NCBI RefSeq assembly: GCF_000993805.1
Contig: NZ_CP009961.1
Coordinates: 334,001 to 398,000, forward strand
Direction: 5' to 3'
Length of the DNA: 64,000 nucleotides
Origin: Thermofilum uzonense
GTDB taxonomy: Archaea; Thermoproteota; Thermoprotei; Thermofilales; Thermofilaceae
Shown here piece after piece: positions 1 through 64,000 of this stretch. The notes under the pieces were generated by a model that was not told the DNA's origin, did no database searches, and saw nothing but the letters and a program-made list of their open reading frames with translations. The position numbers and the translations under genes are program-made. Numbering within the stretch: the first letter of the stretch is position 1; each line of letters opens with the position of its first letter.

Positions 1-2
1 TT

Positions 3-659
3 GAGGTAATCGAGATAACAGTGAATCCAGAGTGCCGAGACGATGTTCTGAGAACTGTCGAAAGGGCTAGGCAGTTATTACTCGGGTTAGAGCTTGTGGG
101 GGAGGAGCCTGGATTAGTTGTTCTGCAGTCCTTTACGAGGCCTGATTACGATCTGGACTCTTTAGTACAAAGGATGAGTTCTACAACCTTATCCATGTTG
201 AATCTCTCGTTCCGTGTTGTCGAGACAGGGGATCTTTCCCTAGCTGAAAAGATCTTATACATGGATGATATAGTCGACAGACTATACTTCCTTGCTGTAC
301 GAATAATAAGAAGCAGGATATCGGATCCCTCATATCCCAGCTCTGAAAAGGTGAAGCTTGTAGATACGAGAGTAGTTGTACGTAATCTGGAGAACCTCGG
401 AGACTTGCTGGAAGAATTTATACGCGCTGGGGTCGTGAAGGGTAAGGTTGACTGGGAGTTATACGACAGGCTAGCAAGCTTTCAAAAGAGGGTTGTAGCG
501 CTTGCTCTGGGAGAGAGTATTGTAAGGGAAAATATCTATGAAGAATACTTAACTCTCGAAGACAAGTTAGCCAGGGCAAGGGTCATATTGCCACCAAGGT
601 TTTATGAGACCTTAGAAGATATGAAGTCACTGTTAAAAGATATTCTTGACCTATCTTGA
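3..659 (+). CDS. PhoU-domain regulator, 5' end outside window
   Basis: The frame is open to the window edge, so the true start lies upstream; the first possible internal start is GTG at 21. About 218 residues are visible. The sequence is almost all helical and alternates acidic and hydrophobic positions in the manner of a PhoU three-helix bundle, with the segment KILYMDDIVDRLYFLAVRII typical of it. In archaea such proteins often carry an AbrB-like DNA-binding domain ahead of PhoU, and that part would be off the window. PhoU proteins modulate phosphate uptake and signalling in the cytoplasm. A glycerophosphodiesterase follows about 60 bases downstream, which fits a phosphate theme. The family call is by pattern only. 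Confidence 0.65.
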   Translation, partial: EVIEITVNPECRDDVLRTVERARQLLLGLELVGEEPGLVVLQSFTRPDYDLDSLVQRMSSTTLSMLNLSFRVVETGDLSLAEKILYMDDIVDRLYFLAVRIIRSRISDPSYPSSEKVKLVDTRVVVRNLENLGDLLEEFIRAGVVKGKVDWELYDRLASFQKRVVALALGESIVRENIYEEYLTLEDKLARARVILPPRFYETLEDMKSLLKDILDLS

Positions 660-686
660 ACAACCCTAACAATTATTATCTAGGGT

Positions 687-721
687 CAAAAGCTTTATCT
701 CTTTAATGTCACTTCGAATAC
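687..721 (+). promoter_or_regulatory. TATA-type promoter of the glycerophosphodiesterase gene
   Basis: An A/T-rich box (AAAGCTTTATCTCTTTAA) lies about 25 bases ahead of the TTG/ATG start pair and there is no Shine-Dalgarno sequence, so the transcript is probably leaderless. Confidence 0.45.
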
Positions 722-724
722 TTG

Positions 725-1390
725 ATGAGAACGAGCGTCCCGGTAATCGTCGGCCACAAGGCTAACCGAAAAAGCATACTACAAAAATATCTCAAGTTGA
801 CCTTGAAGTTCATCGAGTTTGACGTTAGCCTAGCTAATGGTCGTTTGGTTGTAAAGCACGGTGTAGAATCAGGAGCTCCCGGTGTTAAAAAGTTCATTAT
901 TAACTACGGGTACTTACTTATAGAAGGGAAAGATCCTATCTTAGCTCCTTCAAACCTAGAGGAGCATCTCAAAGAGATAGCGGGTAAGGCGGGAGTTTGG
1001 CTTGACGTCAAGAGTAGGGGTGTCGAGACAGAGGTTGTCCGGCTAGCCCTGAGCCATAGCATAAGCGACGTCATTGTCAGCACGGGCTTTCATAACATGC
1101 TAAGAAAGGTTAAGGAGAGCTATCCCAGTGTTTTAACTATGTTGGGAAATGTTGATTATCGCCCGGCAAACCCGATAAAAGAGGTTGAACTCGCACATGC
1201 TGACGGTGTTTCCATAAATGTCCACTACATCGATAAAGAACTGGTTGAGGAGTTACACTCTGTAGGCTACAAGGTCGCCGTTTGGACCGTGAACGACCCG
1301 CAGAAGGCGATGTGGTTAAAGGAACTTAATGTAGACTACATCATAACGGATATACCAGAAAAAATAACCAGGATACTTTTGGGGTCTTAG
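725..1390 (+). CDS. Glycerophosphodiester phosphodiesterase
   Basis: A cytoplasmic GDPD-family TIM-barrel enzyme of about 221 residues, expected to split glycerophosphodiesters into glycerol 3-phosphate and an alcohol. The family signatures are visible: an N-terminal GHKAN segment where most members have GHRG, then EFDVSLANGRLVVKHG, which supplies the metal-binding E-x-D and the second His, and near the end WTVNDPQKAMWLKELNVDYI followed by ITD. The length is normal for a compact archaeal GDPD. The start is ATG at 725; a TTG directly before it is an alternative. The 3' end overlaps the stop of the convergent asparagine synthetase gene by four bases. The substitution in the first His motif is mild and does not remove the His. 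Confidence 0.85.
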   Translation: MRTSVPVIVGHKANRKSILQKYLKLTLKFIEFDVSLANGRLVVKHGVESGAPGVKKFIINYGYLLIEGKDPILAPSNLEEHLKEIAGKAGVWLDVKSRGVETEVVRLALSHSISDVIVSTGFHNMLRKVKESYPSVLTMLGNVDYRPANPIKEVELAHADGVSINVHYIDKELVEELHSVGYKVAVWTVNDPQKAMWLKELNVDYIITDIPEKITRILLGS

Positions 1391-2355
1391 AGAGAGGCTA
1401 CAAAACCCGGGATCCGCGGGAAAGCCTGAACCTCTGCGATATGTTTTCGCTGTGTGAGCCAGCGTACAAGTCTCTCAACACCTATACCTGCACCGGCACT
1501 CGGGACTAGTAGGCCTTTCCTAGCTAAATCGAGAAAATACCTGTAAGAGTCGAGTAAAACCCTATCTCTTCCCATTTTATAAAGTATTTTCTCGTACTGC
1601 CACTCCCTCTCTGCTCCCGACAACACTTCCCCATATCCTCCGGGCAAAATTAGATCGTAGTTGTGCCATTCTCCAGTCTTGAAATCCTCGAAGTCGTAGA
1701 ACTCTCGGGGAATGTCTATTACCCAAAAAGGTTCTTCAAGGGTGGTAGAAGCCTGAATTTCCCAGTCTGAACCATACGTCTCCTCGAGATCCCGCCTCCT
1801 ATAGATTTTGAAAGGTGTAGAAGGCTTTTGTATTTCAACTCCGATCTCTCTGAATATGCTTGAGCAACACTCTTCGAGATGGTCAAATAACTCTGAAATC
1901 ACTCCTTCAACGAGGCGGAATATGTCTTCCCTTTTTGCCTCTCTAACTTCAAAGTCCAGCTGTGTGAACTCATATGCATGCCTGCCTGTGGAAGCGCGTT
2001 CTCTTCTTTCTATGCGAATGTTAGGGGATAACGTAAAGATTTTCTCGTAGCCTGCAGCAACAAGTATCTGTTTATGGAGAATCATGCTCTGGGTTAGCCT
2101 GACCCTTTCACCATAAATCTCTAGCTCGGGTCGGGTCTCGATACTGCTACCGGGGTCTGGCCAAAGGGGATCTGTAGCCTTACTTGTTACAACGGGTAGC
2201 AACCATATGAATCCCCTATCTAGGAATGACTTGGTGAGTGATTTCAGTGTCTCAGAGAAAATATAGAGAATATGTTTTTTCTCACTGTTTGCAAGTGAGG
2301 TGAAAATATCGGAGGTTAGGCTTGCATCAAACAGAACTTGTGTCTGGGCTTTCAT
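1387..2355 (-). CDS. asnA: Archaeal asparagine synthetase A (AsnRS paralog)
   Basis: A 322-residue protein with the class II aminoacyl-tRNA synthetase catalytic core but no anticodon-binding domain. Motif 2 is seen as RIERRERASTGRHAYEFTQL and motif 3 as GAGIGVERLVRW close to the C-terminus. Archaeal proteins of this shape make asparagine from aspartate, ammonia and ATP and are related to aspartyl/asparaginyl-tRNA synthetases. The free-standing catalytic domain with PGGYGEVLSGAERE, which resembles the AsnRS amino-acid pocket, argues against a tRNA synthetase. It starts at ATG, is monocistronic and converges on the GDPD gene. A role as an AsnRS-like enzyme without tRNA partner is the only serious alternative. 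Confidence 0.85.
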   Translation of the reverse strand: MKAQTQVLFDASLTSDIFTSLANSEKKHILYIFSETLKSLTKSFLDRGFIWLLPVVTSKATDPLWPDPGSSIETRPELEIYGERVRLTQSMILHKQILVAAGYEKIFTLSPNIRIERRERASTGRHAYEFTQLDFEVREAKREDIFRLVEGVISELFDHLEECCSSIFREIGVEIQKPSTPFKIYRRRDLEETYGSDWEIQASTTLEEPFWVIDIPREFYDFEDFKTGEWHNYDLILPGGYGEVLSGAEREWQYEKILYKMGRDRVLLDSYRYFLDLARKGLLVPSAGAGIGVERLVRWLTQRKHIAEVQAFPRIPGFVASL

Positions 2356-2501
2356 TCTTGTTTCACCTTTAGCGACAAATCCTATGCATATTATTCATAA
2401 AAGTCTATTTACAATATCTAGGAAAAAACTGCAATTTTATAGCCATTTTCCCTATAGAAATCAGAACAAAATACAAAAACACTTTGCTACTGTTATGAAA
2501 T

Positions 2502-4358
2502 TTATTTTAAGTAGAACTCAAGTTTCCTTAGAGCACTCTGAATATCTTCACTCCGAAACACTTTGGCTATTTCTTGCCTTATGGCTGAGGGAGCTAAAGA
2601 GGGTCTAACCCTAAGCCTTACAACTCTCTCTGGGGTTGCTATAGGTCCCACTTTCTCGCGTACAGCTTTCACAATCTCCTCCTCCTCGGCTTTTCCATAG
2701 TATATTACGAGAGGTGTTTCAAATTTGTCAGGGTTTTTCATAGGAACTGTAAGTGCCCATTCGACCGTCGGGTCCGACATTATGCTTTTTTCGAGTGCAC
2801 CAGGACTCAGCCTATAACCGCTAACCTTTAAGATTGCATCGGCGCGTCCCGCAGGGTATATGTAGCCGCTGTCACTCATAACTGCTAAGTCGCCTGTTTC
2901 GTAGTAACCCTTGTTCCACGATTCGAAAAATTCCTGTGACGCCTCTACTGGGGTTGAAGGCCAAGGACTCCTTATCACGAGCTTACCTGTTTTTCCTCGA
3001 ACAGGGATACCCGAATCGTCTACTACATCCACTGCAAATCCTGGAAAGGGAAGACCCGCAGAGCCGGGCTCGATGGGAGTGAACGTATAGTTTACGAGGT
3101 TACCCGTTAGGAAGGTGCCCACCTCACTCTGTATATACATGTCTAAGACAGGTATGCTCCCGTTTCTAGAGGATTGTGAGTCCACTATAGGGTAGGGCAG
3201 GGTTCCAAGGATCTCATAGCTCCAATGCCAGAATTCCGGCTCAAGTGGCTCAGCCGTTATTATTATCTCTCTTAGTGTATCATTCTTCGACTTGAAGATA
3301 GAGGGATCCTGTTTCGCTAGAATCCGTATAGCGCTTCCAGTCGTGATAAAAACCGTAACAGCGTAAGCATCGATTATGTCCAGCCACCTGCTCCAGCTAG
3401 GCCAGTCGGGGCCACCATTATATAGCAGGACTGTAGAGCCGAGCATTAGAGGACCGAAGAGCTGATAAGTTACTCCTGTTATCCATCCTGGCCAAACAGT
3501 ACAGAAGACGGTGTCCCTTGATCTAAGGCCTATCCATCTCGAAGTAGAGTATGCCTGTACGAGGAACCCGCCTGCCGCGTGTGTGATTGGCTTAAAGTCC
3601 TCTGCATAGCCGCTGTGAAGTCCGAAAAGCTTGTGGTTTGAGTCCACCACCACTTCTCGCGAGTTACAGGAGTATTCGAGAAGATCATCGTATTCCAAAA
3701 ATACTTCCTTATTTCCTGAACCCTCCAATATCACCAGAACACCCTTGGAGGACAAGCGTTCAAGATAACTTTTACTGTTCCCTAATACATCTATGTTTTT
3801 TCCACGACGCATGTACCTCGCTGTTACAAAAAGTGCTTTAGCATTCCTAGTAATAACACGTCTATACATCTCGTAGGGGCTAAAGCCGGTGAATACAGGC
3901 TCGAACGGCAGTCCAGCCCTTATCGCTGCGAGCATAAAGGCGAAGGCAGCGATCGTGGGTGGACTGTAAACAACTACCCAGTCGCCCTGACGCAACCCTA
4001 GGTTTTCAAGCGCGCAATGAATCTTCGCAACCATCATTTCCAGCTGTGCATAGCTTACCGCCTCAGCATCTCCATTCTCGTCCAATCCGATAAGAGCCGG
4101 TTTTCCCCACAGACTTGTTCCTCTATGCTTGCCTATGATGTTCTCGAAGGGGCTTAGGAGGCCCCCCGTGAACCATCTCGCATTGGGCCCCTCACCTGAT
4201 TTTATAGAACTCCATTTTCTCGACCACCTAAGCATATCGGCCTCTGAGCCCCAGAACTCCTCTAGTTTGCGGATACTCTCCTCATAGACCTTCCTGTATT
4301 CCTGTATCGGTATGGCTTTGTACCTCATTGATGGTGGGACAATCCTACGCGCGCTCAA
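2502..4358 (-). CDS. Degenerate acetyl-CoA synthetase-like protein
   Basis: The protein (618 residues) aligns over its full length with AMP-forming acetyl-CoA synthetases: the N-terminal region with EEFWGSEADMLRWSRKW, the region THAAGGFLVQAYSTSRW, VFCTVWPGWITG, a SEVGTF segment in place of TETGG, and YIYPAGRADAILKVSGYR. The nucleotide-binding P-loop (TSGSTGKPKG in active enzymes) is replaced at residues 247-258 by LHSGYAEDFKPI, and the C-terminal catalytic Lys (TRSGKIMRR) is replaced by APSAIRQEI, with Ala about residue 592. It may therefore not adenylate acetate. It starts at TTG, overlaps the MBL-hydrolase stop by four bases, and is the last gene of the hypC-hypE unit. Function unknown; a binding or allosteric role is possible. 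Confidence 0.75.
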   Translation of the reverse strand: MSARRIVPPSMRYKAIPIQEYRKVYEESIRKLEEFWGSEADMLRWSRKWSSIKSGEGPNARWFTGGLLSPFENIIGKHRGTSLWGKPALIGLDENGDAEAVSYAQLEMMVAKIHCALENLGLRQGDWVVVYSPPTIAAFAFMLAAIRAGLPFEPVFTGFSPYEMYRRVITRNAKALFVTARYMRRGKNIDVLGNSKSYLERLSSKGVLVILEGSGNKEVFLEYDDLLEYSCNSREVVVDSNHKLFGLHSGYAEDFKPITHAAGGFLVQAYSTSRWIGLRSRDTVFCTVWPGWITGVTYQLFGPLMLGSTVLLYNGGPDWPSWSRWLDIIDAYAVTVFITTGSAIRILAKQDPSIFKSKNDTLREIIITAEPLEPEFWHWSYEILGTLPYPIVDSQSSRNGSIPVLDMYIQSEVGTFLTGNLVNYTFTPIEPGSAGLPFPGFAVDVVDDSGIPVRGKTGKLVIRSPWPSTPVEASQEFFESWNKGYYETGDLAVMSDSGYIYPAGRADAILKVSGYRLSPGALEKSIMSDPTVEWALTVPMKNPDKFETPLVIYYGKAEEEEIVKAVREKVGPIATPERVVRLRVRPSLAPSAIRQEIAKVFRSEDIQSALRKLEFYLK

Positions 4359-4963
4359 ACTCGGTCAACCTCTAAGAGCACCACCTGAGTATACGGCTGA
4401 GTAAGCCTCTTGAATATACGCGCTTTGCTAATATCCTCCCAGTGGACGGGTATCGCGATGGAGGGTCGCAGGGTTTTAACGGCCTCGGAGGCCTCCTCTG
4501 GGGTCATAACACCATCCCCACCCACTGGCACCAACATTATGTCTAGTGGCTTGTTCTTGACGCTTAAAATTTCCTCTATTAGATCAGTGTCACCCATGTG
4601 GTATATCCTGGGCCCACTACGGAACTCCAAGACATAGCCAGCCCCGAAGCCTCTGGGATGCTTTACAGTCTCTTGAATGCCAAGATTGTAGGCATGTACA
4701 GCCTCAACTAATACTCCGTTGCTTAACTCGATACTCTCACCAGGAGCTATTCTATTCCCCCTGAACGGTGAGACTACAACCCGAGACCAATCCTCAGCAG
4801 GAGCATGCCTCGGGTGATCATGAGTATAGAGAGCGTAATCACAACGCTCGGGCTGCACGACATCAATGCATATACTGGTTCCTTCATAATCTAACCTGAC
4901 ACCAGCTAACCCCCTTCTCGAAACTTTAACACCCCCGAATCGCAAGGACTTCAACACGACCAC
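4355..4963 (-). CDS. MBL-fold metal-dependent hydrolase (UlaG-like)
   Basis: A 202-residue metallo-beta-lactamase-fold protein. The metal motif appears as THDHPRHA, a variant of HxHxDH in which the Asp is Arg. Downstream ligands are suggested by IYHMGDTD and by IPVHWED near the C-terminus, the pattern of short UlaG-like hydrolases. The start is GTG, immediately after the hypE stop codon, so the two are translationally coupled. The substrate cannot be read from the sequence. Its position between hypE and the defective acetyl-CoA synthetase-like gene suggests a shared but unknown role, which is inference. Confidence 0.75.
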   Translation of the reverse strand: MVVLKSLRFGGVKVSRRGLAGVRLDYEGTSICIDVVQPERCDYALYTHDHPRHAPAEDWSRVVVSPFRGNRIAPGESIELSNGVLVEAVHAYNLGIQETVKHPRGFGAGYVLEFRSGPRIYHMGDTDLIEEILSVKNKPLDIMLVPVGGDGVMTPEEASEAVKTLRPSIAIPVHWEDISKARIFKRLTQPYTQVVLLEVDRV

Positions 4964-6013
4964 CTAGCAAATCCTAGGGACGAGAACTCCTCTAGGCGGC
5001 TCAATTACCCTATAGCCTCCCACAGCCGTCTTAGACAAGACATAACTCTTGTACTTCTCGCTTTGTTTAACCTCCCCGATAATCCTGGCATTCTTAAAAC
5101 CGCTCGAGACAAGCCTCTCTAAGACAATATCTGCCTTCTCGGAAGCCACACTGAGCACAGCAACCCCCTCGCTTGCCAAATATACCGGGTCTACACCCAG
5201 CATCTCAGCATATCGCTTAACGGGTTCACGCACGGGTATATCCTCGTCTCTGACAACCATTATGAGCCCGCTCTCCTGCGCCCACTCATTCAATACGCCT
5301 GCGAGACCACCACGCGTGGGGTCCCGAGCTGCGTGAATATACCCCGCGAATTCTTCAAATACTGGTAGAAGTGGGGTCAAGGGCTTAGAGTCACTTTTTA
5401 AAAGTCCATGAGCTATCTCCTCCACATCTCCTAGTCCTAGCTGCGACATCAGGATAACGGTTCCGTGGTCACCGATATAATCTGTCACAATAATCTTGTC
5501 CCCCGGTTTAGGCTCGTCCACAATAGGGTATACGGCAACTCCTATACCAACGGTTGTTATCACGATGCGATCTAGTTGACCCTTAGGCATTACCTTGAAG
5601 TCACCTCCAATTAGAGCTACACCCTCTTTTTCCAGAACAGATATTAGGGAGTCCACAATTTCCTCTAGCGTTTTCAGGGGGAGCCCCTCCTCTGCGACGA
5701 TTGAGTCGAGCATGGCTATAGGTCTTCCACCCATCATCACGACATCATTTATCGAGCCGGACGCTGCTAGACTTCCAATGTTACCGCCGGGAAAGAAAGG
5801 AGGGTTAACAGTATAAGAGTCAACGCTTACCACTAAGAACTTACCGTCAGGCAACGGGATAAGGGAGCCATCGTCGGGTTTATCTATCCCGACACCCCCC
5901 TCGACACGCTTGAGGTTGTCTGTAACCCTGCTAAAGACTACTTTTCTGAGAAGCTCTATTGTCTCGCTTCCTCCCTGCCCGTGGGCAAGAGCAAGGGCAT
6001 CGATTTTACTCAA
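4964..6013 (-). CDS. hypE: Hydrogenase maturation protein HypE
   Basis: A 349-residue HypE. It begins LALAHGQGGSETIELL, carries the AIR-synthase-fold ATP-binding segments (IDKPDDGSLIPLPDG, GSINDVVMMGGRP, ARDPTRGGLAGVLNE) and ends in PRIC, the C-terminal Cys that is carbamoylated and dehydrated to thiocyanate during assembly of the [NiFe]-hydrogenase cyanide ligands. It starts at TTG seven bases after the hypC stop. HypD lies about 28 kb away and no hydrogenase subunits, hypF, hypA or hypB are in the window, so the pathway is dispersed in this genome. Confidence 0.96.
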   Translation of the reverse strand: MSKIDALALAHGQGGSETIELLRKVVFSRVTDNLKRVEGGVGIDKPDDGSLIPLPDGKFLVVSVDSYTVNPPFFPGGNIGSLAASGSINDVVMMGGRPIAMLDSIVAEEGLPLKTLEEIVDSLISVLEKEGVALIGGDFKVMPKGQLDRIVITTVGIGVAVYPIVDEPKPGDKIIVTDYIGDHGTVILMSQLGLGDVEEIAHGLLKSDSKPLTPLLPVFEEFAGYIHAARDPTRGGLAGVLNEWAQESGLIMVVRDEDIPVREPVKRYAEMLGVDPVYLASEGVAVLSVASEKADIVLERLVSSGFKNARIIGEVKQSEKYKSYVLSKTAVGGYRVIEPPRGVLVPRIC

Positions 6014-6020
6014 CCCGGGT

Positions 6021-6308
6021 CTACCTCTTCTTGAGCTCCTCTGCCAGCCTCAAAATATTCTTATACATTTGTGCCATTAGTTCGCCTTCCTCGCCTAAAG
6101 TCTCTCTTATGAAAGATATTTGTTCGAGTATACTTTCCTCTGTGAGCTTAGTTATAATAACGCCTGCATGAACCACCACAAGGTCGCCCTTCTCGACTCT
6201 ACCCTCCGATATTCCTATAAACACTTCACGTGTAATCCCGTCGCCATAGTCGACCTTAGCGACCTTGCCGTCAGTGTCCAGAACCACCGCCGAGGAACCC
6301 CAGCACAT
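6021..6308 (-). CDS. hypC: Hydrogenase maturation chaperone HypC
   Basis: HypC/HupF-family protein of 95 residues. HypC function needs a Cys directly after the initiator Met, and the internal ATG at 6308 gives MCWGSSAVV, so I place the start there and not at the upstream TTG (6326) that would add MKKLKS. The core KVAKVDYGDGITREVFIGI and GDLVVVHAGVIITKL is the small beta-barrel typical of the family, followed by a helical tail. HypC shuttles the Fe(CN)2CO unit between HypD and the hydrogenase large-subunit precursor. It is the first gene of the leftward hypC-hypE-MBL-ACS-like unit. Confidence 0.92.
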   Translation of the reverse strand: MCWGSSAVVLDTDGKVAKVDYGDGITREVFIGISEGRVEKGDLVVVHAGVIITKLTEESILEQISFIRETLGEEGELMAQMYKNILRLAEELKKR

Positions 6309-6412
6309 ACTCTTCAACTTTTTCAAAGTAACACGTTAATATATATTAATTGTAAAAAAGAGAATAAGAATAACGTCAACATCTATATAAGGCGCTTATC
6401 CCAGCTTGAACT
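6309..6412. promoter_or_regulatory. Divergent promoter region, hypC and ferredoxin-AOR units
   Basis: Two TATA boxes serve opposite directions. A symmetric TTAATATATATTAA at 6336-6349 lies about 35 bases ahead of the hypC ATG. CTATATAAG at 6383-6391 lies about 25 bases ahead of the ferredoxin GTG, which implies a leaderless transcript to the right. Confidence 0.6.
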
Positions 6413-6931
6413 GTGGCCCAGCAGATATTCATTCTACGCGACCCACTACGCTGCTCCGGATGCCGTTTATGCGAGGTCGCATGCTCTCTACACCATGAAG
6501 GTACTGTATGGCCGGAGGCCAGCAGAATAAGAGTATTCGAGTTATACCCTGGGGTGGACGTCCCCCAGACTTGTGCGCAGTGCAGGGACTACCCCTGCAT
6601 AAAGGCCTGTGGCCAGGCGGCTCTAAGGGTTGATGAGAAAACAGGTGCGGTTATAGTCGACGAGGCAAAATGCACGGGTTGCGGGGACTGTGTAAGGGCC
6701 TGTCCGGGCAAGGTCATGAGGCTACACCCGAAGACAGGTAAGGCGATGGTTTGCGACCTTTGCGGTGGTGAGCCGGAGTGCGTTAAGGCATGCCAGGATG
6801 CTGGCTTCCATGCTCTACAGGTTGTACCTTATGAGAGTGTTGCCCTCAAGATCTACTCAATATTCCCCGAGGAAGTGGCAAGGAGGCTGCACGAAACACT
6901 TTACGGGGGAGAAGAGGTGTTTCTAGGATGA
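6413..6931 (+). CDS. Four-cluster ferredoxin subunit partner of AOR
   Basis: A 172-residue iron-sulfur protein with sixteen Cys arranged for four [4Fe-4S] clusters: RCSGCRLCEVAC, TCAQCRDYPCIKAC, KCTGCGDCVRACP and VCDLCGGEPECVKAC. It resembles electron-transfer subunits that accompany tungsten/molybdenum oxidoreductases. The GTG start follows a TATA box at leaderless distance. The stop overlaps the start of the AOR gene (ATGA), so the two are coupled and it very probably carries electrons between the AOR and a soluble ferredoxin or other acceptor. No signal peptide is seen, so it acts in the cytoplasm. Confidence 0.88.
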   Translation: MAQQIFILRDPLRCSGCRLCEVACSLHHEGTVWPEASRIRVFELYPGVDVPQTCAQCRDYPCIKACGQAALRVDEKTGAVIVDEAKCTGCGDCVRACPGKVMRLHPKTGKAMVCDLCGGEPECVKACQDAGFHALQVVPYESVALKIYSIFPEEVARRLHETLYGGEEVFLG

Positions 6932-8814
6932 TCTACGGGTATCATGGTCGCCTATTAGATATAGACTTGTCCCATGAGAGAATAGGAGAGCATCCTCTAG
7001 AGGAAGAAGTTCTACGCGACTATATAGGGGGCCGCGGACTAGCCGCTTACATTCTTCTGCGAGAACTTGGCCATAGATGGGAAAATGTAGACCCCTTAGG
7101 GGAAGAGAACATACTACTCTTTCTAACAGGCCCTCTTACTGGATACTATCCCGGAGTTAAGCTGGCGGTATCAGGTAAGTCTCCACAAAGTAACGGCATT
7201 GTAGGGAGTGTGCTTTCCTCAGAGGTTGCTATTGAGCTCAAGGCGGCTGGATATGATGGTGTATTGGTCAGGGGTAAGGCTAGGGACCCCGTCTATGTAT
7301 ACATTGAAGGGGAACGGGTAGAGATAAGGGATGCAAGCCACCTATGGGGTCTAAACGGGCGTGAAACATTCAGTAGGCTGATGAAGGAGGTCTGGAACAA
7401 CCTTAAATCTAGGAATCTAGCCCGTCAAGGGTTGACAAAAGAGCCGAGCTTTGTCTACATTGGACCTGCAGGCGAAAACAAGGTCAGAACTGCAGCCGTT
7501 ATGGCTAAGCTGGCACACGCCGCCGGCTACGGTGGTTACGGAGCTGTCATGGGCTCAAAAAACCTGAAGGCACTCGTAGCAAAAGGATTTGGTCCCATGC
7601 CCAAGCCAAAGCACCCTGAGTGGGTCAAGCTCCTCATTAAAGAGTCCTGGAACAGGCTAAACCGGAGGACAACCTTCAAGCAGTGGGGTACGGGTTCAGG
7701 GGGCTACCAGACCGCCGCGCTAACGAGCAGTGAGCCTGTGAGAAATTGGCAGGAGGAATGGCACGACAACCGCGCTATGGGACAACAATACTTCGAGGCT
7801 CATTGGGTTAAAAGATTCTGGGCTGATTACGGGTGCCCCTCGGCCTGCATGAAAATATCCTACTTGAGGAGCGGGGCTAAAAAGGGTGCCCTTACAGACA
7901 CTCCGGACTACGAGCTTCAAGCCTACATGGGGCCAAATCTAGGCGTCTTCGAGCCTCGCAGCTGCATCTATTTGTCATCGATCGCTGACGACCTCGGCCT
8001 TTGCGGTATACAGACAGGTAATCTTCTAGGTTTTGTAGCCGAGCTCTACGAGAAAGGTCTGCTAAGCGAGAAGGATCTCTCAGGAGTTAAGCCGAAATGG
8101 GGGGATGCCGAGGCGTTTGCACGGCTTATGTTAATGATTGCTAAGCGTGAGGGGCTAGGGAAAATCATGGCTGAGGGAGGTTTTAGGTTTGCGCTTGAAC
8201 TTCAGAAACTCAAAGGAGTAGATGTGAGAAAATACCTTGTACACTCGAAGGGCATAGCTATAGGGGCTCACGGAGTCAGGAGCGGAAAAGACTATCTTCC
8301 CGAATTCTCTTACGCTACAAGCACACAAGGCGGAGACCACACATCAGCCCCCAGAAAACCATATGAGGCACCCTGGGGCGAACTATGGATGACCTTCCCT
8401 GATTCAGCGGTTATCTGCGCCTTTAATGCGGAGACAGACCTTATGTTCCAGTTTCTTGAAGCGATAACAGGGTTCGGGATCACCCGCGAGGAGTGGATGA
8501 ACGCTCATGCAAAAAGAATATTATCCCTCCAACGCGTCGCCCTTTTGCTCGGGGGACCAGACATATACTGGAGACCTCTAGAGGACGATGATCTTCCTCC
8601 ACGTTTCTATGAGCCGCTCCCCTCAGGTCCTTTCAAAGGTAAAGCTGTGGAAAAGGAGAAGATTGAAAAAGAGAGAGCGGAGTACTTCTCCTTCATGGGT
8701 TGGGACAGCCTAGGAATCCCCAAGGAGGAGACACTACAGAGCCTGAACATAGAGTTTGTGAGACCATTCTTGGCAAGAGTCAAAGGAAGAGTGAATAATA
8801 CGCAAGAAAATTAG
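6928..8814 (+). CDS. aor: Aldehyde:ferredoxin oxidoreductase, tungsten family
   Basis: The 628-residue protein shows the whole AOR family layout: DYIGGRGLAAYIL and LLFLTGPLTGYYPG at the N-terminus, KSPQSNGIVGSVLSSE, the pterin-binding GPAGENKVRTAAVMAKLAHA and GYGGYGAVMGSKNLKAL, and DDLGLCGIQTGN further on. The cluster site is unusual. AORs use C-x2-C-x3-C plus a distal Cys; here residues 300-307 read DYGCPSAC, so the first ligand is Asp300, with Cys303, Cys307 and the distal Cys497 kept. Asp can ligate [4Fe-4S] clusters in some ferredoxins, so function may survive with a shifted potential. Family members oxidise aldehydes to acids or the reverse with ferredoxin. Substrate unknown. Confidence 0.92.
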   Translation: MIYGYHGRLLDIDLSHERIGEHPLEEEVLRDYIGGRGLAAYILLRELGHRWENVDPLGEENILLFLTGPLTGYYPGVKLAVSGKSPQSNGIVGSVLSSEVAIELKAAGYDGVLVRGKARDPVYVYIEGERVEIRDASHLWGLNGRETFSRLMKEVWNNLKSRNLARQGLTKEPSFVYIGPAGENKVRTAAVMAKLAHAAGYGGYGAVMGSKNLKALVAKGFGPMPKPKHPEWVKLLIKESWNRLNRRTTFKQWGTGSGGYQTAALTSSEPVRNWQEEWHDNRAMGQQYFEAHWVKRFWADYGCPSACMKISYLRSGAKKGALTDTPDYELQAYMGPNLGVFEPRSCIYLSSIADDLGLCGIQTGNLLGFVAELYEKGLLSEKDLSGVKPKWGDAEAFARLMLMIAKREGLGKIMAEGGFRFALELQKLKGVDVRKYLVHSKGIAIGAHGVRSGKDYLPEFSYATSTQGGDHTSAPRKPYEAPWGELWMTFPDSAVICAFNAETDLMFQFLEAITGFGITREEWMNAHAKRILSLQRVALLLGGPDIYWRPLEDDDLPPRFYEPLPSGPFKGKAVEKEKIEKERAEYFSFMGWDSLGIPKEETLQSLNIEFVRPFLARVKGRVNNTQEN

Positions 8815-9144
8815 TTTATCTCTCTTGCCGTTATCATATATCCATGTACCTACCACCAGCTAGCTCTTGATAGACGAACCATTCAAGCAATTTTACTGAA
8901 CAGCACTCCAGGCTAACAGATAGCTCGATCTCCATTTGGATTAGTGCTTGATGCGGGAAATAAAAAGCAAAGGAGGTTTCATACGCCATAATATCCAGAT
9001 ATGAGAGTAGATGGCACGTTTAGGCATGAGTCGAGGCTATTACCCCTCGAGACTCTAGTCTACACACTTTAAAAGAGGGGAGCCACGTCTTACCCTTGCA
9101 AGGCTTCACGATTGTATGCCCCTAAAGTACCAGGGAAGTGAATA
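8815..9144. other. 330-base gap with a weak hairpin and one short ORF
   Basis: Between the convergent AOR and SDR genes I see no RNA gene I can name. A hairpin can form at 9028-9054 (GAGTCGAGG against CCTCGAGACTC with a bulge). On the minus strand an open frame from ATG 8989 to TGA 8834 would give 51 residues (MAYETSFAFYFP...), containing VSLECCSVKLLEWFVY. It has no clear ribosome-binding site and I cannot tell whether it is translated. Confidence 0.35.
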
Positions 9145-9939
9145 CTAGAACACAGACACCTGCTTACCACCGTCGACAGGTATCATGGCCCCATTTATGT
9201 AGGAGGCGTAGTCACTCGCAAGGAAAGCTGCAAGGTATCCTATCTCTTCTGGAGTTCCCAAACGTCCAGCTGGGATATCAGAGGTCAGTCTTGATAAGGC
9301 CTCTTCGAAGCTTATCCTTTCCTTTTCCGAGGTAACACGCGCTATCTCTTCTACCCTCCTTGTTTTTATAACTCCAGGCATGATCCCATTAACTGTGATA
9401 CCATTGGCCCCGACTTCACGGGCGAGGGTCCTTACAAGCCCTGCGAAGCTGATCCTGATCACGTTGCTCAGAGCTAGGTTCGGGATGGGCTCCTTTATAG
9501 CTAGGCTCGTGAGGAAGATGATCCTCCCCCACCTCTTAGATATCATGTAGGGTAGAACTATCCTAGTGAGGTATATCGCGGGATAAATCAGTAGCCGGAA
9601 AGCTTCCTCCCAATCATTCATATCGAAGTCCATGAATCTCCCGGGCTTTGGGCCTCCTATCGAGTAAAAGAAAACGTCAGGCATTCCCAGGGAGCCAAGT
9701 TTCTCAGAAATTCTTTCCAGGTCCTCACGCTTGGTGAGATCTGCTGGGATAATGTGAGGCTCTCTACCGGAATACTCCTTGATTTCTTCGCTAGCCTCCT
9801 TCAGTCTAGCCGGGCTCCGAGCCACAATAATAACCTTGGCGCCGGCTCGGGACAATACCTTAGCAACGCCGAGGCCTATACCGCTTGAAGCCCCGGTGAC
9901 CAGGGCTATTTTTCCTTCTAGGCTTATTACGATTGCCAT
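9145..9939 (-). CDS. Short-chain dehydrogenase/reductase with altered catalytic site
   Basis: A 264-residue Rossmann protein with the SDR cofactor motif TGASSGIG (residues 15-22), NADP-type basic residue ARS after beta-2, ADLTK, and the C-terminal PAGRLGTPEEIGYLAAFLAS and INGAMIPVDGG typical of classical SDRs. The active site differs: Ser145 is present, but at the positions of the YxxxK pair the sequence is SNVIR, that is Ser158 and Arg162, and the NNAG motif is SIGG. Proteins with this pattern exist as an SDR subgroup, but their chemistry cannot follow the usual Tyr/Lys mechanism. It starts at ATG and is monocistronic. Substrate unknown. Confidence 0.85.
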   Translation of the reverse strand: MAIVISLEGKIALVTGASSGIGLGVAKVLSRAGAKVIIVARSPARLKEASEEIKEYSGREPHIIPADLTKREDLERISEKLGSLGMPDVFFYSIGGPKPGRFMDFDMNDWEEAFRLLIYPAIYLTRIVLPYMISKRWGRIIFLTSLAIKEPIPNLALSNVIRISFAGLVRTLAREVGANGITVNGIMPGVIKTRRVEEIARVTSEKERISFEEALSRLTSDIPAGRLGTPEEIGYLAAFLASDYASYINGAMIPVDGGKQVSVF

Positions 9940-10056
9940 GAAATATAATTGATCATATCTCTAGATTTATTTTTGTCTAGTGACGCACTAGTTCTAATTT
10001 ATACGCAGCAAAAGTTTATTTCGCCTAACAAGTGGAAGACATGGGTGCAGGTTTTC

Positions 10057-10773
10057 TTGGAACTCAGGGTTGAGCGGCTCACAGCTTCCGTAGACAGCAG
10101 TGAGATAGTTAAGGATATAGATCTCCTTCTTAGAAGTGGGGAAATTGTACTCCTGCTAGGCCCCAACGGTGCAGGCAAGACTACGCTTCTCTCAGCAATA
10201 GCTGGGCTTCCACGCGTTCATGTTTCGCGTGGCCGTATTTTACTGGGAGGCGAGGACGTTACCCCTCTGCCAGCCTATGAGAGAGCGAAGAAAGGCATAG
10301 TCCTATCCTATCAGATTCCACCAGAGTTAACGGGAGTTAAGGTCTCAAGGCTGGCCAAACTGATAGCAGAGCGCATGGGAGGCGAAGATCTCATTGGGGC
10401 TTTATCAAATATACTTGAGATAAACCATCTGTTCGAGAGAGACGCATTTAGGGGTTTCAGTGGTGGTGAGCGAAAGCGCGTCGAGGTCTTCCTGACAGCG
10501 CTTACAAGGCCAAGGTTCGCGCTCCTTGACGAGCCTGACAGCGGCGTAGATCTTGATAGCATAAAGCTTATCGCGGAGGCTATCAGGTTCATGGTTGAGA
10601 AGCTCAGAACCGGTATGTTAATCGTTACACACACGAGAATCTTAGCCGAGCGTGTCGGCATAGAAGCCCATGGAGTGGTGTTGAAGGAGGGCCGTATAGC
10701 ATGCTCGGGTCGGGCTTCTGAACTGTTAGAGTTACTCGAGGAGAGGGGGTTTGATGGTGTCTGTGGTGGATAG
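10057..10773 (+). CDS. sufC: SufC-type ABC ATPase of Fe-S cluster assembly
   Basis: A cytoplasmic ATPase of about 238 residues that partners SufB in building Fe-S clusters. Walker A is GPNGAGKTT, the signature is FSGGERKRVEV, and Walker B is FALLDEPDSGVDLDS followed by ITHT-like IVTHTR. The SufC-specific spacing PLPAYERAKKGIVLSYQIPPELTGV is present. The longer open frame from 9949 is unlikely; TTG 10057 gives MELRVERLTASV, matching usual SufC N-termini, while GTG 10045 is a plausible leaderless start below a TATA-like AAAAGTTTATTT. The 3' end overlaps sufB by about 20 bases, so the two are coupled. Confidence 0.92.
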   Translation: MELRVERLTASVDSSEIVKDIDLLLRSGEIVLLLGPNGAGKTTLLSAIAGLPRVHVSRGRILLGGEDVTPLPAYERAKKGIVLSYQIPPELTGVKVSRLAKLIAERMGGEDLIGALSNILEINHLFERDAFRGFSGGERKRVEVFLTALTRPRFALLDEPDSGVDLDSIKLIAEAIRFMVEKLRTGMLIVTHTRILAERVGIEAHGVVLKEGRIACSGRASELLELLEERGFDGVCGG

Positions 10774-11974
10774 GGAAAAGGTTCTTAAGGCATTGGAAAA
10801 GGCCTCGCCTTACGGACCAGACATCGACTTATCAGCCTACAAACCTGCGGGCTCGGTATACGGTTTAGAATCCTCTATGGAGGGTCTTGAAGAGTCTGTA
10901 GAGAAGAAGATAGGTGTAAAGCCGGGACAGCTGAGTTACCTTCAGTGGGGCGAGACCGCGCTCGCAAAAGCGATGTCGGAGAGGTTTAAAGAGGTGGGCG
11001 TTACTGTAGAGCCCTTAGCGCAGGCATTAAAAAAGTACGAGCTCGCACGGAGACTTGCATGGAAGCTCATAGAGCCCGACGTGGATAAATATACAGCTCA
11101 CACGTTCCTGTACGGAAGGGAGGCTGGATACTTTGTATATGTGCCTCCAGGAGTAAAGACTCCTTGGCCAGTCTACACATGCCTAAGCCTTTTCACGGGT
11201 TACGATGAAGTTCAACATGCCCACAATATTATTTATGTCGACGAGGGTGCTGAAGCTCATGTCACGACAGGCTGCTTAGTCCCCCATGGGAAAAGCGGTG
11301 GCCTACATATCGGCGTGTCCGAGTTCTATGTTGCTAAAAACGCTAAGCTAGTCTTCACAATGCTCCATTCATGGGGTGAAGGAACACACGTCAGACCACG
11401 AACCGTTGTCCGCGTGGAGGAGGGTGGACAGTACCTGAGCTATTATGCCCTTTACAGCCCAGTGGCTTCAGTCCAGACTTATCCAAAGGTATACCTAGAC
11501 AAAAATGCTAACGCTAAGCTAGTCTCGGTTGTAGCAGGTACAGGAAATGGCTACTATGACCTTGGTGGCGAGGCCCTCCTACGTGGCGAAAATGCCTCCG
11601 CAGAGCTTGTTTCTCGAGTTATCGCGAGTAAAGGCTCTAAAATTTACACGAGGGCTAAGATCAATGCATCGGCTCCCGGAGGCAAGGGTCATATTGAATG
11701 CCTCGGCCTACTAATGGACAACGAGTCGATAATAGAGGCCATACCTGTCCTCTCCTCCTCAAAACAGGAAGTCCAGTTAACCCATGAGGCGGCCATTGGG
11801 ATGATAGCAGGCGAGAAGATAGAGTACCTGATGTCTAAGGGCTTCAGCGAGGATGAAGCGAGGAGTATACTTCTTAGAGGATTTCTCGCTGCGGAAGTGC
11901 CCGGTATCCCGCCAGCGGTGAAGGTAGAGATAGATAGGATCATAGATTACATAGTCAGGCATGCGTTTGGATAA
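10754..11974 (+). CDS. sufB: SufB/SufD-family Fe-S assembly scaffold
   Basis: A scaffold of about 406 residues with the SufB/SufD beta-helix: YVYVPPGVKTPWPVYTC, HNIIYVDEGAEAHVTTGC, GLHIGVSEFYVAKNAKL, and C-terminal LTHEAAIGMIAGEKIEYLMS followed by the helical GFSEDEARSILLRGFLAA. The start is ATG 10754 behind GAGAGGGGG. Only SufC and this one scaffold protein are encoded here, with no SufD, SufS, SufE or SufU nearby. That matches the two-component SufBC (SMS-type) systems described in archaea and anaerobic bacteria. It would supply clusters to the many ferredoxin-type proteins in this window. Confidence 0.92.
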   Translation: MVSVVDREKVLKALEKASPYGPDIDLSAYKPAGSVYGLESSMEGLEESVEKKIGVKPGQLSYLQWGETALAKAMSERFKEVGVTVEPLAQALKKYELARRLAWKLIEPDVDKYTAHTFLYGREAGYFVYVPPGVKTPWPVYTCLSLFTGYDEVQHAHNIIYVDEGAEAHVTTGCLVPHGKSGGLHIGVSEFYVAKNAKLVFTMLHSWGEGTHVRPRTVVRVEEGGQYLSYYALYSPVASVQTYPKVYLDKNANAKLVSVVAGTGNGYYDLGGEALLRGENASAELVSRVIASKGSKIYTRAKINASAPGGKGHIECLGLLMDNESIIEAIPVLSSSKQEVQLTHEAAIGMIAGEKIEYLMSKGFSEDEARSILLRGFLAAEVPGIPPAVKVEIDRIIDYIVRHAFG

Positions 11975-12097
11975 CCTCAACCATCAATTGGCGTGTATTT
12001 TTGTAGAAACGCTTGGTTTAAGCCCCTGAGGGTTTCTCAACCCGCTCAAGACACTTGGATGAAGAGATTTAAATAAAGGGATACGCGTGAAACACCT

Positions 12098-12628
12098 GTG
12101 GAGTCTCGCAAGATAGCCTTAGCCAGCCTGATAGCATCTCTCTACGCCATACTAGTATACATTCTTCCAATGACGTCATTTCTCCTTTGGCAGGTACGGA
12201 TTGCCGACTCTCTTCTGCCCCTAGTCACTGTTCTTGGTTATCCAGCCGTAATAGGAGTCAGTGTCGGCTGTTTCATTGGAAATATCCTGGCTGCCCCTTG
12301 GGGCTCCTCAGGCCTTAATTTCCTTGACGCATTACTCGGTAGCTTGGTGAACTTTGTCGCGGGATACACTGCATATAAGCTCGCCTACAGGAGGGGATTT
12401 TTACTAAGGGTTGCCGCTGTTCTATCACAAGTTATGATAGTGAGTATTGGAGTGGGAAGCTATCTGAGGTGGTTCCTTTTATGGGCCTTTAATACAGATG
12501 TGACGCTGGTGGTCTCCATTGCAGGTGTATTACCCGGCTCGCTGGTATCTATTTTCTTTCTAGGCTTACCTCTATCGTTGGGAGTTGAACGTGCTTTAAA
12601 AACAACAGGATATCGCGTAGAGGTTTAG
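12098..12628 (+). CDS. QueT-family membrane transporter component
   Basis: A membrane protein of 176 residues with about five hydrophobic helices. RIADSLLPLVTVLGYPAVIGVSVGC followed by IGNILAAPWG resembles the QueT family, whose members are ECF-type substrate-specific components proposed to import queuosine precursors; in archaea a deazapurine for archaeosine is a possible substrate. The GTG start sits about 26 bases below the TATA-like GATTTAAATAAA at 12066-12077, so the message is probably leaderless. No ECF ATPase or T component is adjacent. The family call is good, the substrate inferred. Confidence 0.75.
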   Translation: MESRKIALASLIASLYAILVYILPMTSFLLWQVRIADSLLPLVTVLGYPAVIGVSVGCFIGNILAAPWGSSGLNFLDALLGSLVNFVAGYTAYKLAYRRGFLLRVAAVLSQVMIVSIGVGSYLRWFLLWAFNTDVTLVVSIAGVLPGSLVSIFFLGLPLSLGVERALKTTGYRVEV

Positions 12629-12760
12629 GACCTATAAGTCTCCCTTACACCCTTCCAGGCCGTTTCAAGTCTAGTTTTCTTCTATTCAAGGTCCCCGGTT
12701 CAAAGGAGAAGCTCACGCCTGGAGTAAGGTTATTAGATTACCAGAATCAATGTTTTCTGT

Positions 12761-13627
12761 ATGGTTGCGATTGACGCAACGAGGCCCTCCCGCCTCTCAC
12801 TCCTGGGTCGATACGCTTTCCCAGTAATAGTGCTAGTCTTCGCTACTGGGGATTTTCTTGGACAGTTCACAATCTATGTTCCCTTGGTCTTGCTCGGCAT
12901 CTACCACCTTTTTTCATACGAGTTAGGCTGGCCCGAGAAGTTTTTTACACTCGCCCTTTACTCCTATTCTTTCGGCCTTAGTCTGATAGGCTATTCAAGT
13001 TTAAATGATTCTTTCTTCTTGGGCTCTCTGATACTCTCCCCGATAGCCCTTATAACGATAGACGTCGAAAGGCTCTTCAGTGAGTACCGCCTCACCAGGA
13101 GCACCCTCGAAATTAGAGGTATCAGGAAAGACTCGATCATCCCACGACTCACTGTAAGATACATCCCAACGTATATCATAGAGGAGGTCAGAATTAAAAA
13201 GCCGATCCTCTCCCGTCTATTCCGGCTAGGGTACCTCGACCTTTCCGTAGGGACACCGGCAGGAGGAATCGTGTTCAAAGGCATACGCGAGGACTCCTCC
13301 TTATTCAAAAATCTCATAGGACTTGCATCAGGAGTCGATCTACCCCATAAAGAAACAGAAAAAATAATTCTCTACTCCTCGGGAGATGGTTTTGAGGTTA
13401 AGGGATCATTTAACCGTGAGAAGGCACATAATCCCTTAACGATTTTTTACCGTTTCCTCCTTTTCTTCTCGAACACCTTCAACTCTACGCTTCACGTGGA
13501 GGATGGTTTAAATTCTCAAAGTAATACCTCCAAAGAAGATGAGAACTCCCTAACCCGTATGAGTGAAAAAGACAAAAAAGCTCCACGGGATTCAAGGTTA
13601 CGAAATCGCATCGAGAGGCTCCTCTAA
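12761..13627 (+). CDS. Membrane protein with bacterial PH-like (bPH2/YdbS-type) domain
   Basis: A 288-residue protein with three or four hydrophobic segments in residues 15-105, then SEYRLTRSTLEIRGIRKDS and a beta-rich stretch through about residue 200. This is the arrangement of YdbS-like membrane PH domains, where a strand pair follows the last helix. The C-terminal 70 residues are polar and charged and look disordered (NSQSNTSKEDEN, SEKDKKAPRDSRLRNR). It ends 18 bases before the start of the BrxL-like gene, on the same strand, so the two are likely cotranscribed. Function unknown; a membrane anchor or sensor for the neighbouring ATPase is a guess. Confidence 0.6.
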   Translation: MVAIDATRPSRLSLLGRYAFPVIVLVFATGDFLGQFTIYVPLVLLGIYHLFSYELGWPEKFFTLALYSYSFGLSLIGYSSLNDSFFLGSLILSPIALITIDVERLFSEYRLTRSTLEIRGIRKDSIIPRLTVRYIPTYIIEEVRIKKPILSRLFRLGYLDLSVGTPAGGIVFKGIREDSSLFKNLIGLASGVDLPHKETEKIILYSSGDGFEVKGSFNREKAHNPLTIFYRFLLFFSNTFNSTLHVEDGLNSQSNTSKEDENSLTRMSEKDKKAPRDSRLRNRIERLL

Positions 13628-13645
13628 CACGCGGGGTGATGGCAA

Positions 13646-15058
13646 GTGTCTATCAACATAGACGAGAAGGTCAGAATGCTGTTCGGAGAGTACGCAGTAG
13701 ACAAGAGCCTTACACGAACTGGTTCTGTTAGCAGGATACCCGCCTTTATAGCTGAGTTCATGATAGGCCGACTATGCAGTGAGCCCGGCGAGAAGTGCAT
13801 CGACGAGGTTACAGCAAAGGTAAACGAGTTATACCCTGAGCCGAGCTCAAGGGAGTTGTTCCTTGGCAGGCTGAAGGAGAAGGGCGCTATAAAAATCCTA
13901 GATGAGTTTAGGGTACGCGTCAACCTGAAAAAAGACTTGTTTCTCCTCCAGATACCCGCCCTAAGCATAGATGACGCGCTCATAGATGAGAGGATAATAA
14001 AAGAGAACGAGAGGCTCTACAGTGGGCTTTGGGGAGTTGGATTGCTCATTTACGACCCTGGGCTACAGACAAAGGGTAAGAACTTGACCCCCGTGATGAT
14101 GGAGGACTTCGAGCCTTTCCAAGCCTACAATATAGATGTCGAGGTTTTTAGAGAAGCTAGGACGAGTTTTTCACTTGGGGAGTGGATAGACGTGCTTGTT
14201 ACGAGCGTGGGCCTAAACCCTTCAGCGTACAGTTTGAAGCAAAAGCTGCTCTTACTCGTGCGACTAATCCCCATGGCTGAAGCCAACGTTAATATCCTAG
14301 AGCTTGGACCCAGGGCTACAGGCAAAACATTCACATATAGAAACTTGACCTACTACTCGAGGATATACTCCGGCGGAATCGTGTCGCCCGCAAAGCTCTT
14401 CTATGATGCTAGAAGCAACATTCCAGGAGATCTCGTCGTGAACGACGTTGTCGTCTTCGACGAGATAAGTAAGATAAAGTTTTCAAACTCTGATGAGGTC
14501 GTAGCCAAGTTAAAGGACTATATGGTGGACGGATACTTCGAGAGGGGCGGCTTTCACCCGAAGAGACCAAGCACCTGTTCCCTGGTACTTATAGGCAACG
14601 TGGATGCAGAGAAAACTGCTACCACGCAAGGCATAATCTCGCACCTCCCTAGCTTCATGCATGACACAGCCTTTTTGGACCGTGTTCACGGCTTCATACA
14701 TGGATGGGAGTTGCCCAAGATTATGAAAAGCGATGAGCACCTGGCAAGGGGCTATGGGATCGCCTCCGACTATCTAGCCGAGGTACTTCACAGGATAAGG
14801 ACTGAAAGCCTCGAAAAGGAGGTCGAGTCAACCTTTGAGCTGCAAGGAGCCCCAACAATAAGAGACGAGAAAGCTGTTAAAAAGCTGTTATCAGGTGCTC
14901 TAAAGCTATTATTCCCAGACGAGGGTTATGATAAGGAGGAGCTAGCCCTTGTCGCGGAACCGCTCGTAGAGCTCAGAAATAACGTGAACAGGTTGCTCAA
15001 CGCGTTGTCACCACGCGAATTCCCGGCTAGAAACCTGAGATTAAAAGTGCGAGGATAA
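13646..15058 (+). CDS. Orphan BrxL-like AAA+ ATPase lacking the Lon protease domain
   Basis: A 470-residue protein matching the AAA+ core of BREX BrxL. Walker A is ELGPRATGKT (to about residue 228), followed by YRNLTYYSRIYSGGIVSPAK; Walker B is VVVFDEIS (about 268-275); sensor 1 is VLIGNVD; and the Arg-finger region is HDTAFLDRVHGFIHGWELPK. Full BrxL proteins are usually near 680 residues and end in a Lon-like peptidase domain; here the sequence ends after a helical region with no Ser/Lys protease motifs. The start is GTG with a strong GGGGTGAT ribosome-binding site. No other BREX gene (brxA, B, C, pglX, pglZ) is nearby. It may be a stand-alone defence or DNA-handling ATPase. Confidence 0.8.
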   Translation: MSINIDEKVRMLFGEYAVDKSLTRTGSVSRIPAFIAEFMIGRLCSEPGEKCIDEVTAKVNELYPEPSSRELFLGRLKEKGAIKILDEFRVRVNLKKDLFLLQIPALSIDDALIDERIIKENERLYSGLWGVGLLIYDPGLQTKGKNLTPVMMEDFEPFQAYNIDVEVFREARTSFSLGEWIDVLVTSVGLNPSAYSLKQKLLLLVRLIPMAEANVNILELGPRATGKTFTYRNLTYYSRIYSGGIVSPAKLFYDARSNIPGDLVVNDVVVFDEISKIKFSNSDEVVAKLKDYMVDGYFERGGFHPKRPSTCSLVLIGNVDAEKTATTQGIISHLPSFMHDTAFLDRVHGFIHGWELPKIMKSDEHLARGYGIASDYLAEVLHRIRTESLEKEVESTFELQGAPTIRDEKAVKKLLSGALKLLFPDEGYDKEELALVAEPLVELRNNVNRLLNALSPREFPARNLRLKVRG

Positions 15059-15093
15059 ACTCCAATCCCTTTCTCTGCTATCCTCAGGAGCTG

Positions 15094-15855
15094 CTAGGCT
15101 TTCCGAGACGGGATGTCGACTAAGGAAAGCGTCTGCCTGAGCTTCAAGTAAATCTGCCTTATCTCCTCTACAAGTGCTTCAAGATACTCTTCAGCCTTCT
15201 CAGGACTAAAGACGACCTCACCCTCTGTTTCAGAGTAGTTGATTATGGTCCCTGGCAACGGATATGCTCGCACGCCAGCTGAGGCGGTGAAGATCGCATC
15301 GCTACTATACTGGCTTTTCTTGACGATGTTTGGTCGGAAGAGTTCAATGAGCGCAGTCTCGTCCGTAGCCGCGTGTCCCCCCTCCTTCCCCAAGTACTTT
15401 TTAGTTAATCCCCTGTCTCGTGCAAGTGTCCACCAGTCGATAAGGAGTGTCGCAAGCCTGTGGTCAAGCCAAGCTCTCCGAGCAGCGTTGTCTAAAGCGA
15501 GAGTGTTGCCCCCATGGCCGTTTAGTATCAATGCTATTCTAATGCCATGAAATGCAATGCTCTCAAGAACGTCGTAGACAATGTTTTCCAAGCTCTCAGG
15601 CCTCACTCTTATAGACCCTGGATAACCATGTAAGCTGTTCGTGACACCGTAGTTTAAGGTTGGGAGGATAAGAGCGTTGATTTTCACCGCGAGTTTCTCA
15701 GCTATCAATTCAGGTATATAGTTGTCAGTGCCGAGAGGAAGGTGAGGGCCGTGAGGCTCGATAGTTCCTATGGGAAAAATAACTGTGTCTATTCCTTCGC
15801 TGAGAAGCTTCCCGACCTCAACATAAGTGAGTTCGGCTAACCTGCGACTTGCCAC
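15094..15855 (-). CDS. Creatininase-family amidohydrolase
   Basis: A cytoplasmic metalloenzyme of 253 residues. Metal-binding signatures of the creatininase superfamily are all present: GTIEPHGPHLPLGTD near residue 30, ILNGHGGNT near 110 and GGHAATDETALIELF near 160. The family covers creatinine amidohydrolase, the formamidopyrimidine deformylase ArfB of archaeal flavin/F420 synthesis, and mycofactocin MftE. Archaeal members are more likely ArfB-like than true creatininases, but sequence alone does not settle this. It starts at GTG and is separated by about 50 bases from the ABC transporter genes on the same strand. Confidence 0.85.
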   Translation of the reverse strand: MASRRLAELTYVEVGKLLSEGIDTVIFPIGTIEPHGPHLPLGTDNYIPELIAEKLAVKINALILPTLNYGVTNSLHGYPGSIRVRPESLENIVYDVLESIAFHGIRIALILNGHGGNTLALDNAARRAWLDHRLATLLIDWWTLARDRGLTKKYLGKEGGHAATDETALIELFRPNIVKKSQYSSDAIFTASAGVRAYPLPGTIINYSETEGEVVFSPEKAEEYLEALVEEIRQIYLKLRQTLSLVDIPSRKA

Positions 15856-15908
15856 GATTTCTAATAATTCCTAAAGCCAAATATCAGTTTATTGGTAGCT
15901 TTGCAGCT

Positions 15909-17003
15909 TTAAGCGAAGCTTTCCTCCTCCCAGCCCGTAACCGGGAAGACGCTAACCTCTGAAGGCTTTATGGCGAGTCTTATTTTCTGACCTGAGCTGA
16001 GTTCTAGCGCTGGATCAAGAAGGGCTGTTATCCTCTGATTTCCAACTCTAACCTTAACCTGGTTGAACATGCCTATGAACATCTGGATCTCGACTATGCC
16101 CTCTAGTGCGTTAGACTCGGATGCATCAACTTTAAAGTCCTCGGTTTTCATTATGGCAGCGACCTTGTCTCCCTCTCTCACGGTGTGTCCAGGTGCGATA
16201 AACCCCTCAAGCGACTGTCCATCAAAGGACACCTTTACTTTTTCTCCTGATATTTCCCTGGCAATCCCTACAAGGTACGTGCTTCTCCCAATAAATGTTG
16301 CAACAAAGAGGTTGTTAGGTTTAGAATATATCTCCTTCGGGGTGCCTACCTGGAGGATTTTACCTTTGTTCATCACCGCTATACGGTCAGCCAGGCTCAT
16401 GGCTTCCTCCTGGTCATGAGTCACATATACTGTCGTTATCCCAAGCGATGACTGTATCCTCTTTATCTCTTCACGCATCTCGATTCTCAGTTTAGCGTCA
16501 AGGTTACTAAGCGGCTCATCGAGCAGGAGAACCTTCGGCTCCACTACTAAAGCTCTCGCTAGGGCTACCCGTTGCTGTTGCCCCCCGCTTAATTGCAGAG
16601 GATACCTGTCCTCCAAGCCCTCAAGCCTTACTAGTTTCAGAGCATCCCTAACCCTCCTCTCTATATCCTCGTCGCTGAGTCCAAGCTGTTTCCGTCTAAT
16701 CTTTAGACCATAGGCGACATTCTCGAAGACCGTCATGTGGGGCCATAGCGCATAGTTCTGGAACACCATAGCCGTATTCCTCTGGTAGGGCTTCACGAAT
16801 GTAACGTCTTGATCTGCAAAGAAGACCTTACCCTCCTCGGGGACCTCGAAGCCAGCAATGATGCGCAGGAGGGTTGTCTTCCCGCATCCACTAGGGCCTA
16901 GCATTGTGAAGAGCTCTCCATCGCGGATCTCTAGCGAGACATTGTCTAAAGCCTTAACCTTCCCGTACACCTTTGTCACATTCAAGATCTTTATCCACAC
17001 CAT
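15909..17003 (-). CDS. ABC importer ATPase (FbpC/PotA type)
   Basis: The 364-residue ATPase has Walker [12 protein letters not shown], the Q-loop in [15 protein letters not shown], the signature [15 protein letters not shown], Walker [17 protein letters not shown] and the switch His in [13 protein letters not shown]-terminal TOBE-type regulatory domain runs from about residue 240 to the end. This is the layout of iron(III), spermidine, thiamine and phosphonate importers. The gene starts at ATG three bases after the permease stop, so it forms one unit with the fused permease upstream. The cargo is not evident. Confidence 0.93.
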
Positions 17004-17006
17004 AGC

Positions 17007-19205
17007 TCACACCCCGATGAACGCATACCTCTGCTTTAATACTCCTACAACAATTAACATTGCGACCAGCTGTATAAATATAAGCAGCACTCCCATAGCA
17101 GCGGCGATTTGAACACCTATCGGCGACCCTCCCTTATAGACATTCATCATATAGTATGTCATTGGCGCCTGTGATGGGTTAAAGTTCCCGATCGTTATGC
17201 TCGTGCTGACCTCCGTAGCCATGTAAATAAAGCCCAGTACCGCTCCGCTGAAAATATAGGAGAGGATGAAGGGCAACACGACACCAAAAACAACCTTAGC
17301 CCTGGTAGCCCCCAGGTTAAGCGCGGCCTCCTCCAAGCCGACGTGAACCTGCTGAAAGCCCGCATAGACGGATCGAACCACGTAGGGCAGTTTCCTCACA
17401 CTGTAGGAGACTACCAGCACTACCCAGGCTTGGAAAGCCCCAATCGAGGCAGGGTCTAGAGGAGTTCCAGAGAATATAGTTGTGAAGAAGTAGTAATAGC
17501 CCAGGGCTATCACTAATCCAGGGATAGCTATAGGCACGGTTGCAAGAGTATCAAGTAGGTTGGAAAGCCATGATACACGTATCCTGCTCACGCCATAGCC
17601 GACCATTACTGCTACGACGACAGCCAGTATAACGGAGAGTGCAGCATAGATTAAGGTGTTCCTGATATAAGTGAATACACCAGGGTCGGTGAACAATCTC
17701 TCGAAATAATCGAGTGTAAAGCTTCCCAAGTTTATCTCGAAGCCTCTTGAAGGCATGACATTGAAGGCTAACAGGAAAACACCTATCTGTGGAAAAGCAG
17801 TTAATAGTACTAGGGGGAAGACGATAAGATACACTACGAGCTTCCCCAGGGGACCGAGTGGACGAGCTCGGGAAACCAGTCTGCCTCCACGACTGATCAT
17901 CGCGTAGGAACGCATCCCCACATAGTTCCTTATGGCAAGGAAGCCCATAACGGCGATAAAAAGCATAACTATACCGAGAGCCGCAGATTCAGGTGATACT
18001 ATTCCTGTCTGCGTCATGAATCCCCTAAATATCTGAGCACTCATAAGATTCCACTCCTGGAAGATTAGAGGCGCTCCGACATCCTCTAGGCTGAAAATAT
18101 AAACGATTATAGCTCCGGCAACTATTCCTGGAAGAGCTAGTGGGAAGGTGACGCTCCTGAAGAGGGTGAAGCCCCTAGCTCCAAGGTTTTCTGCTTGTTC
18201 CTCGGTGCTTGGGTCAACGTTAAGGAAGGCACTGTAAGCGTTGAGGTAGACTATCGGATAGAAGGAGATTATTTGTGCTAAGGCGACTCCTACCAAGCCG
18301 TCCAGTCTAAGCTTCCATCCAAATAGACTCTGGGTTACGAGGGAGATTGGACCATACTCGCTGAAAAGGATCTTGACTACATAAGAGTTTACAAAGGGGG
18401 TCACGAATAATGGGACAAGGGACAGTATTCTGAGGAAATCCTTGCCTGGGAAACTATACCTTGCAAGTATGAAAGCCATAATGATTCCTATGGCTGTAGC
18501 TGCCGAGGTCACGAAGAGGGAGAGTATCAGGCTGTTAACAAGCGCTCCATAGTTCAGACCTTTGATAACATAGAGCGTCTCGTTTCCGAGCTGAACAGCA
18601 AAAGCGAACTGCTCCCCTGGGAGAGTTTCCAGCCTAACATACTCGCGGGCGGAGAAGATTCTCTGAAAGTTGGAGTACCATGCACCACCTGAGGGTGCCC
18701 TGAACGCATTAACGAGAACAAAGAGTATGGGCGAGACAAGGAATACTATTAGGAAACTAGAACCAAAAACTATGAAGACCCACAACAGAGGGTCTAGCTC
18801 GTAAAGAGTTGTCCGGATTCTTCTCGTGAGAGAGACAATACCTTTCCTGGCTTCACGTGTCCTCTTAAAGGATTGAATTTTTTCGTAGAGAAATCCTCCG
18901 GCCGCTGTTGCAAGTAAGGGTGTGAGAAGAAACGCGACGCCGCGTGCGATTCCATGAGCACCAATCGAGATAAGGAAAAAATCATAAAGTAGAGTGAAGA
19001 TTGCTAGGAAGCTTAGCCCTGAACTGAATTTAATCCACCTGTAGTCGTAGCCAAGCTTGTATAATATTACAGCCGAGGCTATGCACGCGATCCACAATAT
19101 TGGATCAACAAGGTTGAGAATAGCTGGAGTGATGAAAAACGTAAGAAGATATGCAATCGACAGGACGGCTCCGACCGTCCAAAGGGTTCCTCTCCTGATT
19201 CTCAC
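17007..19205 (-). CDS. ABC importer permease, two fused FbpB-type domains
   Basis: A 732-residue integral membrane protein holding two binding-protein-dependent permease domains in one chain, as in FbpB/iron-type transporters. EAA-loop motifs occur twice: EEQAENLGARGFTLFRSVTFPLALPG in the first half (read in part) and EEAALNLGATRAKVVF in the second. About 120 N-terminal residues add several further helices. The start is GTG with AGGTG seven bases upstream, and a TATA-like GAATATAAAGAG lies about 40 bases ahead of it, so the permease-ATPase pair may have its own promoter apart from the binding-protein gene. It pairs with the binding protein and ATPase on either side. Confidence 0.92.
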   Translation of the reverse strand: MRIRRGTLWTVGAVLSIAYLLTFFITPAILNLVDPILWIACIASAVILYKLGYDYRWIKFSSGLSFLAIFTLLYDFFLISIGAHGIARGVAFLLTPLLATAAGGFLYEKIQSFKRTREARKGIVSLTRRIRTTLYELDPLLWVFIVFGSSFLIVFLVSPILFVLVNAFRAPSGGAWYSNFQRIFSAREYVRLETLPGEQFAFAVQLGNETLYVIKGLNYGALVNSLILSLFVTSAATAIGIIMAFILARYSFPGKDFLRILSLVPLFVTPFVNSYVVKILFSEYGPISLVTQSLFGWKLRLDGLVGVALAQIISFYPIVYLNAYSAFLNVDPSTEEQAENLGARGFTLFRSVTFPLALPGIVAGAIIVYIFSLEDVGAPLIFQEWNLMSAQIFRGFMTQTGIVSPESAALGIVMLFIAVMGFLAIRNYVGMRSYAMISRGGRLVSRARPLGPLGKLVVYLIVFPLVLLTAFPQIGVFLLAFNVMPSRGFEINLGSFTLDYFERLFTDPGVFTYIRNTLIYAALSVILAVVVAVMVGYGVSRIRVSWLSNLLDTLATVPIAIPGLVIALGYYYFFTTIFSGTPLDPASIGAFQAWVVLVVSYSVRKLPYVVRSVYAGFQQVHVGLEEAALNLGATRAKVVFGVVLPFILSYIFSGAVLGFIYMATEVSTSITIGNFNPSQAPMTYYMMNVYKGGSPIGVQIAAAMGVLLIFIQLVAMLIVVGVLKQRYAFIGV

Positions 19206-19323
19206 AGATAAGCACCTAAAAATCTTAACGGACTCTCTTTATATTCTTAATTATAACTCGAGCTCTTTATACCTATACATGGTCTGTGAGCGTGTTTTTG
19301 CCCACAGGAAAGATATTTAAGAA

Positions 19324-19350
19324 GAAAAAGGGAAAAAAAGAATTCTTTTT
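19324..19350 (-). terminator. T-rich terminator or attenuator after the binding-protein gene
   Basis: Directly behind the stop codon the minus strand has the perfect palindrome AAAAAGAATTCTTTTT, continuing into a T-rich run. Archaeal transcription stops at such T tracts. This would leave the binding protein expressed above the permease and ATPase. Confidence 0.5.
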
Positions 19351-20901
19351 CTAGGAGCCGGTCATCTGTTTGAGAAGTGATTGTGTATTGAGGTATCTTT
19401 GTCTGGCCCCTTCGCGCCACTGATTCATCAAGTCCTGGTATATTGAGGGGTTATTAGCCAATTGGTTGCTGATATTTATTGCGTAGTCGATGGTGAATGT
19501 AGTTTTCTTCTTTGTTAATGGGTCAGTGAATATTATTGGGGCAGTTAGAGAGTCAACAAGCTTATTGAATTGGTCCTTAGTTATCTTACCGTTGAGGTAT
19601 GCCTGGGCGATCTGAGCCCAAACGGGTTGGAGGTCGTCGTGCGCGTCTACAAGTGTTGCTTTAAAGTAGTCTACGACGGCAGTAACCCATAGAGAGGATA
19701 GCGTCTCATTAAAGTTGATTCCACCAGCGTTCTGCACGTCTTCAAGGGCTTTCTTCAAGTCAGGTCTCTGAGCTCCTTGTGGAGTATCAAAGACCTTCGG
19801 GTTGATCGGAAGCCTGTTAATATTCGGGTCAAGCCATACTAGCTGCCCTCCAGTCTCGTTGAGAACCCAGGCGACAAAAACCGCCGCCTCCCTTGGATGG
19901 CTTGCACCCTTAAGTACGGCTATTGGGTCGGCATTTACTATGCTTTCACCGTTGGGTATGATGTATAGACAGGCAGGGTTTTGTTGTTGTGCAGTGTAGC
20001 CGTAGAAGTCTATTGTTGTCCCGACAGCTATGTCTCCTCTTATAACTGCATCTCTGACGTCGCTGCTACCGCTGTAAATCTTAGCGTTAGCTGCGAGAAG
20101 TGTTAATGCTTTCCAGCCTGCGTCCCATCCGTATGCTTGAAGAATGATCTCGAACATTCTAGTGTTACTTGTACTCATCGTTGGGTCAGCTGTGCCTACA
20201 AGTGGTACTGCTGGGAGGTTTTTAGCGTAGATAGGGTTCCCGAGATCTGACCACTTCTTTGGCATGGGTAGCCCGTATTTGCTTAAGAGATCTTTGTTCA
20301 CCGTAAAGCCGAAACTGCTTATACTGGCGCCTATCCAATGGATAAGGCCGTCGTTTCCCACCTTATAAGTTGGGGCCCCTGCGATAGTTTTGGGTATCTT
20401 TGCAAGCTCCTGCTTCACCAGGCTAAACTCGGGTATCTTACTCTCGTCTACAGGCTCAATGAGTCCCTGCTCGTCTATAAGGTTAAAGAGAGTAGGGCCT
20501 CCGCCCCACGCTACATCTATCCCCCTACCCTTGGAGACTGCATTTTTGATGTATTCAGGCCATTGCTCTGCATTCACAGGCAAGAATACTATATTTACAA
20601 TGTTGTACTTTTTAGCTACGTTACTGTTAAGGAACATTCTCCTGGTGAGATCCTGAATTGTTTGCTCATGCCTTGTGATTACATAGAGCGTGACCCCGCT
20701 TGGCTGTGTCGGCTGTGTGGGTTGTGATGGTTGTGTTGGTTGTTGTGGTTGTGAGGGCTGTGTTGGCTGCGATGGCTGTGATGGTTGTTGTTGAGACGGC
20801 GGAGCCTGCTGAACGGGTGGTTTTTGTAGGAACAGGAAAGCGGCTCCAATAACTCCGATAAGAAGTACCACGGCGGCTAAAATAACGATGTTCTTGTTCA
20901 T
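19351..20901 (-). CDS. ABC importer solute-binding protein, membrane-anchored
   Basis: A 516-residue extracellular binding protein. Residues 5-25 form an N-terminal membrane anchor with no lipobox Cys; residues 31-68 are a Pro/Gln/Ser/Thr linker; the rest is a type-2 periplasmic-binding fold of the iron/spermidine/phosphonate group (GVTLYVITRHEQTIQDLTRR, VAWGGGPTLFNLIDEQGLIE, GDIAVGTTIDFYGYTAQ). The linker DNA is identical over 115 bp to the linker of the phosphoesterase at 22186-24279. A TATA-like GGATTTAAGC and GTGAT precede the ATG, so it has its own promoter. It feeds the permease and ATPase downstream. Ligand unknown; nearby phosphoesterase suggests a phosphate-containing or released product, which is inference. 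Confidence 0.9.
   Translation of the reverse strand: MNKNIVILAAVVLLIGVIGAAFLFLQKPPVQQAPPSQQQPSQPSQPTQPSQPQQPTQPSQPTQPTQPSGVTLYVITRHEQTIQDLTRRMFLNSNVAKKYNIVNIVFLPVNAEQWPEYIKNAVSKGRGIDVAWGGGPTLFNLIDEQGLIEPVDESKIPEFSLVKQELAKIPKTIAGAPTYKVGNDGLIHWIGASISSFGFTVNKDLLSKYGLPMPKKWSDLGNPIYAKNLPAVPLVGTADPTMSTSNTRMFEIILQAYGWDAGWKALTLLAANAKIYSGSSDVRDAVIRGDIAVGTTIDFYGYTAQQQNPACLYIIPNGESIVNADPIAVLKGASHPREAAVFVAWVLNETGGQLVWLDPNINRLPINPKVFDTPQGAQRPDLKKALEDVQNAGGINFNETLSSLWVTAVVDYFKATLVDAHDDLQPVWAQIAQAYLNGKITKDQFNKLVDSLTAPIIFTDPLTKKKTTFTIDYAINISNQLANNPSIYQDLMNQWREGARQRYLNTQSLLKQMTGS
20697..20811 (-). repeat. 115-bp perfect direct repeat, copy 1 (binding-protein linker)
   Basis: Compared by eye base by base, this stretch is identical to 22299-22413. 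It encodes the peptide starting QQAPPSQQQPSQPSQPTQPS in the same reading frame in both genes. Internally it is built from short TGTGG/TGGTTG-type units that encode PSQ and PTQ steps. Confidence 0.95.
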
Positions 20902-20990
20902 TTTATATCACTATCGAGTATCCAGCATATATGTTGCTTAAATCCTTAACCTGGCTTACCATATAAGAAATATACGAGAAAAAGTTTTAC

Positions 20991-22145
20991 TTAACTAGTC
21001 TTGTGCTTGTGGAGGAATACTAACGCGAGAGCTACTAGGACAAGTATGGCCTCCACTATTGAAATTATCATCAGCGTGTTAACAGTACTTGTTAGGGAGT
21101 TAAGTGAGCTGGTCAGGCTGTCAACCTTGCTTGATAGGCTGTCGACGCTTGATTTGAGCCCTTGGATCTGGCTAGCCTGGGTATTAATTGTTCCAGCCAT
21201 TGCTTGTGTATTCTGTGCGAGTTGTGCGATTGCGGCCTGGGTCGGAGCCTCAGTTAACACGTATACCCACCACCTGAAGAGATTGGTCACAAATGTTGGG
21301 CCGTCTAAATCTTTACCGTAATAGCTTGAAGCCCACGCGGGCTCATAGTCGCCGTAAATGCTTTCGCCTGAGACAACTATGAGAACGTTCTTGTCAGGCC
21401 AGTATTCAGCGGCATACATGACAAAGTCGTGATCACCTGTTCCCTTGCCGTAACTCATGAGGTCGTAGACGTAGGGAGTCGGGGGAGTGTTGTCGCCCAT
21501 GTAGCTTTTATGAGCCCAAACGAGACGTATTAATCCGGGAAATGTCTCCTTTACAGGGTCATGGTATTTGCCCTGGGCGTCCTGCCAGATGATACAGCCT
21601 GGCCCATGCATGAGTATGGGTAGGGTTATATCTCTCTTCAGAAGATCGGTTCTGAGGCCAGGATAGTTGTCGGGCTCTACGAATGTGAGCATTCTGTAAT
21701 AGGCTTTTGCTGTCACGTCAGGGTTATCGCTGTAGACAGCCCCGTGCTCTAGCCTGAGCTTTGTTCCTATTCCTGCTAGGAGGTCGTTTAGCTGGAGTAT
21801 TGTTTTACCGCCAGGACCATAGTCGCTGTCTCCTGCTACATAGAGAACCTTGTTGCCTGTGTTAAGCCATGCCTTAATTGCTGCGATTTCGTCTGGACTG
21901 AACGCGACTGTAGGTTGCCCCAGTAATAGTATATCAACGTCTTTTAGTGTTGAGGGGGTTATAGGCTCTTTTATAATCTTCCATGTTACGAAGGTTATGT
22001 TCCCCATTATATAGTTTAGATATTTGTTGCTTTCACCGTGACCTAAATCGGCGGCAACGATAACTGGCTGAGCGGAAATGTTGTGCGAGAAAGCAATAAT
22101 TGCCATCAAGAACAGTAATATGATTAATGTTTTTTCTGTTTTCAT
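20991..22145 (-). CDS. Secreted ThuA/GATase-like protein with coiled-coil stalk and C-terminal anchor
   Basis: A 384-residue surface protein. A signal peptide (ILLFLMAIIAFSHNISA) leads to an alpha/beta domain with DVDILLLGQPTVAFSPDEIAAI and NKVLYVAGDSDYGPGG, resembling ThuA/IFT52-type, catalytically inactive amidotransferase-like folds. Residues 300-350 are a Ser/Leu heptad coiled coil (GLKSSVDSLSSKVDSLTSSL), then one transmembrane helix and HKHKTS. The start is ATG 22145; a TTG just before is possible. It lies 40 bases after the phosphoesterase and ahead of the binding protein. The stalk suggests it projects from the membrane. Exact function unknown. Confidence 0.7.
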   Translation of the reverse strand: MKTEKTLIILLFLMAIIAFSHNISAQPVIVAADLGHGESNKYLNYIMGNITFVTWKIIKEPITPSTLKDVDILLLGQPTVAFSPDEIAAIKAWLNTGNKVLYVAGDSDYGPGGKTILQLNDLLAGIGTKLRLEHGAVYSDNPDVTAKAYYRMLTFVEPDNYPGLRTDLLKRDITLPILMHGPGCIIWQDAQGKYHDPVKETFPGLIRLVWAHKSYMGDNTPPTPYVYDLMSYGKGTGDHDFVMYAAEYWPDKNVLIVVSGESIYGDYEPAWASSYYGKDLDGPTFVTNLFRWWVYVLTEAPTQAAIAQLAQNTQAMAGTINTQASQIQGLKSSVDSLSSKVDSLTSSLNSLTSTVNTLMIISIVEAILVLVALALVFLHKHKTS

Positions 22146-22185
22146 CAATGATGATAGGGCTAAAAAACTTATAAAATTTACCTTT

Positions 22186-24279
22186 TCACTTTTTCCTCCT
22201 AGTGTATTTCGTGAGACCCAGCAACAGTATAAAGAGGGCTGCAGCTATTAGGACTCCAAGCAGGATTGTTGCAAAGTTCAAGGATTCAGGCTTGGCTTCG
22301 CTTGGCTGTGTCGGCTGTGTGGGTTGTGATGGTTGTGTTGGTTGTTGTGGTTGTGAGGGCTGTGTTGGCTGCGATGGCTGTGATGGTTGTTGTTGAGACG
22401 GCGGAGCCTGCTGTGCTGAATACAAGGTAAATTCTTTTGTGGCCTCGTGGCCAGCATAGTCTATGACCTTTACTACGAGTTTAGCTTCGCCAGCGTTTTC
22501 AGGGATTTTTCCTTGGAGTTTAAATGTCAGGGAGTTCAAGGGGTCAAGAATCGTCCCGGGAGTATAGAGTTGTGGGCTTAGTGCATACTCATTGTTTCCT
22601 ACTACCAGTTTTGCCGTGAAGTTCGCTACACCCCATTCCTCGTCGCCCGCGCTTATGTATGCCTGGAAGGAGGCTCCAGGCACGGGTTTCTCAGGTATAA
22701 GCATTTTTAGATTTATAGTTGGAGGTGTGGTATCAGGGGCGTTGTTCAGTGCTACGACGAGTTTACTCTGATATGGGAGTTTTATTCTAACAGCTAGGAA
22801 GAGCTTGTCCCCCATCACTAACTTGTCTGTGACGCTGAAGAGTGAGCCTCCAGTTGACTCAATTACCTTTGCCGAGAAGTCACCGTTCCAGGGTAGACAC
22901 CAGACCATGGTGTTTTCCAAATTGAGGTAGTTTAGCTTGTTTTCAAGTGTTAATACGTATGCATGCGGCCACTGATACAAGGATGTGGGTGTAAACACCT
23001 GGTTTGAGACGCCAAGGTTATTTCTAGGCGGATAGATTCCGACAGGGATGGAGTTTTGTGCAAGCTTACTTGAGTCGTTTGCGAAGCCTATGAAGGTTGG
23101 AGGCTTCACGGGGAAGTCTATTAGTCCAGATTTGAGGTCGAGCAAGTAGAAGTCTAGCCCATCGTATATTGCTGAGCCCATGCCCAGGGTAGTTATCGTT
23201 AAAAAGTATGTAGTCTTGCCTGTGCGGGTACTGGTATACTTGACAAAAACGTCTCTGTGCACGTGTCCAGACAAGACATAGTTAACGCCGTTTTCCTCAA
23301 CTATCTTCAGGAAATACCGGGTGATGTTCATATTCCCGCTCCAAGAGGAGTATATTGGGGAGTTCGGGTTCTTCTCTGGATCGTATGGCGCTATCACTTT
23401 TGCGTCATCGTAGGTTGTCTTTAACTCGCCCTGGTAGTAGAATACGGGGTGATGAACAAGTATCACTTTTACTGGTATCTGGGAATACTGCTTTAACAGT
23501 CCTTCAGCCCATCGTAGTTGCTCCAAAGTCGGGTAGCCCTGCTCGTACGAGTACAGCCCGATTATCAGTAGCTTGTCCGCTATAACCCTATACCATGTCG
23601 TGCTCCCGAAGTACACAAGCCATGCGTCAGGAGGAGTATCGTGATTTCCCGGGATCGCTAGAATAGGATACGAGTAGAGAAAGGCGAGCTCATATGAGTA
23701 TGCCCATCTATACTGTTGCTCGCTGGCTGTGTCGGCCACATCACCTGTGTCAATGATGAAGTCTGGCCCAAGGAGGCCCGACATAACGTAGCCCGCCAGC
23801 CTGTTCATGTCGCCAACAATCACGTCAGGTTGTCCGGCCCCGTAGTGCTGGTCGCTTACGTGTACTATTTTAAGCGTCGTCTTGGAAGTGTCGTAGACCC
23901 ATACACTCCTAGGAATCTCTGTTTTAGACTGTCCTACAAGTACAAGATCGTAGAGGCCAGGCTTAACGTCGCCGGGAATCGTTACTGTTACGACTCCGCT
24001 CGAATAGGAGACCGTTACGGTGTAGTTTGCAACCACTAGTTTTTCTCCGTTTAGGAAGACAGACCATATGTAACCTGTCTTTGGCTGGTCCTGCGTGCCG
24101 GCTAGCTTGAACGAGAAGCTCTTTCCCGGTAAGACTATAGCTGGTTTACCCATGCCCAGGTCAGGGGAGACGGATACCCGTGATAGCGACGGGATTCCTG
24201 GTAATGAGGGTTGAGAGGCGGCGATGAGAGAATAAGAGAGCATTAATGCTAAAAGCACAAGGGTTGTTTTTTTCTCCAT
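22186..24279 (-). CDS. Secreted, membrane-anchored metallophosphoesterase
   Basis: A 697-residue calcineurin-like phosphoesterase. It has a signal peptide, an N-terminal beta-sandwich (about 35-130), and then the dimetal site: VSDQH (Asp143, His145), DTGD (Asp180), GNHD (212-214), VHHP and GHVH. A second beta domain covers about 500-620. A Pro/Gln linker at about 623-660 precedes a C-terminal transmembrane helix and KYTRRKK. The enzyme would face outside. Its linker DNA is identical to that of the binding protein. A TATA-like ATTAAGAATATTAA lies just ahead of the ATG. Substrate unknown: phosphodiester, nucleotide or phosphoprotein are all possible. Confidence 0.88.
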   Translation of the reverse strand: MEKKTTLVLLALMLSYSLIAASQPSLPGIPSLSRVSVSPDLGMGKPAIVLPGKSFSFKLAGTQDQPKTGYIWSVFLNGEKLVVANYTVTVSYSSGVVTVTIPGDVKPGLYDLVLVGQSKTEIPRSVWVYDTSKTTLKIVHVSDQHYGAGQPDVIVGDMNRLAGYVMSGLLGPDFIIDTGDVADTASEQQYRWAYSYELAFLYSYPILAIPGNHDTPPDAWLVYFGSTTWYRVIADKLLIIGLYSYEQGYPTLEQLRWAEGLLKQYSQIPVKVILVHHPVFYYQGELKTTYDDAKVIAPYDPEKNPNSPIYSSWSGNMNITRYFLKIVEENGVNYVLSGHVHRDVFVKYTSTRTGKTTYFLTITTLGMGSAIYDGLDFYLLDLKSGLIDFPVKPPTFIGFANDSSKLAQNSIPVGIYPPRNNLGVSNQVFTPTSLYQWPHAYVLTLENKLNYLNLENTMVWCLPWNGDFSAKVIESTGGSLFSVTDKLVMGDKLFLAVRIKLPYQSKLVVALNNAPDTTPPTINLKMLIPEKPVPGASFQAYISAGDEEWGVANFTAKLVVGNNEYALSPQLYTPGTILDPLNSLTFKLQGKIPENAGEAKLVVKVIDYAGHEATKEFTLYSAQQAPPSQQQPSQPSQPTQPSQPQQPTQPSQPTQPTQPSEAKPESLNFATILLGVLIAAALFILLLGLTKYTRRKK
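22299..22413 (-). repeat. 115-bp perfect direct repeat, copy 2 (phosphoesterase linker)
   Basis: Identical to 20697-20811 and in the same orientation and frame, 1,602 bases apart. Similarity stops abruptly at both ends, where each gene resumes its own sequence, so this is duplicated DNA and not just similar amino-acid composition. Confidence 0.95.
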
Positions 24280-24317
24280 CGGGTTGAGATAGTTAATATT
24301 CTTAATATGATTTTTGG

Positions 24318-24959
24318 TTAATGAGCCTTAGATCGCAAGAATTCACGAAGTTTCATAGCGGCTTTTTCGGAAACAGATAGGCTTTCGCTCAGACTGTTGA
24401 GCCACACCGGAAGCAGGTTTAGCTCTAATATGCCAAAAGCATAGTCGAGTGTGTCGGGCGAAAAATAATATCTTATGATGCTGGATACGCCCATATTCTC
24501 GACTTCACGGAGAAGGATTTGTCCGTGCTTACTGGGAATTTCCTCAAAGGAAATCTTCTCCATTTTACCATTCAGTACAGAGAGGAAGCGTCGATTCCAA
24601 ACATCAGCAACAAAGCCATTGTATAGCTCTCCTGGGGAGCTCAAGTAAGTCGGTATACTTGTAACGTGGATTTGTACCTCGCCTGGAGCCCGAATAACTC
24701 CGATCTCTCCACAATCACTCAAGTAGCGTCTAAGGCACACAGTATACCCTCTACTAGGATTAGCTACCGCAACCACCCGGAAGAAAGCTCTTTTACCCCT
24801 AAAATGTACAGCAACCCCTCGGTTGCTTGTTACAGAGAAGTCTATCGGAAGACCAATAAATGAGGCTCTCTCAAGTGCCTCAGCCGCTATCTCTGCTAGG
24901 GCTCTCCCAGCAAGCTTTTCAGCCTCCTGCGATACAGCGTATTCTTCCGGGCTAGCCAT
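24318..24959 (-). CDS. Conserved-looking protein of unknown function beside the helicase
   Basis: I do not recognise this 213-residue protein. It has an N-terminal acidic helix (QEAEKLAGRALAEIAAEALERA), a mixed strand region with TSNRGVAVHFRGKRAFFRVVAVAN, two Cys (TVCLRRYLSDCGEIG), and a C-terminal helical part ending SVSEKAAMKLREFLRSKAH. There is no signal peptide or membrane segment. It starts at ATG 10 bases after the stop of the XPD-like helicase, so the two form a unit and it may be a partner or regulator of that helicase. Confidence 0.7.
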   Translation of the reverse strand: MASPEEYAVSQEAEKLAGRALAEIAAEALERASFIGLPIDFSVTSNRGVAVHFRGKRAFFRVVAVANPSRGYTVCLRRYLSDCGEIGVIRAPGEVQIHVTSIPTYLSSPGELYNGFVADVWNRRFLSVLNGKMEKISFEEIPSKHGQILLREVENMGVSSIIRYYFSPDTLDYAFGILELNLLPVWLNSLSESLSVSEKAAMKLREFLRSKAH

Positions 24960-24969
24960 CTCTCACACC

Positions 24970-26814
24970 CTACAGTTTCACCCGATCCCACGGGGGCTCG
25001 ATCGCATCGAGGCGGTCGTGAGTAATGGGTCGAGCAAGCTCGCGCACATAGTCAGGGAACAAGGCGATATAGTTTTGGTAGCGGTAATCTCCAAGAATCA
25101 GCACGGCTTGATCTCTTGGTCCCCTGAGTGCCCTGCCCAAAGCCTGAGATGCTTTTCTTATCGCTGGATAAACGTACGCATAGAAGCGTCCTTTTTCCTC
25201 GCCGTAAAGCTTCTGGTAGTATTCAATATACAGTTTTGTCTTTGTCGTGGGTCTTTCGAAGGGTATGCCTACCAGGAAAACACACATAAGCTCCTCGCCA
25301 GGATAATCTGCTCCCTCAGCAAAGCGTCCCCCCATTGGCGCAACCAAAAGACCATTCCCGGTATTCGCAAGAGCCTTAAACCTTCGGAGCATCTCTGATG
25401 CCTCCACGCCCGTCATGTCCCGTCTCTCCTGGAAAACCTCATAGCCCAGACTCTCGGCTTTATCAAGGAGACCGGCCTGGACGAGCCTGGACTGCACTCT
25501 GTAACTTGCAGTAAAGACCGCTGTGTTCCGCTTTATCCTTGAAAGAGTCTTCACGATGGCTTTAACATACTTGTCAGCCATCTCGATGCTGAGCTCCTCT
25601 CCTCTAGTTGTGAGGTCTTTGACTAAATAAACTGATGCGTTGGTCTCATCGTAAGGGCTAGGAACAGTAATAACGTAATAGTCCCTGAGACCAATCGTCT
25701 CCGCAAAAGCCTCCACAGGAGCCAGGGTTCCAGACATAAAGATGACACGCTTGAATGACTTCCACACGCTTGAGAGTATCTCGCCAGCTCGCATGTCCCA
25801 TATGTTGAGGTAGATTCGTCCATTGAGTTTCTCAACTATGTGGGCTATGCCCTCAACTCCCTGAAGCTTCAGAGCCGTCTCAAAGAAGGTAGAAAAATGG
25901 TATAAACTCGACTGAGGTCTCTTCCCCTCCTTGAACCTCTTCTCCCTAATTCTTTCTCCTAACTCTAGTGCACGCACAAGCATTCTCTCATAATTTCCGG
26001 GTAGAAGTGATTCCGGGCTGAAGATATCGCTTTCCTCTTCCTCTAGTTTACCGTAACGCGTGAGAACCTCTCGGTGTACAGCCTCTATAAACTCAGCGAC
26101 CTCCTCGTCCTTTGCTTCCTCAGCCTCCCTGTAAGCACGCTCCATAGTACCCTCTGTTATCGTATCTCCCCCTAGGTTCAGGTTTTGAAGATTATGGGCC
26201 TCGTCTACTACGAGTATGGACTCCTTGAAGGGAAAGACTCCTTTGACACTCCAGCTCAGACTTTCATCAACAACGTAGTTGTAGCTCAATGAGATAACGT
26301 CTGCAACTCGTAGTAATTCACGCTGGAGGAAATAGGGGCATACGCCAATAGCACTCGCCGAACTGTATATCTCGGAGTAGGTTAAGGCGCCTTTATCTAT
26401 TAGAAGTTGAAGATCAACACCCTCCCTTAGCTTTTTATAGTAGGGACACCTACTCTTTTCGCGGCTACAAATATATGATACCTCTGAATAGTCAAGATTC
26501 TCCCCGAATCGCTTGGCAAGGAGACACATATCCTTTTTACCGCGGAGACCTAGAGCAACTAGCCTAACACCAGCTTTCTCCCTGAAAACTTTAAACTCTT
26601 CCACCGGTCGATCAGTTTCGCTACCCGTTCTCACAGCCCATACAATTCTTCCACCCTTCTCAAGGAAGGGGAGCAATGCATGTATTACTACAGGTGTCTT
26701 ACCGAAACCCGTGGGAGCCTCTAAAACTATGCTCTTTCTTTTAATCTGCTCTGATATTATCTTGGCTACTTCTAGTTGGTGTCTCCTTGGCTTATACGGG
26801 AAACGTGCAGTCAT
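24970..26814 (-). CDS. XPD/Rad3-family DNA helicase
   Basis: A superfamily 2 helicase of 614 residues. Walker A is APTGFGKT (33-40) and the DEAH box is VVDEAH (202-207). Between them, Cys97, Cys116, Cys123 and Cys159 are spaced like the four ligands of the XPD [4Fe-4S] cluster. Later motifs are FMSGTLAP, MGGRFAEGADYPGE and QALGRALRGPRD (motif VI). These enzymes unwind DNA 5' to 3' in repair. The length suits an archaeal XPD or a DinG-like relative. A gene of unknown function follows after 10 bases. Confidence 0.92.
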   Translation of the reverse strand: MTARFPYKPRRHQLEVAKIISEQIKRKSIVLEAPTGFGKTPVVIHALLPFLEKGGRIVWAVRTGSETDRPVEEFKVFREKAGVRLVALGLRGKKDMCLLAKRFGENLDYSEVSYICSREKSRCPYYKKLREGVDLQLLIDKGALTYSEIYSSASAIGVCPYFLQRELLRVADVISLSYNYVVDESLSWSVKGVFPFKESILVVDEAHNLQNLNLGGDTITEGTMERAYREAEEAKDEEVAEFIEAVHREVLTRYGKLEEEESDIFSPESLLPGNYERMLVRALELGERIREKRFKEGKRPQSSLYHFSTFFETALKLQGVEGIAHIVEKLNGRIYLNIWDMRAGEILSSVWKSFKRVIFMSGTLAPVEAFAETIGLRDYYVITVPSPYDETNASVYLVKDLTTRGEELSIEMADKYVKAIVKTLSRIKRNTAVFTASYRVQSRLVQAGLLDKAESLGYEVFQERRDMTGVEASEMLRRFKALANTGNGLLVAPMGGRFAEGADYPGEELMCVFLVGIPFERPTTKTKLYIEYYQKLYGEEKGRFYAYVYPAIRKASQALGRALRGPRDQAVLILGDYRYQNYIALFPDYVRELARPITHDRLDAIEPPWDRVKL

Positions 26815-26920
26815 TAAACAAACACTTCACATCCAATTACTCAAAACTAAAGTTTAACGCTCAGAACTTTGGAGATGTTCTACGGGAATACTGTAGGCAC
26901 GTCTGTAAACTCTACTGGCC

Positions 26921-27790
26921 TTAATATTTGGCTAGCTCACCCGTTTTCTTTGAGTTTTTCTCGATTAGATTAAGTAGAATAAATCCAGCCATATTTAGGA
27001 GGAGCGTCGACAATACAAGTATTATCCACTCACATTTGACGGGGATCAAAGTAGGCATTCCCAACGCGTGATACCTGAGAATTTCAGAGATGTAGGTGAA
27101 GGGCAGGATCATCGAGACAACACGAAGACTCTCCGGCAGGCTGGAAACCGGGTAAAAAACTCCCGAGATACCCAGTATTATGAATTGAAGGATGTTATTT
27201 AGAGGCCCCGCGTCCTTAAAGCGTAAGACGAGAGCCCCGTATAAGAGGCCGAAGCCCATCGAAGTGAATAGTCCAAGGAGAAGTACGAGTAGGACTGGAA
27301 GCGGGTCAAAGATGATGACCTGAATGTTAAAGAGAAGCTTGAAGAAAACGTAGGTATAGGCTATCGTTAAGGTTAAGCTGATGATGCGTGCGAAAATATT
27401 TCTAGCGAAAATCAACACTCTGTTCGCGTTTGTCAGGTAGATAAACTCTAGAGTACCCATTTGTTGTTCTCGGCGAATAGCCATTCCGAAGCTCCATAAG
27501 CCATATGAGACTATGTCCCAGAGGATCATAGCCCATAAGAAAGAGTTTAACACGAGGGGGTTGCTCCATTGACTTTTGGGTAGAAACATCAAAACCGGGA
27601 AGATTAAGAGAACGAGCCACGCGGGCGCAGTTATGATGTCAGCTATGATCCAGGCAGGGTATCTAAGGTAGATCTTCAGGGCTACTCTGGACACCCATGA
27701 GAGTTCTACAAGTAGCGCTCTAGGACCTTTAACGAACCTAGTATTTCGCGAGTTCTCCCTTACTACGAGCCTCGACCTCCCATCTCTCAT
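26921..27790 (-). CDS. ABC-2 type exporter permease (second subunit)
   Basis: A 289-residue membrane protein of the ABC-2 family with six predicted helices and the motif REQQMGTLEFIYLTNANRVL after helix 2. The ATG at 27790 has a near-perfect ribosome-binding site (GGGGAGGT, six-base spacing), so the 53-base overlap with the upstream permease gene is real. Both permeases end in the residues GELAKY but with different codons, so the tail is conserved at protein level. With its neighbours it forms a heterodimeric exporter. Cargo unknown. Confidence 0.88.
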   Translation of the reverse strand: MRDGRSRLVVRENSRNTRFVKGPRALLVELSWVSRVALKIYLRYPAWIIADIITAPAWLVLLIFPVLMFLPKSQWSNPLVLNSFLWAMILWDIVSYGLWSFGMAIRREQQMGTLEFIYLTNANRVLIFARNIFARIISLTLTIAYTYVFFKLLFNIQVIIFDPLPVLLVLLLGLFTSMGFGLLYGALVLRFKDAGPLNNILQFIILGISGVFYPVSSLPESLRVVSMILPFTYISEILRYHALGMPTLIPVKCEWIILVLSTLLLNMAGFILLNLIEKNSKKTGELAKY

Positions 27791-28577
27791 ATACAAACCT
27801 CCCCAGGATTAAGTAGAGTAGGCTAAGTCCCAGCATGATTGCAATTTTTTGTTGGAAGTCAAGGCTGGTGGCTGACACTTGAATTATTTGCCTGAGAAGC
27901 TGAGACGCATGTGTAGTTGGCAGTAGAGAGGCGGCAAGCCTGACTATGCCAGGGAAGACTTCCAACGGGTAGAAGAATCCCGATAACATTGCTATGAAAG
28001 AATTAATAGTGCTTGCAACAGCCCATACTTCCTTAAACCTCATAGTGAGAGCTGCCACCGCTAAGCCTATACCCGCTAGGGGGAGAAGACCGAGTAATAT
28101 AATTAGGGAAGCAACCAGCCAGTCGAGTGGGCTTAATAGCGAGCCCTGTAGTGCGACGACAACTGTCAAGTCGATAGTGAATACTATTAGGATGAGAATC
28201 GACTGTGCTACCGCGTGGAATATCCAGACGAGAATTGTGTTGTTCGGGGTCAGGTAGTGTAGTTCGAAGGTGCCCATGAGTTGTTCCTCACGAATTACAC
28301 TAGACATGTTCTCCACCATGATCATACTAGATATCATCAAGACTCCCCCTAGGGTAAAGTACAATAGTGGACTCTTGACCCCTGTGTTAACGGTAAAGTT
28401 GTCCAGGGCTGAGTATCCGGCCACAGCATAGCCTATACCCATGAAGAGCCATGACATCATGAATGGCATAGCCATAATCGTGAAAAGGCTTCCGACATAG
28501 CGTGTGAACAGTTTCGTCTCCTTCATCAAGATGCTGATAAACAAGGCTGCGTAGAGGAACCTAGGCCTGGCTCTCAA
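27738..28577 (-). CDS. ABC-2 type exporter permease (first subunit)
   Basis: A membrane protein of about 279 residues paralogous to the next permease: six helices, REEQLMGTFELHYLTPNNTI after helix 2, and a C-terminal GELAKY. I place the start at TTG 28577 because GGTGA lies five bases upstream; ATG 28607 would add ten residues (MYSFITLVKD) but has poor spacing. Either way it overlaps the end of the ATPase gene, showing tight coupling. It pairs with the downstream permease and the upstream ATPase. Confidence 0.86.
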   Translation of the reverse strand: MRARPRFLYAALFISILMKETKLFTRYVGSLFTIMAMPFMMSWLFMGIGYAVAGYSALDNFTVNTGVKSPLLYFTLGGVLMISSMIMVENMSSVIREEQLMGTFELHYLTPNNTILVWIFHAVAQSILILIVFTIDLTVVVALQGSLLSPLDWLVASLIILLGLLPLAGIGLAVAALTMRFKEVWAVASTINSFIAMLSGFFYPLEVFPGIVRLAASLLPTTHASQLLRQIIQVSATSLDFQQKIAIMLGLSLLYLILGRFVYERWEVEARSKGELAKY

Positions 28578-29565
28578 GTCTTTCACCAGTGTAATAAACG
28601 AATACATCCTCGAGAGTAGGCTCTATACTCTTCACACTAAGCATCTTATTGTCGGTCCTGAGTAGGTGTTCGAGCACCTCTCTCAGTGACCCTTTCTCGT
28701 CGAGTATTACCTTTAAATCAACTCTGCCCGCTGAAGGGTCAAGCCACTGATGAGCCATGCTAACCACCCCATCAAGACCTCTCAGAGTTTCAAATGCACC
28801 ATTATCTTTAACTCCAATCAACTCTATTTCAAGAATGCTTTTGCTTGATATTCTTCTCTTCAGATCTGAGGGAGAACCGACCGCCAGGATTTTTCCCTTA
28901 TTTATAATGGCAACTCGGTCTGACAGCACGTCGGCTTCAAACATGTTGTGTGTTGTCAGAAGCACTGTTTTGCCCTTTTTCTTTAGTTCCAAGATGATTT
29001 CCCGGATCTTCCTAGCAGAGTTCGGGTCTAAGCCTATTGTCGGCTCATCTAGGAAGAGTACAGGGGGGTCGTGAAGCAATGCCCTAGCGATGTTGAGCTT
29101 AGACTTCATACCCGTACTGTACTCTTCGACTAGTCTGTCAGCGTCCTCTTCAAGGCCGAGTAGAGATAACAACTCATCAACCCTATCTTTAGCCCAGCCG
29201 GGCTCAAGATGGTAAAGACTTGCAAAGTAGAGGAGGTTTTCCCTGCCGCTGAGCTTCCAGTAGAAGCCGCGGTCACTGTAAAGGCTTACACCTATGCTTT
29301 CACGGACTTTTTCCGGCTCTCGAACTACATCGTATCCGTTGACGTAAGCCTCGCCTGAGTCCGGCAATAGGAGCGTGCTTAGGATCTTAATCATGGTTGT
29401 CTTACCGGCTCCGTTGGGACCCAGAAGGCCGAAAACTTCTCCAGAAGATATCTCAAACGAGACATTTTTCAGAGCCTCGACGACCTTCTTTCTACCCCTG
29501 TAAAATGAGGAACGCTCACGGCTTATGAAAGTCTTTGAGATGTTTCTCGCTTCAACTGCAAGCAC
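28561..29565 (-). CDS. ABC exporter ATPase (drug-resistance/DrrA-like)
   Basis: A 334-residue ATPase with Walker A GPNGAGKTTM, signature EYSTGMKSKLNIARAL, Walker B VLFLDEPTIGLDPNS and LLTTHNMFEAD. A C-terminal extension of about 100 residues ends in SIEPTLEDVFVYYTGE, as in DrrA/CcmA-type exporters. The GTG start has GGTGGAG upstream. It is divergent from the PadR gene and shares its short intergenic region, so PadR control is likely. First gene of the ATPase-permease-permease unit. Confidence 0.92.
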   Translation of the reverse strand: MLAVEARNISKTFISRERSSFYRGRKKVVEALKNVSFEISSGEVFGLLGPNGAGKTTMIKILSTLLLPDSGEAYVNGYDVVREPEKVRESIGVSLYSDRGFYWKLSGRENLLYFASLYHLEPGWAKDRVDELLSLLGLEEDADRLVEEYSTGMKSKLNIARALLHDPPVLFLDEPTIGLDPNSARKIREIILELKKKGKTVLLTTHNMFEADVLSDRVAIINKGKILAVGSPSDLKRRISSKSILEIELIGVKDNGAFETLRGLDGVVSMAHQWLDPSAGRVDLKVILDEKGSLREVLEHLLRTDNKMLSVKSIEPTLEDVFVYYTGERLESQA

Positions 29566-29625
29566 TCAGCTCCACCTGTACACTCTTAACAGCTATCCCA
29601 GTGAACGTTTTTAAATGAGTATCGG

Positions 29626-29640
29626 TATCGGAAACCGATA
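29626..29640. promoter_or_regulatory. PadR operator 1: TATCGG-AAA-CCGATA
   Basis: A perfect 6-3-6 palindrome, with an extra TATCGG half-site directly before it at 29620. It lies between the TATA-like TTTTTAAAT (29608-29616) and the padR start, over the expected transcription start, and also within reach of the divergent exporter promoter. The same arms recur at 30095-30109. Confidence 0.75.
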
Positions 29641-29644
29641 TACG

Positions 29645-30070
29645 ATGCACATGTATTTGACCAGGTTTGCTCGCAACCCTTTGCGTGTTTTAGTCTTGAC
29701 TCTATTGAGAAACAGGCCCATGAGCGGGATAGAGATAATAAACCAAGTCGAACTTATAACAGGTGGATTATGGAGGCCCTCTCCGGGAAGTGTTTATCCT
29801 CTACTTCGTGAACTCGAAAATGAGGGCCTAATAGAGCACACTATTGTTAATGGACAAAAATTATACAGCTTGACGGATAAAGGCCTCGTTGAAGTCGAGG
29901 AGTGTGGTCTCGGAATTAAACCGGCCACAATAGAGGATGTGATCAGAGTGATAGAAGGCTATGTTGATTTCCTAAAGGATTACGTTGCACAGAACAAGCT
30001 AAACAAAGAAGCTAAGGAGAAATTGATGAGGATAATGAAAGAGCTCGAGAACGTGGCTTCAAATTCATAA
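29645..30070 (+). CDS. PadR-family transcriptional regulator
   Basis: A winged-helix repressor of about 141 residues. LRVLVLTLLRNRPMSGIEII followed by GGLWRPSPGSVYPLLRELENEGLIEH is the PadR DNA-binding domain, and a C-terminal helix (VDFLKDYVAQNKLNKEAKEKL) should dimerise. I take ATG 29645 as start (ATG 29651 also possible); the frame from 29615 would run through the operator and TATA region. PadR proteins repress efflux genes and release DNA on ligand binding. Palindromic sites lie on its own promoter and on the next operon's promoter, and the divergent exporter shares the region. Confidence 0.9.
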   Translation: MHMYLTRFARNPLRVLVLTLLRNRPMSGIEIINQVELITGGLWRPSPGSVYPLLRELENEGLIEHTIVNGQKLYSLTDKGLVEVEECGLGIKPATIEDVIRVIEGYVDFLKDYVAQNKLNKEAKEKLMRIMKELENVASNS

Positions 30071-30094
30071 GATTTATTAATCTACCGTCGCTTG

Positions 30095-30109
30095 TATCGG
30101 TGTCCGATA
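30095..30109. promoter_or_regulatory. PadR operator 2: TATCGG-TGT-CCGATA
   Basis: The arms are identical to operator 1 with a different three-base spacer. It overlaps the start of the CARDB-protein gene and lies about 25 bases below the TATA-like GATTTATTAA at 30071-30080, a position that would block initiation. Confidence 0.75.
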
Positions 30110-31716
30110 TGAGGAAAAACATCATCAGGGAGAGTAAGGTGAGCCGCCCAGCCGTATTCCTACTTATTATCCTCTCAACTATCGCCGTACAAGGGGTATA
30201 TTCTGCCCCTATTCCTCAAGCTTCACAATCTAGCACTAGGACTGGAGCCACTTATATCTTCACGATAGAAAGCATAAGCGTAGTGGACCTTTCAGGAACT
30301 ACAAAGACAGTTACTGTCGCCGTAACATATTACGGTAGGTATACCCTTTTAGGCTCAAGCATTTCACTTCAGCCACAGTGTAACGCCTCTGTGCTTTCAG
30401 GTCAGCCAGTCCTATTAGGGTCTTGGAGGCCTGGCACGACAAAGATAGCAACCTTCACGGTTGACGGTACGAACGCTACGACTCATTGCCCGGTAGGGAT
30501 ACTTGTCAGCTGGCAGGATAGCTGGGATGACGCTTATGGTATGAACACCCAGATGGGAGGATCTACTTTGATAAACACGGAGCTTGTTGCGTGCTGGCTC
30601 ACCGATCCGAGAGTAAGCGTAAGTCCTCAAATGGTTTACATGAATACCATAAACAGCGCTGTGATAGAGATCGCTAACCAGGGGATCTCTGACATGCGAG
30701 ATGTCACTGTGAGTATAAATGGTCAGGGAGTAACCCTGTTAAACATTACTGTCCCATTATCTTATAATGTCGGCTTACTTGCAGGAGGCTCAAGGATACG
30801 TATACCCTTGCAGCTTGTTCCACAATCCAGCTTTCCAGCGTTATTAGTTACTTTATCATACGTAGACTGTACGGGTAATGCAAGGTCGTCTACCTTCAAC
30901 ATACCGCTTTACGCTACCCAGGGTCAGAGCATAATAGTGATCCCTGATCCTGCAACAGTTACCGCCGGGGCGACAAACAAGATAACGCTAAGGGTGGTAA
31001 ATCTCGGCTCGATCACCGCGAAAAACCTGCAGGTCATACTCAACCTTCAGGGATCTCCCTTGGCAATTACACCCTCCGTACTGGGGATTGGAGACTTAAA
31101 CCCCGGTGAGATCAAGACATTCCCTGTAAGGGTAGAGGTACCCAGCACCGCCTCAACGAGCACACCTGTATCCTACCAAGCAATATATAACACGCCTGGC
31201 AGCGGCCTAACCTACACCCAGGGATCATTCACCTTATTCATTCTTCAAAGGTCGTCGGTAACCATCACGTCGATTGAGGTTGTCCCTCAAACAGTTGAGG
31301 TGGGCTCTAACGTTGTGTTTGCCTTGAGCCTCATAAACGACGGAACCTACCCGGTCTACGCCGTAAACGTCTCAGCATACCCTGGTGAAGGCCTCGTCTC
31401 GTCAAGGACACTTTACACTTACCTTGGCCAGCTAAACCCACAGGTTCTGACGAGCGTACCTTTCTCGTTCAAAGCACTAAAAGAAGGCGACTACGAGGTT
31501 CGATTCCTGGTTACATACGTTGATGCCTATGGTAACAAGGGCTCTGCGGAACGTGTGTCCTTCGTCAAGGTAGTTAAACCCTCCGCGTCGACAACCAGCT
31601 CGCCCCGGACTTCCGCCAACCCCACCTCGTTGCTCCTAGGTGGATTATTCCTCCTATTAGTCGCTTTGGGCGTTTACCTTTATAAGCGTAGGTCAAAGAA
31701 GGGTGCCGGGAGTTGA
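30109..31716 (+). CDS. Secreted CARDB/NEW3-repeat protein with C-terminal anchor
   Basis: A 535-residue surface protein. The N-terminus has a signal peptide (AVFLLIILSTIAVQGVYSA). The body contains about three Ig-like CARDB/NEW3-type repeats, each with the pattern of a long strand followed by GVGDLNPGE-like turns (LGIGDLNPGEIKTFPVRVEV; TIDSEVVPQTVEVGSN-like third repeat). The C-terminus has a Ser/Thr/Pro segment, one transmembrane helix and KRRSKKGAGS. The start is ATG 30109; GTG 30100 is possible. The stop overlaps the permease start by four bases. It is likely an extracellular partner of the MacB-type transporter that follows. Confidence 0.82.
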   Translation: MRKNIIRESKVSRPAVFLLIILSTIAVQGVYSAPIPQASQSSTRTGATYIFTIESISVVDLSGTTKTVTVAVTYYGRYTLLGSSISLQPQCNASVLSGQPVLLGSWRPGTTKIATFTVDGTNATTHCPVGILVSWQDSWDDAYGMNTQMGGSTLINTELVACWLTDPRVSVSPQMVYMNTINSAVIEIANQGISDMRDVTVSINGQGVTLLNITVPLSYNVGLLAGGSRIRIPLQLVPQSSFPALLVTLSYVDCTGNARSSTFNIPLYATQGQSIIVIPDPATVTAGATNKITLRVVNLGSITAKNLQVILNLQGSPLAITPSVLGIGDLNPGEIKTFPVRVEVPSTASTSTPVSYQAIYNTPGSGLTYTQGSFTLFILQRSSVTITSIEVVPQTVEVGSNVVFALSLINDGTYPVYAVNVSAYPGEGLVSSRTLYTYLGQLNPQVLTSVPFSFKALKEGDYEVRFLVTYVDAYGNKGSAERVSFVKVVKPSASTTSSPRTSANPTSLLLGGLFLLLVALGVYLYKRRSKKGAGS

Positions 31717-32903
31717 GATTCTCGGAGTACTTCTATTTGGCTTTCACAAGTCTAAAGGAGAAACGCGGAAGGGCGATCGGCGCAATAATCGGGGTCACAA
31801 TAGCTGTCCTAGCCCTGAGCCTAGCGTTGGGAATAGGCGAGAGCTTTCAGAAAACCTTTGTGGAACAGCTTCAGAGGACAATAGCCGCTAACAGTATAAT
31901 CGTGACAGGCGGGTATACAGGAGGTTTCAGCGACGCGGACATAGCCTACTTTAAAAGGATACCCGGCGTGAAGGACGCCTTTGGACTTGCAACTACTACT
32001 GGTGTTACGATCACATCTTCCGGCGAGCAACCAGTCACCTTGGTGGCTATAGACCCTCAACGCCTGCCCGATTTCCTTGGCGTCTCAGATATGCGTCAAG
32101 TAGTGGCTGAGGGGTCTACACAGCCGAGCGGGCTAGGCGTACTCGTATCATACAACCTTTGGAGTGACCCGAATACGGGGCAAAGGATCCTGGACGTCGG
32201 CTCCCCTCTCGTGGTACGTATCAAGTCAAAGAGCATCCAGCTAGTGGTTTCAGGTCTCATGGTTCAGTCTTCAAGCATGATGGGGGGCTCGGTGGGGCCT
32301 CCAAGCGGTACTGCCTATATATACATGGATCCATCCACCTACTTTACCTATGTTTCCAACACTAGAAACTATGCAGCGGTTATAATATTGGTTGGGGATC
32401 TATCAAGGCTGGATCAGATAACAAAGGAAGTTAGGGCGGTTGCCCCTCCCGGATCCAATATAATTTCTGCGGCTTCCATGGTGAGCCAGTTCACGGCACT
32501 TGTAGGAGCCCTTGAGACTTTCATCGGATTGGTCTCGGCTGTCGGCATGGGTGTGACAGCCCTCTGGATATTTGACAGCACAACAATCAGTGTTGTTCAG
32601 AGGACAAAGGAGATAGGCATATTGAAGGCGCTGGGCTACACGAGTTTGGACGTGCTCATAATATTCCTTCTCGAGGCTATCATAATATCAACAATTGGAA
32701 TAGTGATAGGTCTCTCACTTGCCCTGATTCTCTCAATGTTTGTAAAAATACCTATGTTTACCCTTCAAATAGGGCTGACGCTCACGCCAAGCGTCGTGGC
32801 TCTCTCTTCACTTCTACCTCTCTTCATGAACGCGCTCGCAGCATATATCCCTTCACGTAGAGGGGCTTCCCTTAACCCTGTGGAGGCGCTCAGGTATGAG
32901 TGA
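31713..32903 (+). CDS. MacB/FtsX-type ABC exporter permease
   Basis: A 396-residue permease with the MacB layout: an N-terminal helix after SLKEKRGRAIGAIIGVTIAV, a large extracellular domain (about 50-260), then three helices with the FtsX core ([40 protein letters not shown] at the end). Such proteins act as mechanotransmitters and do not always pass cargo through the membrane. It starts GTTGAG-adjacent to the CARDB stop with a four-base overlap and overlaps the ATPase gene by eight bases at its end. Part of the PadR-linked operon. Confidence 0.9.
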   Translation: MRFSEYFYLAFTSLKEKRGRAIGAIIGVTIAVLALSLALGIGESFQKTFVEQLQRTIAANSIIVTGGYTGGFSDADIAYFKRIPGVKDAFGLATTTGVTITSSGEQPVTLVAIDPQRLPDFLGVSDMRQVVAEGSTQPSGLGVLVSYNLWSDPNTGQRILDVGSPLVVRIKSKSIQLVVSGLMVQSSSMMGGSVGPPSGTAYIYMDPSTYFTYVSNTRNYAAVIILVGDLSRLDQITKEVRAVAPPGSNIISAASMVSQFTALVGALETFIGLVSAVGMGVTALWIFDSTTISVVQRTKEIGILKALGYTSLDVLIIFLLEAIIISTIGIVIGLSLALILSMFVKIPMFTLQIGLTLTPSVVALSSLLPLFMNALAAYIPSRRGASLNPVEALRYE

Positions 32904-33627
32904 GATAATTATCCTTGAGCATGTATCCAAAATATACAATAGCGCCTCAGGCCCCGTAATTGCAGTAAACGATGTTTCAATGAGCGTGAGACAAGGAGAG
33001 TTTTTTGCAATAGTGGGGCCAAGTGGTAGCGGAAAAACCACCATGTTACACCTTATAGGGGGTCTCGACCGGCCTACCAGCGGGAAAATAATAGTCGCTG
33101 GGAGGGAGATTTCTAGCCTCAGGAGCGATGAGTCGCTGAGCCGATACAGGAACGAGATCGTAGGCTTCGTATTCCAGATGTTTTACCTGGTTCCTCGCTT
33201 GAAAGTGATCGAGAACGTCGAACTGCCCTTAATTAAAAAAGGAATCCAGAGGGATGAGAGGAGGAAAATGGCTCTAGAAGCCTTGAGAATGGTGGGTCTT
33301 GAGAGCGCTGCGCTTAAATACCCTACCCAGTTGAGTGGGGGAGAGCAGCAGCGAGTGGCCATAGCCAGAGCTATAGTCGGAAGGCCTAGGATACTTCTCG
33401 CGGACGAGCCCACGGGGAACCTAGACGCGAGGAACTCTCAGGTAATCATGGATGTCTTCAGGAAATTAAACCAGGAGTACGGCATAACCATTGTAATGGT
33501 TACTCACAACCTTGAGCTAATATGGTATTGTGACAGAGTGGCTAGGATGCAGAGCGGCTCGCTCGTAGATATTTATACTCCTGACACTTATGACCAGCTG
33601 ATCGTAAGCTTTGTCAAAAAATTATAG
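32896..33627 (+). CDS. MacB/LolD-type ABC exporter ATPase
   Basis: A 243-residue ATPase: Walker [13 protein letters not shown], the LolD-type Q-loop segment [16 protein letters not shown], signature [15 protein letters not shown], Walker [16 protein letters not shown] and MVTHNLEL. The ATG overlaps the end of the permease gene, so the CARDB protein, permease and ATPase form one transcript behind operator 2. It powers the FtsX-type permease. Its substrate, perhaps a peptide, lipid or surface component, is unknown. Confidence 0.93.
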
Positions 33628-33636
33628 CTTTAGCAA

Positions 33637-33975
33637 TCAAGGCTGGGAAAAGTACCTATCCAACCCCATTCTCCTACTCCCTCTCAGACCTTCCGCTACC
33701 TGTTCAGTAAGCTGTTCCCAGGAGAGGCTCCCATCTATAGCCCATCTCGCGATTAGACCAGTATAAGACTTCAGGAATGAGAGGAAGCGCGGCCAGGAGA
33801 TTCCTTGCCTTCTAAGCTCTGGTCCCCAGTACTCCCACAGGTATCGGGCGAGTATGCTTCCGCTCCACACGGCTAAGCCCAGAGCTCTATTGCCGAGCTC
33901 TTTACTTAGAGCTTTGTAAAGCTCAGATATTCTCAACTTTATCTCTACAGGCTCTGGAGGCTGAGCTAGGCTCAA
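33637..33975 (-). CDS. Small protein of unknown function
   Basis: I do not recognise this 112-residue protein. It starts best at TTG 33975, seven bases after AGGAG; the open frame reaches TTG 34008. It is helical, with several Trp (LAVWSGSILARYLWEYWG, ISWPRFLSFLKS, LIARWAIDGSLSWEQL) and ends MGLDRYFSQP. There is no signal peptide or clear membrane segment. It converges on the MacB-type ATPase gene with nine bases between the stops and is divergent from nothing obvious. A TATA-like AAAAAATAATATTAG lies upstream. Low confidence in function, moderate in being a gene. Confidence 0.6.
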   Translation of the reverse strand: MSLAQPPEPVEIKLRISELYKALSKELGNRALGLAVWSGSILARYLWEYWGPELRRQGISWPRFLSFLKSYTGLIARWAIDGSLSWEQLTEQVAEGLRGSRRMGLDRYFSQP

Positions 33976-34050
33976 TACCTTTCTCCTGGTTTTAATTATG
34001 TATAGCAAGCTAATATTATTTTTTCATTAAACTATATTCGTCTTAAAAAT

Positions 34051-35265
34051 TTACAATCCTAGCTCTCTGGCGATTTCATCTGCTACTCCCCCACCACCAA
34101 ACCTCGCCCATACAGCACACGTTCCCTCGAGGGAAACCATGCATGGACCATAAGGCTTTTCGGGTGTACACTTCTTTAAGAACATGGGGCAATCTGTGGG
34201 CTTAGCCTTCCCGAGCGTCACCTCCGCACACCTGCAACCCGGCGGGGTGTCCTTTCTCCACTCTTCTGGCCTGATCTCCTTGATCCCGAACTGCTTGAAA
34301 GCATCCATCCTCGCGAAAGAGTCGCGTAACCTTAGACCGCTTAACGGGAAGAAGCCTATACCTCTCCAAGCATCGTCAACCGTTTCGAATACTTTATGTA
34401 TCATAGCCTGCGCCTTTAAATCCCCGCTCCAGGTGACCGCCCTCGTATACTCGATCTTCACCTTCGCTTCTCGTGAAATAATTTGCCGGAGGATCTCGGC
34501 TATGGACAACAGGACATCCAAGGGCTCAAACCCTGAGACCACAACGGGCACAGAGTAATTTTCGGCCACAGGCTCCCATGCCTTAGCACCTGTTATAGTC
34601 GACACATGTCCCGGTGCGATGACCCCCATAACGGGGGGCTCTGGTGGCTTTTCGCGGAGAATATCCATAGCGTAAAACATTGCGGGGGGCGTCAGCTTAG
34701 CCAGGCTTAAAAGTTTTAAGTTATCGGGCATCTTACCGCTTAGAACGGCCTGAGCGTATGCTGGAGCAGCCGTTTCAAAGCCTATACCTAGGAAAACAGC
34801 CTCCTTTCCATTATTCCTCGAGTCCTTGATAGCTTCTAGGATGTTCAACACAAGCTTGACGTCACCACCCATTGCCTTAGCTTCCTCGAGAGACGTGACG
34901 CCACGTACCTCATTTATTGTGCGAAGCTTGTAGGTGTCTCCATAAGTGTAGACGCGGATACCGTCAAGTGACAGCCTTATAGCATCTTCAATGTATTTCG
35001 AAGGTGTAACACAGACTGGACACCCGGGTCCAGCTACGAGCTCTAGCCCCTTCGGCATCAAGCTTCTCAAGCCAAAATGAACGATAGTCCACTCGTGAGT
35101 GCCACAGAAGTTCATAATCTTGATGCTGTCAAGTCCGAGTACTTTCCTTGCCTGGTTAAACCTTTCATGGATGACTCTGGATAACCTCCGTGCTAGCTCC
35201 TCGCTCCCCCTGAAGGTTCTTTCTAACTCTTCAATGGTTCTGACGTCTGTAGCTCCTGGCTTCAT
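34051..35265 (-). CDS. hypD: Hydrogenase maturation protein HypD
   Basis: A 404-residue HypD. The conserved cysteine motifs are present: FCGTHE (Cys54), GPGCPVC (Cys82, Cys85), and the C-terminal [4Fe-4S] region PPGCRCAEVTLGKAKPTDCP with KKCTPEKPYGPCMVSLEGTC. GIGFETAAPAYA and APGHVSTITG are further family blocks. HypD holds the iron while the CN and CO ligands are attached and works with HypC and HypE, both encoded near 5-6 kb. The start is ATG. It is monocistronic here. Confidence 0.96.
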   Translation of the reverse strand: MKPGATDVRTIEELERTFRGSEELARRLSRVIHERFNQARKVLGLDSIKIMNFCGTHEWTIVHFGLRSLMPKGLELVAGPGCPVCVTPSKYIEDAIRLSLDGIRVYTYGDTYKLRTINEVRGVTSLEEAKAMGGDVKLVLNILEAIKDSRNNGKEAVFLGIGFETAAPAYAQAVLSGKMPDNLKLLSLAKLTPPAMFYAMDILREKPPEPPVMGVIAPGHVSTITGAKAWEPVAENYSVPVVVSGFEPLDVLLSIAEILRQIISREAKVKIEYTRAVTWSGDLKAQAMIHKVFETVDDAWRGIGFFPLSGLRLRDSFARMDAFKQFGIKEIRPEEWRKDTPPGCRCAEVTLGKAKPTDCPMFLKKCTPEKPYGPCMVSLEGTCAVWARFGGGGVADEIARELGL

Positions 35266-35445
35266 TACCTATTTCTTGTACTAATTCAGCCTCCCAAAAT
35301 ATAAGCTTCGCCTATGAGCCGTTAGTAAAAGCTTACATATCACTGTTCTAATCATGCTGGCCCACAGGAGTATATTCCGCGATATGTAACATGATGTATT
35401 AACAAATGCCTTAATACGGAAAAACGCTCAAGCCAACGATGCCAT

Positions 35446-36789
35446 ATGGCAACTAAAAGATACGACGTTGTAATTGTTGGTGGAGGTGCCGGTGGGCTTG
35501 CAACAGCCCTTGCACTGAAAACACTCCGCTCAGACCTTAAGGTTCTAGTAATAAGGAGGACAAAGTCACAACCCGTGCCCTGCTCCGTACCATACATTGT
35601 AGAGACTATAGGCTCATTAGAGGGGTGCCTTATCCCTGACTCAATACTTACAAGCTCCGGCGCAGAGCTCCTAATAGACGAAGTCGTTAAGATTAACCCA
35701 GAAGAGAAGTTTGTGCTAACTTCGAGCGGCAGGAAGATCAACTATGACAAGCTAGTTCTTTCAATGGGAACAAGCCCTGCGAAGCTAAACATACCGGGTA
35801 TTGGCTTGAAGGGCGTCGTCCTCATATCAAAGGAAGGAGAACCTCTAGCTCAGGCCCTAGAGGTATTAAAGAATGCGAAACGCATCGTGATAATAGGTGC
35901 GGGATTCGTGGGAATGGAGTATGCGGATGACCTGGCAAAGGGGCGTGAAATACACGTCGTTGAGGTTTTAGACGAGGCTCTGGCCCTTTCCTTTGACAAG
36001 GAGTTCGGAGAAATCGCCAGGAAGAATCTAGAGGCTAAGGGAGTAAAGTTTCACCTTAAAACGGGGGTAAAGGAGATATTAGGGAACGGAAAAGTTGAAA
36101 AGGTACTCCTGAGCAATGGTAATCAATTGGATGCAGACGCTGTTCTTATCGGGGTAGGAGTAGCACCAAATACCGAGATAGCCAGAGAGGCCGGTATTGA
36201 GTTGGACGAGCAGGGACACGTTATCGTGGACTCCTTCATGCGTACAAACATCCCTGACATCTACGCGGTGGGAGACATAGCCCAGAAAAGAGACTTTTTC
36301 ACCGGGAAACCCATCCGTGCATACTTTGCAACCCTAGCAGTCTTCGAGGGCAGAGTTGCAGCAATGCATATAGCGGGGGTAAATCCATCTAAAGGCTGCG
36401 AAGGAATACTGCCAGTCTTCTCCACTACCATCGCTGGAACAGCCCTCACTGCAGCGGGACTCACCGAGAGCGCGGCGGAAAAGCTCGGCTTGAAGGTGAT
36501 AGCCGTCACAGTGGAGGCACCCAACCGACACCCAGCTAGTCTTCCCGGAGTCTCCAAGATAAAGTTTAAAGCACTCTTCTCGAAGGGTGATCTACGACTT
36601 GTAGGAGTTCAAATTGCAGGGCCCGAATCCGTTGGCGAGATGATTAACTATGCAGCGGCTGCAATCCAGAGCAACCTCACAGCCTATGACATCGTAAAGC
36701 TACAGTACGCGACTCACCCACTTCTAACCACATCACCAATAGTTTACCCACTACACATGGCAGCTTTAAGTGCAATCAGCCAAAAATGA
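35446..36789 (+). CDS. CoA-disulfide reductase / NADH oxidase-like flavoprotein
   Basis: A 447-residue FAD- and NAD(P)H-dependent disulfide oxidoreductase. The FAD site is VVIVGGGAGGLATALAL, the NAD(P)H site IVIIGAGFVGMEYADDL, and the second FAD block DIYAVGDIAQK. The single redox Cys lies in PVPCSVPY (Cys46), the pattern of CoA-disulfide reductases and NADH oxidases. The C-terminal dimerisation domain is complete. Hyperthermophile homologs reduce CoA disulfide, polysulfide or oxygen. It starts at ATG, is monocistronic, and fits a sulfur-rich anaerobic lifestyle with occasional oxygen exposure. Confidence 0.9.
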   Translation: MATKRYDVVIVGGGAGGLATALALKTLRSDLKVLVIRRTKSQPVPCSVPYIVETIGSLEGCLIPDSILTSSGAELLIDEVVKINPEEKFVLTSSGRKINYDKLVLSMGTSPAKLNIPGIGLKGVVLISKEGEPLAQALEVLKNAKRIVIIGAGFVGMEYADDLAKGREIHVVEVLDEALALSFDKEFGEIARKNLEAKGVKFHLKTGVKEILGNGKVEKVLLSNGNQLDADAVLIGVGVAPNTEIAREAGIELDEQGHVIVDSFMRTNIPDIYAVGDIAQKRDFFTGKPIRAYFATLAVFEGRVAAMHIAGVNPSKGCEGILPVFSTTIAGTALTAAGLTESAAEKLGLKVIAVTVEAPNRHPASLPGVSKIKFKALFSKGDLRLVGVQIAGPESVGEMINYAAAAIQSNLTAYDIVKLQYATHPLLTTSPIVYPLHMAALSAISQK

Positions 36790-36846
36790 ACAGTACCTTT
36801 CATATCTAATAACTTTCCCTCGTAGAACAAAAATAACTCGTGTTCT

Positions 36847-37599
36847 CTAACGCCCGCCATCGCCAAGATCTTTTTCCAATAGATATTCTGTCTTGTGTGC
36901 GCGGAAACCAGCCTTGTAGAGCTCTTCTACAATTTTCTCCTTAGTAGAGTCAACGGGTATCGTTATAAGATGGATATCAGATTGAAGCGCGATGGAGCGT
37001 AACCCGTTAAGGAGGGCCCATAGTGCGTCGATAGAACTATATGAAGAAAGAGCTACATAGTCTATGAAGAGCTCGTCGTCCATGGAGAACTCTGCAAGCC
37101 CTTTTACACGGGTCCCCCTGTAGACAAGCAGGGCCTTCTCACCAGTTGAGTACCTCTTATACACCATCCTGTCTACAGGCTCGGTAAGCGTGCTCCACCA
37201 AGTTGTAGGCTTGAAGCTTTTAAGCCTCCTTATCGAGGAAGCCTTCTTAAGCTTTAGTGTAAAAGCATTCATAGGCATCTCGACTAGACGTGAGGGATCT
37301 GCCGCGAGGAACAAGATGACTCCTTTCACATTGTACCCCCTCTTAAGATAGAAGTCCAAGGCCCTAAGGTTGCCCTCCTTAACGCTCAACGCGACTCTCT
37401 CAACATCCTCTCGCTTTAAGAGTTCCTCCACGGCCTGAATGAGCTTGCCCCCGATACCCATGTCCCTGTAATCTGGATCCACAGCTAGACTGTCAATATA
37501 AGCAAGCTCCCTGTACTTGTAGGCAATTATGAAGCCTACGACCCTCCCGTTAACCTCTGCCACTAGGACTTTCCGTCGTCTCGAACGAACGCCAATCAT
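36847..37599 (-). CDS. GNAT acetyltransferase, N-terminus interrupted upstream
   Basis: A GNAT-fold N-acetyltransferase with motif A IDSLAVDPDYRDMGIGGKLI and NLRALDFYLKRGYNV, then a second, unrecognised domain of about 120 residues. The first canonical start in the uninterrupted frame is ATG 37599, but that omits the beginning of the GNAT fold. The same frame continues upstream with GNAT-like sequence (EVIVRPARSRDAECIFRIHL) to ATG 37752, which has AGGTGGT and a TATA box, but its third codon is TGA. So the gene is either nonsense-mutated, recoded, started at a rare codon or affected by a sequence error. Confidence 0.75.
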   Translation of the reverse strand: MIGVRSRRRKVLVAEVNGRVVGFIIAYKYRELAYIDSLAVDPDYRDMGIGGKLIQAVEELLKREDVERVALSVKEGNLRALDFYLKRGYNVKGVILFLAADPSRLVEMPMNAFTLKLKKASSIRRLKSFKPTTWWSTLTEPVDRMVYKRYSTGEKALLVYRGTRVKGLAEFSMDDELFIDYVALSSYSSIDALWALLNGLRSIALQSDIHLITIPVDSTKEKIVEELYKAGFRAHKTEYLLEKDLGDGGR

Positions 37600-37887
37600 G
37601 GCCTTGAACCACTCGAGGTCTTCCTCGTCGAGCCCCTCAAGCGATTTCAGGTGAATACGAAATATGCACTCGGCGTCACGGGAACGCGCGGGTCGAACTA
37701 TAACCTCGGTTGATCGGCTTCCGCTCGAGAAGGAAGCTTTGAGTCAACTCATTAAATTAGACCACCTGCCGACACGTATGATAAACGAGAGATTTTTAAA
37801 CTTTTCGTTTTACAGAAACTATATCTTTCAATAACCCAGGGAAAGCAATATATTTCCTTATACAGGACTCGCATACATGAATCACTT

Positions 37888-38811
37888 ATGGATAATACGA
37901 CGTTCAAGAGGGTTTTACTATTCACTCTTCTAGCCTATCTCCTCGCTTTTCTAGTCGACTTCATTCTTTTTGCGACGAAAGGCTATGAGCACCGTCTCGC
38001 ACTTAACTTGTGGGCTTTTTCCAGAATGTGGATTGTCACTATAGCAACCATTATCTCTCTCAGGGTTCTCGGTGAGAATGCGTGGTCGACGTTAAAGAGC
38101 CATTTGGCAATACACAAGAGATCCATTATTCTTTTCCTAGCTGCTCCCTTATTTGTATATGTTGCTCTTGGGGTCTACATCGGTATAGCTGAGCCACTAG
38201 GGCTCTTCGACTTCAATTCTTATGTAAACAAAATACGAGAAGTCCTGGGAAGCCAGCTCCCGCAATTAATGGAGGGAGATCTACGAGATCTTGCTGAAAG
38301 GATCGCGTATTCGACTGTTACGGTCAATGCATATATAGCAGCCATAACCATTAACGCGTTTTTCGCCCTTGGAGAAGAAATCGGTTGGAGGGGATACCTG
38401 TACCAGCAGCTCGGCTACACACCTAACCTTAAAAACACTATAATAATCGGTACGATTTGGGCATTGTGGCATGCACCTGCAATCCTCTTACTAGGATACA
38501 ATTACCCTGCTAGTAGAATATTTGGGCTCTTGTTCTTTATCCCTCTCGGCATAGTTCTCACATATCCACTCCTACTATTCACAAGTCATGCGAAAAGCGT
38601 CTTACCAGCGGCTTCACTGCACGGAGCATTCAACGCGCTATGGCCTCTAACCCTAATAGCATCTAATCTCCCAGCCTTCCAGCGAGAAACGTTACTTGGC
38701 CTAGGATTACTTGGGATACTCTCACTAATCATTGCCGATCTATTCCTTTACGTTGTTCTACACCTGAAAAGACTACACCTCCCGCACCCTGGAGGGTTGG
38801 GGTTTCCTTAG
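37888..38811 (+). CDS. CPBP-family intramembrane metalloprotease
   Basis: A 307-residue polytopic protein with seven or eight helices. The CPBP (CAAX protease/bacteriocin-processing) motifs are ALGEEIGWRGYL (Glu163, Glu164, Arg168), ALWHAPAI (His195) and LHGAFNAL. These form the intramembrane metal site of Rce1-like proteases. Such proteins process lipopeptides or give immunity to secreted peptides. The last dozen residues (LHLPHPGGLGFP) are encoded by DNA resembling the flanking repeat at 42628, so the native C-terminus may have been replaced when the repeat arrived. Confidence 0.85.
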   Translation: MDNTTFKRVLLFTLLAYLLAFLVDFILFATKGYEHRLALNLWAFSRMWIVTIATIISLRVLGENAWSTLKSHLAIHKRSIILFLAAPLFVYVALGVYIGIAEPLGLFDFNSYVNKIREVLGSQLPQLMEGDLRDLAERIAYSTVTVNAYIAAITINAFFALGEEIGWRGYLYQQLGYTPNLKNTIIIGTIWALWHAPAILLLGYNYPASRIFGLLFFIPLGIVLTYPLLLFTSHAKSVLPAASLHGAFNALWPLTLIASNLPAFQRETLLGLGLLGILSLIIADLFLYVVLHLKRLHLPHPGGLGFP

Positions 38812-38882
38812 GGCGGGTCACGGGTTTGTTGATTACCGCCCTCACCTTCACTACTTCACAGCTGGTGGCTGATAGACACCCC
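38777..38882 (+). repeat. Direct repeat A bordering the restriction-modification island
   Basis: The 72-base core 38811-38882 matches 42664-42735 at 70 of 72 positions, and weaker similarity extends to about 38777. The core contains a GGGCGG/ACCGCCC hairpin and a small CAGC-TGGTG-GCTG hairpin; both mismatches fall outside the stems. The rest of 38883-39025 shows no gene, only a short minus-strand frame that would encode a hydrophobic stretch (WLIDIFVFLILNAFLPWIIY) and looks like a gene remnant. Confidence 0.85.
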
Positions 38883-39025
38883 GCAGCTCCCTCAAACACT
38901 GTTGATTCTCCTCTCGGGCATGATGTAGATTATCCACGGGAGGAACGCATTGAGGATTAAGAAGACGAAGATGTCGATAAGCCAGGGTGGGTGGAGAGGT
39001 GGCTACTGCGCGACTCAATTACACG

Positions 39026-42000
39026 TTATCTATAGTCTAGGAGTGTATTAGTTCCCTTTACACTTAACAACTCCACAACTAGCCTATCAATCTCGTTCAA
39101 CAAATCTCTCAGGTTTTCTCTAATTGTCGCTCTCAGCCGGCCCATTTCCTGCGGCGTTAGATAGCTCCTTTCCGCCAGACTCTCGTCGTAGCCCAGACTT
39201 TGCAGAACCTCTTTTAGCAATCCCTTGCAGACACTCTCCCTGGCAGTCCTGCCAAGCTCTGCGAGCTTTATATGGCGCTCGTCCATAGGATTCAACCTGG
39301 GTATGGGGAACTCAAGTGGTTTTTTGTGGAAGTGTCTTGCGCCAAATTCTCCCTTTGTTTGAAACGGCTTCACTAGTCTATCCAGCACCGGCGAGTTCAG
39401 TGCGGCGGCCAAGTAATCCGCCTCCTCCAAGCTGTTCACATGTGCTACATAAAGCGTATGATCGATAATTATGTCTCTCAATTCCAGCTTAACATCTCCC
39501 GCCAGTGTTTTAACCGTTATGTCTTGCGGCCCTACGGGAACGACTGCCGCCGTTAAATAAGTGCCGGATGTGTTGTACACTACGCGGTATTTCGCAGCCG
39601 GGTCGTGCGACGTCAGCTTGTTCTGGTAATTCAACCACTCGTAGATGCTCGCCCGCTCCTTCTTCCTCCCTCTGTACTTCTCCCACAGTCTCTGCGCCTC
39701 CTCCATCCTCTGCGCCATGTAGCCGTGGCCTCTGCCCCTGAGGGCGTCGGGCGCCAGGAGGGCGTACCCGCGGCCCCGCGGCTCGATGGGCAAAACGGCT
39801 ATCGAGGGTTGGAGGTAGCAGAATGGCACCAACTCGCTGGATGTCAGCACAGCATACAGGTAAATCATCTCCACTGGTCTCTGCGCTATGGCCAGCTGCA
39901 ACGCCTTCGCCTCTTTGCGCTCTACCGCCCGCTTAGAAGACCTCACGATAGCTAACTCTTCGCCGACGACGCCGACTACATCCACGAAAAATATCGGTCG
40001 CGGAACGACCGTTGCGCCTTCCTTGAACCTTTCGTAGTAGTAGGAGCGGGCGGTTTTGATCTCCGGCAGCTGCACGTAGCTCCACGCGCTCCTCTCGCCG
40101 CTTGTGTTTAGGAAGAGATCGCGGCGCTCGTACCTGAGGGCCGCGTCCCCGAGGCTCAGCGTTTTTTGCCTGTCCTCCGGCAATCTGCCGCTCACTACGG
40201 TGGCAGGGATCGGGTACCGCACTCCCCCCTCCCTCTCCTTCTTCGCGATGATGGCGCACGCCGGCACGTAGAAGAGCGGCGAGACCTTCTCGAGGTCTAT
40301 CACCTCCAGGAACGTGTAGCTTATACGCGAGACCTTGCCCGTCCGTAGGTTGTGATGCTGATCCGCACTGAATACGGAGCGCGGCATCACGAACCCCACG
40401 GCTCCCCCCTCCTTCAGGTACATGTCCAGCGCCCTCGCCAGGAACAGGGCCGCCATCTCCATTTGGGTGATTAATTCGTCCTTCGTGGTCAGCTGGTAGT
40501 AGTCTTTAATCAGTGGTTTGATCACCTCCTCCTGGTATTTCGTGTCGGCTATAAAGCGGTAAGAGAGCCACGGCGGGTTGCCGACCACGCAGTCGAACGT
40601 ACCGGAGTACGCCTCCGGTACGATGTAGCTCTCCACAATAGAGACCCATATGGAGTCTCTTCCAAGCCTCTTCAAAGAGAGGAGGGTATCGTAAAAGTCC
40701 GCCATCACCGCGGCCTCTGCCTCCGAGAGGATCGCTCTGAAGCTCTCAGCAGCGTGCTCCTTGGGCATCTCCCTGTCCAGGAGATTTTGCAGCTCTTCCA
40801 TGGCCGGCTTTATCTTCCCGGCTGCCAATTTGGGGACGACGAACGTGTCCACCGAGGTGTCTATAACCACCGTCGGCACTACCTGATTCTTGACGAGTGT
40901 GCTCGTTTCGCTGTAGCTTGCGGGGGCGATGGAGTTGGCGAGGTATACGGGTATCTCGATGTCCCTGTCGCCCTTGTGCTTAAGCACGCGGATGCTGGCT
41001 AGCGCTATGAGGTAGTTGGTCCTCGCCGTGAGGAGCGCCAGCGCGTCTATGTCGAAACCTACAACGTTCTGGGTGATGAGTTGAAGTGTCTCTCTGGCTG
41101 CCTCGTCCGAGATGGAGCCGTTAAATTTCCGATTCAGGTATTCGCCCAGCCTCTGTATGTACAGCACCAGGAAGGTGCCGGTGCCCACGCCGGGGTCTAG
41201 GATCCTCTTGCGCAGGGGAGCGCGCCAGTCCTCTGCCCCCTCCCTGAGCATGTTCTCCACTGTCAGCCCCAGTTTGTCGAGCACTAGTTCGGCCAGCCAG
41301 TCGGGCGTGGTGTATATGCCGAGTTTCTGCCTCACCTGTCTCCGCGGCACCAACTCCTCGTACAGCACCTTAAACACGTCGCGGGCGCGCGAGGGGCTCA
41401 GTTCAAGCGCCTCCACGTCGAACTCGGCAAGCCTCTCCACAACCCCCCTCACCGCCTTATACACCTCAGCATCCCACGCGTCTATATACCAACTGTAGAG
41501 CTGGCCCTCTAGCAGGTTCCTAACGCCGTACCAGGCCATGGGACTGCCCTGCTCAAGCCTCGCTAGAGCCTCCCTAAGCCTGTCTGACTCCCCTGCACCT
41601 TTTCGGAGCTCATCCATAAAGGAGGAAATCGCGGAACCGTAGAATCCCTTCCGCGCCTCGCGTACTTGAGCGTCCTCGCCTTGTGAGGAAATTTCTGATT
41701 TTGAGAACCTGCTTGCCACCTCAGCGGCCAGCATCTTAAGGATGAGGGCGTAGTAGGTCTGTATGGCGAAGAAAAGCCTGGAGCCGTCCACACCCCTTTC
41801 TTCAATTCCGTACATCTCGGCTACCTCAGACACCTCGGCTCCCGCCCCTGGATATGTCTGAGAGACAAGCTTTACCCACTCTTTGTATAGATCCTCGGCT
41901 CTCCCGCTTATATTTTTCAGTTTATTGTAAAAGGTCTTCACAGCTTCTTTAGCTATCCCGCTTCCGTAGCCGAATTCAGCGGAGAGAGTGGCGGCGTCGA

Positions 42001-42334
42001 GACTTTTGCGCCAGGAGGCGGTGATGTGCTGTACAATAAGCCTCACGGAATCCTCATTAATGTTAAGGAGATCTGTAACTTCTAGCCTTCCGCTGTCCAC
42101 GTTGTATTTCGCGAACATGACCCTCACCCCGTCGGTTATGACGCCGGCGATGACAGGGCTCAGTTTCTTTTGCTGTATCTGATTGAGTATCGCCTTTACA
42201 TTCTCATCGTTCAGCAGGGCCGGTATGTACTTCTCGGTTACCTGCTTCTTCGCCTCCTCTCTGACGCTCTCGCTGGCAAGGCCTGGGTAGGGCCTCTTAA
42301 ACTCGAAAAAAAACCATGCCGTAGTATGCGTCAA
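39026..42334 (-). CDS. Type IIG restriction-modification enzyme, main part (frameshifted)
   Basis: This piece holds the methyltransferase and specificity parts of a fused restriction-modification protein. AdoMet motif I is DPGVGTGTFLV (about residue 379), and catalytic motif IV is NPPW (about 585), as in N6-adenine methylases. The last 400 residues should be the target-recognition region. The apparent N-terminus MTHTTAWFFF is an artefact: from EFKRPYPGL onward the frame continues the upstream 88-residue ORF, with one extra T in a T8 tract at 42306-42313. Corrected, the protein is about 1,178 residues. DNA here is much richer in G+C than its surroundings (49 of 60 bases in the line from 39721), which suggests horizontal transfer. 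Confidence 0.88.
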   Translation of the reverse strand: MTHTTAWFFFEFKRPYPGLASESVREEAKKQVTEKYIPALLNDENVKAILNQIQQKKLSPVIAGVITDGVRVMFAKYNVDSGRLEVTDLLNINEDSVRLIVQHITASWRKSLDAATLSAEFGYGSGIAKEAVKTFYNKLKNISGRAEDLYKEWVKLVSQTYPGAGAEVSEVAEMYGIEERGVDGSRLFFAIQTYYALILKMLAAEVASRFSKSEISSQGEDAQVREARKGFYGSAISSFMDELRKGAGESDRLREALARLEQGSPMAWYGVRNLLEGQLYSWYIDAWDAEVYKAVRGVVERLAEFDVEALELSPSRARDVFKVLYEELVPRRQVRQKLGIYTTPDWLAELVLDKLGLTVENMLREGAEDWRAPLRKRILDPGVGTGTFLVLYIQRLGEYLNRKFNGSISDEAARETLQLITQNVVGFDIDALALLTARTNYLIALASIRVLKHKGDRDIEIPVYLANSIAPASYSETSTLVKNQVVPTVVIDTSVDTFVVPKLAAGKIKPAMEELQNLLDREMPKEHAAESFRAILSEAEAAVMADFYDTLLSLKRLGRDSIWVSIVESYIVPEAYSGTFDCVVGNPPWLSYRFIADTKYQEEVIKPLIKDYYQLTTKDELITQMEMAALFLARALDMYLKEGGAVGFVMPRSVFSADQHHNLRTGKVSRISYTFLEVIDLEKVSPLFYVPACAIIAKKEREGGVRYPIPATVVSGRLPEDRQKTLSLGDAALRYERRDLFLNTSGERSAWSYVQLPEIKTARSYYYERFKEGATVVPRPIFFVDVVGVVGEELAIVRSSKRAVERKEAKALQLAIAQRPVEMIYLYAVLTSSELVPFCYLQPSIAVLPIEPRGRGYALLAPDALRGRGHGYMAQRMEEAQRLWEKYRGRKKERASIYEWLNYQNKLTSHDPAAKYRVVYNTSGTYLTAAVVPVGPQDITVKTLAGDVKLELRDIIIDHTLYVAHVNSLEEADYLAAALNSPVLDRLVKPFQTKGEFGARHFHKKPLEFPIPRLNPMDERHIKLAELGRTARESVCKGLLKEVLQSLGYDESLAERSYLTPQEMGRLRATIRENLRDLLNEIDRLVVELLSVKGTNTLLDYR

Positions 42335-42563
42335 TTCTGTAGTGTCTTACTAGGAAGCCCTCTTTGGCGTAGACTGTATACTCGTAGTAGGGCCTTGGCG
42401 CCCCAAGCGGAGACAGAACCTCTTCGTAGAGGATGCGGTCAAACCTATCCCTAAGGTTGTCCTCGCTACACTCCGGCTTTCTCTGTCTGCACAGGATCTC
42501 GAATTCTCTACCCACTTCCAGCAGTTTGTTTGCAACCTCGTCCAACTTGACGCGGGTAACCAC
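42297..42563 (-). CDS. Type IIG restriction-modification enzyme, N-terminal fragment
   Basis: The first 86 residues of the same gene as the large downstream frame. It starts at GTG with a TATA-like TTATTTAATA about 25 bases upstream and no ribosome-binding site. After RIDAYYGMVFF the frame runs into RV and stop; removal of one T from the T8 tract restores EFKRPYPGL. RID-x(7)-EFK has the form of a PD-(D/E)xK nuclease site, so the lesion separates the catalytic Asp from the ExK pair. In the present state no intact nuclease would be made without slippage. Confidence 0.85.
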   Translation of the reverse strand: MVTRVKLDEVANKLLEVGREFEILCRQRKPECSEDNLRDRFDRILYEEVLSPLGAPRPYYEYTVYAKEGFLVRHYRIDAYYGMVFFRV

Positions 42564-42627
42564 ATACCTAATTACGCTGGTTCAGTATTAAATAAGCAAT
42601 GCGTGGCATAATGTAGTGTAATCTGAC

Positions 42628-42735
42628 CTTCTTCCGCACTCTGAATGGTGGGGGTTTTCGTTTGGGCGGGTCACGGGTTTGTTGTTTACCGCCCTCGCCT
42701 TCACTACTTCACAGCTGGTGGCTGATAGACACCCC
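42628..42735 (+). repeat. Direct repeat B bordering the restriction-modification island
   Basis: Second copy of the repeat at 38777-38882, in the same orientation, 3,853 bases away. It lies just upstream of the restriction-modification promoter, so the two copies frame the island. On the minus strand it directly follows a short reading frame that may be a tnpB remnant. The stretch from 42850 to 43127 is otherwise empty apart from the protoglobin leader. Confidence 0.85.
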
Positions 42736-42747
42736 TGCTGCGCTCGT

Positions 42748-42849
42748 CTAGCGGTAGACCACGGGCCGGTCCTTCAGCCTAATGCCCCTATCCCTCACCA
42801 CGGAGGGCCTCTCATCCGTTTTTCCCGGGACACGTGGCCACGCCGTTTT
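42748..42849 (-). pseudogene. Possible 3' remnant of an IS605-type tnpB gene
   Basis: Thirty-three codons in an open frame end in TAG: AWPRVPGKTDERPSVVRDRG then IRLKDRPVVYR. The basic, Arg/Asp/Pro-rich tail resembles the C-terminal ends of archaeal TnpB proteins, and the structured repeat B follows it as an IS605 right end would. The upstream frame is closed by TAA and no RuvC motifs remain. The identification is by resemblance only. Confidence 0.35.
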
Positions 42850-43127
42850 TTATTCCTCAACAGTTTAAAGTAGTTTTACCCCGCGCATGTAAAAAGCGAG
42901 ACTCGTCGTTTTTAACTTCATTAATCATATCAATGAGGCCTCGTTCCATCTAAGTCCTAGCAGGAAGATCCCGTTATAGGACGCATAGATTCCATCAACA
43001 ATGGGTTGAAGAGGATATCTGCTTTGCACTCTTTATATTATACTCATTTTTTAACTGAATAAGATAAATATCATGATTCGAGCAGATGATTGTTATCAAA
43101 TAAACAAAAACGAGGTGTCAGCTCTAC

Positions 43128-43709
43128 ATGAATAAATATAATGATCTTGTTTCAAAAATAGGCGATTTTTCACGGCTTGCGAGAAATTTCCTAGGGATCA
43201 CTGACAACGATGTAGAGCTCCTGCATCAAATGAAGGACCGTGTTTCGCCCACAATTGAGGCCGTCATCGCACAAGCGGCTACTTCCTTGTTGAATGACCC
43301 CCAGGGACAAGAGTGTATTAAACAGTCAGGCCTTAGCCATGAAAGAGCCGTGGCTCTCTTCAAATACTGGCTAGAATCTGTATTCACAGGAAACTTTGAT
43401 GAAAAACACGCCCTACTCGTTGCAAGAATCTCTCTTGCACATGTGAGAAACGGTGTTAGTGAGGATCTCATGATAGAGACCATGGGCGCTTTTAACAGGG
43501 AACTTTTAAAGCTATGCTCGACTCCGCAAGAAAGCATAGCTGTTACAAAGGCCCTTTACTGGAATCTAAGCATTATGATCTCCGCATACGAGTATATAAG
43601 AGGCCTCGTCAAGGTGAAGGCTTTAGGAGTAGAAAGAAACCTTGAGGAAAGACTTGTCAGGCTGTATGCGAAGGAAGTCTATACTGAGATTGCCAGGCAT
43701 ATGTACTAA
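43128..43709 (+). CDS. Protoglobin-like haem protein
   Basis: A 193-residue globin, the size of the known single-domain protoglobins of archaea. After ITDNDVELLHQMKDRVSPTIEA the fold shows LFKYWLESVFTGNFDEKHAL and VARISLAHVRNGVSEDLMIE, with His105 in the proximal (F8) position. No output domain follows, which separates it from globin-coupled chemotaxis sensors. Protoglobins bind oxygen, CO or NO and may detoxify or sense them. The ATG is preceded by GAGGTG about ten bases upstream. It is monocistronic, next to the restriction-modification island. Confidence 0.8.
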   Translation: MNKYNDLVSKIGDFSRLARNFLGITDNDVELLHQMKDRVSPTIEAVIAQAATSLLNDPQGQECIKQSGLSHERAVALFKYWLESVFTGNFDEKHALLVARISLAHVRNGVSEDLMIETMGAFNRELLKLCSTPQESIAVTKALYWNLSIMISAYEYIRGLVKVKALGVERNLEERLVRLYAKEVYTEIARHMY

Positions 43710-43825
43710 AACACCATAATATTGCAGTGTGTGATCTCTCTTAATGTAAGATTTTCACGCTTAATTTTCTGCTACGCTTATCTTTCCGCTGCGAAGATTC
43801 CAGGAATATTCTACCTTTTCTCCCT

Positions 43826-44241
43826 CTAGCTTAGCATGCTCTTGAGGTAGGCGTAGTAGCCTTTGACGAGATCACCAGGGAAGGGATTTATCACCGTTGT
43901 ATCCAGCATAGACCTCAATGACTCGTCTATTGTGTAGATTATTCTATTTCCTAGACTTTTCGCTAGCTTAATGAGGTAACAATCCCAAGCCTTGATTTTA
44001 TGAAAAGCAGCGTTTTCTATTGCCTCCAGGTCATCCTCAGGGTGAAAACGGGGGTAGAAGGCCGGCGAGCGCGTGGCAAGCATCCCGACAAGTAATCTCT
44101 GTATTTCCACTGGGGGACTCGAAGGTACGTTGTAGCTATTTGGTACTCGCCAAGGACAACGATTACAGGTATTGCTGCGTGCTTTTTTGGCAAAAGCACC
44201 TCATATAAGAACTCGACTGCTGCCCCTCTCGCAAAGGCCGT
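43826..44241 (-). pseudogene. Decayed PIN-domain (VapC-type) toxin
   Basis: The two minus-strand frames joined here make one PIN domain. The first part reads ARGAAVEFLYEVLLPKKHAA and IPVIVVLGEYQIATTYLRVP; after a G5 tract on the plus strand (44112-44116) the frame shifts and continues VEIQRLLVGMLATRS, AWDCYLIKLAKSLGNRIIYT and IDESLRSML. One added base at the tract would rejoin them. The beginning is lost too: a TAG lies just before ACG 44241, and the first catalytic Asp is absent. No antitoxin gene is seen beside it. RNase activity is unlikely. Confidence 0.7.
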
Positions 44242-44304
44242 CTAAAAGTAGTGGCTACACTAAAATATTTATGCACGCTCCGCTAGCGTTTAAACCTGAA
44301 TAGG

Positions 44305-45813
44305 ATGAAAAAAATAGAGGCCTATGCATTCTTGATAAGTGTATTACTTCTAGGCGTGTCCATATCTGCCGCGCCTACATCGACTCTTACCGATTTGCGA
44401 GCCAAGCCGATACCTGTTAACTTGCCCTGGTATCCAATCGTATTCTTCGGGGATAATAGACCAATTGACTACCTGGCAGACTACCCGCCAGAAGTATTCT
44501 ATCATGCTATAAATGAGATCAACGCGATTTACCCCATAGCGGTCATAGGGCTCGGTGATCATGTCGGATACGGGTATGAGTCACAGTACAGAGTCTTCTA
44601 CGAGATCATAAACTCTACAAGGCTTGAGAACACGTGGTTTATCATGGGTAATCACGAGGTAGTATATCCCGACGGCTGGAAGTACTGGTCACAATATATA
44701 GGTCCTCTAGACGCTATTAGAGACGATATCCCAGGCTGGAGGATAGCCCTGTTAAACACTGAGGCGGATGTCAAGCGTTGGGAGCAAGCTCTCAACCGGA
44801 CTTATAGTGGCTTGGACGGTAGGAAGATCATTCTAGTTTTTCACAGGCCAGCTTACCCAGACGTGAACCACAATATAAAGCCCGAGCACAATGCTTCTCT
44901 TCACAAGTTCATGAACATGTATGGCTGGCCGGCAATCGCTGTTCAAGCGCATTGGCACGGCTGGGCTTCGCAAAGTTTTAATGGGACCCACTGGATCATA
45001 GCCGGTTCCGCCGGGGCACCCCTTTACCCTGTTAGCGATTGTAGGGGAAATGCCTCATGCGTCTCAGACTACCATTATCTGGTGATGGTTCTCTATCCAA
45101 ATGGGACGTATTCCTATACACCCGTCTCCATCCCTAGGGGAAGTTTAAGCCTCAAGGTCTTAAATTCCACTGCATATTTAGTAGAAAACCGTAAGATCGA
45201 CGTGTACGGCCGACCAGCAACGGTACCTGTCAGATTAAAGTACACTGTTGGAGATAGAATTTTATACGTGGTTCTCCTAGCCCCGGCAAATAAAACAATC
45301 ATTGTAAACATCAATACCAAGCTTCAAAACAAACTCGAAACAAACGCCACCCTCTTCTACACTTACTACGTCACAACAGACCCCATACATGCCACTGTCG
45401 TAAGCTCCCAGCAGAGCCCGATCCTAGCCATCTATGGTCTCACAGGGATTCCAAAGTCATCTACAGAAGCACTCCAAACTTTGAATCCACCCCCGCCACC
45501 GCCTTCACAGTCCTCCAAGCCCACACAAGCTCCATCTACGCCCAAGACAACCTCTAATGCAACGCCGCCCGTTACGGCTACCCCGCAAGCCTCCCAGCCT
45601 TCAAGCTCTGTAAATATCTCCCAAACGACTGTTCCCGTCAATGCGACTCAACAAGTACCTGTTCCAACGACTACAGCTCCCATACAAGCTGAGCCAAAGC
45701 TTCTCATAACCCCGTCTACAGCACTGCTGATAATAACCCTGGCAGCCCTAGTAATAGCCGGCATAACAGTGTATATAAGAAGGAAACAGACAAGTGTCTC
45801 CCGACCAGCATAG
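44305..45813 (+). CDS. Second secreted, membrane-anchored metallophosphoesterase
   Basis: A 502-residue calcineurin-like phosphoesterase with a signal peptide (ILFLISVLLLGVSISAA-like), metal motifs FFGDNRP, LGDHVGYG, GNHE, VFHRP and AHWHGW, then a beta domain. A Pro/Ser/Thr-rich stretch (about 395-470, starting NPPPPPPSQSSKPTQ) leads to a C-terminal transmembrane helix and IRRKQ. Layout resembles the enzyme at 22186-24279 but the linker is unrelated and the first motif is GDN in place of DxH. Possible N-glycosylation sequons (NxS/T) are frequent. Substrate unknown. It is monocistronic. Confidence 0.85.
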   Translation: MKKIEAYAFLISVLLLGVSISAAPTSTLTDLRAKPIPVNLPWYPIVFFGDNRPIDYLADYPPEVFYHAINEINAIYPIAVIGLGDHVGYGYESQYRVFYEIINSTRLENTWFIMGNHEVVYPDGWKYWSQYIGPLDAIRDDIPGWRIALLNTEADVKRWEQALNRTYSGLDGRKIILVFHRPAYPDVNHNIKPEHNASLHKFMNMYGWPAIAVQAHWHGWASQSFNGTHWIIAGSAGAPLYPVSDCRGNASCVSDYHYLVMVLYPNGTYSYTPVSIPRGSLSLKVLNSTAYLVENRKIDVYGRPATVPVRLKYTVGDRILYVVLLAPANKTIIVNINTKLQNKLETNATLFYTYYVTTDPIHATVVSSQQSPILAIYGLTGIPKSSTEALQTLNPPPPPPSQSSKPTQAPSTPKTTSNATPPVTATPQASQPSSSVNISQTTVPVNATQQVPVPTTTAPIQAEPKLLITPSTALLIITLAALVIAGITVYIRRKQTSVSRPA

Positions 45814-45914
45814 CTCACTTCTACAAGCAGCTTAGGTTTTGAAAAGCCCTTATCCCCTTTTTGGAGAGAAAAATTTTAGGAAAAATAGAGAGAGGCTAGA
45901 CGAGGCAGTGGAAG

Positions 45915-46073
45915 TTATGAGCAAGCACAGCCTGACTCTCCGGACCCAGGGACAATAAGATTAGACTCGAATAACTTCTCCCAGCACTTCCTGCAAACCC
46001 ATACTCCCCCTAGTTCCTTGTGTGTAGCCCAGAGAAGACTTTCTGCTTCTTGTCCACAAATGGCGCACCTCAT
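45915..46073 (-). CDS. Small zinc-ribbon protein, 52 residues
   Basis: MRCAICGQEAESLLWATHKE continues to GGVWVCRKCWEKLF, giving two CxxC pairs (Cys3/Cys6 and Cys27/Cys30) spaced for one zinc ion, then a Gly/Ser-rich tail ending CACS. The ATG lies just below an A/T-rich TATA-like stretch (ATATATAAATGG), so a leaderless message is likely. Nothing else occupies the 45814-46218 interval. It could be a nucleic-acid-binding or regulatory zinc ribbon; I cannot assign a process. Confidence 0.7.
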   Translation of the reverse strand: MRCAICGQEAESLLWATHKELGGVWVCRKCWEKLFESNLIVPGSGESGCACS

Positions 46074-46218
46074 ATTTATCCATTTATATATTCAAGAAGA
46101 GATTTTTAGCTTTTTCGACTCTTACCACTCATCATTGACGTGTCATCAACGCCTGAGAAAAACTTAGAATAGTATATTCAAGCAAGAGTCTAAAAAGCTG
46201 TGCCTATTTCTTAAAAGT

Positions 46219-46662
46219 GTGAGGTTGTGGTCCATACATCCCAGATACCTTGACAGGTATGGGCTCCTAGGCCTTTGGCGCGAAGCGCTTCTAGCACAGA
46301 AAGTCCTCGAAGGGCTAACCAAGGGTTACACGTCCCATCCCCAGCTTGAGAGATTCAGGGCTACAAGTGATCCGGTACTGTACATCGGTACATACTTGTA
46401 TCACGTCTACGACGAGGGTGTAAAAAGGGGGTACAGCTTTAACAAGGATAAGATTATCAGATATGATCTGAGCCTAAGGCTTCCAGTGACTGAGGGACAG
46501 ATTATCTTTGAGTTTAATCATCTGCTTAGAAAGCTCAAGGAGCGAGATCCATCTAGATACGAGGCGATACGTCGAATTAATAGAATAGAAACCCACCCTC
46601 TGTTCTACGTGGTTCCCGGGGACATTGAACCATGGGAAAAACGACGAGAATATCTGCTATGA
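46219..46662 (+). CDS. Pyrimidine-dimer DNA glycosylase family protein
   Basis: A 147-residue protein beginning MRLWSIHPRYLDRYGLLGLW and REALLAQKVLEGLTKGYTSHPQL, the hallmark of the Pyr_excise family (T4 endonuclease V-like). The C-terminal part RIETHPLFYVVPGDIEPWEK is also typical. Members cut UV-induced pyrimidine dimers by combined glycosylase and lyase activity, though few archaeal versions are tested. It starts at GTG. It is monocistronic and precedes the molybdopterin oxidoreductase. Confidence 0.85.
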   Translation: MRLWSIHPRYLDRYGLLGLWREALLAQKVLEGLTKGYTSHPQLERFRATSDPVLYIGTYLYHVYDEGVKRGYSFNKDKIIRYDLSLRLPVTEGQIIFEFNHLLRKLKERDPSRYEAIRRINRIETHPLFYVVPGDIEPWEKRREYLL

Positions 46663-46777
46663 GAAAAAAGCGTGAGTCTCCGAGTTAGAGGAACGAAGAA
46701 GGAGATTAATATTCATATTCTGGCATTGACCAACTTAACAACTTATTCATATACCTAACAGCTAATACTGTTTTTTC

Positions 46778-48709
46778 GTGAGTGAAAAACTCAGGCTTGT
46801 CTGCCCCCGCGACTGTTATGATACGTGCTTCATAGAGGTTGAACCCTTAAGCCTCAGATCCCGGGGTAGTACCCTTAATCCTGTAACAGGTGGGTTCCTA
46901 TGCCCGCGTGGAAACGAGGACAGAAAAAGAGTATTCTCGAAGGACAGGGTTTTATACCCCTACGCGAGGCTTAACGGCAAGACAAGCGATTTTATACGTA
47001 TTGATTGGGAGACGGCTTTAAATCTTGTAGCTGAAAAACTTAGTGACACATTGAGGGCTCATGGTCCAGGCAGAATCCTACATATTGAATATGCAGGCAA
47101 CATGGGTCTTCTAACCATGTATTACCCTTTGAGGCTATGGAACAGGCTGGGAGCTGCACGGACCGACTGGAGCATATGCAGTAAGAGCGGGCACGATGCT
47201 CTCTCACTACATTATGGGTTAAGCTATGGAAGGCTCCCAACCGATATACCCTCATCAAAGTTGTTGATTTTCTGGGGTTTCAATGCCGCGGTCAGCGCAC
47301 CACACATATGGAGGCTAGCCTTAGATGCGAGAGATAATGGCTCGTTCATAGTTTCCGTTGATCCAAGAAGGAGTGAAACTGCTAAACGTAGTGACTTTTG
47401 GATCAGTCCACGGCCCGGAAGCGATGTTGCACTGGCCTACGGTGTTGCTTACCACCTAATCACGGGAGAGCTCCTGGACTATGACTTTATAGAAAGGTAT
47501 GGTGAAGGATTCGAAGCTTATAGAGAAGAAGTCTTGAAATGGACACCTGATAGGGTCGAGAGCATAACCGGAGTAGATGTTTATAGTGTTAAGAGACTCG
47601 CTGAACTTTATGCTAGTTTAAAGCCGAGTATAACGCTCATAGGCTTCGGGGTTCAGAAGCGTGTAGCAGGGGCCGATATTGTCAGGGCAGTCGCGCTTCT
47701 CCCGGCTTTGGTTGGAGTGCATAGGGGTTTCTATTACTCTAACAGTAAAGGCTTCTTTGTCAACACGGCAAAGATAAGCCTCGAGGACAGGTTTCAGCCC
47801 TCTAGAACTGTCAGCCAGGTAGCCCTAGCTGACCTCATTGAGAAAGGTGAATTCAATTTCATATTTATTTACAACTCGAACCCCCTCCTAACCTTACCGC
47901 GACCCGATAAGCTTCTACGGGGATTCATGCGAGAGGATGTTTTTGTTGTAGTACATGAGACACACTGGATCGAGACTGCAAGAGCAGCCGACGTGGTTCT
48001 ACCAGCCCCAACTTTCTATGAGAAAACCGACGTTGTTATCCCATACGCCCACAACTACATAATGCTCTCTCGAAGTGTTCTTGAACCGCTAGGAGAATCA
48101 CGGGACGAGGTGTGGCTGACTTGCAGGCTTTCCGAGAAGCTGGGGGTCGATAGAGATGTTTGCCTAGATCGTCACGAAGCTTTAAGGCTAGCATTGGAGG
48201 AAGCCATAGAGGGAAGCATAGATGAGCTTTTTAATGGTGCCGTGCTCACATTGAAGTACAGGCCTCTAAGCGAATATCAGACACCAAGCGGCAGGATAGA
48301 GTTCTATTCTAAAACAGCAGAGGAAAAAGGTTTTGATCCACTACCACGGGTAATTGAGAAACAGGAGGGTTTTGTCCTGCTTAACAGTGCGCATCCACTC
48401 TACACGCATACCCAGTTCCGGGACGTATATGGGGCTATTCCGGGCATAGTCCACATGAATGAGCATGACGCTCTAGAGCTTGGAATCTCCGAAGGAGAAA
48501 CCATCGAAGTCTACAATAATCATGGCGTTGTCGAGTTGCGGGTACATATCACTCAGGACGTCCCACGGGGAGTCTTATGGTCCCCTAGAGAACTTATAGG
48601 ACTGAACGGTGTAGCTCAAAATGTCCTCGTTGGAACGGAGGTTCAGAGGTTAGGAGGTGGTCCCACGTTTAATTCTACAAAGGTCATGGTAAGGAAAAAA
48701 GAAGGATAA
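46778..48709 (+). CDS. Molybdopterin oxidoreductase (DMSO reductase family)
   Basis: A 643-residue catalytic subunit with an N-terminal [4Fe-4S] site (CPRDCYDTC at residues 9-17 and FLCPRGNE), the molybdopterin-binding cores SKLLIFWGFNAAVS, VSVDPRRSETAKRSDFWISP, RAADVVLPAPTFYEKTDVVI and a C-terminal domain with NSAHPLYTHTQFRDVYG and MNEHDALELGISEGETIEVY. The likely metal-ligand region is WSICSKSGHDA. There is no twin-arginine signal, so it is cytoplasmic. No electron-transfer or membrane subunit is adjacent. It could be formate dehydrogenase-like or a reductase; substrate unknown. Start is GTG. Confidence 0.9.
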   Translation: MSEKLRLVCPRDCYDTCFIEVEPLSLRSRGSTLNPVTGGFLCPRGNEDRKRVFSKDRVLYPYARLNGKTSDFIRIDWETALNLVAEKLSDTLRAHGPGRILHIEYAGNMGLLTMYYPLRLWNRLGAARTDWSICSKSGHDALSLHYGLSYGRLPTDIPSSKLLIFWGFNAAVSAPHIWRLALDARDNGSFIVSVDPRRSETAKRSDFWISPRPGSDVALAYGVAYHLITGELLDYDFIERYGEGFEAYREEVLKWTPDRVESITGVDVYSVKRLAELYASLKPSITLIGFGVQKRVAGADIVRAVALLPALVGVHRGFYYSNSKGFFVNTAKISLEDRFQPSRTVSQVALADLIEKGEFNFIFIYNSNPLLTLPRPDKLLRGFMREDVFVVVHETHWIETARAADVVLPAPTFYEKTDVVIPYAHNYIMLSRSVLEPLGESRDEVWLTCRLSEKLGVDRDVCLDRHEALRLALEEAIEGSIDELFNGAVLTLKYRPLSEYQTPSGRIEFYSKTAEEKGFDPLPRVIEKQEGFVLLNSAHPLYTHTQFRDVYGAIPGIVHMNEHDALELGISEGETIEVYNNHGVVELRVHITQDVPRGVLWSPRELIGLNGVAQNVLVGTEVQRLGGGPTFNSTKVMVRKKEG

Positions 48710-48716
48710 CGATACG

Positions 48717-49010
48717 TTATTTCTCCTCGGCAAGTTCTGCTACTTCCCGAGCCCCTTTCTCAAGCTCTCCAACCTGCTCTGGATCTAGGGTCTTCAAGAG
48801 GGCTAGGAACTCTCCCACGTGGGTCTTCTCCTCGCGGGCAACGTCCATGAAAACTTTCTTGACAAGTGGATCCTCAGCTGCATTGGCAAGCTGTACATAC
48901 AGGTTTATTGCGTCCAACTCTGCAATAATAGCCAGTCGGATTGCCTGTGCAAGCTCATCTTTCGAGAAACGTTTACCACTAGGGATTTCAAGAGGGTTTT
49001 TTCCAAGCAT
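48717..49010 (-). CDS. Stand-alone encapsulated-ferritin-like protein
   Basis: A 97-residue two-helix protein resembling EncFtn and the N-terminal ferritin-like extension of Pyrococcus encapsulin: QAIRLAIIAELDAINLYVQL, then DVAREEKTHVGEFLALLKTL and EQVGELEKGAREVAEL. Glu31, Glu61 and His64 correspond to the ferroxidase ligands of EncFtn. Such proteins oxidise iron and are usually packed in an encapsulin shell. No shell gene lies in the window. It starts at ATG and converges on the molybdopterin gene with a seven-base gap. Confidence 0.85.
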   Translation of the reverse strand: MLGKNPLEIPSGKRFSKDELAQAIRLAIIAELDAINLYVQLANAAEDPLVKKVFMDVAREEKTHVGEFLALLKTLDPEQVGELEKGAREVAELAEEK

Positions 49011-49037
49011 ATTATAAAATCTTAGCCTGCCTAGTAT

Positions 49038-49520
49038 TTAGCTTTGTTGCTCATGGATGGGTACCCATCGTAACTTGTTTTCTAGTACTAGTCTCGCCAG
49101 GAATCTTGTCGATTTAGCCACGTCGTTTCGCGTGACTATCTCCTCTAATTCAAGCCATTTAGCGTCAAGAGCATCCCCGCCTGGCTTCAACTCACCAGAT
49201 ATGCTTTCAGGGTCGAAGAGAACTCCCAGTAGAACATAATGAAACCATACCCGAGCCTCCTTTTTGACTACTATGTTTGCGACAAAAGACACACCAACGG
49301 GTCTACCCTTTAGTCCTGTTTCCTCATAAAGCTCTCTGCTAGCAGCCTCGATTATACCCTCCCCAGCCTCAACAGCGCCCCCTGGGAGAGCCCAGAACCC
49401 CTCGCCGGGCTGGCTCCCTCTCTTAACCAATAGGAGTTTGTTCTCCCTGAGTAACACGGCACTAACACCCGCGATTGCATATAGAGGATATTCGCGGCTA
49501 CACACTCCTTGGATCACCAC
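49038..49520 (-). CDS. Nudix hydrolase
   Basis: A 160-residue enzyme with a complete Nudix box, GGAVEAGEGIIEAASRELYE followed by ETGL, including the REL-EE metal ligands. The N-terminus YAIAGVSAVLLRENKLLLVK and GFWALPGG are typical of the mutT/ADP-ribose type. It hydrolyses a nucleoside diphosphate-linked substrate, perhaps an oxidised nucleotide or ADP-ribose. The start is taken as GTG 49520. It is divergent from the nitroreductase gene. Confidence 0.9.
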   Translation of the reverse strand: MVIQGVCSREYPLYAIAGVSAVLLRENKLLLVKRGSQPGEGFWALPGGAVEAGEGIIEAASRELYEETGLKGRPVGVSFVANIVVKKEARVWFHYVLLGVLFDPESISGELKPGGDALDAKWLELEEIVTRNDVAKSTRFLARLVLENKLRWVPIHEQQS

Positions 49521-49650
49521 AGTTTATAATTTAAGTCATCAATATATTATCTGTCCATTAGATCCTACACCTTTCAGTCTACCTGAGGCATCCTTGCTGA
49601 TACCATGTACACGTTCTTTTCTGAGAGTAGCGAGGCTCTACGGCATGTAT

Positions 49651-49691
49651 GACAAAAATATATATAATAAGGAATATATCGGGTAACTGTT
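49651..49691 (+). promoter_or_regulatory. TATA promoter of the nitroreductase gene
   Basis: AAAATATATATAATAAGG at 49655-49672 is centred about 28 bases ahead of the ATG with no ribosome-binding site between, so the transcript is probably leaderless. Confidence 0.55.
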
Positions 49692-50183
49692 ATGTCTTGT
49701 GCCGACTTTTTAACCAGTAGACGAAGCATTAGAAAATTCATGCAGGAGCAAGTCCCTGATGATCTACTTTGGAAGGCTTTCGAGATAGCAAGGTTTGCCC
49801 CAAGCGCCCACAATAGGCAGCCTTGGCGCTTTTACCTCGTGCGAGATCGGTCTAAAATAACAAGACTCGCAGAGCTTCATAGATGGTCGAAGCCTATTCT
49901 AAACGCTCCAGTTGTGGTAGTGGTTTTCTCAGACGCGAGTATATCGCCTGTTTCGCATATCGTGGATGGCTCAATAGTAGCAACATACTTGTGGCTAGCG
50001 TTGCATTGTGTTGGCTTAGCTACAGTTTGGATATATACGCTTGAGAACGTAGAGGAGATAAGAGAGATATTAGACGTTCCTGACAATCTATATCCTATCG
50101 CTATATTCCCAGTAGGTTTCCCAGCTGAGTCTCCTCCTAAGAGGCCTAGGAAAGATCTAAAAGATCTTGTTGTAGAGGTATAA
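49692..50183 (+). CDS. Nitroreductase-family flavoprotein
   Basis: A 163-residue FMN-dependent reductase: LTSRRSIRKFMQEQVPDDLL, APSAHNRQPWRFYLV and GLATVWIYTLENVEEIREIL are the family blocks, including the N-terminal RRSxR and the SxxNxQPW flavin contact. Homologs reduce nitro compounds, quinones or flavins; related archaeal forms act in cofactor metabolism. It is short but complete, starts at ATG and is divergent from the Nudix gene. Confidence 0.9.
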   Translation: MSCADFLTSRRSIRKFMQEQVPDDLLWKAFEIARFAPSAHNRQPWRFYLVRDRSKITRLAELHRWSKPILNAPVVVVVFSDASISPVSHIVDGSIVATYLWLALHCVGLATVWIYTLENVEEIREILDVPDNLYPIAIFPVGFPAESPPKRPRKDLKDLVVEV

Positions 50184-50300
50184 TTCATTCCTAAAATATT
50201 CGCCGAATTCTCTACAAAGATCTTTTTACCTTTTATTTGGCCCATAGTCTACCATACTATAGTGTGTGCTTAGAGAGATACTTAACTTGGCATCTTATTG

Positions 50301-51197
50301 TTAGGGGAGAACTCCGGTAACCTCCTTAACCCATTCTCCAAAAAAGTAACCTATAGCTACGACAAGGAATATGATTCCTATGTTCTCAACGTAGTCTCTC
50401 AGGAAGGCGCGGTCCATTATTACAGCGCTGTAAAATGAGAATATTGCGAGGACAATGAAGGCTAGTATGAGTGACAAGACGAGGGCATGGAGGAGTGGGA
50501 GCCCAGCTAGGAATGGGGCTGTCAGGAGGATCACAGTGAGCATATACATGAGGCCTGTGACGATGGCTGTGGTACCTGGGGATTTACCTTTTTCCTGTTT
50601 TGACTGGAGGTATGCCGCGGCTGACATAGACATTGAGGCGCTCACTCCAACTATTAGTCCAGCAATACCTGTTGTAACGGAGGAAGCTGTATAGCCTAGG
50701 AAGCCCGCATGAACACCTGAGAGCTCGATTATGGCGTCGCTCATACCTAACGCTATAGCGCCTAAATGCTTCACTGCAAACTCTTCGAGCTGGTTTGTGA
50801 GGGACGTCTCATGTTCAACCTCGTCTTCAATTATTTTCTCGAGGATAACTTTCTTATCCTCCCCTAAAGCGCCGGATTCCAGTATTCCCCGATACTCGGC
50901 GACTACTTTTCCCTCATGTCGCTCAAGATACTTTATTGTGAAGACCTTACCCAGCACCCTAGAAAGGAGGATGAAAAGTCTAAGTCTTGCAAAGTCACGT
51001 GTTGTGAGCCGTACTTCACCTGAAAAAAGCTTCCAAAACTCATAGTGCGCTCTCTCTTGCTCGGACATCTTCATGAGTAACTGCTTATTCTCAGGTTTCT
51101 TCTCCCTCTTCGACATCTCTAGATAAAGGATGGAATCGAATAACTCGTCAAGAGCAAACTCGCGAGCTTTTACCACAAGTTCCTCCTTAGTGATCAT
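50301..51197 (-). CDS. Ferritin-like VIT1 fusion membrane transporter (MbfA-like)
   Basis: A protein of about 298 residues that joins an N-terminal rubrerythrin-like four-helix domain (ELFDSILYLEMSKREKKPEN, EQERAHYEFWK, IIEDEVEHETSL) to a VIT1/CCC1 membrane domain (LGMSDAIIELSGVHAGFLGY, five helices). MbfA proteins of this design export or sequester iron or manganese. ATG 51197 is favoured: it lies under a TATA-like CTTTTATTTAC and omits 20 odd residues that would overlap the kinase gene's end. With the EncFtn-like gene, two iron-handling proteins lie within 2 kb. Confidence 0.85.
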   Translation of the reverse strand: MITKEELVVKAREFALDELFDSILYLEMSKREKKPENKQLLMKMSEQERAHYEFWKLFSGEVRLTTRDFARLRLFILLSRVLGKVFTIKYLERHEGKVVAEYRGILESGALGEDKKVILEKIIEDEVEHETSLTNQLEEFAVKHLGAIALGMSDAIIELSGVHAGFLGYTASSVTTGIAGLIVGVSASMSMSAAAYLQSKQEKGKSPGTTAIVTGLMYMLTVILLTAPFLAGLPLLHALVLSLILAFIVLAIFSFYSAVIMDRAFLRDYVENIGIIFLVVAIGYFFGEWVKEVTGVLP

Positions 51198-51237
51198 TAG
51201 ATTCGCGATTGTTCTAACACTTCTGTAAATAAAAGAG

Positions 51238-52173
51238 TTACTTGCTAGTGAAGCCAATTTTTCTCAGCTCAGCCTCGACCTCCGCGAGAGAGGGTATTTC
51301 GTGGGATCCAAGCCTTGTAACCTTTATACCTGCTACAACAGTAGCAAACCTAAGTGCGTCAGGCAGGGGGTATCTCTTCAAGCCCATTATTATGCCGGCT
51401 GCAAGTGCATCTCCTGCACCCGTGGTATCAACTACTTTTCCCGGTAGATATGAGGGGATTTCAAATTCTTCATCTCGCGTCGATACATAGACGCCTTTTC
51501 CCCCTCTTTTAACTACTACAATCTTTACGCCTGTATCGAGCAAGACCTGTGCAGCCTTTTTATAGTCTTCCTCACCTGTAATAGCAGTAGCCTCGATTTC
51601 ATTGGGCAGTATGAGGTCTGCGTGTGACAATACCGGTCGCAAGGCTTCAAGGCCAAGCCTTGAAATCCTCCGTCCGGGATCAAATGAGACGAAGGCTCCT
51701 TTCTCCTTAGCATATCTAGCTGCTACTGCCGAGGTGTCTACGCGCAAACTTGCTATGTGGACGTGCTTTGTTTTCTCAAATACTTTTGCATTTATCTCCT
51801 CTGGCTTGAGTTCCTCTGAGACACCTTTATGCCCATACATTAAAATCTGGCCCGACGAGTCAATAATCACGATAGTGAAGCCCGTTTTCCCGTTTGTTGC
51901 TTGAATCCTTATGTTAGATACATCCACTCCCTCCTTGACAAGATCCTCGAGTGCGTTTTTACCAAAGTCATCGAAGCCTACCTTTGCTATGACCGTCGAG
52001 TTTCCTCCAAGCCTGCGAATCCCTATAGCAACATTGGCTGCGCTGCCGCCGACTCCGTGGCTCTGGCTAAGTATAGTGCTTTCCCTATCTGGCGCAGCAA
52101 ACCTGTCAACGCTGAAGCGTAAGTCCAAGAGGACGTGACCTACAGTTATGGCGTCGTAGTACTCGTGAGACAT
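51238..52173 (-). CDS. PfkB-family sugar kinase, coupled to the aldolase gene
   Basis: A 311-residue ribokinase-fold kinase with the N-terminal GGSAANVAIGIRRLG and the C-terminal active-site motif DTTGAGDALAAGIIMGL. Family members phosphorylate ribose, fructose, nucleosides or, in some hyperthermophiles, ribose 1-phosphate. The ATG lies two bases after the stop of the aldolase gene, so kinase and aldolase should act in one pathway. The surrounding nucleoside genes suggest a ribose-derived substrate, but nothing in the sequence fixes it. Confidence 0.88.
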   Translation of the reverse strand: MSHEYYDAITVGHVLLDLRFSVDRFAAPDRESTILSQSHGVGGSAANVAIGIRRLGGNSTVIAKVGFDDFGKNALEDLVKEGVDVSNIRIQATNGKTGFTIVIIDSSGQILMYGHKGVSEELKPEEINAKVFEKTKHVHIASLRVDTSAVAARYAKEKGAFVSFDPGRRISRLGLEALRPVLSHADLILPNEIEATAITGEEDYKKAAQVLLDTGVKIVVVKRGGKGVYVSTRDEEFEIPSYLPGKVVDTTGAGDALAAGIIMGLKRYPLPDALRFATVVAGIKVTRLGSHEIPSLAEVEAELRKIGFTSK

Positions 52174-52175
52174 GG

Positions 52176-52988
52176 CTACCCAGCCTTCTTAACAGCCTCC
52201 TCAGGATCTAGGCCCTCGTGAACGACTGCTGATATGGCCTTTGCCGCCCCTTTCGGGTTTTCATGCTGGAAAATGTTTCTACCAACCACTACTCCCTGTC
52301 CGCCAGCGTCCATCACGCTCTTGACGACATGTAAGAAGTCCAAGAGAGTCTTGGCTTTAGCTCCTCCGCTCATCAGTACGGGTATGCCTGCAGCGGTCTT
52401 CACAACTTCGCGGAACGTCTCAGTGCTTCCCGTATAGTAGGTCTTTATGAGGTCGGCCCCGCTCTCTATAGCCGCACGGACACCGTAACGAACTACCTCT
52501 ACGTCGTACATATTCTTAATCGCTGGCCCCCGAGGATAGGAGAGTTGTAGGCATGGCAGACCATATTTCTCAGCTTCTCTCTTCACGGTAAACCATTGTT
52601 TGAGCATAGAGTCCTCATAGTGACTCCCCCAGTAGACGGTGGCCGCGACAGCCTCAGCTCCAAGAGCTACGACGTCTTCAACCCAACCAAAGGGGCTCTG
52701 TAGAAGTCGCGCGTCCTCGGGTCTCAGGCTTGTCTTGCTCGTGACCTTGACAATTAAGGGAACCTTGCCAGCCCATACATCACTCGTAATGTTAGCCATG
52801 CCTGGTAGCAACATTATAGCGTCAACAACGTCAACTATCTTCTCGAGGATCTTCCTGGGATTTATCGTCTCTCCCGAGAAGTCAGAAGGCCCGTGCTCTA
52901 CACCATGGTCAAACGCAAATATCAGGCTCTTACCGTCTGGCAACAGTCTCCCTAGCCTAATTTTCTTTCCAACAGCCGCATAGCTCAA
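52176..52988 (-). CDS. Archaeal class I aldolase (FbaB/DhnA type)
   Basis: A barrel protein of about 270 residues of the archaeal class I aldolase family. SLIFAFDHGVEHGPSDF begins the barrel; LSYPRGPAIKNM, ADLIKTYYTGS (the Schiff-base Lys) and VLMSGGAKAKTLLDF with GVVVGRNIFQ follow. I prefer TTG 52988 because GAGGTGA sits five bases upstream; GTG 52997 lies inside that sequence. Known members cleave fructose 1,6-bisphosphate or make aromatic precursors. Coupling to a PfkB kinase and the nucleoside genes allows a ribulose-phosphate aldolase role, which is inference. Confidence 0.88.
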   Translation of the reverse strand: MSYAAVGKKIRLGRLLPDGKSLIFAFDHGVEHGPSDFSGETINPRKILEKIVDVVDAIMLLPGMANITSDVWAGKVPLIVKVTSKTSLRPEDARLLQSPFGWVEDVVALGAEAVAATVYWGSHYEDSMLKQWFTVKREAEKYGLPCLQLSYPRGPAIKNMYDVEVVRYGVRAAIESGADLIKTYYTGSTETFREVVKTAAGIPVLMSGGAKAKTLLDFLHVVKSVMDAGGQGVVVGRNIFQHENPKGAAKAISAVVHEGLDPEEAVKKAG

Positions 52989-53067
52989 CAAATTCACCTC
53001 ATAAGTCTAGATGAGGAACACCTATTTGTAGAGTATGTAATTAAAGACAATAATACTTCATTGCTAT

Positions 53068-54393
53068 TTAGACTACGTTTTTCTGTATTCTTTCGAAAGC
53101 CCCCTCAAAATCCGTTATTATTTTATCAATAAGGGTCGGGTCTATAAACAAGCCATCTTTGACAAGAAGTTTACCGTTGACGAATACATGTTTTACACTT
53201 TTACATCCGCCTGAGAAGACGAGGTTTTCAAGAAACATCGTTGAAGGCTGAAGGTACAAAGACCTCAGGTCTACGAGCACTAGGTCGGCGTAGGCGCCAG
53301 GTTGAATACTTCCAATTTTACCTGTTATCCTTAGTGCACGGGCACCGTTGATCGTCGCTGCATCGAAGGCTTGTTGCGCGGATAATACAGTTTCCTTTAG
53401 GATGGCCCGCTGCATGAGTATAAACGTCTTGATCTCCTGGAACAAGTCCAAGGAATTATTGCTTGATGCCCCATCAGTGCCTAGGCCAAGATTCACGCCT
53501 CTCGAGATTAAATGCCAAGCAGGGGCTACCCCGTTACCTAGCTTAGCATTACTAGTGGGGCAGTGGGCTACACTTACACCATGTTTAGCTAGGGTATCAA
53601 TGTCTGTTCTCGTTAAGTTTACGCCGTGAACTATTATAAGCCATGGTCCTAGAACACCCATTTTCTCTAGAAGGAGTGTCTCGCTTAAACCGTACAACTT
53701 CCTAGCTATCTTCTCGTTAACCTGGCTCTCAGATGAGTGGGTCTGAACAAAGAGCCCATTCCTTCTAGCCTCGATCGCGGCGATTCTGAGAAGCTCAGGG
53801 CTGCTGCTTGGAATGCCGACAGGGCCTAAACCTAATTTGACAAGCGGGTCTTCCTTGAATTCTACGGCGTCTCTAACGACTTTCTTAACAATTTCATCTG
53901 GATCGTTTATCCTCTCAAACCCGCTTGGACCGGTCTCCTGAGTGTCTACTAGAGCTGCAGCCTCGAAGAGCCTTACACCTACTTCACGAGCAGCGGAAAT
54001 CACGGGCCGATAGCTAAGCTCCATATCTACGAAAGTCGTTGTCCCGCAAAAAAGCCCCTCTAAGAATGAAAGCTTTGAAGCGACTCCTATTGCCTCCTCG
54101 TCGATAGACTCATAGATTTTATCGATGCGGTAAAGCCAGGCCATCAATGGGATATCTTCTAGCAAGCCCCTAGTTGCCGTCTGAGTGGAGTGCGTGTGGA
54201 GGTTGATAAGGCCTGGGATGACGGCGAGTCCTCTCGCATCAACCTCTGTGTTCGCGCCTAGGCCCTCCAGATCCTTGTAGTCTCCTATGGCCTTTATAAT
54301 GTCATTCTCGATGAAGATGGATGCTCCTCGAAGAATCTCTCTTCTAGAGTTTTGTGTTACTACAAGGTCGGCGTCTTTAATGAGAATCTTCAC
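53068..54393 (-). CDS. Amidohydrolase, MTA/SAH deaminase-like
   Basis: A 441-residue amidohydrolase-superfamily deaminase. Metal-binding HTHSTQT after PGLINL, THSSES, IIVHGVNLT, and SVAHCPTSNAKLGNG with GLGTDGASSNN match 5'-methylthioadenosine/S-adenosylhomocysteine deaminases and relatives. It would convert an adenosine derivative to the inosine form. Its GTG start shares one base with the stop of the nucleoside phosphorylase gene, so deamination and phosphorolysis are linked, a sensible pair for MTA or adenosine recycling. Confidence 0.88.
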   Translation of the reverse strand: MKILIKDADLVVTQNSRREILRGASIFIENDIIKAIGDYKDLEGLGANTEVDARGLAVIPGLINLHTHSTQTATRGLLEDIPLMAWLYRIDKIYESIDEEAIGVASKLSFLEGLFCGTTTFVDMELSYRPVISAAREVGVRLFEAAALVDTQETGPSGFERINDPDEIVKKVVRDAVEFKEDPLVKLGLGPVGIPSSSPELLRIAAIEARRNGLFVQTHSSESQVNEKIARKLYGLSETLLLEKMGVLGPWLIIVHGVNLTRTDIDTLAKHGVSVAHCPTSNAKLGNGVAPAWHLISRGVNLGLGTDGASSNNSLDLFQEIKTFILMQRAILKETVLSAQQAFDAATINGARALRITGKIGSIQPGAYADLVLVDLRSLYLQPSTMFLENLVFSGGCKSVKHVFVNGKLLVKDGLFIDPTLIDKIITDFEGAFERIQKNVV

Positions 54394-55151
54394 TATCGGA
54401 GCCCCTCTTCAAGAAGTTCTATAGCCCCCAAGACTAAACGCGTCATTCTCTCTACTCCTGATAGGTAATCCGTGTCGGTGAACTGCTCAGGCGTCTCGAC
54501 GAGGTTGTTTCCCATACAGAGCAAAACAGCGCCCGCCTTCTTCCTGCGGATCCTGCTCACCACGTAAATGCCGCTAACCTCGTTCTCCACACAAAGAACA
54601 CCCCCCTCAAGCCAAGGCTCATATACTCTACGAGCTTGGGGAGGCATCTCGCCAACCCAGGTTCCACGGTAGTAAGCATCATGAGTCCACACAATCCCCG
54701 TCTTAACCGGTATCCCGAGTTTTCTCGAAGACCTGAGGAGAGCCTCCACAACATCGTGATCAGCGACCGCTGGATACTCTGTGGGCAGATACTCCTTAGA
54801 GGCGCCTTCGCCCCGAACCGCCGCCTGTGCTACTATGATGTCTCCCGCGTGGACTGAGGGCTCGACACCGCCGCATGTACCTAGTCTTATGAATACCTCT
54901 GCCCCAACATTGGCAAGCTCTTCCACAGCGATAGTAGCAGCCGGGCTACCGATACCTGTGCTCGTAACAGATACCCTTATCCCTTTCCAATACCCCGTAT
55001 AGGTTACATACTCTCTGTTCTGTGCAATTTTCACAGCGTTTTCTAGATGACGAGCAATAAGAGGAACCCTACCAGGGTCACCGGGAAGTATCACGTATTT
55101 TCCAACGTCTCCCTTGCGGCATCTAATATGGTATTGTGCGTCTCCTGGCAT
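54393..55151 (-). CDS. Nucleoside phosphorylase (PNP/UDP family)
   Basis: A 252-residue enzyme of the PNP/UDP family: VILPGDPGRVPLIARHLE, GYWKGIRVSVTSTGIGSPAA, IRLGTCGGVEPSVHAGD and CVENEVSGIYVVSRI are the phosphate- and nucleoside-site blocks. It releases a base and ribose 1-phosphate. Whether it prefers purines, MTA or uridine cannot be told. It starts at ATG and is translationally coupled to the deaminase gene downstream. Confidence 0.9.
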   Translation of the reverse strand: MPGDAQYHIRCRKGDVGKYVILPGDPGRVPLIARHLENAVKIAQNREYVTYTGYWKGIRVSVTSTGIGSPAATIAVEELANVGAEVFIRLGTCGGVEPSVHAGDIIVAQAAVRGEGASKEYLPTEYPAVADHDVVEALLRSSRKLGIPVKTGIVWTHDAYYRGTWVGEMPPQARRVYEPWLEGGVLCVENEVSGIYVVSRIRRKKAGAVLLCMGNNLVETPEQFTDTDYLSGVERMTRLVLGAIELLEEGLR

Positions 55152-55201
55152 CGATTATTATGTGATATTCGTCTCTAATAAACTCAATTTATCCCAGGAG
55201 T

Positions 55202-56179
55202 TTATGTTGACAGGGCCTGTATTATGTAGTCTCTAGCCTCGCGAGCCTTAACGGATGATGCAACCTGTATTTTCGGGTATTTAATATAGGGGAAGGCCTC
55301 CTCCTCAGAGCCACTCGACTCTAACCATCCTCTCTTATCCGCTATTGTCTGACCCCTAGTTGCCCCCTCTCCCAGAGAGACCGTTACAGGGTACGTCGAG
55401 AACTCAAAGAGCTCCGGTTTAATAAGAGCAGTGAAGGCAAGAGGGTCGTGTAGCCCAAAAACCCCTCCGAACACTCTTAAACCCCTCTCGGTTATCAAGG
55501 CGGAAAGCCTAGCAAACTGGGACTTCGACTCCTTGAGCTGCCTCCATTGTTCCCAGGTGAGAAGCGTTTCCGGGTGCATGGTGACGTCTAGGCCAACGGC
55601 TCTGAGCTTATCACCGAAGGCTTCGAAGACCATTAGGGCCGCCTCGGGGTCATTGTATATGTTAAATTCCGAGACAGGCGTAGCGTTTCCGCTTGAGTAG
55701 CTCGTCAAAGCGAACCATCCCCCCATAACCACAATCTCCTTAACACGGCTCGTGACGTCGGGGGCTAGAGCTGTTAAAAGGGCGATGTTTGTTAATGGGC
55801 CCAGTGTCAAGATTGATATCTCTCGCTTAGATGCCGACTCCAATACTTCGAGAAGAAACCTAACCCCACCCTTCAAGGGCTCACGAGAGGCTTCTGGTAA
55901 TCCGGCGTCTCCCAAGCCGTCCTTTCCGTGAACCCACTCGGCTGTGACAAGCCTCCTGACAAGGGGCTTGGATGAACCTTGCCTAACCTTATTATAAAGG
56001 TCAGAGGGGGCTTTAACTGCATCAAGCAACCGGATAATATTCCTAGCCCCCCTCTCTGCTGGAACGTTGCCGGCCACAGAGCATAAAGCAAGTATCTCAA
56101 CATTGGGGTTGTTAAGAGCCATTAAGAGGGTAAGGGCATCATCAACTCCCGGATCAGTGTCTATTATTAAATGCTTCAC
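55202..56179 (-). CDS. Inosine/uridine-preferring nucleoside hydrolase
   Basis: A 325-residue hydrolase with the defining N-terminal IDTDPGVDDALTLLMAL, the calcium-binding Asp cluster, plus GPLTNIALLTAL and GLHDPLAFTALI. It hydrolyses ribonucleosides to base and ribose, which the divergent ribokinase could then phosphorylate. The start is GTG. It lies 50 bases ahead of the nucleoside phosphorylase gene on the same strand. Confidence 0.93.
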   Translation of the reverse strand: MKHLIIDTDPGVDDALTLLMALNNPNVEILALCSVAGNVPAERGARNIIRLLDAVKAPSDLYNKVRQGSSKPLVRRLVTAEWVHGKDGLGDAGLPEASREPLKGGVRFLLEVLESASKREISILTLGPLTNIALLTALAPDVTSRVKEIVVMGGWFALTSYSSGNATPVSEFNIYNDPEAALMVFEAFGDKLRAVGLDVTMHPETLLTWEQWRQLKESKSQFARLSALITERGLRVFGGVFGLHDPLAFTALIKPELFEFSTYPVTVSLGEGATRGQTIADKRGWLESSGSEEEAFPYIKYPKIQVASSVKAREARDYIIQALST

Positions 56180-56288
56180 GCACCTTAACGGGCTAAGGCT
56201 GAATTTTAACTTTATTCCATGCCTAACTATTGATTAGTAATAGCTTTCAAGGGTAGGCTTTTAATTACGTACTAGTCATTGATATCTT
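56180..56288. promoter_or_regulatory. Divergent promoter region, nucleoside hydrolase and ribokinase
   Basis: A 109-base A/T-rich gap with outward-facing genes. A TATA-like GCTTTTAATTACG at 56258-56270 is about 25 bases ahead of the ribokinase ATG. No clear operator palindrome is visible. Confidence 0.4.
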
Positions 56289-57230
56289 ATGCATGCAAGC
56301 GTCGTTGGGAGCACACACGTCGACTTCTACATAAGAGTTCCAAAGCTTCCAAGGCCAGGCGAGACAGTTAAGGGTAAGGGCTTCGTGATAAAGCCGGGAG
56401 GCAAGGGGGCGAACCAGGCGGTTGGTCTGGGCAGGCTCGGAATAGAGGTATACATGATAGGTAGGATAGGTAAGGATTACAAGGATTTTCTCATCTCTAA
56501 TTTCACCAGAAATAATGTCAGAACAGACTACGTCTTCATTGACGAGGAGGTGAATACTGGTATCGCCTTCATACTTTTAAGCGATGATGGAGAAAACATG
56601 ATAGCCTTTGAACCCGGTACGGATAACAGGCTTTCCCAGGCTGATCTTGAAAAGTCAGAGGAAATTATTAGGGGCAGCAGGGTGCTACTAACACAGCTAG
56701 AAATCCCCCTTGAGACAGTGAGTACAGCATTAGATATAGCTAAGAGACACGGCGTCACGACAGTTCTCAATCCAGCACCGGTTCAACCCCTCCCGTTCAA
56801 AGTTCTCGAGCATGCAGATGTACTTACTCCCAACGCTGTTGAAGCGAGCATGCTAACTGGAATCGAAGTATCTGGCGTTGATTCTGCCTTGGAGGCTGGT
56901 AGAAAACTCCTCGAGAAGGGTGTAGGAGCAGCAGTTATAACTCTGGGGGCAAGGGGGTCAGTCGTCGTTAGAAGGACTGATGCTTATTTCATACCAGCTG
57001 TAAGGGTGGAACCCGTAGACACGACAGGCGCTGGTGATGCGTTTAACGCGGGTTTGGCTTATGGTTTAATGCATGGAAAGGATTTAGTGGAGTCGGTACG
57101 GCTTGCAAGTATAGTTGCGGGATTAAAGGTTACAAAGATGGGTGCACAGGATGGCCTCCCATGGCTAGAAGAATTAGAAAAAGAGAAGCCTTGGCTATAT
57201 GATCAGACGAAGCCTGTCAGGATCAGTTGA
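56289..57230 (+). CDS. rbsK: Ribokinase
   Basis: A 313-residue PfkB-family enzyme. Close to bacterial ribokinases: GSTHVDFYIRVPKLPRPGET, GGKGANQAVGLGRLG, TVLNPAPVQPLP, NAVEASMLTG and the active-site DTTGAGDAFNAGLAYGL. It would make ribose 5-phosphate from the ribose freed by the divergent nucleoside hydrolase. It starts at ATG and stands apart from the NAD(P)HX repair gene by about 110 bases. Confidence 0.88.
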   Translation: MHASVVGSTHVDFYIRVPKLPRPGETVKGKGFVIKPGGKGANQAVGLGRLGIEVYMIGRIGKDYKDFLISNFTRNNVRTDYVFIDEEVNTGIAFILLSDDGENMIAFEPGTDNRLSQADLEKSEEIIRGSRVLLTQLEIPLETVSTALDIAKRHGVTTVLNPAPVQPLPFKVLEHADVLTPNAVEASMLTGIEVSGVDSALEAGRKLLEKGVGAAVITLGARGSVVVRRTDAYFIPAVRVEPVDTTGAGDAFNAGLAYGLMHGKDLVESVRLASIVAGLKVTKMGAQDGLPWLEELEKEKPWLYDQTKPVRIS

Positions 57231-57339
57231 AAAACTCCTTGGTTTAGGTTTCACTTTCACTGTTATCAAACCCCCCTTGGATAGCGTGCTTCAAGTGTAG
57301 TAATTTTAAGCATCGTTAAGTGTTAATGCTTGATGCCCC

Positions 57340-58911
57340 GTGAAGGTGGCTCGAGTTGAAGACATAAAGAGGATGGACGAGCTGGCTAGTACAAAGTACG
57401 GAATTTCACAGGAAATACTAATGGAAAACGCGGGCGCCAGCGTTGCACGACTTATAGAGAGTTTTGCAGATGCGAGTGGGTTAAGAGTTGTTGTTGTGGC
57501 GGGGGTCGGGAATAATGGAGGCGACGGATTAGTTGCAGCTAGGCATCTTGCCTCTCAAGGAGCGGATGTAAACGTATACATCATTGGAGATTTAGAGAAG
57601 ATTACTACTCTGGCACGGATAAACCTTGATAGGATCATGAGAATGGGGCTGCCCGTAGAGCATGTCGCGGAAGACATAAGCGGCTTATCAGAGGAATTAC
57701 ACCAGGCAGACGTAGTGATAGACGCATTGTTCGGCATTGGTCTCAATAGACCCGTTTCAGGGTTATATGCTCGAGTCATAGACGCCGTCAATGGTTCCGG
57801 GTCGCTCGTAGTGAGCGTAGACATACCTTCAGGCGTGAATGGTGATACAGGTCAGGTGATGGGAGTAGCTGTAAAAGCAGACTATACGGTTACTTTTGGA
57901 CTCCCAAAGCCCGGTCTTTTAATATATCCGGGAGCTGAACACGCAGGTGAGATATACGTTGCAAGGATATCTTATCCAATCGAGCTTCTAGAGGATGAAA
58001 ATCTGGTTATAGAGACGAATGACCCTGTTCAGCTTCCTGAGAGAAAACCAGACACGCATAAGGGTGATTACGGGAAGGCCCTCTTTATAGCCGGTTCGAG
58101 GAGATACATGGGGGCACCCCTCTTTTCAGCATACTCGTTCCTCCTGGCTGGAGGCGGCTACTCTAGGCTTGCAACAGCATCAAATATAGTGCCATACCTA
58201 GGTTCAAAGGCGAGCGAGGTTGTCTACGAGCCATTACTTGAGACCCCATCCGGGAGCATATCATATGCTAACAAGGACAGGCTGCTTGAACTGGCCGAAT
58301 GGGCAGATATTGTAGCAATGGGTCCTGGACTAACCACGGAGGAGGAAACTCTTAGACTGGTCAGGGATCTGGTTCCTCTTATCAAGAAGCCCTTAATCCT
58401 CGATGGTGACGGTTTAACGGCGGTTGCCGGCGCCCTGGAACTCATCAAAAAGAGAGAGGCTCCTACAATACTTACACCACACCTGGGTGAAGTGTCTCGG
58501 CTTACAGGAATCTCGGTTGAAAGGATAAGAGAGGATAGAATTGGTTTCTTGAGGACGCTATGCAGAGAGCTCAACTCATACATAGTTTTAAAAGGTGCAC
58601 ATACCCTTGTAGGGACGCCAAGCGGTAAGATCTACGTTAATTTGACTGGAAACCCGGGGATGGCTAAAGCGGGGTCAGGGGACGTTCTTGTAGGAGTCAT
58701 AGCAGCGATGCTAGGCTTGGGACTGGACGTGGGGGAAGCGACACGTATGGCAGTCCTCGTTCATGGTTATGCTGGAGACTACGTAGCATCTCTTGAGGGC
58801 ATCGATGGGGTAACAGCTTCGAGGATGATGAGAGTACTTCCAAGAGTATTGAGAGAGCTCCGTGAAAACCCGGAAGACTTTTACAGAACTTATTCTTTAC
58901 AGACTCTATGA
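57340..58911 (+). CDS. nnr: Bifunctional NAD(P)H-hydrate epimerase/dehydratase
   Basis: A 523-residue repair enzyme. The N-terminal half (to about 215) is the YjeF_N epimerase: SQEILMENAGASVARLIE, VVAGVGNNGGDGLVAARHL and DIPSGVNGDTGQV. The C-terminal half is a ribokinase-fold ADP-dependent dehydratase: HKGDYGKALFIAGSRRYMG, AMGPGLTTEEET, ILTPHLGEVSRLTG and GNPGMAKAGSGDVLVGVIAA. Together they restore NAD(P)H damaged by hydration, a reaction accelerated by heat. It starts at GTG. Housekeeping function. Confidence 0.93.
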   Translation: MKVARVEDIKRMDELASTKYGISQEILMENAGASVARLIESFADASGLRVVVVAGVGNNGGDGLVAARHLASQGADVNVYIIGDLEKITTLARINLDRIMRMGLPVEHVAEDISGLSEELHQADVVIDALFGIGLNRPVSGLYARVIDAVNGSGSLVVSVDIPSGVNGDTGQVMGVAVKADYTVTFGLPKPGLLIYPGAEHAGEIYVARISYPIELLEDENLVIETNDPVQLPERKPDTHKGDYGKALFIAGSRRYMGAPLFSAYSFLLAGGGYSRLATASNIVPYLGSKASEVVYEPLLETPSGSISYANKDRLLELAEWADIVAMGPGLTTEEETLRLVRDLVPLIKKPLILDGDGLTAVAGALELIKKREAPTILTPHLGEVSRLTGISVERIREDRIGFLRTLCRELNSYIVLKGAHTLVGTPSGKIYVNLTGNPGMAKAGSGDVLVGVIAAMLGLGLDVGEATRMAVLVHGYAGDYVASLEGIDGVTASRMMRVLPRVLRELRENPEDFYRTYSLQTL

Positions 58912-58953
58912 AAAATTAAAAATTTTTAAATTAGCTAGGATACCCTGAACTCA

Positions 58954-60258
58954 ATGGAAGAGAGAAGTGTAACCAGCCTGGCTCTCCCGATAACGATTAG
59001 TACCATCTCAGACTCCTTACTTAGTCTGGTCGCATTAATCACTGTTTCAAAGCTCTCAACGACAGCCGTAGCCGCTACCGGTCTCGCAGCATACCTTTTC
59101 TTCGTAATAAACGCGCTAGCCTCGGTGTTTACCGGAGGCTTAATGGTGGTTTTAGCACAGGCCATAGGGGCTAGGAAAGAAGATATAGCTGGCTCTGCCA
59201 CGGGAGAGACGCTTTGCTTAGCATTCGTCCTGTCAGTTCTCATCGTCCTTTCCACACCTTATTGGCTCTCCAGCTACTTCCTTGCGGTCTCCTCTGGTAA
59301 CGCTGAAGTCACTGAGTTAGCTCTCGAGTATACTTTCCTGAGGCTTCTATCACTACCTGCACTCTTTGTAAACATAGTTTTAGCCTCGTTGTACAGGAGT
59401 GTTGACAAGCCGTGGCCCAGCGTATATGCCTCCCTCATAAACCTCGGGCTAGGGCTTCTTTTGATACCGCTATTCACCCTCGGAGGATTTAATGTCAAGG
59501 CTATGGGACTAAAAGGTGCAGGATTCGCTACCACAATATCAAGCTACTTCAGCCTGGTAGCCTATGCTATATGGAAGCCTCCCATAAGGATTCAATTAAC
59601 CGTGCCAGGCAGACTTAGCCTCAAAGTCTTGATGCTTGGAACTCCAATGGCTCTCGAAAGATTCGTGGCAAGTATAGCTCACAATATATACGTAAACGCC
59701 GTGGCTAAAGGTGGAACCATAGCTCTCGCCGCCCACAATATAGGAGTGAATGTGGAAAGCTTGATCATACAGCCGAGTTTCGCCATCAGCCTGGCAACAC
59801 TCGTGAGAACCGGACAGGAAACAGGGGCTAGGAACCTGGAGAGCGTTAGCGCCCGGCTACGCGAGGGAGTAGTGGTGGGGGCTATTACGATGGGGTTGGC
59901 CGCACTGGCTCTGGTAGCCTTGTCCCCGTTCGCCGGCTATATGTTCACGAGTGACCCCGAAATTATTCGGTTAACCCAGGCGTATCTAGTCCTAGCAGCT
60001 CTCAGCGAGATTGGATTTGGCATCAGCAACGCCTTCTATGGGGCTATGAGAGGCATGGGGAGCGTCTGGCTACCACTTTTCATAAACATGATAACTGTAG
60101 TATTCTTTAGGGCGATCCCAGCCCAGGTGTTGGCGGAGAAATACGGCGCTATAGGCGCCTGGGCAACCCAGAACACCGACATGTATGGGAGAGCCCTTCT
60201 CGCATCACTCGCCTGGCGTATTCTCGGGGCTAGGAGGCTAGCTAAGAGAGTCTTTTAA
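58954..60258 (+). CDS. MATE-family multidrug/toxin exporter
   Basis: A 434-residue membrane protein with about twelve helices in two homologous halves, beginning SLALPITISTISDSLLSLVA. The sequence LGTPMALERFVASIAHNIYV and the later AYLVLAALSEIGFGISNAFY and GAMRGMGSVWLPL are typical of MATE carriers, which exchange organic cations or drugs for H+ or Na+. It begins at ATG soon after the nnr gene, but no overlap or shared promoter is evident. Confidence 0.92.
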   Translation: MEERSVTSLALPITISTISDSLLSLVALITVSKLSTTAVAATGLAAYLFFVINALASVFTGGLMVVLAQAIGARKEDIAGSATGETLCLAFVLSVLIVLSTPYWLSSYFLAVSSGNAEVTELALEYTFLRLLSLPALFVNIVLASLYRSVDKPWPSVYASLINLGLGLLLIPLFTLGGFNVKAMGLKGAGFATTISSYFSLVAYAIWKPPIRIQLTVPGRLSLKVLMLGTPMALERFVASIAHNIYVNAVAKGGTIALAAHNIGVNVESLIIQPSFAISLATLVRTGQETGARNLESVSARLREGVVVGAITMGLAALALVALSPFAGYMFTSDPEIIRLTQAYLVLAALSEIGFGISNAFYGAMRGMGSVWLPLFINMITVVFFRAIPAQVLAEKYGAIGAWATQNTDMYGRALLASLAWRILGARRLAKRVF

Positions 60259-60341
60259 ACCAAAAATACTCCTACCCCGAGACGTCATTATTTCGTTGCT
60301 ATAACGCTGTGTTCTACCATTTTTCTAGAACTGCTTGCTCA

Positions 60342-61376
60342 TCATGATTCTAAGCTTTTGACGCGGCTTGTTCCCTCTAACGCCAGGAGACGCCAAAGTT
60401 CATCCTCTATGGGCTTCAGGATTTCCTCCTCTTCACCATTCCTGCGAATGAGGGTTACGCCTCCGCCTTCTCCAAGACTTCCTATTATGGAGACCTCTAT
60501 ACCTAGTGAAGAAATGGTTTTTAACACATCTTCCACTTTTCCCGGATCAACTGCTAAGAGAAGAGACCCTGAACTAATAAGTCTTAGCGGGTCTAAGCCA
60601 AGGATTCGACAAATGGTGAGGGTTTCTTCCCGAATCGGCACTTTTCCCTCGTATACTCGAGCTGAGAGTCCAGACGCTATGGAGATCTCCTGGACAGCGC
60701 CTATAACACCACCTTCTGTGGCATCGTGCATGGCATGTACACCCCCTGTTTCAAAGGCCGCGAGGGCTTCGCGGACAACGCTTATCTCTCTTATGAACTC
60801 TCTAGCCTTTAGGAGAATTTCCTCCGAGACTTTTCCTTTGAGTATATGCTGAAACTCGCTAGCAATAATAGCTGTTCCCTCGATACCCGCACCCTTAGTG
60901 AGGACTAAAAAATCACCCGGCCTCGCATTAGCAGTGTATATAACCTTTTCCCTTTTACCGATACCGATAGCCGTTGTAATCACTATGGGTCGATCAATCC
61001 CTGGAGTAATCTCTGTGTGCCCTCCAACGACAACCGCACCAATCTCGTCTGCCGCATTCCTTATTTGTTGAACTATACCCTTAATCATCTTGTACTCTAA
61101 CCCCGGGGGTAAGAGTAGAACCGTGACAAGCCATCTTGGCCTTACTCCTCTTGTAGCAATATCGTTGGCCGAGACGTGCACTGAAAGCCAACCTATATTC
61201 TCGACAGCACCGGTTATTGGATCGGCGTGGACCACGAGTACATCGTCGCCTAGCTCTATCAGCGCGGCATCCTCGCCAATACCTGGGCCCAGGAGGACGG
61301 AAGGGTCTTTCCTGTATATAACGGAGAGGATTTCCCGGAGTTCAGTATATGGAAGCTTCCCGAAAGACAAGAGCAA
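60342..61376 (-). CDS. AIR-synthase-related protein (HypE/ThiL-like)
   Basis: A 344-residue member of the PurM/HypE/ThiL/SelD superfamily: GPGIGEDAALIELGDDVLVV, VHVSANDIATRGVRPRWLV, GAVVVGGHTEITPG and MHDATEGGVIGAVQEISIAS. It resembles HypE in layout but lacks the C-terminal PRIC Cys, ending instead in SRVKSLES, so it cannot do the HypE cyanation step. Some ATP-dependent kinase or ligase role is likely. The ATG lies four bases after the ECF S-component stop, so a role in the metabolism of the imported vitamin is a fair guess. Confidence 0.8.
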   Translation of the reverse strand: MLLSFGKLPYTELREILSVIYRKDPSVLLGPGIGEDAALIELGDDVLVVHADPITGAVENIGWLSVHVSANDIATRGVRPRWLVTVLLLPPGLEYKMIKGIVQQIRNAADEIGAVVVGGHTEITPGIDRPIVITTAIGIGKREKVIYTANARPGDFLVLTKGAGIEGTAIIASEFQHILKGKVSEEILLKAREFIREISVVREALAAFETGGVHAMHDATEGGVIGAVQEISIASGLSARVYEGKVPIREETLTICRILGLDPLRLISSGSLLLAVDPGKVEDVLKTISSLGIEVSIIGSLGEGGGVTLIRRNGEEEEILKPIEDELWRLLALEGTSRVKSLES

Positions 61377-61380
61377 TTCC

Positions 61381-61878
61381 CTACACCCTGCCTAAAACCT
61401 TTCTAACCTCAACTCCCACGCTAACAGCCACGATAACTCCGGCCAACGCCTGGAGGATATTACCCGGGAGCTCGGCGTAGGCTCCAGCCCCGTAAAGCAA
61501 GAACTCTACTAAAAAGTACCCTAGCACCATCACGGCGCCGCCCGCCAGACACCCAGCCAATGCCTTAATCCTCCCATCCTTACCGCCAAGGAGTCCGACG
61601 AGGAACCCCTCAAGCCCTTTAATCACAAGCGTGTAGGGAGCCCATCCCGCGTAGCCAGACAGCACATCGGCTAAGGCAGAGCCTATTCCACCAGCCATGG
61701 CCCCTACCAGTGGTCCAAACAGAATTCCTGAAAGCATGACCATGGTATCTCCCAGGTTTATGTATCCATGGGTCTCGGGAACAGGTACTTGGAAAATCAT
61801 CGTTGCTACAGTGGTAAGCGCCGCCATCACGCTTGTCGTGGCAACAATTCTCGACTTATCCCACTTCACGTTTTTCAT
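61381..61878 (-). CDS. ECF-type vitamin transporter S component
   Basis: A 165-residue membrane protein with about six helices. PETHGYINLGDTMVMLSGIL and FGPLVGAMAGGIGSALADVL are the signature of ECF substrate-binding (S) components for pyrimidine/HMP, pyridoxine or related vitamins. The ECF ATPases and T subunit are not in the window. It starts at ATG and is coupled to the AIR-synthase-like gene. The AIR-synthase superfamily includes thiamine-phosphate kinase, so a thiamine link is possible but unproven. Confidence 0.82.
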   Translation of the reverse strand: MKNVKWDKSRIVATTSVMAALTTVATMIFQVPVPETHGYINLGDTMVMLSGILFGPLVGAMAGGIGSALADVLSGYAGWAPYTLVIKGLEGFLVGLLGGKDGRIKALAGCLAGGAVMVLGYFLVEFLLYGAGAYAELPGNILQALAGVIVAVSVGVEVRKVLGRV

Positions 61879-62000
61879 AAAGGATTTTCTTGGTTAAAAA
61901 TCTCGTCTCTGGATGTACGAAAACCATATATATTAGATTTACCCCCCTCCGACGATCAACCATCAACTCATTATTTCCTTATTTTAGAAGCACTTTCTCG

Positions 62001-63974
62001 ATGAAGAATGGCTTTCTCTACGACATAGCTGTGGCGGACGCAGAGGCGCGGCTATGGTTTAAGAGCACGAGTGGAGCTATCTCAGTAGAGAAACATCCAT
62101 TCCAGAACTACTTCTATGTAGACGTGGAAGCTTTCTCGGGTCTTGACGTGTTCTATTCCGAGGTAGAGGAGGTTAAGCTTAGACTCTTCCCGAGAGGATT
62201 TAAGCAGCTAGTCAAAGTCTCCTTTGAGACCCAAGCAGAGTACCGGAGCGCAAAGCGTCTATTCGAACGGAAAAACGTTGAAACCTACGCGTCTGATGTT
62301 CCAGTTTATCACAAGGTTCTCGCCCCTCATGGGTATGTTCCAATGACTCTTAGAGGCGAAGAGTACAGGATAGAGCCCCTACCCATGAAAACCGCCAGGT
62401 TCTCGCTGATAAAGGGACCAGCAGGGGAATACGCGCTACACTTCCATGCAGGGGAGGAATTCTCTGTTAGAGGCCCCCTAGACACCGTCCTCTTAGAGCT
62501 CTCAAGGGCAATCCAGAAGTATGATCCGGACATCGTCTCCTCCAACCTCAGCTACGAAGAGCTGAGGGGGCTTGCAAGGGAGGCGCGACGCCGGGGCATA
62601 CGTCTCGGCAGAGGAGAGCAGCCCCTAGAGGGCAGGATATTCATCGAGCACTCCCTGCTTGAACGTATAGGTCTAACGGGCCTCGAGGAGAGGAGCGGGT
62701 TTACCTTTCTACCACCAACCCATGCCGCGAGGGTCAGCTATGGTAGGATGATAGATCTGCGGCAGAGCTATGTCTTGCTCTCAAGGGGCTATGCTGTACC
62801 TAGGAGGATGAACCTCAACATTCCCGTGAGGACAGCCTGGGAAATCCACCTTTACGACAAGGGAGGGCTCATAATAAGGCCTCGCCCCGGCCTCTATCGG
62901 AACGTGGCTGTACTAGACTTCGAGTCGATGTTTCCAAATCTTATTGTTAAGCGGAACATAAGCTATGAAACAGTCAACCGGAGGGGAGTTAGAAGGCGGC
63001 CGAGGGGCCTACTCCCGGAGCTCATCGAGGATGCACTGCGTAGAAGGCTATACTACAAGGGGGTTATGCGCTCTTCGAGTGGCCCAGATACGAGGTGGGC
63101 TGATGAAAGGCAGAGCGAGTTGAAAATGATACTTGTCTCGAGCTACGGTTACAGCGGGAACAATTACAACAGGCTGGGAAACCCACTTACCTTTGAATGG
63201 ATAAACAGGTACTCTAGGAGGGTGATGCTTGAAGTCCTTGGCTACGTGGAGAGACAGGGTTTCAAGGTTATCTATGGCGATACGGACAGCGTGTTCCTGC
63301 AAGGCGACAGGGCCTCTGCTGAAGACTATGAGAGACTTGCACTCAGACTTTCTGAGCGTGTAGGCCTACCCATGAGGCTGGATAATTTTTACGAGTGGCT
63401 TTTCCTATTCCCTGATAGAGACGAGAAAGCAGGGGTAGCCAAGAGGTACATAGGAGTGAGTAACGGGAAGATCAACGCTAAAGGAGTTGAGGCTGTGCGA
63501 AGCGGGGTTCCCAGGATTGTAAAAAAGGCACAGCTTAGGATTGTTGAAAGAGCAGTAAGGGCCAAGCCCGGTGAAGAGCTCAAGGAGGTATTATTGAGGG
63601 AGCTTGAGGCGATTTATGAGGAGCTTTACTCTGCGAGGCCCGAAGACCTCGTGGCCGGCTCCACACTCAGAAAGGAAAGATATCTCTCGAGAAACCCGGT
63701 CCTCATAGCAGCCCAGCAGTTGAGGTCGAACGGCTACACCGTGGCTGTAGGCGATTATGTTGAGTATGTGTGGGTGGATGCCCTGAACCCCAACCCGTAT
63801 CTACGCGTACAGGCCTGGAAGCTTTACGATGGTAGGGGTCTGGACATGAAAAAGTACACAGAGATCCTTGACAGGGCGCTCTCACCGATTCTACTTGCTC
63901 TGGGATTCAGACCCGAAGTTATGCTGGGACACCTATATCCCACAGGAAACCGCAGTCTGCCTCCACCAGCATAA
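62001..63974 (+). CDS. Family B DNA polymerase with degenerate exonuclease
   Basis: A 657-residue polymerase from ATG 62001; the longer frame from 61890 would overlap the divergent promoter. Motif A is DFESMFPNLIVKRNIS (Asp306), motif B is LKMILVSSYGYSGNNYNRLG and motif C is YGDTDSV (Asp427, Asp429), so catalysis looks intact. The exonuclease region is not: no FDIE-type Exo I is seen in TARFSLIKGPAGEYALHF, Exo II reads NLSYEE where NxxFD is expected, and no clear Exo III YxxxD occurs. The length is below most replicative PolB enzymes (about 770-900). It may serve lesion bypass or repair. A TATA-like ATTATTTCC lies about 25 bases upstream. Confidence 0.87.
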   Translation: MKNGFLYDIAVADAEARLWFKSTSGAISVEKHPFQNYFYVDVEAFSGLDVFYSEVEEVKLRLFPRGFKQLVKVSFETQAEYRSAKRLFERKNVETYASDVPVYHKVLAPHGYVPMTLRGEEYRIEPLPMKTARFSLIKGPAGEYALHFHAGEEFSVRGPLDTVLLELSRAIQKYDPDIVSSNLSYEELRGLAREARRRGIRLGRGEQPLEGRIFIEHSLLERIGLTGLEERSGFTFLPPTHAARVSYGRMIDLRQSYVLLSRGYAVPRRMNLNIPVRTAWEIHLYDKGGLIIRPRPGLYRNVAVLDFESMFPNLIVKRNISYETVNRRGVRRRPRGLLPELIEDALRRRLYYKGVMRSSSGPDTRWADERQSELKMILVSSYGYSGNNYNRLGNPLTFEWINRYSRRVMLEVLGYVERQGFKVIYGDTDSVFLQGDRASAEDYERLALRLSERVGLPMRLDNFYEWLFLFPDRDEKAGVAKRYIGVSNGKINAKGVEAVRSGVPRIVKKAQLRIVERAVRAKPGEELKEVLLRELEAIYEELYSARPEDLVAGSTLRKERYLSRNPVLIAAQQLRSNGYTVAVGDYVEYVWVDALNPNPYLRVQAWKLYDGRGLDMKKYTEILDRALSPILLALGFRPEVMLGHLYPTGNRSLPPPA

Positions 63975-64000
63975 TATTTTATTTATTCATCACCACAAAA

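Follow-up and report, generated by a model that had tools for sequence, protein, structure and literature searches.

We have found that two unrelated surface-protein genes in one cluster of Thermofilum uzonense, those of a secreted phosphoesterase (MPE) and of an ABC-importer solute-binding protein (SBP), carry an identical 115-bp stretch of linker DNA. This repeat is likely to stem from the latest of repeated short-tract gene conversions between the linkers of MPE and SBP, which lie in stalks of matched length. Among relatives, the linkers are repeatedly alike within a genome and different between genomes, the likeness is specific to this gene pair, the copies are inverted in two species, and one polarity of copying is seen. 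The window means here the whole stretch of DNA that was analysed (64,000 nt); all coordinates are positions in it, and all genes of the cluster lie on its reverse strand.

Gene Cluster

The MPE gene (22186–24279) encodes a protein of 697 aa, which is assigned to the calcineurin-like phosphoesterases on the basis of a match to PF00149 Metallophos (3.4e-13) over the cut-off and of DTGD, GNHD and GHVHR positions that are invariant in the alignment. From the N- to the C-terminus the protein consists of a signal peptide, the catalytic domain, a further C-terminal region, a P/Q linker and a C-terminal membrane anchor, the last at approximately 22213–22278 (hydrophobic segment NFATILLGVLIAAALFILLLG). 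The SBP gene (19351–20901; 516 aa; SBP_bac_1, 1.9e-19) encodes an N-terminal membrane anchor at approximately 20824–20886 (hydrophobic segment VILAAVVLLIGVIGAAFLFL), a P/Q linker and the binding domain. Between these genes lies that of MID (20991–22148; 385 aa), an open reading frame whose protein has a signal peptide, a flavodoxin/GATase-like globular domain, a helical stalk and a C-terminal membrane anchor; its PF09822 match is below the cut-off, and a fold search turned up flavodoxin/GATase-like folds only, with no hit at E < 0.001.

The same cluster contains a fused double ABC permease (17007–19205; PF00528 in two stretches) and an ABC ATPase (15909–17003; PF00005, 5.1e-41), and the presence of SBP, permease and ATPase together identifies an importer of the Fe/polyamine/2-aminoethylphosphonate superfamily. 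SBP matches SBP_bac_1/6/8, and its nearest solved relatives are chains 8x1a and 6wce (Fe(III)- and pyridoxal-phosphate-binding proteins). The cluster resembles ABC importers of this type in the binding-protein family and in having a fused permease and an ATPase alongside, whereas the stalked phosphoesterase and MID are additions to that plan. Assignment as a 2-aminoethylphosphonate importer (phnS2/PhnU2/PhnT2) was rejected, since the scores fell under the curated cut-offs (50.7 against 392.75, 111.9 against 593.25 and 374.6 against 457.7 bits). A creatininase-family hydrolase gene (15094–15855; PF02633, 2e-48) follows directly after the transporter genes, and a similar gene is also found near the same cluster in one congener (G005, locus L065).

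Elsewhere in the window, an 84-nt direct repeat (94% identity; 38799–38882 and 42652–42735) flanks a gene for an Eco57I-like restriction-modification protein of 1,102 aa (39026–42334). The left copy extends over the 3' end of an upstream gene, and the pair looks like the integration site of the defence gene.

The Repeat in the Window

The two copies, at 22299–22413 in the MPE gene and 20697–20811 in the SBP gene, form a maximal exact direct repeat of 115 nt without extension on either flank, and they are 1,602 nt apart. The repeat encodes QQAPPSQQQPSQPSQPTQPSQPQQPTQPSQPTQPTQPS, and both copies begin at codon phase 0. Identity, common frame, linker placement and unrelatedness of the genes on either side had all been claimed in the preliminary description, and all are borne out: the open reading frames, together with the PF00149 and SBP_bac_1 matches, place the linker at the C-terminal side of the phosphoesterase and at the N-terminal side of the binding protein, and the two proteins are unlike outside it.

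The units of the linkers are 9-bp XQP or PT repeats, a composition favourable to the idea that simple repeats slipped independently and converged on the same DNA. When 1,500 pairs of independent (XQP)n linkers were simulated with the codon use of the window linkers, the longest shared run was 33 nt, against 115 nt of irregular sequence in the window; the linkers of different genomes do not match each other either, and such convergence is hardly credible. Given the same amino acids, the probability of identical codons throughout the 115 bp is ~1e-12, and chance is excluded as the source of the identity. Short repeats can be mis-assembled, but the copies here have unique flanks in a genome assembled as a single contig of 1,611,988 bases, and separate assemblies of relatives show imperfect linker pairs of their own, so that we give practically no credence to an assembly artefact.

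Linker Sharing in Relatives

We compared the window species (G000) with its six congeners (G001–G006) and with further genomes of the class, one genome per species being used. MPE and SBP orthologues are present in all six congeners, and the MPE, MID and SBP genes stand side by side in five of them (G001, G003, G004, G005 and G006), G002 being fragmented. In nearly all relatives both the MPE and the SBP gene carry linkers, and wherever long linkers were compared among the congeners, the closest DNA to the MPE linker is the SBP linker from that same genome, with local DNA scores of 114 (G000), 83 (G001), 38 (G003) and 25 (G004). Over 27 genomes of the class, pairing of linkers from the same genome exceeds shuffled pairing (p = 5e-5), and this holds without G000 and G001.

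Strong sharing was found in four genomes: 115 of 115 bp (100%) in G000, 98% of 86 bp, including an exact run of 68 nt, in G001, 92% of 104 bp in G034, and 94% of 103 bp in G043. The last two represent a genus of another family, for which "Pyrobaculum-like" is a putative working label. The four cases therefore span two families, and in each the linkers are alike within the genome and unlike those of the other genomes, which is the pattern of concerted evolution; G003 and G004 show weak sharing. Homologues carrying both linkers at ordinary divergence, which would have spoken against the claim of recent copying or ongoing conversion made in the preliminary description, are not the picture that emerges, as several homologues have linkers that are shared inside one genome and unlike in another. 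Conversion is indeed the best account, while a single recent copy is not, since the sharing recurs over two families. A single recent event, in which the linker was duplicated into the second gene without recurrence, would explain the zero differences in the window species; as a full account it is refuted by the different sequences shared in G001, G034 and G043 and opposed by the linkers in both genes of nearly all relatives, and we regard it as very improbable.

In G034 and G043 the SBP gene runs on the other strand. The linker copies there are 3.1–3.5 kb apart and inverted, an orientation that speaks against simple slippage at replication and against a duplication in tandem. The direction of transfer can be read in one sister pair: the shared motif is present in both genes of G034, and in its sister G037 it is present in the MPE gene and absent from the SBP gene. 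The simplest reading, by parsimony from this one pair, is that in the lineage of G034 the SBP linker was copied from the MPE gene, a non-reciprocal transfer.

DNA searches of the own genome gave no further strong linker copies in G000, G001, G034 or G043; only the two copies exist in the first three, and in G043 there are in addition weaker repeats within the MPE and SBP linkers themselves. A mobile or dispersed repeat is ruled out by these whole-genome searches. In about 20 of the 27 genomes the two linkers do not clearly share DNA, and conversion is therefore sporadic, with length matching (see below) independent of it. Two linkers of unusual composition were also seen: the SBP linker of G004 (L067) has an internal duplication, PPANQTQQP occurring twice and being common also to the MPE linker, and the MPE linker of G024 (L079) is mostly polyglutamine.

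The preliminary description had further proposed that recombination between the copies would delete 1,602 bp and produce an in-frame fusion of the two genes. On paper this is right, because both copies are at codon phase 0 and the reading frame would be kept through an MPE-linker-SBP product. Among 61 genomes, no open frame joining MPE and SBP and no deleted form was found, and in the Pyrobaculum-like genus such a deletion is not possible because the copies are inverted. As the deletion would strip away MID and both membrane anchors, a cost is more likely than a function.

Stalks of Matched Length

The stalks of MPE, MID and SBP, taken by anchored measures, are 49/59/44 aa in G000, 58/64/48 in G001, 45/66/41 in G003 and 50/66/43 in G004, and they are 17/11/16 in G005 and 14/12/8 in G006; in the latter two species only short remnants of the MPE and SBP linkers are left, and MID lacks its coiled coil. 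Class-wide, the range is from 5/13/8 aa (G020) to 105/115/75 aa (G043). Spearman coefficients between the three stalk lengths are 0.96, 0.95 and 0.92 (24–27 genomes), and independent contrasts on the SBP-core tree give r of 0.95–0.96, or 0.85–0.90 without the genus Thermofilum, although four to six of the sister contrasts have opposite signs.

The MID stalk and anchor (residues 301–379; 21012–21248) are modelled by AlphaFold2 as one continuous helix of 79 residues passing through the membrane, with moderate confidence (mean pLDDT 64), and the length match would therefore join a helix with disordered linkers. At the standard rise of 0.1485 nm per helical residue, the match implies ~0.23 nm per residue for SBP linkers and ~0.18 nm for MPE linkers, values plausible for extended disordered chains. 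The coil-derived stalk heights are 1.6–17 nm, which fits within the space of ~25 nm under the S-layer of Thermoproteus tenax (PMC5744192).

Three genomes show departures from the usual construction. In G029 (L113), MID has a Thr-rich (Thr/Val-rich) linker in place of the coiled coil, like the linkers of its partners. In G038 (L115), the orthologous SBP has a Thr-rich stalk of similar length and its anchor at the C-terminus, not the N-terminus. The MID gene of G042 (L106, 3291–4514) has a frame break inside the coiled coil, the coil and anchor continuing in another frame, which is either a frameshift mutation or a sequence error.

One explanation without selection is that nearby, similar P/Q- or P/T-rich DNA simply recombines, the length match being a side effect. 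It agrees with the distance of 1.6–3.5 kb between the linker copies and with the distant linker of a sugar-type SBP in the same genome, which is not homogenised, and it can still fully explain the shared DNA alone. The length match is a different matter: the MID coiled coil has no homology to the linkers, but its length follows that of each (r2 0.91–0.92), the stalks of G029 are matched though its MPE gene is ~50 kb away, and lengths are matched without linker sharing in the majority of genomes. As an account of the whole, neutral conversion is thus rather unlikely.

Stalk Change between Two Sister Species

G001 and G006 are sisters whose MPE and SBP cores are ~94% identical, and they differ in all three stalks (58 and 14 aa for MPE, 64 and 12 for MID, 48 and 8 for SBP). 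Third-position identity between them is 77–96% in the cores and falls to 23–62% in patches, with better conserved islands between, over the stretch between the C-terminus of MPE and the N-terminus of SBP, MID included; across this same block G006 is also unlike G005. Judging from these identities, G006 probably acquired the block, with its three short stalks, through recombination. Three separate stalk losses in G006 were considered and rejected, because the block is mosaic and foreign-looking, and one or a few recombination events may suffice. If the block entered in this way, the number of independent stalk changes within Thermofilum may be small, and it is for this reason that the class-wide contrasts matter.

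Other Binding Proteins of the Same Cells

Stalk length could also be set for every surface protein by the spacing of the S-layer, with MPE, MID and SBP following a general trend. The 25-nm space in T. tenax (PMC5744192) is in keeping with such cell-wide control, and so is the behaviour of an SBP paralogue (SBP2) of the Pyrobaculum-like genus, whose short C-terminal stalk co-varies with the operon stalks (rho 0.89, n = 9). Against it, the operon stalks of Thermofilum vary by a factor of 3 to 6, but the sugar-type SBP linker has 37–39 aa in G000, G001, G005 and G006 and SBP_bac_5 linkers are ~10 aa throughout; in the Pyrobaculum-like genus, too, SBP_bac_5 linkers do not clearly follow the operon stalks (rho 0.32, n = 6). 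Over all genomes the correlation for SBP_bac_5 linkers is moderate (rho 0.60, n = 12, the lengths for G051, 30, and G001, 10, having been set by eye). From this value and that for SBP2, the length trend may be in part common to the whole cell; that S-layer spacing explains the whole is improbable, somewhat more so than neutral conversion.

In the same Thermofilum cells, the stalks of other binding proteins do not change in step with the operon stalks, and this suggests a surface assembly matched in height. We tentatively propose, at a little under even chances, that MPE, MID and SBP form such a putative assembly, in which selection acts jointly on the lengths of the stalks and ectopic conversion is one route by which the match is restored. 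The three proteins would act in concert, at a common height over the membrane: MPE may dephosphorylate, cleave or trim an extracellular substrate, SBP would capture the product, permease and ATPase would import it, and MID would have a putative assisting role. Homologous recombination between short, similar, neighbouring low-complexity linker tracts, presumably non-reciprocal, would homogenise the linkers of MPE and SBP in each species, and copying between the genes would offer a ready way of resetting a stalk to the length of its partner. The MID helix, which could not be copied from the linkers, would adjust by gain or loss of coil or by replacement of the whole block.

Relation to Known Systems

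Binding proteins of T. tenax (Thermoproteales) have been described with an N- or C-terminal transmembrane anchor joined via a Ser/Thr- or Ser/Gln-rich linker (PMC3189178), and SBP shares with them the design of anchor, linker and binding domain. The passages on these linkers treat them protein by protein and say nothing of linker DNA in common with a neighbouring enzyme gene or of lengths matched among three proteins, both of which are seen here. As in the concerted evolution of gene families, copies within a genome are closer to each other than to orthologues; here, in contrast, the genes are not homologous and only a low-complexity stalk of ~100 bp is homogenised. We found no report of linker sharing between unrelated genes or of matched stalk lengths in the open-licence literature.

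Disordered linkers are usually taken as filler, but in this cluster linker length can be predicted from the coiled coil of a neighbour (r2 ~0.91), and linker DNA passes between unrelated genes. If this should prove general, stalk length would become a predictor of surface proteins that work together under the archaeal S-layer, and the cluster would show in nature how gene conversion can shape a physical dimension of a complex.
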